From Xiphophorus maculatus (taxonomy: Eukaryota > Chordata > Actinopteri > Cyprinodontiformes > Poeciliidae): a DNA stretch of 64,000 nt. Positions 1 to 64,000 of this stretch are shown here, piece after piece; position 1 is the stretch's first letter, and the number at the start of each line of letters is the position of its first letter. The notes beneath the pieces were generated by a model. It did no database searches and was not told where the DNA came from. It saw nothing but the letters and a program-made list of their open reading frames with translations. Location of the stretch: contig NC_036457.1 of NCBI RefSeq assembly GCF_002775205.1, forward strand, positions 3,284,475 through 3,348,474, written 5' to 3'. Both the position numbers and the translations under genes were made by a program.

Positions 1-1801
1 CATAAGTTAATGCAGAATGTTGGAATACCAATGTTGCATTTTACTTTTGATTTAAAAACTTTAAAACAAACTCTAGTAACATACATACATAAACCAGGAT
101 GTTTGCACATCCTAAAAAAATCTTAAATTCCTGCATCCAAAATTAAATCCTTAAAATATCTTAAATCCATTAGAAAATATTCAAGTTGGCCTTAAATAAG
201 TTAATCAAAGGTCTTAGATGCTGCTTTGGCATGACTTTAATCTCGTGTACTTTATTTTTCTCGTGGGACTTTTCTGTCAGGCAAATGAATGAAAAATCTT
301 TTTTGCGTTCTTTGACTCGGCTACCTCAACTGCCTCGAGTTTTTTAGCTAGTTAGCTAGCTAGCTTTTTTGAGTCTTATCATTGGTGACTGTAAATCCTC
401 TGCTGTATGACGTTCGTCTTTGCCAGTGGTTCATATCTGTTGCCAACTCCTACGATGCTACTATATGAAAAATGCTATTTTCTTTTGTATATTTCTGTCA
501 TAATGCAGGTCTTAAATTCTGATCATAGTGGTCTTAAAAATGTCTTAAATTTGAGTTGGCAAAACCTGCAGAAACCTTGATATACACACAAACAGACATA
601 TTAAAAGGAAAAACCTTTAGAATACTAGGAAATAATTCAAATTTTTCTCCCTCATTGCAAAAAGTCAAAACATTTCCAGTCTTTATTTCTTGTACTTTTG
701 ATGATTCTGGTTCAGAGGAAATAGAAACCCAAAATTCTGTTCCTCAGAAAATCTTAATATTACATAAGTTGTTGTATAAATAAATATTATTTTAAACAGA
801 AATGTCAACCTTCTGAAAAGTATATACATTTTTGAACATACTTTTTTCGTCCACTCAACTTTCTATTCATAATCATGGACACGGCATTCTTTGAACAATC
901 AGCTTCTTTACTTTTTGTGTCCTCCCCTTCAGAAAACATTTGCACATATTTTTAATTAAGGTGTAACATCATGGGTTTCTAAGATCTAACTTTTGCAAAA
1001 TATTCACATTTTCTGACACCTCAACTTTGAGTTTTCATTATCTATGATCCAAAGTCTTCAAAATTATTAGAAATGGAGGCTTGAAATATTTTGCTCTATG
1101 TGATGAAAATAGGTAACATATGAGTCTCACTTTCTGAAATGGAGGACAAGATATTCACCTTACAATAACAAAATATGATAACTAAGAGAATTCATACTTA
1201 AGAACTACCAAAAAGTGCACACTCAGCAGTTTTTCATTCCAGCGTGAGCGCTGTGGTTGTAGGTTTGGTTCTGTTGGGACTGAATCTTAAAAGTGCAAAG
1301 ACACGCAGTAACTGAGTGGCTCCAGCTGTGAGATAATGTATTGAACTGGAGCACCAATTAACCTCTGATGTCATTCCATTTGCAGCAGTTCGATAAATCA
1401 GTCACTGTGAAATAAAGCCTGCAGCGTTCAGATGTTCTTCAGAAAACGTTTTACCTCAACGAGTTAGCTGGAAAGACCTCCACTTCTCCTTTCAACCATT
1501 CCCAATACTAAATACTTCCAGAACTTGTACAGGAAAACACAAAGTTAGCAAAACTTGAGAAATCCATGGGATTACATGTAAAAGGCTTTGCTAGCCAGCT
1601 ATAGCACCTAGTCAAAGATCTTCAAGTCAAACTTTCAATATTCTGATATTCAGATCAAAACTCACATAAACCTGCAGGTTTTTTTTTAATCTACCTCATT
1701 TAAACAGGTATTCTGCACAAAAGGCTTATAAACAAAAGGTTTATAAACACACCATGGCTGCACACATTGATTAATAACTGGAATATGTTTTGTTCCTGCA
1801 G
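1..1801. other. Non-coding, probable intron of the GALNT gene
   Basis: AT-rich sequence with no reading frame I can support. It precedes a clear 3' splice site (cag at 1799-1801), so it is most likely an intron of the GalNAc-transferase gene whose next coding exon starts at 1802. A short TAGC-repeat palindromic tract lies around 345-365. Nothing else stands out. Confidence 0.6.
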
Positions 1802-4800
1802 GAGTGGGTCTACACTCACGGGCAGCAGATCCGTCAGCAGCAGCACTGCCTGTCGCTGTCGACCACCTTCCCTGCATCGCAGGTCCTCATGCTGCCCTGC
1901 AACATGGCGGACGGGAAGCAGGTCTGAACACACACACACACACACACACACACCAAACACACATCCTCAGCTCAGACTGACAGGTGGTGTGTATCTGCAG
2001 CATCGTCTATCAAATGGCAGGTAAATAAATCAAAATGTTAATTAACCTGAAGATGAATTTGTTTAAAAAATGACTGATATTCACACATGTGCAGATGCTT
2101 GGCGCGTTTTTGAGCATGCAGCTTTGAAAACAGACACTCACACATGTCATTACCTGACCACTGGGCACCTTGATGGCGTCCCAGAAACCCCTGCAGCAGG
2201 GAACCACCTGACAACCAATAGATCACCTGAGGAAGAAGAAGAAGAGGCAAGGGAGAGGAGACACGAGAGGAAGGATGAGGAAGAGGAGGAGGGAGGATGG
2301 AGGAAAAAAAGAGATGAGGGATGGCAGAAGATTTTCTCATTAAAGCTCACCAACTGTTCTAATGTGGAAAATCTGCTCCGGTGTGTTTGTGTTCATCGCC
2401 TCCGGGTTCCTGCGATGTAAAACCAAACCGGAGGACGCATGGATCCAATCACACCCAGAAAACATGTTCATATTTCCACGTTCTGATATCTGACATGACG
2501 CACAATAAGATTCAGTTGTTATTTCATCTAAAAGTCATCCAGGCAGAAAATGAGAAACAAAATGAGAACGACGGTAAAAGGGCGTAAAAACGGAGAATCA
2601 AGAGAGGAGGTGAAAATATAAAACAAAGCAGTAAAAACAAAAGGGAAAGAAGAAAATACACATAAGTAATCACACTTATAGTCAAAGTATTCACACCCCA
2701 AAAGCAAGTTTCCCCTTTCCAGCTGCTAAACTAAAACCTGCAAACAAATCCAGAACTAAAATAAAACATATATTACTCAACTTTTTAATAATCCATACTT
2801 TTTCATATCATTGTGAGAGAGAAAATAATAATGTTCTACTATTTTATAGCCTTTCCAGTTCAGTATCACTGCAGTCAGCTCTGTCTGCCAGGATGAGATA
2901 TGAAACGTTCACCTGCATACAAATAAAGATATGATTGGCTGATCAAAACATCACATTTACTGTTATTTTAAGGAACAGAAAACTCAAAATCAAGCTCATT
3001 TTACACTCGAGCAAATGTCTTAACTTATTTTTAATAAAACTTTTTTATTGCATATATTATTTAATGGATTTTTGTTATTTTTCTGGGTCCACCCACTGTG
3101 TGTTAGAATGGCCTAGTCAAAGCCCAGACATACCTCTAACTGACAGTTCCACTGAAGCTGAGGATTTTCCAAAGAAAGGGCAAAAATAAAACCTACTAAA
3201 CTTTGAATCTCATGGTGATGATGAGAGATTGTTGTTATTTTTAAAGACAGTGAACGCATCGCTGTGGATAGAGAGGCTGGAAGTGTGAAAAATAAACAGC
3301 AAATTAGGAAAGCAGAGAATTCAGAGAATTCTGCTTTGAGATGTGAAGAACTTAAAATGATTGAGTTGAGTCTGAAAGTTTATTAGAGGTAAAGAAGACG
3401 AGAACAAACCTGCAAAACAAAATGTACAAGCGATAAAGACAAAAGATGTGGTGATGCAGATGGAAAAGAATTGAAAAAGAGAAAAGAGATGTTGAATTAT
3501 ACATTTGAAAAAGAAGATGCAGCTAGAAGAAATGAATAAAGCATGAAAATAATGAAACGAGGAAGGAACAAAAGGAGGATGGATGGATGTAAGGCAGAAA
3601 GAGAAGGAAGGGAAAAGAGGGAGGAAGGAATGAAATGAAGAAGGAAAGATGGAGAGTAAGAAATAAAGAAAAAAGGAAGGAAACAAGAAAGGAAGTAAGA
3701 CAGAGTAGGAAACGAGACTGAATGAAGGAAGGAGAGTAGGAAACAAAGAAGGACGTGGGGAAGGATGGACTGTAAGAAACAAGGAAGAAAAGTAGAAAAG
3801 GAGAAAAATATTAAACAATGATTATAGAAACAGTTGATAACAAAAGTTCATTTCTAAACATATTTTCTCTCCTATTTTGCTTGACTTTGTTTGAAAGCAG
3901 CCAGAAAGTTGAGGAGAGAAAGAATCACCTGGAAACGTTTCCAGCAGGCCGAGCGTTTTGGTTTCCGTGGTTCTGCTGGAATATTTCCAGATCATTTCAC
4001 TGCGTTAGCAAAACGAGAATCTACGCTGAACCCTGGAGACGGAGGATGTTAGGGAGACCGGGAAGCTGATGTTTGGGTCTGCATGCATGGAGACACACAG
4101 GCAGCTGCAGCACACCTGCAGGAGGCGCTGCTGCGGCATCACGGTTACACACAAACACACCATCTGGGTTTGTTTTAGCCGTTTCTGTGTGTCTACTGCA
4201 GCCGCGCCGCTGGAGCGCATCTCTGTCATGTAAATGAAACGTGTAAACCTTTGTGCTGACACACTGTGGGTGTGGGTGTGTGTGTGTGTGTGTGTGTGTC
4301 AGAAGGCAGGAAGCAGAGCGATGATGGCTAATTAGAACGACGATCCGGCAGAGAAGCAGCCCAGAGCTGACAGGTGGAGACTGAGGGAAGGAAAAAATGC
4401 AGAGAGAAGCAAAAAAAAACACTAAACACAGAGGGAGAGAAATAAAAAAACACACATAAAGACGGAACTAAACAGAGAAGAGAAAAAAACTGGATTCGTT
4501 TTAAAACTGAACTTCCAAAGTATTCTGCATAAAATATCACTTACATAAATGAAGCAGCAGCACTTAGTGTCACCTTCATCTTTAGTAAATTACATGTCTG
4601 CCTGTAAACACGTTGCTACGCTTAATGGTAGCACAGGTTGTGTCTAAAAATGTCTCATAAATAGAATGAAGTATGCAAAAGGGAAGAATATTTTAGCACA
4701 TTAATAAACCTTCAGCTAACAAATCACAACGGCTGTGGAAATGTCAGAAAGAGGCGAGCAGAAGTAGTTTCCACTCTTAACGCTACGGAGGAATCGCATG

Positions 4801-7800
4801 AAAGAGATACAAGACCTGACTTTATACATTATACAAAACTTAAACACAAACGTATACAAAAAAAAGATCTGGAATATTAATAATTTGTTCCAGACTTCTC
4901 AGAAACACTGTCTGATGTTTTTGCACCAAACAGCTTTGAGAAAAAAAATCTGTAAAAATGACAGAGTATTAGAGCCAGACTAACAGATTTTTTTAAATTG
5001 TAAGAAAAACATTATAAGAGAAACGAAAGTCTTGATATTAGCAGAAAACAGACAATTCATACAAATATGAGGAATAAAGTCATTTCAATGAGGAAAAAAA
5101 GCTTCTGACAGAAAAACCTTTTATCCGTTCAGTTAGATTAGAAGAGACTTTAGATTGGGTCAAAGGTCAGTGATCCTAAGTCCACATCTCGAAATCTTTC
5201 TTTTATAAATTTGTTATTTTACATATTTGTCAAAATTGTCACCATGTTGTGACGGTAAAATATGAGACATAATCTGTGAAAAGGTCGATCTCCTCTACTT
5301 CCTCCCTGAGCTGCTACTGCCGTCTGAAGAAATGCTCGGCTCCCGGCCAAAAGCAACCAATCAGAGCCAGGAGGCGGGTCTTAGCGCTGTTAATCAATCT
5401 CATGTACTCACTGCTAAATGTACAAAGGGCGGAGAAACGCTTACTATTCCAGGAAAATGTTCTAACCGTCGTCATCGGTGGCTATACTAACTAGCCTTAG
5501 CATGTTGTGATGAACTAGCTGTAGCGTAGCAGAGAGAAAGAGGGGGAGGAAGAGGGCAGCACCACATGGAGAGTGATTGACAGCACTAAGACTTGGCTCT
5601 GATTGGTTTGTTCTGGTTAGCACTAGAAAGTGGGGGAGCTCCATATTTTCACAGGTTATCATTTTACATACGGTTACAACATGGAGACAGTTTCAACAAA
5701 TATGTTAAAAAATATCTTTTGTAAAAGTTACCTACTGCAGCTGTAAGGAAAAAAAGCTTACATACTTCATTAAATGAAAATGTATAGCTTTGTTTTCTTT
5801 TAAGATGATTTTTAATATTTTATACTATAAATGCAATTTTGTTTAATCCTAGTTAGAGTAGCTGTGGTTTTAGCTAAGTGAAATCTTAATGAACAAATAT
5901 ATCAGAATCACTTTAAATTAAAACCTTCCTGCAGGATAGGAGTTAAAGAAAGCTTTTCGTTTTGAAATCATCCTAAATGTTGCTTTTATAGTCATAGACT
6001 GTCTCTGAAACAAAAAAGCTCAGGTAGGAGGGCTGAATAGGAAAGTGAGCAGAAGCCTCCCAGGAGGAAGTGTCAGGCCTGTGATGACCTGAGGATGATG
6101 AGATGCCCTCTCAGCTCTCAGCTCTCAGCCGTCGTCTGGAAAAGGAACAAAGTGGCCTGAACTTTACCAGAGCTGCTCTGACTTGCACAAAGACGGAGCA
6201 ACGCGACGTGTTCCTCTCATATTTGATGTCAGCTCTGGTGCAGCAGCCGGTAATGAGGTGAATACTAATTGATCTACTTTTAATTATCCCTCCCTCTTTT
6301 TTTTTCTTTCAATTACAACCCTCAGCGGCCCGTCGCTGCGCTGCGACGAGCGCCTCGTCCTGCCAGAGTCACAGCAGAGCTGCAGTTATTTTACTGGACA
6401 AAGCTTGCATGTGTGGGATTAGGACCCCACAATGCTGAACCGATCAGAACATGTTCATGCTCCACATCCTGACAAACTCTGAAACTCAAGTAAAGCATGG
6501 ATATGATTTATATTTTGTGCTTTAATATTCAAATGTAGACCTTTCCTTCATCAATTCTCCAGTCTGATTGGCTCTCAGTCTCCCAGTTGTAGAATAATGA
6601 TATAAATAATATAATATCCTCCATTATTACTATTTACACCTACTGACCTCAAAATCTAGCATTTAAATTTCATTCAGTATGTCTAATTAAGCTTCAAACG
6701 GAAAGAACAACTCATGTCATTTATTTTACGGTGATACTTTCTGTTTTCTCCCTCGTTAAGCAACATAAAATCATGATACTTTAGTGTAAAATGATTTTCC
6801 CCCCTAAGCATAAGTAATATTTCAAAAAAAAGATACACAAAAGCAGATTCACGCTGAGATAGAGGGTAGATTTAGAAGAGACCTCCATCTAGCGGCCATT
6901 AAGAGGAATTACAAATAGATATTTACCTAAATTCACCAAAACCTTTGAGATTATAAACTGAAAAATATACAAATAACAGTTCAACTTTAGCAAGACAGTT
7001 ACAGAATCAGGGTTGATTAATAGTGAAAGTAAAAGTTTTTCCACACAATATGAAGGGAAGTCAACAGATTGGGATTGAACAGCCGTAAGAATTTTCAAGA
7101 TAAGAGCTCTGAGCTTAATTTTTTTTTTTATCAATCAAATCAAAGTATTTTTTCCCCTCTATGCTGCCAAATTACATCATTGTGAAAACATTATTTGATT
7201 TCAAGAGGTTCTCAATACAGAGACAGCTAGTTATTATTGTTTTAAGTCTATTAATCAGTAGTTGTTAGCACCGTTACCACAGCAACCCAGCCTGGAGTTT
7301 GCCTGTTTCCCCCGTGAATGTGTAGATTATCTCCGGGTACTCCGGATTCCTCCCACAGTCCAAAACAAAATGGTTAGCTTAGATTGTGATAAACATGTGA
7401 TCAATATCAATGTATCAATGATACATTGATATTGTATCAATGTATCGTAGTACAATTTCACTGAACTACAACCTAGAGCTGCACAGCATTCTGGGGGATG
7501 TAGGCAGAGGAAATACTTTAGCCGCTCAGCCTTTCATGGCTGCTTGCTAAACAAGGTTGGTAGATTCAACTAACTCTTTGGTTACCTAGCAACGCACTCG
7601 CTCTTTGGTCTCCACCGTGTCTCATAACTACTTAAAGGTAAAAAGCGGCGTGGAGAGAAAACTGGATAAAAAGGGAAAGGTCACGTCATCAGTTTGGTTG
7701 TATTTCAGATATTTAAAACAACAAAAAAAAAGAATAATTATTTATAATGACTGATATGAAACCCTTATATCATGATAGATTTTTTATGATAATGTGCCAT

Positions 7801-8443
7801 TATCATGAACTCCTCTGGTGTTTGTTGTTGTGTCTCTGTGATGGACTGCTGACCTGTCCAGAGCGTCCTCCGCCTCTCACCCAGTGACAGACATATTTGT
7901 TGATTTATTACTGTATATTTTTCCTAACTAGTTACTATAAGTTACCTATACTTGTATATGGAACCGTTGTAAATGGTGTCTATGTTGCACTCTTTGGTGA
8001 GCAGCTGTGAAACATTTTCTTTGTTTTTATGCTAAACTCGGTGACAGAACCTTTGTCATAGTCGGAAACGTATTTCTCTGCAAACGGCTGCATCGTCTCC
8101 GACTCGCTCTGCAGAGCGTGACTGAAGACCTTTTCAGAAACGTCTCGGGCGAATGCAGCTTTCTGGATTAAAAACATCCTCTTTCAATGCAGCACAGTCT
8201 GAGCGAGCAGCAAAAAGGTTGAAGAAAGCAAAAAAGAATAAAATATTAGCATAAAACGTTCTGTTTTTTGTTCCTGTCCTGCAGCGGTGGCAGAAATCAG
8301 GGACTCACTTGGAGCACATCGTGTCTCGATTCTGCCTGGACTCGGAGATGGCTCTGGACGGCATGGACTCGTCCCGCATGCTGGTCATCAGCCCCTGCGA
8401 ACTGAGCGCCTATACACAGAGATGGGAGGTTCCTTTCTCCTGA
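1802..8443 (+). CDS. Polypeptide N-acetylgalactosaminyltransferase, last two coding exons (GALNT14/16-like)
   Basis: Two coding exons are visible: 1802-1921 (120 nt, phase 0, donor gtctga) and 8285-8443 (159 nt, phase 0, ending in TGA). They join in frame into a ~92-residue C-terminus. It has the ricin-type (R-type) lectin pattern of the GALNT family: HCLSLS, then a QRW motif across the junction (DGKQ/RWQKSG), FCLDSEM, and a final QRW (TQRWEV) just before the stop. GALNT enzymes start mucin-type O-glycosylation in the Golgi by moving GalNAc from UDP-GalNAc to Ser/Thr; the lectin domain binds already glycosylated substrate. The catalytic domain lies outside the window to the left. The C-terminal pattern (EHI.S..CLD then a conserved PCE..) recalls GALNT14 or its close paralogue GALNT16. 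That subtype rests on memory and needs a search; the family call is firm. Confidence 0.85.
1922..8284. other. GALNT intron (6.4 kb) with simple repeats
   Basis: Intron between the two GALNT exons. It holds an AC microsatellite (1928-1953), a GGA-rich purine tract (2230-2310), a long GGAA/GAAA purine tract (3540-3810), a GT microsatellite (4276-4299), and a perfect inverted repeat at 7402-7434. The stretch at about 5270-5700 has CCAAT/ATTGG motifs and a GGCGGG block and looks like an interspersed repeat; I cannot name the family. Open frames here are translations of simple repeats. Confidence 0.6.
7402..7434. repeat. Perfect inverted repeat, 16-bp arms
   Basis: Arms 7402-7417 and 7419-7434 are exact reverse complements around a single central base. 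Sequence is built from ATCAAT/ATTGAT words. Further partial copies (GTATCAATGTATC) follow to about 7447. It lies in the GALNT intron and no function is evident. Confidence 0.75.
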
Positions 8444-8886
8444 CGTCGTGACCCTGGGCCTCCAGAAACCTGCTTTATCACTCCGACTCTCCACCGGCGA
8501 GAGCTTTGGCCCGGCGCTCCACTTCCACTGGCCGGAGCAGCGGGAGCGACGTCGGCACCGAGCTGAAGATTACCGCACAGAAACATGATGAAGACGAGTG
8601 GAAGGGCTGAAACATGGTGGAAACAACAGAGGATGCATGGAAAACATGGGTCAAATTAAAGAGTTTGAAACTAAGTGCACCTTAAAACTCAAAGCTGGGC
8701 AGAAACTTTTCACAATGAGGGAAGAAAATAACGTCTGGTTATTATTTACAACAAACACGTTTCTTCTTCAAGCTGTTTAATCAACAGAAAAATGGAAAGT
8801 AAGCACAAGTCATGGTTACCACATAACTCGTCATCATTAACAGTGCAGATGTGTTTCCTGTTGGATTCAGCAGGAGACCTTGTCAA

Positions 8887-8892
8887 AATAAA
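8887..8892 (+). terminator. Candidate poly(A) signal for GALNT
   Basis: AATAAA 444 bases after the GALNT stop codon. A second AATAAA lies at 9732-9737. Either could end the transcript. Confidence 0.4.
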
Positions 8893-11100
8893 AGCCATTC
8901 AGGCCGGGGGATAAGTATTCCAACATTTAATCTAAGTTTGAGATTATTTTACATAATGTATTTTCAAATGCATTTTTCTGCAAGAACCTTAAACTCCAAA
9001 CTATGTGAAAGTTAGAACAAATTAGCATTTTATTATTGATTCACCACTTCCTGTTTTGCCAGCACTTTAAAATAAACTGGCTTGTTTTTGAAAAGGTTTT
9101 CTAGATTTTTTTTTTGTTGTTTACCAATTTTCTGGTACAGATCAAACATTTCAGGTTAGCTGGAGATTATCTTGAAAGAAACATAATGCTCTGAAGTATT
9201 TCTGCATCATTGTGTATTAATGTCAGTTTGCAAGGTGCTGGCTTTTGAAGAAGTTGGGTCGTTCTCATTAAAACATCAGTCAAAATATATATTTTGACTT
9301 TTCAAACCAAATAATATGTTGTTTTATTGCCTGAAAGCTTTACATGACCTAATCTTCATGTTGTTCCTTCATTGCGTGCAGATTGTTTCATTCTTCACAT
9401 TATCTACATTCTCTGCAGAGATGTTTCCTCTCATGTAGCGACAGAATCCCAGATGTAAAACATCTTGTAGGCCAAACAAAGGCTACATTTTATTTCTAGC
9501 CAAACTAACAGGAAACAGGTTATTGCTGATGAAATGAAATTCAAACCTTCAACCCTCGTGTCATATGATAATGTTCCCTGTTTTCCTGTTTTTGTCATCC
9601 TGAGAATCTAAACAAAGATAAAGTTACTGCTGACCTATAAAAGGTTCCTCCACTTCCCTCACTTTTTTTCTCACTTCATCACGTGTTCGACATCTGCAGC
9701 TGCATCATCTTGATATCCTCTCTGATTCCTGAATAAAGTTTTATAATTCCTCTTTCTATTTTTGTTAAATGACTGTGGTGTATGTGTAAACTGAGTGTCA
9801 GTGTGTTTTTCAGCATCATCACCTGGAACCTATCAGTCCATCACAATGTCTGTAACTTTTAACTCAAGATTTATTGCTTCCTTTTTCCCTGGGATATACA
9901 GTACATTTGACGTAGCATTTGTCTTAGTCACTCTTCAAATGGCCAGATGAGGCTGATCTTCAAATTTCAAAAAATGTCTACAAGAAAATAATGACTCAGC
10001 TAAACCAAGTATATTTGAATCAACCCTATAAAAGATATTTATGTCCTACCATCACAAATATAGATATGAAGAGTGTGCTAAAGGTTACTGAGACTTTAGA
10101 TGGAGCCAGAAGGAAAACACTATCATGATTGTTGAGTATGGTGGTGGCTCTAGTGTGCTGTGGGACATTTTCTCTTCTAAAAATCCTGGTAAACTTTTAG
10201 TTGGAATGGCAGCACTGACTCTTTCAGACACTGTGATATTTTGAATAAATAAATATGAAAATGGGTCATCACTGGATCTTTCAGCAGAATAAAGATCCAA
10301 ACCATCAATCTCTTTCCATTCTAATCACCAAGAGTATTGATTATTTAAAGAGACTGTCAATAGTTAAAGATTAAGTGCTGCATATCTATTGGCAAAAAGG
10401 GAAATGTACATGTGAAAACTTCATTTAATTAAAGCGGATTCTTCCCCTCTCAACAAATACGCACAAATTATCCATATTAATTCAAATTTCTATTTTAAAA
10501 AAATAATTATTTAGACACGTTATTACCAGTGGTGTCATTAAGTACAAGCAACTGCTTTTGTCTGCGTTTCTAGCAGGATCTCTTTAACGGGAGAACCAGT
10601 GTAAACGGAGAAATTGCGTTTCTGCAAACTGAAGCACAATAATCAGAGCTGAGGCGGAGTGTTTGTATACACAGTTACAGAGTACAGTATGTTCAGATCC
10701 CCCCTCTGATCCCAGTCCACCGGTCCCTTTCATCCGCTCAGGGAATCATTAACCCGAACCTGGCTGCTCCCCTTTGGATTTTAAAGACATTAACAGCAGA
10801 AGATGTCACAGAGGAAAAGTTGACATTTAATCTTTTCGAGCCGCTTTCAACTGCATCCCTGCTTTCCAGAGGAGAGAGTCGCCTTTACGTAAGTACAGCG
10901 ACCTTTCCGTTTTTCTACCTTCTTTCTTTGAGCAGCTGTGTTGAAATAACCTTAATGATATTATTTTGTGTTTCTTTACAAAAACCGCAATAATACTGAA
11001 TTTATCAACGCGTTTTGCGATTTATAGAGTCTTGACATTTCAAGCCGGTTAAATGGACTGTAATTAACTTGATTGTTTCCAGTCGGTACTGTTTTTCTCG
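8893..11100. other. Intergenic, GALNT to ANGEL2
   Basis: No coding region seen. Position 9635 onward reads CTATAAAAGG, a good TATA box, followed about 90 bases later by AATAAA (9732); no gene is visible between them. Around 10650-10900 the sequence becomes less AT-rich and contains a donor-like ACGTAAGT near 10888, so a non-coding first exon of ANGEL2 could lie here. Confidence 0.4.
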
Positions 11101-11105
11101 CCGTA

Positions 11106-11141
11106 CCGCCGGGGTTTGTAGTTCGCTACAAACCCTGGCGG
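11106..11141. repeat. Hairpin with TTCG loop upstream of ANGEL2
   Basis: Arms 11106-11121 and 11126-11141 pair over 16 positions with one G-T wobble and enclose a four-base TTCG loop (11122-11125). The arms contain GTTTGTAG / CTACAAAC. It lies 45 bases before an ACTACAACTCCCAGC motif that shares the CTACAA word. Confidence 0.7.
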
Positions 11142-11185
11142 GGTTCGAACCTTCAAGAATTAAGAGTTGCAGACGGCAGAAAAGG

Positions 11186-11200
11186 ACTACAACTCCCAGC
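11186..11200 (+). promoter_or_regulatory. ZNF143/STAF-type promoter motif
   Basis: ACTACAACTCCCAGC matches the well known vertebrate promoter element ACTACAAYTCCCAG bound by ZNF143. It lies 220 bases before the first candidate ATG of ANGEL2 (11406). This kind of element is typical of TATA-less housekeeping promoters, which suits ANGEL2. The match is seen directly; its use as promoter is inferred. Confidence 0.55.
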
Positions 11201-12334
11201 GTTCAGAGGATGAATATGACGTAAGAGCTGAAGATACGTTCGCGTAATTTTAAAAATGATATTTTTCGCTGTAGCGCAGTCAAAGGTGTAACCTACAAGA
11301 GATTTGAAGTATAAGAAGCATATTTTTCATTTTGGTTACATCTCTGGTTGATACGTTTTACCGTTTCTTTTCACTTGTAAGGGTTTTTGTTAAGTTTTTG
11401 ACACTATGTATACTCAACAAGAACACGGAGAATTCAGGTAACTTTTTAAAGGTTTAAGCTCATTGTTTTATATTTGCGCAACATCTCTAAACTTTTTGGA
11501 ATATTTTGCGCTTTTTAGCTCATTTAAAGCTACATTTTATTGGTCAAATTGGAATAATAACATACATCTCCTGTGTATTTGAAAGCATCACGTGCGTAAT
11601 TTTTTTAAGGACATGAATTGAGGTTTGCTTTTAGTGCTGGTTTAACTAAGGAAATAAATGCTGACAATGTTTGTTTTTAATATTTTATCCGAATGCACTT
11701 GAGGCCCAAGATAACAAATGGCACGTCCACGCCCGAAAACAGGTATGCTATGCTAATGTTAGCTAGCTGTTTGTAGAAACGGAGTTTGTATTGATTGAGG
11801 TGCAAGCTAGCCAAACATGTGTTAGCTCGCCTGTCGGTTAGCGTTTGTTTCTGCTTTACCGGTGTATTGATCCAACCTTTTATAACTAGGATGGTTTAGA
11901 GTGAAGTCAAAATGTGGTTACATGTTATACTCAGTTAAATAATTATGTAAAGATGCACCAGTTAGTCGGTGGGAATCGGTATTTCCCCCCCCCAATATGC
12001 TGGGATTGACATTAATACTGTAAAGTCATGTGTTTCCTATTTAATTGAGAAATACCACCATTTTCATTCTATAAGCACATCAACTTCCTGTTCGTATTTT
12101 GAAGCAATTTGTTTTAAGTTTATATGAATCACATGAAAAGCTTAGGGCATCTTCCTGTATGCATACATTGTGGATAAACGTTTTCTGTTGGATTTAAAAC
12201 CTCTTCAATTAAAGAACTTTATCGTTTTATGTTGTAATCCCAAGAACAAAAAATCAGAATGAGTATTTTCATGCGTTCCCACATGTTAACCTGCTTATGA
12301 ACTTTCTGTTTGCTTTCTGAACTCCAGACCTCCC

Positions 12335-15300
12335 ATGTTTCTTCACCGAGTGACCTCCTTCACTTCCTGCATTCGTCCCAGAGGGCATCCTGCTCTCCCC
12401 TGGGCCTCCTCCCACTACCAACCATTCGCCCCTCACCCTCCTCCATGGTGGTCAGCCCCCAGATTCCCACCCTGGCCTCCTCATTTTCCCCCACCATACC
12501 CACCTCCTTGTCCACTGTTCAGTGGTAACAGATTCCACTTTGCCAACACTGGTGGTCTACAGTCATTCCACACCTCTGTGGATGTCATGATGGAGCGTTC
12601 CAGCAGAGGACCTCCAACCAAACGATTGAAAAGTGGAGAGGACAGGAAGAGTGTTTGGGAAAATGTATCATCCAGGGATGGAGGAACGAGGGAAACGAGG
12701 GCCAAAGCCAGGGAGAGGGAGTCAAAGCAGGAGCATCATCACTGGGATTTCAGAAGAGACGGCGAACTTCCAGCGAACCACCAGTCCAGAATTGGAGAGA
12801 AACCAAAAACCGGAGCCGAGAGAGTTTGCAGCAGTGAAAGGACTAAATGTGAGAGAAAAAGCAGCAGTGACAGAACTAAAAACCAGCATTCACAAGCTGC
12901 AGGATCCAGGACTGAGCAGGAGAAACCCAACGTCTGGTACCGAGGCAGGCCTGCTGAGGAGCAGTGGAGCCTTCAGCAGAACCAAACCTGGTCGGCAGAA
13001 CCTGACGAGGTTGGCGGTGTCGATGCAGGGAGATGGGCGGGGCTTCAGTACCAGCCCTCCAGTTCTATTCAAGCAGACGGACGATTTCCACAACAACCTC
13101 CACACCCAGTTAAAAGTCAGTTTCTCTTTTAATAATGGTAAAATTAAAGCTCTCTAAATGTTCCTACGCAGTAAAAAGCAAAATGTACTGGGATTATTAA
13201 ACTCACAATTCAACGGAGCATTGGGGCCAACCTAAGAAAATAAAGTTATGAGAATAGTCATAAAATGATGAGAATGAAATCTTACAAGCATAAAATCATC
13301 ACATTATGACTTTATTCTCATATTGTTATGGCTTTATTCTTATACGACTTTATTCTCGGAACCATTTTGATTCTCATGCAACTTCTCTTAAAACTATAAG
13401 TTTATTCTGGTAAAACTGACTTTGTTTTAATTTTGTTTATCAGTATGGAGCAAAGCAATCCTCCCAATTTGCACATTTTTTGTTTATCAGATGAAATTAA
13501 ACCTCATTTTCTTCAGGTCTTCAGAGGTACTGGGAGACCTGCAGTACTGAAACCCAGCCACCAGAGGACAGCAGAGTCTTTGACTTCTCTGTGATGTCCT
13601 ACAACATCTTATCCCAGGATCTGCTGCAGGATAACGCCTACCTGTACCGACACTGTGACCCTGCTGTTCTGCCCTGGCCGTACCGGCTGCCCAACCTGCT
13701 GGCAGAGATCCAGCAGCACAACGCCGACGTGAGTGGACGACAAAAAGCCTGAAAATAATCATAAAATCTAAAAATATACTCACTGTTCCTCTTATCCATC
13801 ATTTCTGAAGTCACTGAGAGGTGGTTCTTACCAAGAAAATGTGTTTCTTTTCTGTATTTCTACTCCAGACGTTGTAGGAATCCCTTGTGAAAACTTTAAT
13901 TTCCTTCCAATTTTAAGAAGCTTTACTTTCTTCAATTTTAAAATCACTATAGATTAAAAAAAGAATAAATAATTCAGGCCCCAGCGAGATTTGAACTCGC
14001 GACCCCTGGTTTACAAGACCAGTGCTCTAACCACTGAGCTATAGGGCCTCACCTGAGCAGAGGTGTGGACCCGGTCTAGTTAAAGTTTCAGTGCTGTGGA
14101 CACACCTTCCTTCCACTGCAGCTGGTATGACTCCAGTCAGACCAGTTGTCTCTGTGCTCAGTGTGTCTGTAAATCTGTTCATTACTGGCTTTCAATGCGT
14201 CACTGGATTGTAGCATTGGATGTTTTTTTTCACAGATTAGTATGTTTCAGTCAGAAAACGTGTAGATAACTGCTTCACTTAGAAATAAGAGAGAAAAGTC
14301 AACAGAGTTTAACATTGAAAACAACATAAAATTGTGAGGGATGTTTTGGTTCCCAACCTGCAGTTCAAATTAATTCAAACTGTTCCACAAATTATTATTT
14401 TTTTATATAAATCAGGAGTCCTGTGGCTCTTTTTCCACAATGGCTCCTTAAGAAAATGTGCAGAATCAACTATTTTTTAAATATAGATATAACAATTTCA
14501 GATTTTAGCAGGATTTGTTTTTAGGGTTTTTGTACATAATAAATCCAGCATTGATTTTCCACAGCAGAATAACACTGTATGAATAATATCAATAATTTAC
14601 TTGTCAAAGTATACAGGGTGTAGAATGTCAAACTCATTTTTATTTCGATCATGAATGTCCTCAAAGGGCCGGTTGTGTCAGAAATTTATAAAACTAAAAA
14701 AAGTATTGTAGCTTTCTCTGCATTCAATGAGTACCTTTTCATAAATGATATTTAGCAGCCAGGTAACTTAAACAATCAAAAACTAATTTATTTTGGCTGG
14801 TAAAGTAATATTTAAACACACAACTACTAGTTGTCTGGAGGACAACAGAAAACGTCCTAGCCAAAATAGCCAAAAATATTGTTTGAAAAATGAAAAGATT
14901 GAATACTACATTTAAGATTCAAGCTTTTTTTTTCTTAAGTTTCAAATATTTTTGTTTTGTATTTTCGTCAGCTTTAGGAACAAACATTATGGCCCCAATT
15001 TAGCTCCAGAATACATGAAGATTATTATTGCAAAAGGAGATTAAAAACAAACCAAAAAACTCCCCTTTGTCCCTTAGGGGCCTCCATAGAATGCCACTGC
15101 TGTAACATCTGCAAATGTATCTTACATTTATTAGTAGTGAGATATACAGTTAGATTTAGCTAAATATTAAATCTCTTAACCCTGTTGATAAATTTTTGTT
15201 TGGCCATCGGTAAATAAGAAATGTTTGTCTCTGCAGGATGGAAAAATAAACTTATCAGGCCCCAGCGAGATTTGAACTCGCGACCCCTGGTTTACAAGAC

Positions 15301-18300
15301 CAGTGCTCTAACCACTGAGCTAAAGTTAGCTATAGGGCCTCACCTGTCACAGCTGGTGGTGATGACTCATTTACACCTGTACACCCAGTACAGGCACACC
15401 TTTATGTCGGTGTTTGCTGTGTGACGTGTCACCACTTTACTGTTGTGAACTTCAGTGGTTGAATTAGTTTTCAGTCAGATAAATCCAAAACGAAAGTAAA
15501 GTTTCCTCTTGATAGGACAGACAGGGTTTATTTTAGCTTCAAAAACGCAATGAAAAACGAGATGCATTAAAAGTTTATTTCATAGTATTTCATGGAAAAG
15601 GCCTTGAAGAAATCTCCATTTAATCTAGGATGTTCATATCTTATTTGTCAAGTTCAAATGCAGTTGTGCATTGACCGCAGTTTTCTGATCACTGGTTACT
15701 AACATTTAAAAAGCCTGACCTACCAATTCTGATTTGGGCCGATTCCAAATGTTTTTTGTCTGAAATGTCACTAAATATACCAAGAAAGTCACTTAGTTCA
15801 CAACAGTGTGACTGTTAATGTGCAGAAATGACCTGGTGGGCTGATCAAACCTCTCACAGCAGAGGAAAAGAGGACAGTGGCTGATTTTATTATATTTTTA
15901 TTTTATTTTATTTTTTTAAGACATTGCAGAGGTCGGTAAGAATGTGTCTAAGAATAAGAATCAGATGATGCTTCATACGTAAGTATCGGCTGATTACAAA
16001 ACTCCCAAAATTAAGGATATTGGTGCTCAAATGTTCTCCACTGTTAAATAAAGCTTTTCTAAGGTACCTTACATGCCCCTACAGGAGAAAATGCTTCTAT
16101 ATTTTGCTCTATTTACTGTAGAGCTACAGTTAATCAGAACAAACAACCCAAACAATTTTTTTTTACCCCTCCAGGGGTTTTTTTGTGGGCTCTAGTGTCC
16201 CTTATATGATAGTAGGCTGACAGGAAACAGGGAAGACATGCGGCAAATATCATCGGGTCCGGGAGTCGAACCCATGACGGCCACGTCGAGAACTCAAGGC
16301 CTCCAAATACGGGTCGCGCTAACCACTACGCCACCACGGCACGCCCCCCAAACAATTTTAAAGATTATACTTTCTATTCAAATACCCATAAAGCTAAAAA
16401 AGAAGTGTGGAAATTTGGAAAAGTTTGGAGTTTAGTAATTAAAAAAATCACCTGCTGGTCAAAATCTAAGAGGTAACAAAGTCAGTAATTTAGGTTTTAC
16501 CAGCCTGACCCATTTCCAACAGTTCTGTCAGGAGGAATGATCCAAAACCCCAACAAACTGTTGTGAGAATTTTCTGGAAAGAAACAAAAAACGTTCAGAA
16601 GATGTATGTAAACTTCTGACATCATTGGAGCAGCTAACAGAAATAATTCTTAGGTTAGGAATAAACAGATATGTTTAGGCTGATTTATTGTCAGTGAGAA
16701 ATATCTGCCATATTATCTTTCTTTAAAATGTAAAGCAATGTGTGTTATTTGTTGTCCAAAATCAAGAGACGGTTGGAATATTATTCATCAGGTGGGATTA
16801 TTTCCCTCAGATTTTATCCGGCTTATTTGTGTTTAAATCATGTTTAACCTCAGAAACTGATCCCAGTTGCTGTAGCACATCAGATCACAATTGTGTGAAC
16901 AATTTGTTGTTTTTAAAAATGTGTAAATAATTGGAAATAGAAAAATAATTCAGGCCCCAGCGAGATTTGAACTCGCGACCCCTGGTTTACAAGACCAGTG
17001 CTCTAACCACTGAGCTAAAGTTGGGGAACAATAGTCTGCTTGGGGGGGGGAAGAAAGGAAGGAAGGGGGAAGAAAGGGAGGGGAGAAGAAAGGGGAAGAG
17101 TGAGGCCGATCCCAGAGTCGCGAGTTCGATCCTACCAGTCGCCATACTATGTTTTAGTGAAAAGATTTCCCACAATTAATGTTTAAGTGTTATGAAGTAA
17201 CGGCTGTTTTTTTGTATCTTGAAAACATTTTAAATGCTTTTTTGTACAGATAGTGTAGTACTGTAAACTAAAACCCAACACTTGTCATAAAAGGCTTTCT
17301 TTTTAAAACTTTGAATTGCTTAATTAATTTTGCTTTTTTATTCTGATATATTCAAATTAATGTGTTAAATTATACTGTATACTATATACTTGATGTATAT
17401 TTTAATGTCCTTAATCATACCCAGTGCTTATTTTCATTTTTCCCACAAAACAGTGACTGAAACTAAAATTGCAAGTGTCTTTCCTAAAGTACTTTGAGTG
17501 AAGTGAATGATATCTTTTTTCTAGTGTATGCTTAAATTACCAATAATTCAGAATTTGAAGCAGCTAATATTTACTCACAAAAGACCATAGACCTTATCGG
17601 TTTAAAAGAACCAAATATTTATTCAACAATTAAGACAGTGAATTAAACATTTTTAGTTAGTCCCAAAACATTGTAGCATTTGGATGCAACACATTTCCAT
17701 TGAAGTCTCCCATTTCTTTTTCTTAACCAAGAAATTTGTGGTTTGCTGAAGGACTTAAATCCTTTTACTGTATGGTTTGTTGAATTACTTTGTGTACACA
17801 ATGACAATAAGAATAAATATCTGTATCATTAACCCAAAACAAAATAAACACACTATGAACTAAATAAAACTTATATACAGTGAAGTTATTTAAAATAAAG
17901 AAAATGTTTATTTTTTCTTTTTAATTTGTTCCAGCCACTGCTCTTTAGTGAGACTTTCATTAGAGGGACAGTAAATTTGCCCTCTATATTGGCTGTGTCC
18001 TGTTTCAGCTATTCTAAACTGCCCGCATTTTTTGCATGTGTTGTGCAAAACTTTGCGAGTCAATTTTCGAGGTTCTCTACCAGGTTGAGCAGGGGCTGCA
18101 CCTGGAGACTGTGCCTGCTCCTCTTTTCTTTGGACTACGATGGATATTGCACAGTCGGACAAAGATGGTCTCCACCAAGCGGCAGCAGTCTGGCCATTGG
18201 GCAGATGGGGCTGGAGTGGTTAGAGCATGCCTCTTTACACTCTCAACCCCAGGAGTAAATTCTTGCCTCTTCTTGGGGGACCGAAACCTCCCAGTGTTCA

Positions 18301-21300
18301 ATCTTTCTTGATGTCTTGCAGCAAATACCGTTCTCTGTTTATCAAACTCCAGCAGGTTCTGCCACAGAGCAACAATGCAGCTCACCTAAACAGGAAAATA
18401 AAACAATTTTACATTAGGACAACAATATGCAAGTGAGGTGAAAGGCGTGTGCATGTCTGCAGCAAGCAACAATGCATGTTACTGACCTCCTGGTTGGTCA
18501 GCACCAGTGAGGTTTTGCTCCTTAGCTCCACCAGATACTCAGCCAAGCTGTCAACTTTGTCCAGGCCTGGTACACCGGCCTCATCTAAACCCTGAGAAAA
18601 CATAAATAATGTTGAAGTTATTTGAAGTTTTATTAAATTTTTCTTCAATTCTACAGCTTACTATGAATGCCCACCTCTGACATAGGCTCAGCAATGCCAG
18701 GCTGGGTGGAGGCAGCAGACAGGGTGGAGGGAGCTGGCTGGGTGGAGGGAGCTGGCTGGGTGGAGGGAGCTGGCTGGGTGGAGGGAGCAGACAGAGTGGA
18801 GGCAGCAGACAGGGTGGAGGCAGCAGGCTGGGTGGAGGCAGCTGACTGCCTAACGAGAAATAACGAGAAATGTACAATCATGTGAAGTATATACTTTATA
18901 AATCACTACATCAAAATAAGCACAAGAAAATGTTTTGTTCAAAAACTATTATAGTTTGTTGCCAAGACAGAATCAATAATATAAAGTATTGAGCAAACAA
19001 ACAAGAACATTTACCCTTGACAAAGATGGAGGGGACCTCAGGAAACAGCGGGTGGCTGTTGCTGTATCTCCAGAATTAGATTGTGAACCCACAGACTGTG
19101 GGGTCAAAGAAGGAGGTGCAGAAGGAGGCTGCAGTGCAGGCTACCAAAACAAAGATATTTTAAGTATAAAAGTCACCATTCACCAGAATTGCAAGAGACA
19201 AGACATAGCTTCAAATTTGACTAAGAAGTGATTGTTATTAGATATTATTTTAAACCAGCTTACTTTAACAGTGTGAAAGCCACAGTCACAAGTGACAGAC
19301 GCTCCAAAAAGGGTGGTCTGTCCCCGAACTTGCATGGGGCATTTTTCTATCTGAAACAGTGTAACATAATCTTATTAATGACAGCTACTCAAGTCTGTCC
19401 TTTTTTATAAACATATCTACACACACAAGTGAATGAAACAGTGACTTCACTTTACCTTCTGATAGATATCATGCCATTTCTTCTGCCTTGGGGCTGGTCT
19501 ATTCCCTGCATTGGAAGGCCAAACCCCAGTGCTGGCAAATGCCTTAAGCCTTGCCATCCACTCCCCATCCCCCATACCTTTGTGGCTCTTTGGCTTGGTG
19601 CTCATCTGAAGATAACATTGGGAATTAGCAGAATCAAATTCCATAAACTAATGATGCACTTTGTGCACAACTAACAATGGGTATGACATAAAAGCATTTA
19701 AAAGTAAAATCAAAGCCATAGTTTTCTGTGCTAATTATGATGAGGTAAAAAAAAAAAACTATAACCCTCGATCGATCGATCGAGGTTGGTCTATATATAG
19801 GTTGATATCTATGTATGCATTTACATTTTAACTTAAAATGTTACTACTATATTATAAAATAAAATGTGTCCTTACTCTTGCACTCAGAACATGACATCAT
19901 TATGTCGCCCTTTTATTTAACCCACAATATATTATTTTAGCTGATGTACAATTATAAATACGAAATCTGTTTGAACGACAACAGACAATAAACAATATTA
20001 ATGGGTACTCACAGCAAGATCGTTTAGGTCGAGAGATCAATGATGTGATGACGAATCCTTCTTCAACGAAGCTAGGCTACTGACATCTGACTTTCAGAAT
20101 CTTCCAACGGTTTTTATTTTTAAAAATAAAATTCGAAATTTGTTTTGTTTGTGGTGGTGGGGGGCGTGAGGGCGTCTGAGAGAGGGAGGGCTCACGGTGA
20201 TTGGCCGATTTCCATTGTGAGCGCGGACATTGATAGGTTCGCATGTCGCCACGGTGATTGGCCGATTTCCATTGTGAGCGCGGACATTGATAGGCTCGCA
20301 TGTCGCCACGGTGATTGGCCGATTTCCATTGTGAGCGCGGACATTGATAGGCTCGGTCCATTATGAGGCGGTACGACATTGGCTAAACCGTTCAATGTGA
20401 GAATGGAGAGGGGCAAGCGCCATTGGAGGAGAAACACCGACTAACGTGAGCGAAGTAGCGCCATAGGGCCTCACCTGAGCAGAGGTGTGAACCCGGTCTA
20501 GTTAAAGTTTAGTTCTGTGGTCACACCTTCCACTATGATTCCATAAATATCGCTGGATGTTTGATTTTAAATGTCATGCCTGAGCAGCGCCTCTCCTGGT
20601 TTGGTACCAGACAGACCAGTTGGTTCTGTTGGCAGCTTCTTCCTTTTCTCTGTTGGACATCAGAGGTTTAAATAAAACTCAGAAACAGGAAGCTGAATAC
20701 TTAGTGCAGCTGAAAGAGTGAAAATGTTGAAATAAATGTTGTTTTCTTTCTGTCCCAGATTCTGTGTCTTCAGGAGGTCCAGGAGGATCATTATGAGAAC
20801 CAGATCAAACCGGCTCTACAGGCGTTAGGTACCAACTCCTGACTGTCTTCCAACTAGTTCTAAAAAATACAGAATTTATTACAGTTTTATAGAATATATA
20901 AAGTATAATATGGTGGAAAAAACATCAAAGCTTCCAGATTTTATCCTTTTATCTTCTATTGATAAAACTAAAGATGAATGTATTATTATTATTATAATAG
21001 ATCTAGGACCATAACTCAATATTTCTGTAGCTGTAGAGTTTTTTTATTTACTTTTCTGAGAAAATTAGACAACAGATAATGTAATAGAGGATTCTCTCTT
21101 TCGATCTTAAAGTGCTGAGAGGAGAATAAAGGAAATAAAGTTTTGAAAAATTTACATTTTTTTCATTCTCTCATTGAGAAGATAAAAGTACTATTTATAT
21201 TTATTTATAGGTAAATAGCTATTTTAATTTGTCATAACTTGACTCTTTATTCACTGATATTTTTTGGTTTTTGAGTTACTGAGAGAAACAGGAAACTAAA

Positions 21301-23357
21301 TGTTTCAACAATAAAAGGGGCATTTAGAGGCTGAAGTATCCAGATCATCTCAGATTAGGATTAATCTGGACCTGCTCTTCTACTGGGTATGAAAAATACT
21401 GAAACAAAAATAAAAACATCACCTCTTACAACAAACTGACAGAGATGTTTAAGAAGTTTTTTAACAGTCGGAGTTTGAATATTTCAGTAACTATATAAGC
21501 TTAAAGAGAAAGTGCAGTGTCAGAAAGTGGTGATAAAATGTAAAGAACGTGTTTTAGTAAAACCTAACGTGTGTGTGTGTGTGTGTGTGTGTGCGTGTGT
21601 TGGTGTGTGTTGAAGGGTACCAGTGTGAATATAAGAAGCGGACAGGGAAGAAACCAGACGGTTGCGCCATCACCTTTAAATCCTCCCGCTTCTCGCTCGT
21701 CTCCTCAACGCCGGTGGAGTTCTATCGCCATGGCGACGCCCTCCTGAATCGGGACAACGTGGGCATGGTGGTCGTGCTGCAGCCAAACGCCGGCGCCGCC
21801 CGGTCCGACGCGTCCTGCTCCATCTGTGTGGCCAACACTCACCTGCTCTACAACCCTCGCCGTGGCGACATCAAGCTGGCTCAGCTGGCCATCCTATTGG
21901 CCGAGATCGGCCGGCTGTCCCGCCTCCCTGACGGCTCCACCAACCCAGTGATCCTCTGTGGGGACTTTAACTCGGCGCCGTGGAGCCCACTGTACCACTT
22001 CCTGATCACAGGCTCTCTGAAGTACAAAGGGATGCAGATTAACATGGTGAGACGAGACTAAACGATTAATCATGATTAATCAATTATTGACATCATCGTC
22101 ATCTAAATTAGTTATCAAATAATTATTAACTTCAGAATAAGAAAAAATCTGCAGAATGTCTATTTCTTCCAATTAATTAATTATTCACTAGAATAATCAA
22201 TTACTAAAATAATTGTTAGTTGCAGCTTTACATGGTTTTATTTCTCTAACACATGTAATCATAATAATAAATCTTGTGAATCATTCTGTGTGAAATGAAA
22301 GTCCTGACTGAGTTCTCATGTTGTGAAGGTGTCGGGTCAGGAAATGAGTCCCAGAGGTCACCGTTTCCTCACCCCTCCCATCTGGTCCCCCGGACTGGGA
22401 ATCAACCAGTGCTGCCAGTATGAGAGCAAACCAACAGAGGAGCCGCGTCCCAGCAGCCCTGCAGGTGAAACCCGATTCCTCTCCATTCAGACTGGACCAG
22501 CTCACTCAGTCTGAACCTGGACCGGTTTCAGCTCATTTAATGTGAACTTGAACCGGTTTCAGCTCATTTAATGTGAACCTGGACCGGTTTCAGCTCATTT
22601 AATGTGAACTTGAACCGGTTTCAGCTCATTTAATGTGAACCTGAACCGGTTTCAGCTCATTTAATGTGAACCTGAACCGGTTTCAGCTCATTTAATGTGA
22701 ACCTGAACCGGTTTCAGCTCATTTAATGTGAACCTGAACCGGTTTCAGCTCAGCTCTGCTTTCTGCCTCAGCTGTGGAAGGAGGAATCTCTAACCTGACG
22801 GTTGAAGATCCGGCCCCTGGAGTCTCAGCTGATGTTACCAGGTAACCAGATGATCAGGCTTTAAGCCAATCAGAGCAGTGTGAGGCCAGGTGTGTGTCCT
22901 GAACGATTCTGACCTCTGACCTCTGATCATAGGTCAGAGCCGAACTGCTCCAGATACAGGATCAAACATGACCTGAAGCTGCAGTCGTCTTACGGGCACC
23001 GCCTGCTGCCGGACGGCCGCCCTGAGGTCACCACCAGCCATTCACGCACATCCCTGACCGTGGACTACATCCTGTACAGCTCAGGTACACACACACCCAC
23101 ACACCCACACACACACTTACACTTCTTGTCCTGTCATTATTAGTAACAGTTTCCTGTTCTCTCTCGGCTCTCCTTTATTAGATATAAATGCAACGCCTTT
23201 ACTTCCTGGTGGGCGGGGCCTCCAGCTGCTGAGCAGGCTGTCATTGGTTGGCCAATCAGAGCTGGAGGAAATCCACAGACTTCCCAACTGGCACCACTCA
23301 TCGGACCATCTTCCTCTCCTGGCCAGCTTCCGCCTTGGTCCAGACAGTTTCACATGA
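12335..23357 (+). CDS. angel2: ANGEL2, CCR4/EEP-family RNA phosphatase-nuclease
   Basis: Coding exons: 12328-13115 (ATG at 12335), 13517-13728, 20759-20828, 21616-22046, 22329-22464, 22772-22841, 22933-23084, 23182-23357 (TGA). All junctions keep phase, giving about 675 aa. An extra first exon, 11406-11437 (32 nt, MYTQQEHGEF), also fits the phase at 12328 and would add 13 residues. The EEP core is complete: VMSYNILSQD, the metal-binding Glu in LCLQEVQEDH, NTHLLYNPRRGD, CGDFNS, TVDYILYS and SSDHLPLL. Human ANGEL2 is reported to remove 2',3'-cyclic phosphates from RNA ends. ANGEL2 rather than ANGEL1 is supported by VSGQEMSPRGHRFL, PEVTTSHSR and the VASH2 neighbour. The N-terminal ~260 residues (Pro/His-rich, then charged) are longer than in the 544-residue human protein. 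One intron is 7 kb and contains tRNA copies and mobile DNA. Confidence 0.93.
13976..14048 (-). tRNA. tRNA-Thr (anticodon TGT)
   Basis: 73-nt cloverleaf on the minus strand: acceptor stem GGCCCTA pairs with the 3' end, D arm GCTCAGTGGTTAGAGC, anticodon loop CTTGTAA (TGT, reads ACA, Thr), T arm with GTTCAAATC. A and B boxes are intact. A run of seven T follows within 15 bases on the minus strand as Pol III terminator. Identical in sequence to the plus-strand copy at 35356. It lies antisense inside an ANGEL2 intron. Confidence 0.93.
14041..14125. repeat. Duplicated tRNA 5' flank, copy 1
   Basis: The start of the tRNA and its upstream flank (GGCCTCACCTGAGCAGAGGT and onward) recur with few changes at 20463-20545. 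This shows that tRNA plus flank was duplicated within the intron. Confidence 0.8.
15257..15339 (-). pseudogene. tRNA-Thr (TGT) with 10-base insertion after nucleotide 8
   Basis: All 73 tRNA bases are present and match the intact copies, but ten extra bases (15322-15331) sit between the acceptor strand (GGCCCTAT) and the D arm (AGCTC). In tRNA sense the junction reads AGCT-AACTTT-AGCT, so AGCT is doubled around AACTTT. The insertion widens the A box to B box spacing only from the 5' side, but it disrupts the position 8-9 connector and should prevent a normal tRNA fold. A T-run terminator follows. The same AACTTT is found at the edge of the insert in the next copy (17017). Confidence 0.85.
16160..16346 (-). 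mobile_element. tRNA-derived SINE, copy 1
   Basis: In minus orientation the head is tRNA-like: GTGGTGGCGTAGTGGTTAGC (A-box region) and GGGTTCGACTCCC (B box), followed by a body ending in an Alu-free tail that reads CCCCTGGAGGGGT then T/A-rich sequence. It is flanked by a 13-base target duplication, CCCAAACAATTTT, at 16147-16159 and 16347-16359. A second copy of the same family with its own target duplication is at 60223-60418. I do not assign a family name. Confidence 0.85.
16952..17016 (-). pseudogene. tRNA-Thr (TGT) fragment, 5' end split off
   Basis: Nucleotides 9-73 of the tRNA-Thr(TGT) are present and match the intact copy; the first eight (GGCCCTAT) are missing and replaced by AAAGTTGGGG (plus strand). 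The missing eight bases with the usual upstream flank occur 3.4 kb away at 20463, so the gene has been split by an insertion. Confidence 0.88.
17908..19605 (-). CDS. Six-exon gene of unknown function carried by the insert
   Basis: Minus-strand exons, all phase 0: 19605-19456 (ATG directly at the acceptor), 19350-19264, 19140-19015, 18845-18675, 18591-18487, 18385-17908. Residues 1-50 are basic (MSTKPKSHKG, RQKKWHDIYQK). Exon 2 has two Cys pairs (EKCPMQV, CDCGFH). Exons 3-4 are Pro/Ser/Ala-rich, with repeats of A-P-S-T-Q-P. Exon 5 is acidic and Leu-rich. Exon 6 encodes VSCIVALWQNL, RSPKKRQEF and QWPDCCRLVETIF, then hits TAG at 18079-18077. The overlapping frame continues to 17908 with a CKKC-GHSQY-YC zinc-ribbon-like end, so a one-base frameshift (or an unseen splice) separates the halves. 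It resembles predicted teleost proteins of unknown function that I recall only loosely. I give no function. A possible 5' UTR exon with donor GTGAGT lies near 20012. Confidence 0.6.
18690..18845 (-). repeat. Coding minisatellite (18-bp units)
   Basis: Within exon 4 of the insert gene, 18-base units reading GCTCCCTCCACCCAGCCA and close variants repeat about eight times and encode A-(A/P)-S-T-(Q/L)-(P/S). The frame is kept through all units. Confidence 0.8.
20193..20357 (-). promoter_or_regulatory. 57-bp repeat x3 with CCAAT boxes, probable promoter of the insert gene
   Basis: Three near-identical 57-base units start at 20193, 20250 and 20307. On the minus strand each carries GGCCAAT, a second CAATG word and GTCCGCGCTCACAATGG. 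They sit about 600 bases upstream of the insert gene's ATG, in a CpG-richer patch. The repeats are seen directly; promoter use is inferred from the CCAAT boxes and position. Confidence 0.6.
20463..20545 (-). repeat. 5' fragment of split tRNA-Thr plus duplicated flank
   Basis: 20463-20470 are the first eight tRNA bases (GGCCCTAT in minus sense), followed by the same upstream flank found beside the intact copy at 14041-14125. It is the partner of the fragment at 16952-17016. Confidence 0.85.
21569..21610. repeat. GT microsatellite running up to a 3' splice site
   Basis: (GT)12 at 21569-21592, then interrupted GT words, ending in TTGAAG at 21610-21615, which is the acceptor of the ANGEL2 exon at 21616. 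The usual pyrimidine tract is missing. Confidence 0.85.
22521..22753. repeat. 31-bp minisatellite in an ANGEL2 intron
   Basis: Seven full units of 31 bases (starting ACCGGTTTCAGCTCATTTAA) begin at 22521, 22552, 22583, 22614, 22645, 22676 and 22707, and a partial eighth at 22738. They differ only at C/T and G/A positions near the unit end. The array fills most of a 307-base intron. Confidence 0.92.
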
Positions 23358-26300
23358 AGGAAAAACTGGATTCAATCCAACCTTTAGAAAAAAAATCTGT
23401 TTAATTTGTTTCAGAAAACTGAAACAAATAACATCTTGTATGGTTTTAAATAGAGAAGAATTTTTATTGCTGCCGCTCGTACGTTTCCATACGGAGTTCA
23501 GAATTTGCACAAAGACTTTATAATTTCATGTCTCCATGGTGATGCATTTACAAAATAAGTTTAGAAAATATATTTGCAGACATGCTGACCCCGAACATTT
23601 AAAAAAAAAAACCCAAGATGCTAAGTTCAATATGCAGAAATGAACCAACATGTTTGACTTAGACAACAAATTTCATCATAAATATGATGAAATTTGTTTG
23701 TTTATTATCTAGTTGGATTTTTGTTTATTATAGATTGATGGCAGCTGATGAAAATTCAGATTCATCATCTTCTTTGCTCCACTGATAACATTTAATACTC
23801 ACATCAGTCAGAATATTTTTCATTTCCCTTTGGGATCAATAATGCATTTTTGAATTGAATTTGACTGAATGGAGATGGTTTGTTTTTTTGTTTGTTTGTT
23901 TTTTTTTCTAACTTTAAAAATTTGAGGTTAAATGTATTTGTAAAATGATACGTTTAACACATTAGCTGCTGGTCTAACACCAGGAATTATGCAGTTAAGT
24001 GTGTTTTATTTTATTTTACTGTCATGTTTTATAAGTTAATGTGCCAAAACTAAGAACATTGCTATAAGATCATCTGTTTATTATTTTATGAGTTTTAATT
24101 CTTTTTATTACCAGTAAGAGAATGATCCATGCATCTCATCATCGTATTTGGAAAACGTTCTGTTAGCTGAATGAGTTCCAGTTCATCTGAAGCTGTTATC
24201 ATTTTTAATGCATCACTTTATCCTGGTTTGCAACGAGACGATGGTTTGGACTCTGTGTATTTTTCTACTGTTTTGTTTGCCAGTTTGGGGAAGTTTACAG
24301 TTTGTAAATAATAAATTAGTATTTTTACACCCAGCTGCAGTTTGCTTATTGATGCAAGTATTTTCTGCTTTAGACTGCAGGATGTTGTCGCTGTCAGACT
24401 GTGGTCAAACCAAGGGTAAATGTTTCACACAGATTTTCACCTGGAGGAAAGTCTGGTTTCATTCTGTTAGAATTAAGTCGGGGTTAAGGGCTAGAGTTAT
24501 GAAACAACCCAATCAGAGAGAATTTGGACAAACGTTTTGATTTTCCTCAGCTCCCCTCAGAAATGCTGCATCGCTGGATCTGCTACCTGCCATACTTACA
24601 AACGCTCTACACAGGAACAGAAATGAGCTTCCAACTGTTAGTTACTGAAGACATTTAACCAGTCCTTCAGCTGTGGTGCTGAACAGCACATGTATGATAG
24701 AAAGAAGCTTGAAAGGTCAATAAGACTTTGAATGTTTATTGTGTTGCCACTAGATGGCAGCAGACAACCTAATTCACTTGAAATGGTGCCAAGGAAACGA
24801 TGAGACTGTCATCTATCCAAAGAAATAAACACTGTGGAGCATAACGTTTACAGAACATAACTGATCTGCTTTCATTTACAATTCAAACAAAATATTGCAT
24901 GTTGAAAATATTGACTACCATTCTGATAAAGGTTTTTTTATGGGTATGAGCCAAGTCCTTATTTTTGCTGAGCAGATGTTCTTCAATCTTTGAGGTTGGA
25001 AGGTCTCTCTGCCATCACCCTAATCCTTCATTTCCTCCACAGGTTCACTGGAAGATTCAAGGCTTTTACACAGATGCTAGAAGTTTGTAATATATTTTAA
25101 AATCATTGCAGTATGAAGTTTTTTTTTCTTTCATGTAGTACACAAAGTGTTACGTATTCATAGTGTGACTATGAATACGTATATATGAATATGTATAGGA
25201 TGATGTAATATACACACATACTATAGAATGTTTTTTTACACATGTAGCTGGTCTATAGTGTGATTCATTTGTGTATCTTTCTGTTCAGTAATACGTGGAT
25301 TCTCAGATATTTGTATAAAGGTAAAGAAAATCTGCTGTGAAAAAATTTTAAACTGATTAAAACTTCAGACTTTAATTGTGTCGCCTTCACTCTGGAGGAA
25401 GAGATGCAACTTCAGTCACCGGTCTAAATGTCTGAAGTTTGTAGTTTTGAACGGATTTTACTAAAATATAGGATTAATAAACTATATTCATTCATTCATT
25501 GGTCTGAGGGACTTGTCATCTTTACATAAGAGCCCCCCTCCCTCCCAGCATCAAACATCACGTTCAGGCTGCTGACACACAGCAAGGTAAACCTTCCTGC
25601 CTCTAAATCCTTAAAATGGAGCAGAGATGAGAATTGAGGGATTATTTCTATAAGTCTGCGGCCTCCATGAGCCTCGCTGGAACACGCTCACATCTGCAGT
25701 TTGACATAAGCTGATTATTTTATCAGAAGCCAGGACACGGTGCAGCACAGTGTTGGCGTTTCCTGACTGGCTTTCTCTCCTGTTAATTTTGACAAACTTT
25801 CCTGCTTGGTTCATTTTTTTAACAGTCAATTTATGGTTGAGTTTCCTCATCACAAGACAAACATTTAACTCAGATGTAGCCCTTTTCTTCATAGACTCAT
25901 CAATAGTAACTACATTCACTAAAATAACTAGAGTTGGTAGAAAGGATCTGTTATAGTGTTGGAAGGGTTAGATTTAGGAACCTTCAGTGTTGCTGAGCCA
26001 GTGGATTTTTTCTAAAGACTGAGCATAATGTGAGTGAAAACTTGAAGAGGGATTTCATGAAATCTGTAAAAGATACAAAGAAGCTGAAATAAACAGAAGT
26101 AGAGGAACATGTTCCGAAACCTTCTACATAGAAATGAAGAACTCCTGCTGAAAAACATAGATTTATTTTTTATTAAAACAACACATGCTGCTACATTTGG
26201 AGATAAAAACAGTGGATGTAACAGTAGGAGAGGAACAATGATAAATTACCAGGTTTCACATTTTTGCTTATTTATCTCCAGAGTACAAAACGACACAGGA

Positions 26301-29052
26301 AACTCGGTAAAAACCGACAAAACTCGTTTTCAAAGCTGTTCAGTCCGTCAGACTTTATGGGTGTTTGATTATATTTAGAAGCGGTGGAGGGTTTGAGTTG
26401 TACACACACATGCAGATGTCTGCTTCGTCACGTCGAACTGGAGCGTTATTAAAGGCCGACTCCAGAGTCAGGCATGAAGAAACTACTTCAGTCCAAAACA
26501 AAGCTAAAGTTCAAACATCAAGAGAATATTTAAAGTAAAAAATTTTTTGCACCCATAATGAAAAACATAACAAAACAAAGAAAATCAGATTTAAATTTGA
26601 TTTGTTAACACACTGCTGAGGCACTGGTAATGCTGGATATGATTTCTAAGTTTGATTTCTCCAAGAGATAGTTTGAAATCTTTTTTCATGAAGTTGTGCA
26701 TCTTTGTTTGGTCAACCAGTCTCATGTTTTAGTTAATAGAAGTTAGAGCTGTTGATCTGGTTTAAAGCTGGAACAAGCTGTCCTCCTCCAGCATGTAGCT
26801 GGTTGTTGTTATGCTGGCATCAGTTCCTGACGAAACGTTGGTATCAGCACTTAAACAACTGAAAGGCTTCAGATGAAACACTCGCTACAACCACAAAGTG
26901 TTTCCTTTTGTAACAAAAGCGTTTCATTCAAAATCAGAGTACAATCAAAGCAAATATCCTAAACAGACTTGAGTCAAACAAAAGAAAACATTCAGATTCT
27001 TTTGAAGCTGCTTCACGCAGGAAAGTAAAAGATGCGAAACTTTTCAAAATGTAACATTTCTGTGTACTTCTTTACGCTAACAAAGTCCCAGATCGACACC
27101 AGAAACGTCTGAGTTTGTTCACAGCACCGACATAAAAGCTCAGAATGAATCAGAATGTTTGTTCAAACAGGAAACAGTCACTGAGGAAGACTTGGTTTTT
27201 GTTTCGTCTCTGCTAACAGCTGCTGCATAGCTTTTAGCTTTAAATGTTTCTTTTGGCAACTAAATGCACTGGTTCTGATGGAAAAACATGATGTGAAACA
27301 TTCAAAGAAAAGTCATACATTAATCAATTTATGTAACCAAGACACAAAGTATGTACTGTATGTATATGTATATAAATGTTTTATGAATATTTTCATGTTT
27401 AATTCTTAAAACATCTTGAAAGATGAGGGTTTTTTCAAATTGAAATATAATCTAGTTTGTTGAGCTAATAAAGTCAAGGGAAAAAGACGATTATAATCAA
27501 TTTTAATCAACAGTTCAGTCATGAGAAAAACTAAGTACACCCTTCCATGTGACTTATATGTTCTGGAGTTTAACCCATTTGATCAGAACCGGGTCATCAG
27601 CAGGACAACGACCCAAACACAGCAACACATCCATCAACAGAATGGACGAAAAGAAATAAAGAAGCGGCCTAGTCAAAGTCTAGATATCAAGTTCCTTACG
27701 TAGAACTGATCAGTTCATTAGGACTGATCTGGGGTCAGACTCTGAGGTCAACAGGTCAACTCCGCTTCATTAGTTTATTAAGGTAAGACTTGAATCTGTT
27801 GGCGAAGGAAGTGACTTCCTGATGTGAGCTCAATGAACTTTAACATCTGGGTCTGATATGTAAGTAATGTTAGCACGTTAGCATGCTAACGTGTTAACAT
27901 GCTAACGTGTTAACATGAATCAAAACGTTTTGATGAAATAAAACTGATTTTCAAGCTTCTGTGCTGTGATTGGTGGAAGGCATCGACAGGAGAACCCAAA
28001 CATCCGGCCAGACTTGACCTGACTGGACCGTTCAGACCCTCCTACACACACACACACACACACACACCCACACCCCCACATAGGTGTGTGAATCAGTGCA
28101 AACAGTACTGAGTTTCTCTGGGATCAACTCTCTCTCCTCTGTTACAGAGATCTACCTTTAAATGAAACTTTATGGATTCATAAACATCTTCAAACGGCGC
28201 TGACCGCATCACTTCCTGTTTGGTTCCTCTGAACCTCAATCTGTTCACTTTCCAGCCGTTGGTGGAAGGTTTGAAAATAAACTTTGACCTTTTCACCATC
28301 AGGATGATGAAGCTCCTTCCCATGCAGAACCTTTAGAGGGAAAAATATTCGGCTCTGAACATAAAAAGCTAATTTCTTCTTAACTTGGCAGAAAGTGAAG
28401 CTTAAATCATTTAAAGGTCAAATCTTCTGATTCGTGTCAGCAGACGGACGCTGCTGCGCTCTGATAATAAATCTCTTTCTATCTCTCCAGCTTCATCTTC
28501 CTCCTCTTTCTGTTCTGACTCTTTAGTTCTTTTTGCATAATTGATCCAACATGCTCTCCTAATCTAACCTGCCTACAGTGATTAATGCATATCAAAGTGT
28601 GTTTAGCCAGATTATTTGGACTCCTGTTCGTTTTGAATTCCATTATATTCAGAGTTTTACTTGTTTAGTATAATTTTTGGTCCAACTCCTGGAGAGACGT
28701 TTTAAATCCGATAACCGTTCTGAGAATCTTTCATGATGAAAAACTCTAAAATCCAGCCATGATTTTTCTTTAAACCCCGCCCCTTTAAGAAAGGACCGCC
28801 CCCAACCAGACGGTTCAGCTGTCACTGCTGCCTCAGAGGCAGGCATTCAGCTACATGACAGGAAGTGACCTAGACGAGCTTCCTGTCAGGAATGAAGAAT
28901 GGCTACCAGATTCAGTCCAAAACTACTTTACTTCTGATTTGAGCCGGACGCAGTTGCAGTGACCTGGTCCATGGCAGCGATGACAGCAGGTAGACCCCAG
29001 GCTGAGAGGGGGCGGGTCAGGGCGGGGCGGGGTCAGAGGGCAGGGGGGTTCG
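23358..29052. other. Region between convergent ANGEL2 and VASH2 3' ends
   Basis: No coding exon found. The left part is probably ANGEL2 3' UTR (AATAAA at 24310-24315 and near 24826). The right part is probably VASH2 3' UTR on the minus strand. Around 23828-23870 the words CCCTTTGGGATCAATAA and TTTTTGAATTGAATT recall the 3' tail of fish LINEs; I see no LINE body. A palindromic cluster of GTTAGCATGCTAAC words lies at 27861-27916, and a CA microsatellite at 28044-28066. Confidence 0.5.
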
Positions 29053-45696
<16,644 letters not shown>

Positions 45697-45780
45697 CGGT
45701 CCCAGTAGCCGATTCTCAGCCAGCTACAGCCGCTTTTTGCTGCCGTTCAGACAGTCCATACTGGCATAGTGAAGGCAGAC
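45697..45780 (-). promoter_or_regulatory. VASH2 5' UTR with short uORF
   Basis: A good acceptor (TTGCTCTCTCATCAG) ends at 45781, so the coding exon likely begins at 45780 with an 84-base 5' UTR. It contains a seven-codon upstream frame at 45767-45747 (MPVWTV, stop), 51 bases before the VASH2 ATG. Such a uORF could lower translation of the main frame. Confidence 0.55.
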
Positions 45781-48182
45781 CTGATGAGAGAGCAAAAGCA
45801 TAAGAGATTAGGGGAACATATCTGGAATATAATCTACATATATCTTGGTGAAGTTTATGAAACCCAAAGTAAGAATAAGACCCATGCTGATCCATCATAA
45901 TGGGCAATATCCACCATATCCCCTACTCCAACATCTCTCTGCCCAGCTTTCTAACCATACTGCCAGTAAAAGTAAAGTAGATGGATTTGCCTCCTTGGTC
46001 GTAACATAACATTACTAAATAAAATTAAAAAATTACATTTCATTGGGTTTTATAATATCATAATGTTCTGAAAAACCTAATTATGTGCTTTCAATGCTGA
46101 AGTAAATGCTTAAAATGTTTCACACTGTATGTAATACCTTTACTTTTTAAAGTGGATTTGAAATGTTTTCTGGCCAGTCATCTAAAAAGATTCAGTTGAG
46201 TTTCTGAGGGATTTTGCTGGTATTTTCAATTCAGTCTGAAGCTCAAAGACCTGGGCTATGTGGAGTTATTTAGAAGAAACACAGCATTACCGCTCATAAA
46301 ACAAAAAAAACTTATTAAATACATTTAGAAGGCAAAATTATTTGTGACAGCAACAACTGACCAATACACGATAGTCTAGTTAATATTTAATGATAACTGT
46401 TATTAAAAACAATTTTGGTGACAAAATAACATTCTAAAAGCCATAAACTGAATTATATTAAAACCAACGTTTTAAGAGGAGTTTTCTCTATATAAATACG
46501 ACCAAATATGCATGTATATATTATTTCAGTAACAGAAACTGCAACTAAATTGACTTAACGACAGAAAATGCATACATTGCTAAGATGTACGATAACAAAA
46601 AATACAGAAAAGTTAATTTCTGCATCAGTTTTTCCTTCTTACTTGAACCGTATCCGCGGAAATATTCCAACCGTTATTAATCCAAGCCTACCGTTCTTTC
46701 GAAAAGGGCTCCGACTTCACACCGTCGACGGCCTCCAAGCTCTAAAATACATTTTTACTAAAATAAACCCTCTTTAAGAGGAGGTGGGTTCCATTCATAA
46801 AAAAGGCGACCGTGTCCACTCCAGGCTGGAAAGTCTTGTTTTGGACCTAGGCTTTGTAACTTCAACCTTTTTTGAAGTTGTCAAGCTTCCAAGCAGTAAC
46901 GGTCTTTTAAATGGAATTCCGGCAAGTTTACTTTCAAAATAAAATCTCGGAGGGATTTATTTTCTTGTCATGGCGTAAAATTGTTTAAAGCTCGCTCGCA
47001 AATAAGTTGTATGACACATCACATGAGGTTATAAATAAACATCTAAATTGTTATCCACAATGCGTAAGGTTAAGCAATGTACCCCTTTTATTCTGAAATT
47101 CTCATCCAGAAGTTCAGTTGGTTCCGCTCCTTACTTGACGGCGCTCTTCTATCTTTGGTCTCAGTACACTGCAGGGGCCGCTGCCTTCCACCAGCCCAGT
47201 CCTGGGTAACCTCCTCCTCTGTGCATTGCCTTCCGTTAGCAGGCTTTAAATCGCCTCGGTATCCGCTGTCTATTCGGAAAATTTGATTTCATCATGATAA
47301 AAGTCTTAATAAGCCCGTCACATGATTAAATCACTGGAGATAACGCAGCTCCTCTGGCGGATACCTGGCGATCTCTTCTGCTCCTCGAATACCCAGCAGT
47401 TACCAAAGCTAGGCGGGTTCTAATTGGTTGAGCTAACAAAGAGGGGCGGGACTTACATGGTCGTTTACCAAATTTGGAACTGATGCGATACTCTGATTGG
47501 TTGATTTTGTCAACAAGTGATAAATCTGCAACAAATGTAATTTTTTTTTTACTCCTGGATTGTAACTGTTGATTTTGCATTAGGAGGTTATTGTCTTTCT
47601 GTTCGTATAAATTAACCTGATTATTATGAAAATAAAAAAAAAACACTGCACCGTCCACACACACAAACACACGCACGCACACGCACACACACGCACAGAG
47701 AGAGAGAGAGAGAGACAGAGAGAGATACATATTTGAAGGCTGGGTCAAGACAAAAGGAAAAAGATATGCACAGACAAAATCTTACAGAGTCCTTATTCTT
47801 TTTTTCTATTTTCAAGTATTTCATGACAAAAACATGCAGGTTTGATTTATCATTTTATATTGATTACTTTAGCAATAACTGCAAATAGTGGGGAACTATT
47901 TTGACAGTCATAACCTGACCCGCATCTCCCCTGGTGGACAAAAAAGTCCTGTGCAGTCACACAAGACGAGATGGATTGTTAATTTGTTTGATAAGCATTT
48001 TTTATTGTGTGTTTTAAGACAACATTTTTAATATAGTTTTACATTTTAAATTGAAATAGTTCATGTGTGAAACTGTCTTCAAAGTCTATACCCTAAAAAT
48101 AAAGTTAATGTATTGTGTTTAAGTTGCTTTAAAAATCTTATTCCACTTTTTTCCTATTAAACTAACCAAAATACCAGTTTGG
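45781..48182. other. Upstream region of VASH2
   Basis: Probable VASH2 promoter and non-coding first exon(s). Minus-strand donor-like sites GTAAGA (about 46630) and GTAAGG (about 47130) each follow CpG-containing, GC-richer sequence, so either patch (46640-46900 or 47130-47300) could be exon 1. A CA/CG-rich microsatellite followed by a GA tract lies at 47650-47726. Minus-strand AATAAA at 48006-48001 probably ends the Ig receptor gene to the right. Confidence 0.45.
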
Positions 48183-50159
48183 TTATTTAACAGAAGCAAA
48201 ACTTGGATCAAGGTGGCTTGGATCAGGTGATTCTCCTATTCTAACGGCGCTGTAAGTCACTGCTGCATCACTTCCCCAAACCTGTGATGAACACAGTGCA
48301 GCAAATAAATGATGGCATATGAACACAATTCCCCACAAATGAGAGATTTATATGAATATTCTGTGCAGCATCTTAAAATATAATTTTATATTCAGATACC
48401 TGATTGTTGTTCTTTGGGAGGTTAATTGAAGCATAAGAGATGGTTGCATCAGGTTCATCCTACACAAAGACAAGAACCTTAAATATCTGCTCGATATTAT
48501 AGTCATATATTAGGTGATTTCCAACATTTAGACATTTTCATTTCCATTTATTTAGACCAGTTCTTTTTAAAGTCTCTTCATGGGTGTTTTTGAACATGTA
48601 ATTTATTCCTAAAAGCTTGATAAAATTGAGAGACATTGTCCTCATGAAGCTGACATTTTGGGTAGTTAATGGAAAATAGTTTTGCTGTGGAAACTTACTG
48701 GATCCTGGTTCACTTCTGTAGCAGACTGAGGGGCTGCAGGGGGTGAGTTCACTCGTGTTTTATTTCCTTCAAAAAGCAAATGCAAAGACATCTTTTAGTA
48801 TTTATAGTAAACCTATTAATATTTTCAGTCGGATCTCCCCACCTTTATTTTTCTTCCTTTTCATGAAAAACCCAACAGCTAACAGCAAAGCTGCCAAAAC
48901 GACAACTATGACGATGTACAACCACCACATACCTAAAAATAGGAATAAACATTTGAACTTCATGCAGTTTTATAAATATGTGGTAAAAATAATACATGTA
49001 TTATTCATGCATTTATCATATAATCTTTAAAGACAAAATGCTTAATTCAAAAGTCAAGACAAAGAGAAAATGATGTGAAGAAAAATAGATTCGTGACTCA
49101 CCAGATGGTGGTTCTGCCTCATTGTCTTCAGGTCTTTTATTTTTCTTCTCTATTTTCAGGAATTTCATGACATTAAAACATGAAGGCCAAATTTATCAGC
49201 TCAACTGATCAAACTAAATTGACAAATTGAGATTTTCATATTGCATTAGTTTTCTCACCTGGAGTTTCAGCTCTGAAGGGAAACCGCTGCTGCTTTCTTC
49301 CTCCAGACTCTTCTACGGCACATTGCAGTGAATTATAACGGCCCGGCTCATAAACATAATGTAAACTCTTAAAGGTGACTTCAGCAGCACAAAGAGAGTA
49401 TTTTGTCTCTAGATTTGTATTATGTTTATCAATATTTTGACCTTGATAAAGCCACTTCACATTGTGTTTGCATGGATCATTTGGTATAACAGAACAATTT
49501 AGCGTCACCTCTTCATCATCTTTCTGTTCAGTAACTGTTGGAGGAAAACAAAGACCTGAGGTTAGCTGGTGACTGTGCTAAATACTTGGTTAGTATTTGG
49601 TAAAGGTTGAGAATATGTGCTCACTGTTAACCAGAGACAAAGCGACGGTGTGTATGAGCTCCATCTGCTCTTGAACTTGTTGGCAGTAATATGTCCCAAC
49701 GTCGGCAGCGCTGACCTTCTGAATTATCAGAGAGCAGTTTGATGAAACTCTCAGTCTGTCTGCTTTTTCTCTGGCAGCCTGAGTTTGATTAGGGTGACCA
49801 AACTTAACCAGAGTTAGTGCTGTTCCTTGTGATAATTTACTGAAGAGCCAGTGGATCCGTAAGCACTTAATCGGACCCATCATGTTTTCACAGGCCAACA
49901 CAACTTCATCCCCTCCTCTCACAATGACAGAAGAAGAACTTTGCTTTGTTACTGCAGAGAAAAGCAACAGAAGAAAAACAGCTAAAGTAGAAAACATGTC
50001 GACACAACAGGAAATGTAACAAGCTCACACAAATAACAAGAAAACTCACTTCATTTAGATAAAATACAAAAACATAAAGCAGTAGCAATAATCCTCACCT
50101 GTAAACTTTAGTGCCAGAATCAGACATAAAGACAGCTGAACTGATCTGAATTCAGTCAT
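48183..50159 (-). CDS. Two-Ig-domain receptor with two ITIMs (gene A)
   Basis: Eight minus-strand exons with consistent phases: 50159-50099, 49951-49625, 49534-49259, 49149-49102, 48932-48843, 48766-48699, 48459-48400, 48281-48183 (TAA); 342 aa. A signal peptide (LSLCLILALKF) leads into a V-type domain with VLACENM, HWLFS and DVGTYYC. A second Ig domain has VTLNCSV, CKHNVKWLY and LQCAVEE. A charged stalk follows, then one TM segment (WWLYIVIVVVLAALLLAVGF) and a tail. Two ITIM-like sites sit in separate exons: ISYASI and VTYSAV. ITIMs recruit SHP phosphatases, so an inhibitory leukocyte receptor is the likely role. The fourth exon's acceptor lacks a good pyrimidine tract, so that small exon is the least certain. 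I cannot name an orthologue; it looks like a fish-specific family. Confidence 0.85.
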
Positions 50160-52742
50160 TCTGTTTCTCGAACAGTTTGTCTTCTCTCTGCCTGAAGTGT
50201 CAGCAGATCTTTTGACAACTGCAGGCCAGTCGGCACTTCCTGAATTTAACGTTGTTCCTCCTTCGAACACTTATCTCTTCTTAAGATGCTTTTGTTTTTT
50301 CTCACCCTGTTATAAATTTAACTCTGATCTGAGGGGAGGTGACAAACATCTGAACAACACAAATTTAGATTTGTGTAAAGAAGGGAATGTCTGTCTTTTG
50401 CAACCTGTCTCTCTTCTTATATTCTTTATAGATTTAGTTTTTTTTTTTTTTTTACAAATTCACAACTAGCACAGTTATATCACTCGGTCGATTAATATCA
50501 GTCCAGAATGCAGCAGATTGTCTTTTAAAAGGAAAAAAAAAGTCAACGTCTGATGAACTCTGATGTTATTATAGCTGTTTACAATGGTACAGAGGCGTCG
50601 ACCTTTAACACACCAGCAGGGGGCGAACTTTGAGACGTCCAGGGATCAAAATTAAAATAATAAAAAAACTTCTTAGAGTAACTAACTACCCAAAAGTTAT
50701 AAACTGTTTTACCTCCTATGTGCAATAAAAGCTCTAAAACATTTAAACATCTGGTGAATGCTCAACTGTTTTAGTTTGGATTTAAATGCAGTATTAGATT
50801 TTAGTAGAATGTTTGAAAGTTTCTGTCTATTAAATTATGCTTTTGTTCTTATTTATTGTTATTTCTGTTTGATTTGGTTACTTTAGTTTGTATTGTTGTT
50901 CACAAGACTTTCAATCTCTTTGGGTAATCTTAGAAAATATGAAAATAGATGCATGTATGGTTGTGACATTAAAAACAACTTCAGCAGAATTAAACAACAA
51001 ACATGAACAACCAGGTAATTAAACTAATAATATACATTTTTTATACAGAAAGTGGTTTGATAAAATGTTTAAACTATGCAGGAAAAAAAACACAATAGCA
51101 AAAAAAAAAGTCAAAACAACAAATATTTGTGGTTAAATGATAACTTTATTGCTTGAATCCAAACACAGTTAGAGTACTTTATAGGACAGCAAAATTCAAC
51201 AGCAAAAGCTGATTATATTTTTGCAAGTATTAGCACATGAAATATGGATGCTACTTTAAGCTGACAACTCCTCATTCTGGACAAAAACAAACAAACTTCA
51301 GATTGATTAATTGTTTATTGATTCATTAAAAAAATCTATTTTCACTTTGAGAACGTCAGGATCTCGTTTTTTGGTTCTGTTGGGTTCTTCAGGTTATGAC
51401 CTCTACAGTCACATAGACGAGCTTCCATCAGAGTCCGGCTAGATTTAGCCTTAAAGGAGATGTAGTTTACAAAATTCACATCCTGCACATTTTTATACTT
51501 CCATTTGGGTTTCTACTGCTTCTAAAAACAAACCACTTTTTTAAAGTGGTTTAAAAAACACCCCGTTAGTTTTTGGCAATAGGTTTATGTTTTTTGGTGT
51601 CTGGAAATGATCCATTTCAAAAACCTCTGGAATGTAACTTCACAAATCAGCAAGCACTGCTCGTTACCTAGCAACCCCACCTAGCAACCCAATATAAGTT
51701 CCAGCATGTTTGGTCAGCTGATTTTACCTCGGTATTTGCTGTACAATGACTGCTGGAAAAGTTGTGCAGGAGGCTCCACTTCTGCTTTTCAAAGGCTTAC
51801 TGTTGTATAATTGCGCATTTGTTTGCAGCCATTTTCACGTTGAGTGTGAACATTGAGCTACTAGGTGTGGGCATTATAAATCCTGGGAGCTCGTTGGGAT
51901 GCCCCTGAAAACGACGGTGGATGTCTCTGGTGAGAGAGCGATCTGGGGTTCCTCACTGGTCCTGTTGCCACTGCGGCCCGATCTCAGATTACCAGTAGAC
52001 ATTGGCTGGATGGATGGGTTGTTGGTTTTGGCAAAGAAAACCAACAACCTAGTGCCGCATCCACTGGGGGGATGCTCATGCTGCCCCCCAGTGGAGAAGA
52101 TTACAACACTGACCTCAGGATCATCCTAAAAAAAGAGAGAAAAACTTCAGGACTTTCTATTCCCTTTTATATTCTTTTCAAAATTTGATTTCACTACATC
52201 AACTCTCCAGGTCTGTGAGTCCATTGAGTTTTCATTTTGTAGGTTTGTAGACATCAACCAATTAGCTCCAAGCTTTGGTTCAACACCTGTGTCCAAAATC
52301 TTGGATATACAAGTTGCATTTTGAGAAATTTGCTTTAATCCACGAATAATTAATAAATAAAAGATGTTGCTGCGGGGGATGAAGTGGGAAGGGGATGCTC
52401 ATGCCGCCCCCCACAAGATGCCGCCCATATCAGAAACCGCCACTGAGAGGTTTTCTTCTTAAACACTCTTTTCTGCTGTTTTATTTTACTATTTTGCAAG
52501 ATATCAGCCAATCCTGCCCCCTTGTGGAGAGTCAAGAGCATAAAACTGTCTCACAGGCCTCTTGTAATCAGGAAGTTAAGCACAAGACATGCAGGTTATT
52601 TTGTGTTTATTCTTAGTTATATATAGCCATATAGCTATATATTTATATATAGCTAAAATCCACAAACAGGTAAACTTGTGAATACTGGAATGCAAATATG
52701 CAGGGCTCTACTGTACATTGCGCTATAAACAGTTACACTCAC
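50160..52742. other. Intergenic between gene A and gene B
   Basis: The first ~110 bases are gene A's upstream region and are nearly identical to the sequence upstream of gene B. The rest is AT-rich. A possible decayed tail exon of gene B lies at 52125 and below (minus), reading DDPEV after a TTTTTTAG acceptor. Repeat-like hairpins occur at 52019-52094, with a related stretch at 52381-52430. Confidence 0.5.
52019..52094. repeat. Two adjacent perfect hairpins
   Basis: First: arms 52019-52029 and 52037-52047 (TTGTTGGTTTT / AAAACCAACAA), 7-base loop. Second: arms 52061-52071 and 52084-52094 (CCACTGGGGGG / CCCCCCAGTGG), 12-base loop. A related piece (GGGGATGCTCATGCCGCCCC) lies at 52391-52410. Confidence 0.85.
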
Positions 52743-53384
52743 CAGGTTTTCATCCACTGGTGTATTATTTCCTTCAAAGAGAAAAGGGAAAGCAGTACTT
52801 TAGTGTTCACAGTAAAAATACAAATGAATCTGGTTTCAGCTGAATCTTCATACCTTTGTTTTTCTTTGTCTTTATGGGAAGACTGACAGACAACAGGAAA
52901 GCTGCTAAAGCAGCTTCAATGACGTACAACCACCACATACCTAAAAATAGGAATAAACATTAGCTTTATGTTTACTGTCTGGTGACTAAAAATAAGGCAC
53001 ATACAACAATCTAATATCCAGTGATACAAATAACACATTTAGTATTCATGCATCCATCATAAAAGATTTGAAGCCAAAATTCTGAAAAGTATTTCCTGAC
53101 TCACCAGATGGTTGTTCTGCCTCAATGTTTTCATCTCCTCCTCTCATAATGACAGAAGAAGAACTTTGCTTTGTTACTGCAGAGAAAAGCAACAGCAGAA
53201 AAACAGCTAAAGTAGAAAACATGTCGACACAACAGGAAATGTAACCAGCTCACACATATAACAAGAAAACTCACTTCATTTAGATAAAATACAAAGACAT
53301 AAAGCAGTAACAATAATCCTCACCTGTAAACTTTAGTGCCAGAATCAGACATAAAGACAGTTGAACTGATCTGAATTCAGTCAT
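52743..53384 (-). CDS. Ig-less tandem duplicate of gene A (gene B): signal peptide, stalk, TM
   Basis: Minus-strand exons 53384-53324, 53176-53105, 52940-52854, 52771-52743, all in phase with each other. The signal-peptide exon encodes the same protein sequence as gene A's. The second exon starts like gene A's V exon (VTKQSSSSVI.RGGDE), then jumps directly to the end of gene A's stalk exon (EAEQPSG). The V domain core and the entire second Ig exon have been deleted with the frame kept. The TM exon (WWLYVIEAALAAFLLSV) and a short NNTPVDEN exon follow. No clear ITIM exon is found; a candidate at 52125 has lost the tyrosine. The product would be a small membrane protein, or this is a recent pseudogene. 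Upstream sequence is close to identical to gene A's, so the duplication is young. Confidence 0.65.
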
Positions 53385-54664
53385 TCTGTTTCTCGAACAG
53401 TTTGTCTTCTCTCTGCCTGAAGTGTCAGGTCATTTCCGCTGAACTGCAGCCCTCTTAGCATTTCCTGAGTCTATAGATAATTTCCTTTTCAGTAAAGTTG
53501 TTCCTCTCCAGTAATTCACACATCACAACCGTCTGTGTGTCATTTCTTTCTCACCCTGGTGTAAATTTAACTCAGATCACAGACAGGTTGACCTGTTGCA
53601 GAAAATCCAGCCTCACATCCTTCATTTTCCCCTCATCCCTAACTGGGGTTCAGATTTTATAGACAGTTTTAAATTAAAACCTGTTATTCAATTACTCTTT
53701 TTTTACATTTTACCAGATGCCAACCTATATCGCCCCCTTGTGGACAGAGAAAATTTTAACAGCTTCCCAAGTCTCGTGTTTGGTAAATTATATTAAAGTT
53801 ATGAAAGCTAAACACAAACTTCACCAAACCAGTTTAATTTGTGTTCATGCTATAGTTAGAAATCTGTCTGCCACACTAAAGGCTGATGTGGGCTGGTACT
53901 GGTTTACATTCTGTCTGCTTTCTGTCGATATTTTGTAGAAATCATTACATCTTGACCAGATCTGCAGCAAACTCACATGTATGAAAGGAAAACATGTTAA
54001 ATTTACAAGGAGATTTTATCAGATTAAAAGGCTGCATTTGAAAATGTTGCAGCTCACCTCCACCTTAAATAATAGAACCAAAAGTATGTATTAAAACGTC
54101 ATCAGGCTGATATAGGTTTTAAAAATAAAAAGACAATTTTATCACTTTTAAAAAAGGAATGATTTAATTAAACAATAATAAATAAATAAATAAAAATACA
54201 AGGTCATGCTGACTCATGGAAGGCTTTCTTAAAACCAGAGTTACAAATAGATTCTTTTAAAAGGAACAGTAAGAGAAGCAAACACAGCACAGGCTTTGCT
54301 TTAAATATGAAATATTACAAAAGATAACATACGCATTACAAATGAAATCTCTGCAGAAACATGTAAACTGCTGGGTTTTACAGTCATGCAAACTTAGGTA
54401 AAGGCCAATATAATTATAAACTAAGTTGTGCTGTTGATGTCTTATTTCCTGTCCTGATGGTTTGCATTGAGTTTTGGTAAAATACTAGATCAATAGTATT
54501 TTACTACTGAGCTATGTCAAATCTATAAAACAAAATTATTTATCAAGAAATTATTTACAGAAGCAGCTATGCATAAACCCCCCCAAAAAACTATTGCAAA
54601 AGGAGAAGGAAAATCTTGAATACATTAGAAAACATAAATAATGGAATGTTTTTATCAACTTTTC
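53385..54664. other. Intergenic between gene B and the TM/tail fragment
   Basis: First ~60 bases match gene A's upstream region. The rest is AT-rich and holds no exon I can support. Confidence 0.5.
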
Positions 54665-55545
54665 TCAGACTTGATGTTCATGTTGAACACTGAAGTTGGC
54701 AGAGGAAGCAGGACTTTTGAAGTTCATATAATCTGGACAATCGTCCTCATTATGACTCGTCTGTGGAAACACATTAAAGTGTGAATTTATATTTATCATA
54801 ATCACAAAACTCAAGTATTAATAACACCTAACACAGGGCACATCCTGAAGGAAAATAATAATTCCAACCTTTTGTGCATTTTATTTAAATCTATCAAATT
54901 ATTGTTTTGGCCCTTGAGGGCTCCTATAGAACTTATTTTGAGTTAATTGACTTAAATGTTCCTATAGATGCAGGATATTCCAGAAAAGATGTTACCATAT
55001 CCAACAGATTGATTGTTTTCTTTCACATCCTGCTGTCAGTCTGCAAGATCATATAATTTTTTTATTCATTCATTTAAATTTCTTCGTCTGTTGTGTCTTG
55101 TTTATGTAATTTATATTTTCATTCCCATATCTTATGGCACATTCCATCCATAATCCTGCATTTGAAAAAGTAAATGAAAAGAAAACTGAGGAGAATGATA
55201 AATAACGATAAGATAAACCGATTCAACATCTGAGTGGTTTACTGTTTGTCTTGATTCTGAGTTTAAAACCTGCACAAGAAGAAGAAAAAGTGTAAATTGC
55301 ATGAAAAGCCATGAAAACAAAATTTGGCAGTTTTCCTAATGAAACTCATAGATTTGTCAGTCACTTTGTTTTTTTCCTATGAAACATAACACAAATGCAT
55401 ATTCAATAATTACATTCAGTTTGTTTACATTTTTAAAGTTGTTTTTACTTTTGTTACCTTGAGACCTGAAGAAAAGAAATGCAATGAACGTAACCAGAAT
55501 TAGTTCAGCCAGATGCAAAAGATGTAAAAGAAAGACGATGTAATC
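54665..55545 (-). pseudogene. TM and tail fragment of another receptor (gene D)
   Basis: Three minus-strand pieces. About 55545-55458 encodes a hydrophobic stretch (DYIVFLLHLLHLAELILVTF, then RSQ) with a good donor GTAAC. 55257-55228 would add ESRQTVNHSD. 54760-54665 (TGA) encodes a 31-residue tail with DCPDYMNFKSP. YMNF is a potential phosphotyrosine site of the YxN (Grb2-type) kind. No signal or Ig exon is found upstream. The TM piece has an in-frame stop just before it and no acceptor between, so it is probably a decayed or truncated gene. The middle exon has a weak donor (GTTGAA). Confidence 0.45.
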
Positions 55546-56433
55546 CAGAGCGGAGCACCGACACGGCAGAGAAAGGTTTTAATAACAGCAACATTTCTGG
55601 CCAAAAATGACACTTAAAGAAAAATACCTAGAAAGTACCACATTAAAATTTAGCATTACATATAAACAAAGAAGCAATAAAACGGTTGGTTAAATCAAAT
55701 AAAAAAGCTAAAAATCTAGAAAATAAAGCAATGAAATGAAAAAAGGAGAATTATTTTAATAAGCTAATGAATCTGTGGGTTTGCTTATTTTTCACTTCCT
55801 CTCATCACCACTAGATGTCCTCGTCCTTTCAGCACCAGTTACTCATTAGTTTAAACATTCAGTTTTCAGTTACTAGAAGAAAAATTATTTAGTAATCAAG
55901 TGAATTTCGTTGCCAGAGTCCCAGACAACTGAAGTTTGTGGAAGCCATATTAGGTAATTCTGTTATTTATCTTTTTTAGTGACTTATTTACTCGTTATTT
56001 AAAGTTTCTGCATTTTCTTTGTCATGAGGTTTGATATTTTTGTGTTTGGAGTTTTGTGTCCACCATATTGGTGATTTATTTGAACACTTCTGGCACATTG
56101 GATTTATATAACTTCCATATACAGCACAATGTTCCTACTTGTATAATTTGTATTACTTTACATACTTAATAAGTTAATAAATAAACCGTCAGACTTAAGC
56201 ACTAAATCAGATCAATACAGAAAACACATCATGTTGCTGAATTATTTGTTTTTCTGAATTAATAACCTGGACATCATAATCAAGATACATGTGATTATGA
56301 TATGAAGCCTGACTTTCACACCAACTACTCAACTGAAATAAATCACACCAGCATCCAGTTAATATCTTAATAACAGTTTAACTTCATGATAAATAAGGTT
56401 TTGTTTTCAGAAGCAAAATATTTCATTTCTTGT
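55546..56433. other. Intergenic between gene D fragment and gene C
   Basis: AT-rich, no exon supported. Minus-strand AATAAA at 56080-56075 is a candidate poly(A) signal for gene C. Confidence 0.45.
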
Positions 56434-59400
56434 TCATGTGATTTGCTGATGGTTTGCGTTGAGGCTGTCAGGATCACAGGAACCTGCAGGAGAATCGACC
56501 TTCACACAGCTGTAGGTCACAGAGTCGCCTGGCTTCTCATCATCCTTAACGAGAGCACAGAGCAGAAATTAAATCTGATTTTATCAATGTGTCAATGTGA
56601 GCCTAAAAATAAAGACAAGGAAAAAAGAAAAGGACAAAAATAACTCATCCCTGAAGAATTACTTTATTGTGGGTTTTTGTGAAAAAACCTGAAATTTCAA
56701 AATGTTCTAACATCACGCAGGAAAGTGAGTAACAGCCTTCTTCATATTTACTGAACATGAAGCAAGACATCAAATTCACAAAAGTTCAGGCCAGCAGCAG
56801 TTCTGCTTTTCAGCTCCTGATTTCATCATAGAGCTTAACAGAAGGAAACTTACCCAAGTTTTACTTTTTGCCTTTTCTGTGTGGCAAATGGTGGCGTAGA
56901 GAACTTCATCTTCAGGGTCAGCCTACACAAAAAGAAAAACTTTTACTAACTGACACAAAGATTCACAAGACAACAAAAACGACCCGGAGATTTCCTTTTA
57001 GTTGACTAAAGTGTTTAGTTTCTGCAGGTCACAGAGTGCAGGATATATCCATATTCTAACAGATCCAGAAAAAAATTACGAACAACTTACAGATATTATC
57101 CTCCTGCAGAGGTGACTAATCTTGTGTAAATAAAATTCCTGCAAAACCAAAAATCCATCAGTCTAAATAAAACAGAAACAACTCTGATGGATTTGAAACT
57201 GTGACACTTTCTTCACTTCTGTTTATTCTCCTTTCTTCCTTGGGTCACAAAGAAAGTCTTAAAATGTGTTTAGTTGATTAAGAAAATGAATAAAGTACAT
57301 TATATTGTAAAATGTAATGCCAACATTTTTCTGAAACAAACTCTCACAGTTTGGTGAAACCACAAAGCTCAATTTGTGGTTTCAAAACTCTCAAAATCTT
57401 CCGTTATACATTTGTGAAGTTCTTTTAAAGAGATGCTACAGAAACTTTTAGAGTGACCTCAGTGCCCTGAAGTTAGTTCCTCCTCCCCCACCTGTTGCTA
57501 CATTCTGCTGGTGTGTCACCTTTTCCTTTATTACAGAAACAGAAATATTTCTGTTTGGAACCTATTCTAGCTGTGAAAAACAAAAAACAAAGCGAGTTCT
57601 GGTGTGGAAAGCAGAGGAACATCATCTTTCAGCCTTAATAAAGTAACAATGTTTTCAAAATGTAACTGGGAAGCTGCAAGCAGCATGTCTGCTAATATGA
57701 TTCCCTTCCATTTTAAATGTGAATTTTCACATATTTCCAGTTTCAAACTTTAGATTTTTCTTCAAAAACACTCATGTAAAACTTATGACAGAAAAGTTAG
57801 ATAAAGTTATTATGTAATCTTCAATATGCCATATAATCTTCAGCATAATTCCTAAAGCAACACTTTAGTTTGAAAACATACAGGATTGAACCATTTCAGT
57901 CCTGCTGATATTGAATGTGTTTGCAGGTTTGGTTGTGCACAGCAATGCTGAGGCGAACAGAAGAGACACTACGGTGGCCAAATGTGGCCAAAAACCTTTA
58001 GATCACTGCTGTAATAAGCCGTTTGTGTAAGAATGACGGATTTACTGCAGTGAAATTCCCACCAGTGGGCTGAGAAAGGGAGGCTGGAGCTCAGGGAAAC
58101 ATGCTCACCATGTTTGGACCGTTTCCAGGACTAGACAGAACCACAGCAGAGTTCAGGCTTTGCTCCTGTCAAAGTGCAAAGAAAAGGCAGCTTAAATCTC
58201 CACACAATGAACAATGTGAACTGGGCAGAAAAATTCAAAATGAAATGAATAAACTCACCACATCCTGAAGAATTATCAATCTTTCCTCTAAAAATGCATA
58301 AAGGTTTTCATTTTAGCTCCAACAAACAACTTTCTGAGAACAATTCAGTTCATTTAAAGCCAAAGTTTTTTCTCACCTTCCCTTCGTTTCCACAGAGTGA
58401 TCACTAGAACAGTTACTATCAATGCTACTGAACCAAGAGACACGACAACGTATAACCACAAATCTGCAAACAAACGAAAACAATAATCTTAAAAGCACAA
58501 CTTAAACATGCAATCATGTTTTTTACTCATGCATTTGATCAGGAACAGAAAAGCATTTGCAGCATAAAGTGTAACATAACAGAGATGCGTTACTTAATGG
58601 GGTTGTTGAAGCGTTTTTCAATGCAGGCTCTGTTTCATTAGCTTTTCTTCCTTCTGCACTTGTCATGTTTACATCATTTCCTGTTAAATTTAAACGTGTT
58701 ATTGTTGTTTGCTATATTTATGTGCATTTTCTCATCTCCTCACAGCTCCCTGTAACTCACCGGCTGTCTGAGGGCTGAGGGGAAACAGCTGGTCTCTTTC
58801 TGTGGAATCAGCCTTCACTTTGCAGGAAATCATCTCTCGATATTTCGGTTTGTTCTTGAGGAAACTTTCAGGAATAACCGCAGTAACTGAACATCCGGAT
58901 GTCTTCATGATCATGGTATCGTTCACAGCTCCCCCCTCATACATCCACTCCACCGTGTGTTTGCACGTTTCCTTTGCTGCGACGAAGCAGGAAAACGTCA
59001 CCTGGTCGCCCTCTTTCTTCTCCGTCACTGGTGAATATAACGAATGATTTTTACATTAATTCCCGAGGTTTAAATGTTAAAATGATAAAATACTTTAAAA
59101 AACTTACTTGTTAAAAGAAACAGATGAGCATGAGCATCTTGATTATGATTGATATGTGAAGTTCTGCAGGTGTAGAAACCAACATCCTCATGTGAGACAT
59201 TCTTTATGACCAGAGAGCAATCAGCCGCCACCTCCAATCTTTCCGTTTTTCCAGACACTTGTCTGTCTGTAGAGACGGTAACTGATGCATCTGGTGAATT
59301 ACTGAACAGCCAGTTAGTTTTTTCACATGTATCCTGTTCATCTCTCATGTTATCACAAGGCAGAGTGACATCATCTCCATCTCGGACAACAAATCTGGGT

Positions 59401-59530
59401 GAAAACGTTCCTCTGATTTCTGTTGAAAAGAAAAAAATTATAAATTCTAATTAGAATTAATTAATAGAGAATTTCTTGTTTTCTTACCTGTAAGCTGCAG
59501 AACCAGAACCAGAACCAGAATTACAAACAT
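56434..59530 (-). CDS. Two-Ig-domain receptor with two ITIMs (gene C)
   Basis: Nine minus-strand exons with consistent phases: 59530-59488, 59419-59108, 59027-58761, 58680-58594, 58463-58377, 58287-58259, 58165-58109, 56922-56854, 56544-56434 (TGA); 353 aa. The ATG at 59530 opens a short hydrophobic leader (MFVILVLVLVLQL); an in-frame ATG 54 bases upstream is less likely. The V domain has VTLPCDN, NWLFS and DVGFYTC. The second domain has VTFSCFV, CKHTVEWMY and ISCKVKA. The stalk has NMT, NET and NAST sequons. One TM (LWLYVVVSLGSVALIVTVLV) ends in WKRRE. The tail carries two ITIM-like sites in the last two exons: VLYATI and VTYSCV. It is the same family as gene A but diverged; an inhibitory immune receptor is likely. 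No orthologue named. Confidence 0.88.
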
Positions 59531-60719
59531 TTTAATCCACTCAGGTTCACGCTGTCTGAGACCAGTAGTTACTTCTTCTATCATCTACGTCTTTGTACTT
59601 GGAGATCCTGACCTCACTTCCTGTGACTTGCAACACGTAGTTTCCTCAAACCAACTTAGTTTTGTACATTGCCAAACTTATGTAGGTGGAGCTCATCATT
59701 TTTTCAGGTTAAAATCTTAAAAGATTAAAAATAATAAGTTATGCTAACAGTGAATCTGAAAAGTTCACATTAGTCCAGTTAAGACGTATAACAGCAGGTT
59801 TTAGAGCAACATGTTGCTCAGATGTTGGACCACGATGAGAAATAAGGCGTGACACAGAAAACTGTGAGGAAGAACAACATGACCCTCTGATGAATCTTTA
59901 CCTGACATGAAGAAACTATTTACAGAACCAACACTTCCAGTCATACAACTCATTCTGTTCACAGCATAAAGTTTATTAAAACAGGAATGTCTAAATTAGT
60001 TGAAATGGATGTAATGATTCATGTAAGTCTTGTTTATTTAAAACATGTCTGGATCAGTGAATATCTAACTTGCTTATCTTCAGGTCACAGATTGAGTCTC
60101 TTTGTTAAAATTAACTGTAAAACTGGTGAGCAACTCCTGCAGCAGGATGTTGTCTGTCGGATATTCAGGCTTCCAGACCCTTTCAGTCACATCAGTGGAT
60201 GGTTTGAAAAAAAGAAGATTTTTTTTAACCCCTCCAGGGGGTCTTTTGTGGGCTCTAGTGTCCCTTATATGACAATGGGCTGACAGGAAATGGGGAAGGA
60301 GAGGGGGGAAGACATGCGGCAAATATCGTCGGGTCCGGGAGTCGAACCCGCGACGAGGACTGAAGGCCTCCAAATATGGGTCACGCTAACCGCTATGCCA
60401 CCACGGCACGCCCAAAATAAAAAAGAAGATTTTCAAGTAAAGTTAGTAGCATGATTTGTTTTAACTATAATTCTGCATTGAAAATGCAAAATTGCCATTC
60501 TAATGAACTGTTTAGCAGTGCAGCAGGTCTGCTGCTGGTTCATGCAGGCTGTAAAATCAGGACTCAACTTTGACATAGATCAAAGTGATGTTAAAGAATC
60601 ATTAACTATCTGCATTGTGTGAACATCCCCTCCTTCTGTCCAGCCAAACTAACCCCATTCTCTGTTAGCTGCTTTCCTTTCCAGCGCTCACTCTGACTGC
60701 CAGAACCTGATCTGGAGCG
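59531..60719. promoter_or_regulatory. Divergent upstream region of gene C and CYP2K
   Basis: 1.2 kb between two head-to-head genes. It must hold both promoters; I see no clear TATA box for either. A SINE with target duplications occupies 60223-60418, ending about 300 bases before the CYP2K start codon. Confidence 0.5.
60223..60418 (-). mobile_element. tRNA-derived SINE, copy 2
   Basis: Same family and orientation as the copy at 16160-16346: GTGGTGGCATAGCGGTTAGC (A-box region), GGGTTCGACTCCC (B box), and the same body. It carries about 20 extra bases (GGAAGGAGAGGGG region) relative to copy 1. A 15-base target duplication (AAAAAAGAAGATTTT) lies at 60208-60222 and 60419-60433. Confidence 0.87.
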
Positions 60720-63700
60720 ATGGACGTTTTCAGAGTCATGGGGGTTTTAGATGTTTTCCTCTGGTCCTCCTTGACCTCATGGTTGGTAGCTCTGGCTGTC
60801 CTGCTGCTGGTCTATTTCATCGCCTCCAGCTTTAGTTCTGGAAAACATGGGAAGGAGCCGCCGGGCCCGAGACCACTTCCTCTGATTGGAAACCTTCTGC
60901 AGATTGACCTGAGCAGACCGTACCACACATTCCAGGAGGTAAACAGGTCAATAACTTCATGCAAATTCAATTAATCCTGCTTATGTGATGAACTGAAGCT
61001 TGATGAAGTCATGAGAAGCTGCAAAATCCTAAACATTTACAGCTAAAACAAGTGGAAGTTTTATTGTTGTTGGAACATAAAGTCTGTGCAGACACACTAA
61101 AGCATTACTCGGTATGTTTAGGGTTGTTAGTGACATCTAGCACTGATTTAATGCTTTAGCTGATTATTTACTGGGAAAAACTTTGTGCTCAATACATATT
61201 TTCCTTACCATCTTCTGATCAAAGTCCAGGTGGCACTTATTGGTTTTGGTTATTATTTTTAGCTTAGTTATCTAAAATAAACTTTTATGAATAAACTTGA
61301 TTCGAAGTTTTTGTGTCTTAAAAAATGACATGAAAAATAACAATTAAGAACAAAACAAACAACTCAGTTTGGAGAAAAAAGCGATTATTCCTGGACGCAG
61401 GAGTTTGGAGTTTAATTCCCAACATCTTTGCTTAATGTCTTCTGCTCTTCTTTTTCTGCAAATTTCCTTTGCAATTAGGATCAAAAATTCTTGGTGAGAA
61501 CAACAATATGGCCGGTCCAGATGACTTCCTGTGTCACTGACAAGGAGATCTTCTTAAAGATGAACTGAACTTCCCATTTGTCACAGAAACTTGATCAGTT
61601 TCTTTCTGTTTTCAGTTTTCTAAGAAGTATGGATCAGTCTTCACTGTGTATCTTGGGCCCCAAAAAGTGGTGGTTCTGACCGGATACCAGACGGTGAGGG
61701 AGGCTCTGGTTCAGCACGACGAGGAGTTTGGAGACCGGGACTCATTTCAGATTTTACGTGACTTCAACAAAGGGCATGGTGAGGAGAGAAAGCCTTTAGT
61801 GATACGTACTTACATCTGTCTAAATCAAAATCTACAACTGAATTTATTTTAGGGGTTTTGTGGTCGAACGGTGACTCTTGGAGAGAAATGCGACGCTTTG
61901 CTTTGACAAACCTCAGGGACTTTGGGATGGGCAAGAAGGCGTGTGAAGACAAAATCATCGAGGAGTGTCAGCATCTCATTGAGGTTTTTAAGAATTTCAA
62001 AGGTAAAATTAATCATTTTTACAAGACAATTCAGTCCAGTCTCATGAAAAACATTAGAAATAGTTCCTTTCAGATTAATATTGTCATAAAGTTGCAAAGA
62101 CGAACCCATCTCTGCGTGTCTAGTGATTGCTCAATCAGCTCTACCATGTCCTGCATATATGAATTTTTTAAAAATTGTGACATCTGATCCGTATTGTTCT
62201 GTTTTCAAGTTTCACCTATGATGAAAAAACTACTGTTGGCTGAAAGTCCAGTGATCTATTCTGTCTCATCACAACTTCAGCACAACCTGTGCAATATTAA
62301 AATACTTTAGTCTCCTTGGAGGCTCAACAAACCGCCTTTAACTGTACCATCAAACCCCAGAGCAGTGGAGTAATTAACTATTGATGCTGCATATGGACCA
62401 AATCCTTGTTTCTTACAAAACTTTTCAGGAAAATAAAGAAAAGTCATCATTTAAAATGTGAAGTCATGAAGTCAGTAAATCTTTTTGGTTCTTTTTACTG
62501 GATATTTAATGGAACCACAGAGAGATGTAGGATGTAGAGATGTAAAAACCAGCTTATTGTTCTGTGCTTGGCTTCGTACTGAGGGTCTGGGCCCTTGACT
62601 ATTGAGAAATGATTCCTTTCTGACAAAATGTTTTTGATGTTCTGAAATATTTAAGTGTAACAAAACAGCAAAAACAGAATAAACCTGTTTTTTACGCGGC
62701 TGTAAGCTTCAATTATTTCCACTTTCTCACAGGAAAACCTTTTGACACAATGCAGCCGACTAACTACGCCGTCTCCAACATCATCTGCTCCATGGTGTAC
62801 GGCAGCAGATTTGAATACAGTGACCCAGAGTTCACATCAATGGTGGATCGAACCAACAGGAACATTCTGCTCAGCGGTTCTCTTTCCCTTCAGGTATTTA
62901 ATGCAAAGACAGCAACATGCTGTAGGGTGGAGAAATCATTAACTTATATGAGAACTTCTTCTTTGAAAGCTTTACAACATGTTTCCACGCATCTTTAAAT
63001 GGGTCGCAAGGAGGAAGGAGTTCATAGAAATGGCTGTAGCCAATCAGAAGCAGAACTTCGCCCTCTTCAGGCGGTTAAAGGAGACGCTGAACCCGGAGAT
63101 GTGCAGAGGCTTTGTGGACGCCTTTCTGGTTCGCAAGCAGAACCTGGAGGTTTGCTCTTTCAGCTGAAATTATTTCAGAGTTCATCAGTTCAATCTGCTC
63201 ACTCTGCCCTCACATGACAGTTTATTGTGACTGTTATTGATATTCCTGTATTTCAGTGTTAAGTCATGAATATGTTGCTATATAACTTTCTAATACAACA
63301 CAAACCATGCATAAAGGAGTTCTATAGTTCAGCAGTGACCCAATATGATTTCATTTATAAGGAGACCTTATAAATAGGAACATTTGGTGATGTAATACAC
63401 AAAGAAACTAAATCTACAGCTGTTTAATTTCCCTGTTGTGGAAATATTTTTCACTTTCAGCACAGAACATGAGAGACGCATTTCTTTTTCCAACATTCAA
63501 AATGCAAAAAAGCTAAATTCCAGTGGGAACTCCAAACAAAATACATGTATGCTGTTTTATATTCTATCTTCTATGCCTGGTTTTATTGTAAAGCTTTTTT
63601 TATTATTATTTTCGCCTGTGGCTGTTAAAGCTGATGACAGGAATGTGCAGAATCATAATTATTTGTTCATCTGCAGGCATCTGGTAATAAAAACAGCCAC

Positions 63701-64000
63701 TTCCACAATGAGAACCTGCTAATGACGGTCACAAACTTATTCAGCGCCGGGACTGAAACAACATCCACCACTCTGAGATGGGGGCTTCTCCTCATGGCCA
63801 AATATCCAAAGATACAAGGTAAAAACTTTACCACCATCACAAGAACAAGAAGAAAATGTTTTAACAAAAGTTTATACTGAAATAGCGATGCTGCTGTGAA
63901 GAAGTGGTCATTATCTGGATGTTTTCCGTCTACCAGACCGGGTCCAGGAGGAGCTGAGGAGGGTGATAGGAGATCGGCAGGTTCAGGTTTCAGACAGGAA
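60720..64000 (+). CDS. cyp2k: Cytochrome P450 family 2 subfamily K (partial, 3' end off window)
   Basis: Exons 60720-60938, 61616-61778, 61853-62002, 62733-62893, 62970-63149, 63677-63818, and 63937 to the window end; all phases match. The order follows the nine-exon CYP2 plan, with exon 7 cut. An N-terminal membrane anchor ([17 protein letters not shown]) leads to the proline-rich hinge [23 protein letters not shown] is the C-helix WxxxR that contacts haem. [15 protein letters not shown] is the I-helix with the oxygen-activating [26 protein letters not shown]-type sequence fits the fish CYP2K subfamily. The haem-binding Cys loop lies beyond the window. Members are microsomal monooxygenases acting on fatty acids and xenobiotics. 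The acceptor at 62969 (CTTTGAAAG) is weak but conserved residues follow it at once. The exact K number cannot be given. Confidence 0.92.

Follow-up and report, generated by a model that had tools for sequence, protein, structure and literature searches.

A probable non-autonomous Dada-superfamily transposon with unequal flanking hexamers in a tRNA-Thr gene of Xiphophorus maculatus

Dada transposons and the family at this locus

Transposons of the Dada superfamily insert at fixed sites in multicopy small RNA genes and are flanked by target site duplications of 6–7 bp, which are sometimes replaced (PMC3706591, PMC8869645). They are related to the P element and hAT transposons, with DDE transposases carrying a C/DxxH motif (PMC3706591), and have no terminal inverted repeats, while sub-terminal ones were reported for Dada-U6 and U1 (PMC3706591, PMC8869645). 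Dada-tN and Dada-tR insert at nt 8–13 of tRNAs, are flanked by a 6-bp hexamer, lack terminal inverted repeats, use TGGCGC targets in tRNA-Asn, Arg and Met, and contain a spliced gene coding for a DxxH motif and a C-terminal CCHC finger, all of which they have in common with the family analyzed here (PMC8869645). In Dada-tA and Dada-tY, a foreign hexamer was found on one or both sides, as is the case here (Kojima and Jurka 2013; Kojima 2022), and a travelling old flank was already speculated for Dada-tA, with the mechanism left open (Kojima 2022, PMC8869645). Insertions outside tRNAs are represented by one copy of Dada-tV_OL inside a repeat (a non-autonomous hAT), for which the present family also offers a counterpart (Kojima 2022, PMC8869645).

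We analyzed a stretch of 64,000 nucleotides from Xiphophorus maculatus (hereafter the window), in which a tRNA-Thr(TGT) gene is split by an insertion of 3.4 kb. With a probability of roughly 0.93, this insertion would be a non-autonomous DNA transposon of the Dada superfamily that arrived very recently, the homology being judged by motif spacing only. As the sister copies encode a Dada-type transposase and target tRNAs, the element belongs to a new family within the known Dada superfamily (Kojima and Jurka 2013, Kojima 2022) and is not a new kind of element; the preliminary description expected an unusual eukaryotic element should it target tRNA genes, and unusual it is, but elements of this type are on record as the Dada superfamily (PMC3706591, PMC8869645). 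In contrast to Dada-tN and Dada-tR, near-identical copies of this family are also found in tRNA-Thr, Lys, Ser and a tRNA-derived repeat, and most of the copies found are a 3.4–3.5 kb deletion form; the likeness to these two lineages is one of features. Targets in tRNA-Thr and SINEs are unnamed in the consulted text of PMC3706591 and PMC8869645, and literature linking Dada transposons to tRNA-Thr was not found by title.

The split tRNA-Thr gene and its insert

The split of the tRNA-Thr(TGT) gene by a 3.4 kb insertion is real and the sequence matches what had been described, as deleting 17017–20462 gives a tRNA 5′ half like that of the intact tRNA-Thr(TGT) genes at 13975–14049 (minus strand) and 35355–35429 (plus strand). 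The borders, previously set at 17017–20462 and between tRNA positions 8 and 9, were sharpened by comparison with other copies in the same genome: the element proper extends over 3440 bp at 17018–20457 (minus strand; ends from comparison with 13 other two-ended copies) and interrupts the tRNA at nt 8–13, with its coding strand being that of the tRNA. The junction order is GGCCCTA-TGGCGC-[element]-TAGCTC-AGTGG. To the right, the target hexamer TAGCTC in its native form (tRNA nt 8–13; 17012–17017, minus strand, from copy comparison), also present in three intact tRNA-Thr genes (13975, 35355, and L048), is adjoined by tRNA-Thr(TGT) nt 14–73, severed from their own 5′ end (16952–17011, minus strand, from sequence and cmscan, which recovered a truncated tRNA at 16960–17017, model positions 8–63). 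To the left, the non-native TGGCGC (20458–20463, minus strand, from copy comparison) replaces the expected second TAGCTC and is bordered by tRNA-Thr nt 1–7, GGCCCTA (20464–20470, minus strand, from sequence comparison), and then by the native 5′ flank (93% match between 20460–20531 and 14038–14110). A target-type hexamer thus flanks both sides, one copy (TGGCGC) being non-native, and it is because this 6-bp copy differs that no target duplication had been recognized before.

An origin of the split by rearrangement of the locus or by faulty assembly, without transposition, would find some footing in the three tRNA-Thr copies that lie within ~3 kb when the insert is disregarded, but elements with the same ends are located in the A boxes of tRNAs elsewhere, on other contigs, which excludes a purely local rearrangement and makes this origin of the split extremely improbable.

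Alignment with longer copies shows the window copy to be a non-autonomous derivative that has lost internal parts. Two internal deletions account for the short copies in comparison with the 8.2-kb copy L034, to which the window copy is 99.4% (1604 bp), 98.7% (744 bp), and 99.5% (1083 bp) identical in three common parts, while it differs from L039 by 0 substitutions and one 1-bp indel. The ends are common with the long copies and the catalytic part (DDE, DxxH) is absent. Of the spliced gene previously noticed in the insert, only remnants are therefore present, the complete transposase gene being found in longer sister copies only. On the minus strand, these remnants comprise exon 1 with an ATG start (19456–19605; open frame, AG before and GT after by eye, also in L034), exon 2 (19264–19350; same piece in L034), exon 3 (19016–19140), exon 4 (18675–18849), which contains an 18-bp repeat and adjoins the large internal deletion, exon 5 (18487–18591), and the start of the last exon (18077–18385), with a stop soon past the second internal deletion. 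C-terminal coding remains with the CCHC finger C-x2-C-x9-H-x8-C are located at 17911–18077 (minus strand), in a frame that differs from the preceding exon unless a further splice is used. Pfam searches with fragments of the gene in the window copy gave nothing above the cut-off. Near the 5′ end of the element, a 57-bp repeat containing ATTGG boxes, present in approximately three copies (20193–20355, minus strand), is probably the promoter-like array reported earlier (putative promoter role); a bacterial promoter scan gave one match, equal to shuffles, and is uninformative for a fish promoter. The ends are indeed not inverted, as no shared inverted words of 7–12 bp (or any of ≥ 7 bp) were found in the outer 250 bp of both ends, and sub-terminal inverted repeats like those of Dada-U6 and U1 were likewise absent at ≥ 7 bp in the window copy. 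P element and hAT transposons have terminal inverted repeats, leave footprints and are not known to target tRNA genes.

Long copies, transposase, and target genes

No known transposase had been recognized in the insert, a view that the rest of the family corrects: four long copies (8131–8438 bp, within the 4.7–11 kb given for complete Dada elements with introns) encode a Dada-type transposase, with AG/GT exon borders by eye. Pfam DUF6729 was found in two exons of L034 (E 6.6e-52 and 1e-30); a literature search on this domain found no papers. For Dada-U6_DR, the printed motif values are D 567, D 635, E 176 residues past the second D, and a CCCC spacing of x4-x34-x2 (PMC3706591). In L034, where the D and E residues were picked by eye, the spacing between the first and second D is 68, as in Dada-U6_DR (567 to 635 = 68), the DxxH motif is DIWH, 27 residues past the second D, and the E candidates are located 168 and 192 (SLESF, the one taken) residues past the second D, compared with 176 in Dada-U6_DR. 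The C-terminal finger of L034 (C-x2-C-x9-H-x8-C) has exactly the spacing printed for Dada, while the four N-terminal cysteines within its DUF6729 match are spaced x2-x31-x2 vs. the printed x4-x34-x2. AlphaFold2, run on exon 7 of L034 as a single sequence without alignment, gave a mean pLDDT of 39, too poor a model to be of use.

The element occupies at least 17 places in this genome (further right-end copies may be missed), 14 of them with both ends. Its left end recurs at 14 other places, a count from which the window's own tRNA flank and repeat fragments at a single place were excluded, and in 13 of these 14 a recognisable right end is also present; the ends are the same in the other copies, and the unit is not a product of chance. 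The right flank is readable in 11 of the 14 two-ended copies (it is masked in L032, L039, and L041), the orientation is always the same, and nine of the 11 adjoin a tRNA there according to cmscan. The 11 targets comprise tRNA-Asn, Lys, Arg, Met (settled from one intact gene in L018), Ser, and Thr, together with a tRNA-derived SINE-like repeat (L043) and an unassigned tRNA-like stretch (L033), these last two being judged by eye, and the insertion site in the several tRNA kinds is nt 8–13 (A box) in one orientation. The suggestion that the element targets tRNA genes is thereby borne out, with many copies sharing their ends and flanks that are mostly tRNA. Six tRNA gene kinds and a SINE-like repeat in one family indicate a looser targeting than naming after one tRNA suggests, a point to consider wherever Dada is to serve as a targeted vector. 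Unlike in Dada-tV_OL, the repeat is here tRNA-derived and was entered at the tRNA-equivalent site. The 8.4-kb copy L036 has flanks from two arrays, tRNA-Asn and tRNA-Lys (contig C15), and one idea is that it may have carried the whole tRNA-Asn array into the tRNA-Lys array; beyond its far end, the Asn array continues into sequence that does not match the Lys stretch L065.

Unequal hexamers and a candidate excision footprint

Equal hexamers are present on both sides of L034, L037, L038, L042, and L045 (as well as of L036, with its flanks from two arrays), and the junction table of the 14 two-ended copies contains one-sided replacements in the window copy, L043, and L044. L044 has TAGCTC on the left and TGGCGC on the right, L043 has TGGCTC on the left and TGGCGC on the right, and the window copy shows the opposite side replaced (TGGCGC left, TAGCTC right). 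Among nine uninserted relatives of the L043 target that were read, seven have TGGCTC and none has TGGCGC. The proposed coupling, in which an old flank travels with the element, rests on these three clean events, L033, L036, and L040 being left out as their two flanks are not demonstrably from one gene. L033, L041, L043, and L044 (contigs C24, C5, C3, and C13) have 0 substitutions or indels over 3498 bp; as two of these identical copies, L043 and L044, nevertheless combine TGGCGC at one end with the hexamer of their target at the other, like the window copy, the swap happened at insertion. Compared with Dada-tA and Dada-tY, it is the identical copies in different targets that link the swap to insertion itself and make it testable.

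Mutation or conversion between tRNA genes after insertion could in principle produce such differences, since tRNA arrays homogenise and the Asn arrays in this genome are closely alike. Against this, TGGCGC stands where the target has TAGCTC (L044) or TGGCTC (L043) despite 0 differences in 3498 bp, it lies on the right in L043 and L044 but on the left in the window copy, and the SINE-like target shows the swap too, so we consider a post-insertion origin highly improbable.

For a swap at insertion, the following steps may be envisaged. The long copies would supply the transposase that cuts the window element, or its parent, from a donor, presumably a tRNA of the TGGCGC type (the sister copy L039 adjoins a tRNA-Asn 5′ end with TGGCGC), and the element would be joined into tRNA-Thr with a 6-bp staggered cut. 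Less certainly, the excised element might retain its old 6-nt flank on the non-joined strand, which would fill the 6-nt gap opposite the new target and give a mismatched hexamer, and repair or replication would then resolve the mismatch, leaving one flank with the donor hexamer and the opposite flank with that of the target. That the old 6-nt flank travels with the element and ends mismatched at the new site is a tentative proposal, to which we give somewhat less than even odds. If true, the element would bring its own A-box half to each tRNA, and a single family could enter many tRNA kinds as well as tRNA-derived SINEs. In the Tn916-type conjugative transposons, which are bacterial and use a tyrosine recombinase, donor bases (the coupling sequence) travel and come to lie next to the element on one side after insertion; these transposons are unrelated to the window element but work like the proposed flank transfer. 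A demonstration that a DDE transposase works with a coupling sequence like that of Tn916 would, to our knowledge, be the first.

Alternatively, TGGCGC may be part of the element's own ends, with the hexamer acting as a short homology that leaves one target copy and one element copy. Exactly one side is TGGCGC in all three clean events, and TGGCGC also occurs within the left end, ~35 bases in, in most copies (TGACGC in L045). However, L045 (in tRNA-Ser) has GTGGCC on both sides, L032 has GGGAGC on the left and GGGA followed by masked sequence on the right, and replacements of both hexamers are described besides those of a single one (Kojima 2022, PMC8869645), which leaves this origin of TGGCGC rather unlikely.

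Within another tRNA-Thr, 1.7 kb from the window insertion, AACTT (15323–15327, minus strand) is located between TAGCT (15328–15332) and TAGCTC (15317–15322) and is, from its sequence context, a possible Dada excision footprint, of interest for the question whether Dada moves by cut-and-paste; literature on Dada excision was not found by title. Cutting within the element, five bases in, would account for it better than cutting outside, which speaks against a flank carried along from the donor. Genome-wide, the pattern TAGCTN{0,8}AACTTTRGCKCA had 10 matches, compared with none in the reversed control, one of them in a tRNA (the window's own), while TGGCGN{0,8}AACTTTRGCKCA and AACTTTAGCTCAGTNGG, the latter being unable to match tRNA-Thr, gave one match each, outside tRNAs by eye; footprints of other shapes (AACTTTAGCTCAGTGGTTAG, left end kept) may be missed by these patterns. 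A chance slippage product in the tRNA-Thr at 15317–15339 would agree with AGCTAACTTTAGCT being nearly palindromic, with this being the sole such tRNA found (1/10 and 0/1 pattern matches in tRNA), and with the 10 matches against 0 in the reversed control, by which such strings occur outside tRNAs. We nevertheless regard slippage as rather unlikely, as AACTT lies close to a Dada insertion and equals the element's right terminus, exactly at the border of the target hexamer.

The split tRNA-Thr gene

Two intact tRNA-Thr(TGT) genes (13975-14049, minus strand; 35355-35429, plus strand) and two damaged ones (15265-15322 and 16960-17017, cmscan coordinates) were found in the window. The last is split by the insert, which puts nucleotides 1-7 at 20464-20470, a distance of 3.4 kb. 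With its two flanks joined the sequence is that of the intact gene, therefore the split reported in the preliminary description is real. Exact borders, set by comparison with other copies, place the element at 17018-20457 (3440 bp), and the order on the tRNA strand is GGCCCTA, TGGCGC, element, TAGCTC, AGTGG. The same description had seen no target duplication; a hexamer (tRNA nucleotides 8-13) does border the element on both sides, and was overlooked because its left form is TGGCGC, not TAGCTC. Beside the insert, exon 21561-22058 encodes an endonuclease/exonuclease/phosphatase domain, in what is presumably an Angel homologue, and a 31-bp unit forms a tandem array at 22467-22776, near the host gene exons.

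Insertion at tRNA nucleotides 8-13 is already published for Dada, a superfamily of DNA transposons targeting small RNA genes (PMC3706591, PMC8869645). We file the insert's family as a new Dada family, with the novelty placed in its targets and in the evidence on when the hexamer swap occurs.

Copies and targets

Each end region of the insert was used as a query against its own genome (704 Mb), with match counts as lower bounds: at least 21 for 16800-17100, some of them tRNA only, and at least 23 for the left end, comprising 15 places with an element end, repeat pieces at one such place and the window's own tRNA flank. Of the 17 stretches fetched, 16 are element places outside the window (L032-L047) and one is an intact tRNA-Thr gene without the element (L048), giving at least 17 element places including the window. 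Two ends were recognised in 14 copies (window, L032, L033, L034, L036-L045); L035 is cut off by the end of its contig, only the right end of L047 was found, and L046 has a diverged left end and no recognised right end. L033, L041, L043 and L044, on contigs C24, C5, C3 and C13, show zero differences over 3498 bp, and a single indel sets L040 apart from this group. Between the window copy and L039 there is one 1-bp indel and no substitution; between the window copy and the L041 group there are two of each. These small distances speak for recent activity.

The right flank was readable in 11 of the 14 two-ended copies (in L032, L039 and L041 all or part of it is masked), and cmscan placed a tRNA at the right junction in nine (window, L034, L036, L037, L038, L040, L042, L044, L045). 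L035 likewise has a tRNA there, and tRNA direction relative to the element is constant across all these copies. The targets are tRNA-Thr (window), Asn (L034, L035, L037, L038, by eye), Lys (L036, anticodon TTT; L044, CTT; ARAGORN), Ser (L045, ARAGORN), Met (L042, by eye) and Arg-TCT (L040, by eye). L043 is inserted in a dispersed repeat whose head is tRNA-like (of 656 candidates, 39 further places were scored) and which by eye reads as a tRNA-derived SINE. In L033 the right flank is tRNA-like by eye without a cmscan call, and the left flank shows no recognisable tRNA; no target was assigned to L032. Published targets include Ala, Arg, Asn, Asp, Gly, Leu, Lys, Met, Phe, Ser, Tyr and Val in fish and Ile, Leu, Gly and Tyr in Perkinsus; word searches of the main texts found neither Thr nor a SINE as a Dada target (PMC3706591, PMC8869645).

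ARAGORN also called complete tRNA-Lys genes across the junction (L044, 3956-4028; L036, 507-579), where the element end CCCAACT takes the place of the missing acceptor strand and looks by eye able to base-pair with most of the 3' strand of tRNA-Lys. The long copy L036 (with L060 and L065 at G000:C15:21.35-21.37 Mb) lies between a tRNA-Lys stretch on its right and, on its left, a tandem tRNA-Asn array (14 Asn-pattern matches, 21365924 to 21371682); such joins could spread tRNA arrays. L040 and L041 point in opposite directions on C5, with about 1.7 kb between them, and have flanks that look exchanged, a pattern that an inversion between them would give.

Transposase and element structure

The long copies are L034 (8202 bp), L036 (8438 bp), L038 (8173 bp) and L042 (8131 bp). 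Pfam DUF6729 matches two L034 exons (6.6e-52 and 1e-30). With catalytic residues picked by eye, the first and second D are 68 apart, as are D567 and D635 of Dada-U6_DR, whereas the E taken lies 192 past the second D (another at 168) as against 176 (PMC3706591). DIWH follows the second D by 27 residues; the C-terminal finger, C-x2-C-x9-H-x8-C, matches the printed spacing exactly, and the N-terminal CCCC does not. All four of the L034 exons compared keep an open frame in L036 and L042, at 99-100% identity; L038 has three of them unchanged, and its last one aligns as two separate pieces. Positions of about 1604-5850 and 6593-7120 of L034, and with them the catalytic part, are missing from the short copies compared, and the deletions of L045 follow a different pattern. 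No shared inverted words of ≥7 were found in the outer 250 bp of the ends.

Across this genome DUF6729 was matched 22 times, against zero matches in 14 control genomes. Beyond the long copies, L045 and L046, matches lie on C23, C21, C11, C9, C24 and C2, perhaps in other Dada families. Four cover almost the full domain in one open frame (G000:C23:28031456, 28055030 and 29071833; C21:20631421) and may represent further Dada families or genes co-opted from one; two of them flank L045 on either side. Inside the window copy, a stretch resembling the 3' half of a tRNA, with a B-box-like sequence, was seen by eye at 17108-17132, about 90 bases from the right end and on the strand opposite the split tRNA.

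The swapped hexamer

Hexamers beside near-identical elements are nevertheless unlike the target's own form. The window has TGGCGC left and TAGCTC right, with TAGCTC in three intact tRNA-Thr genes; L044 (Lys-CTT) has TAGCTC left and TGGCGC right, with TAGCTC in the three intact Lys-TTT genes of L065; L043 has TGGCTC left and TGGCGC right, its uninserted relatives carrying TGGCTC in 7 of 9 read and TGGCGC in 0 of 9. TGGCGC thus stands on exactly one side, left or right, in all three clean events. Later mutation is not a likely source, since one or two of six bases changed, always to TGGCGC, while no difference arose in 3498 bases; from these sequences we conclude that the changes came with insertion. 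L039, sister of the window copy, is flanked on its left by tRNA-Asn-like sequence that carries TGGCGC, the donor type that a swap would need.

Outside this count stand L036 (TGGCGC on the Lys side, but flanks from two arrays), L040 (left TGGCTC, which may be a mixed form, and flanks that seem exchanged) and L033 (TGGCGC left, TGGCGG right, with no native form for comparison). L034, L037, L038 and L042 lie in TGGCGC-type tRNAs and are uninformative; in L039 and L041 the right side is masked. L045, with GTGGCC on both sides, and L032, where GGGAGC lies outside the left end and the right side reads GGGA up to the mask, count against a swap.

Hexamer replacement on one or both sides has been described for Dada with its mechanism left open (PMC3706591, PMC8869645), and Kojima 2022 speculated that the original flank was transposed along with Dada-tA (PMC8869645). 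Beyond the site, orientation, hexamer, motifs and deletion observed here, movement would be by cut-and-paste, with transposase supplied in trans. More tentatively, a six-base donor flank might be carried on the non-joined strand, sealed into the new gap and resolved on each side into the donor's or the target's form. At 15317-15339, a tRNA-Thr has the sequence GGCCCTA TAGCT AACTT TAGCTC AGTGG, its five extra bases AACTT being the element's right terminus; it was the only tRNA-borne match to the two patterns able to match it. It looks like an excision footprint, would be in keeping with a cut within the element and is not easily reconciled with a carried flank. In L032 (minus strand, 540-870; about 1679.0-1679.4 kb on G000:C6), eight left ends of about 36 bases follow one another in tandem, six with GGGAGC and two with TGGCGC in front, and look like slippage between hexamers or repeated end joining.
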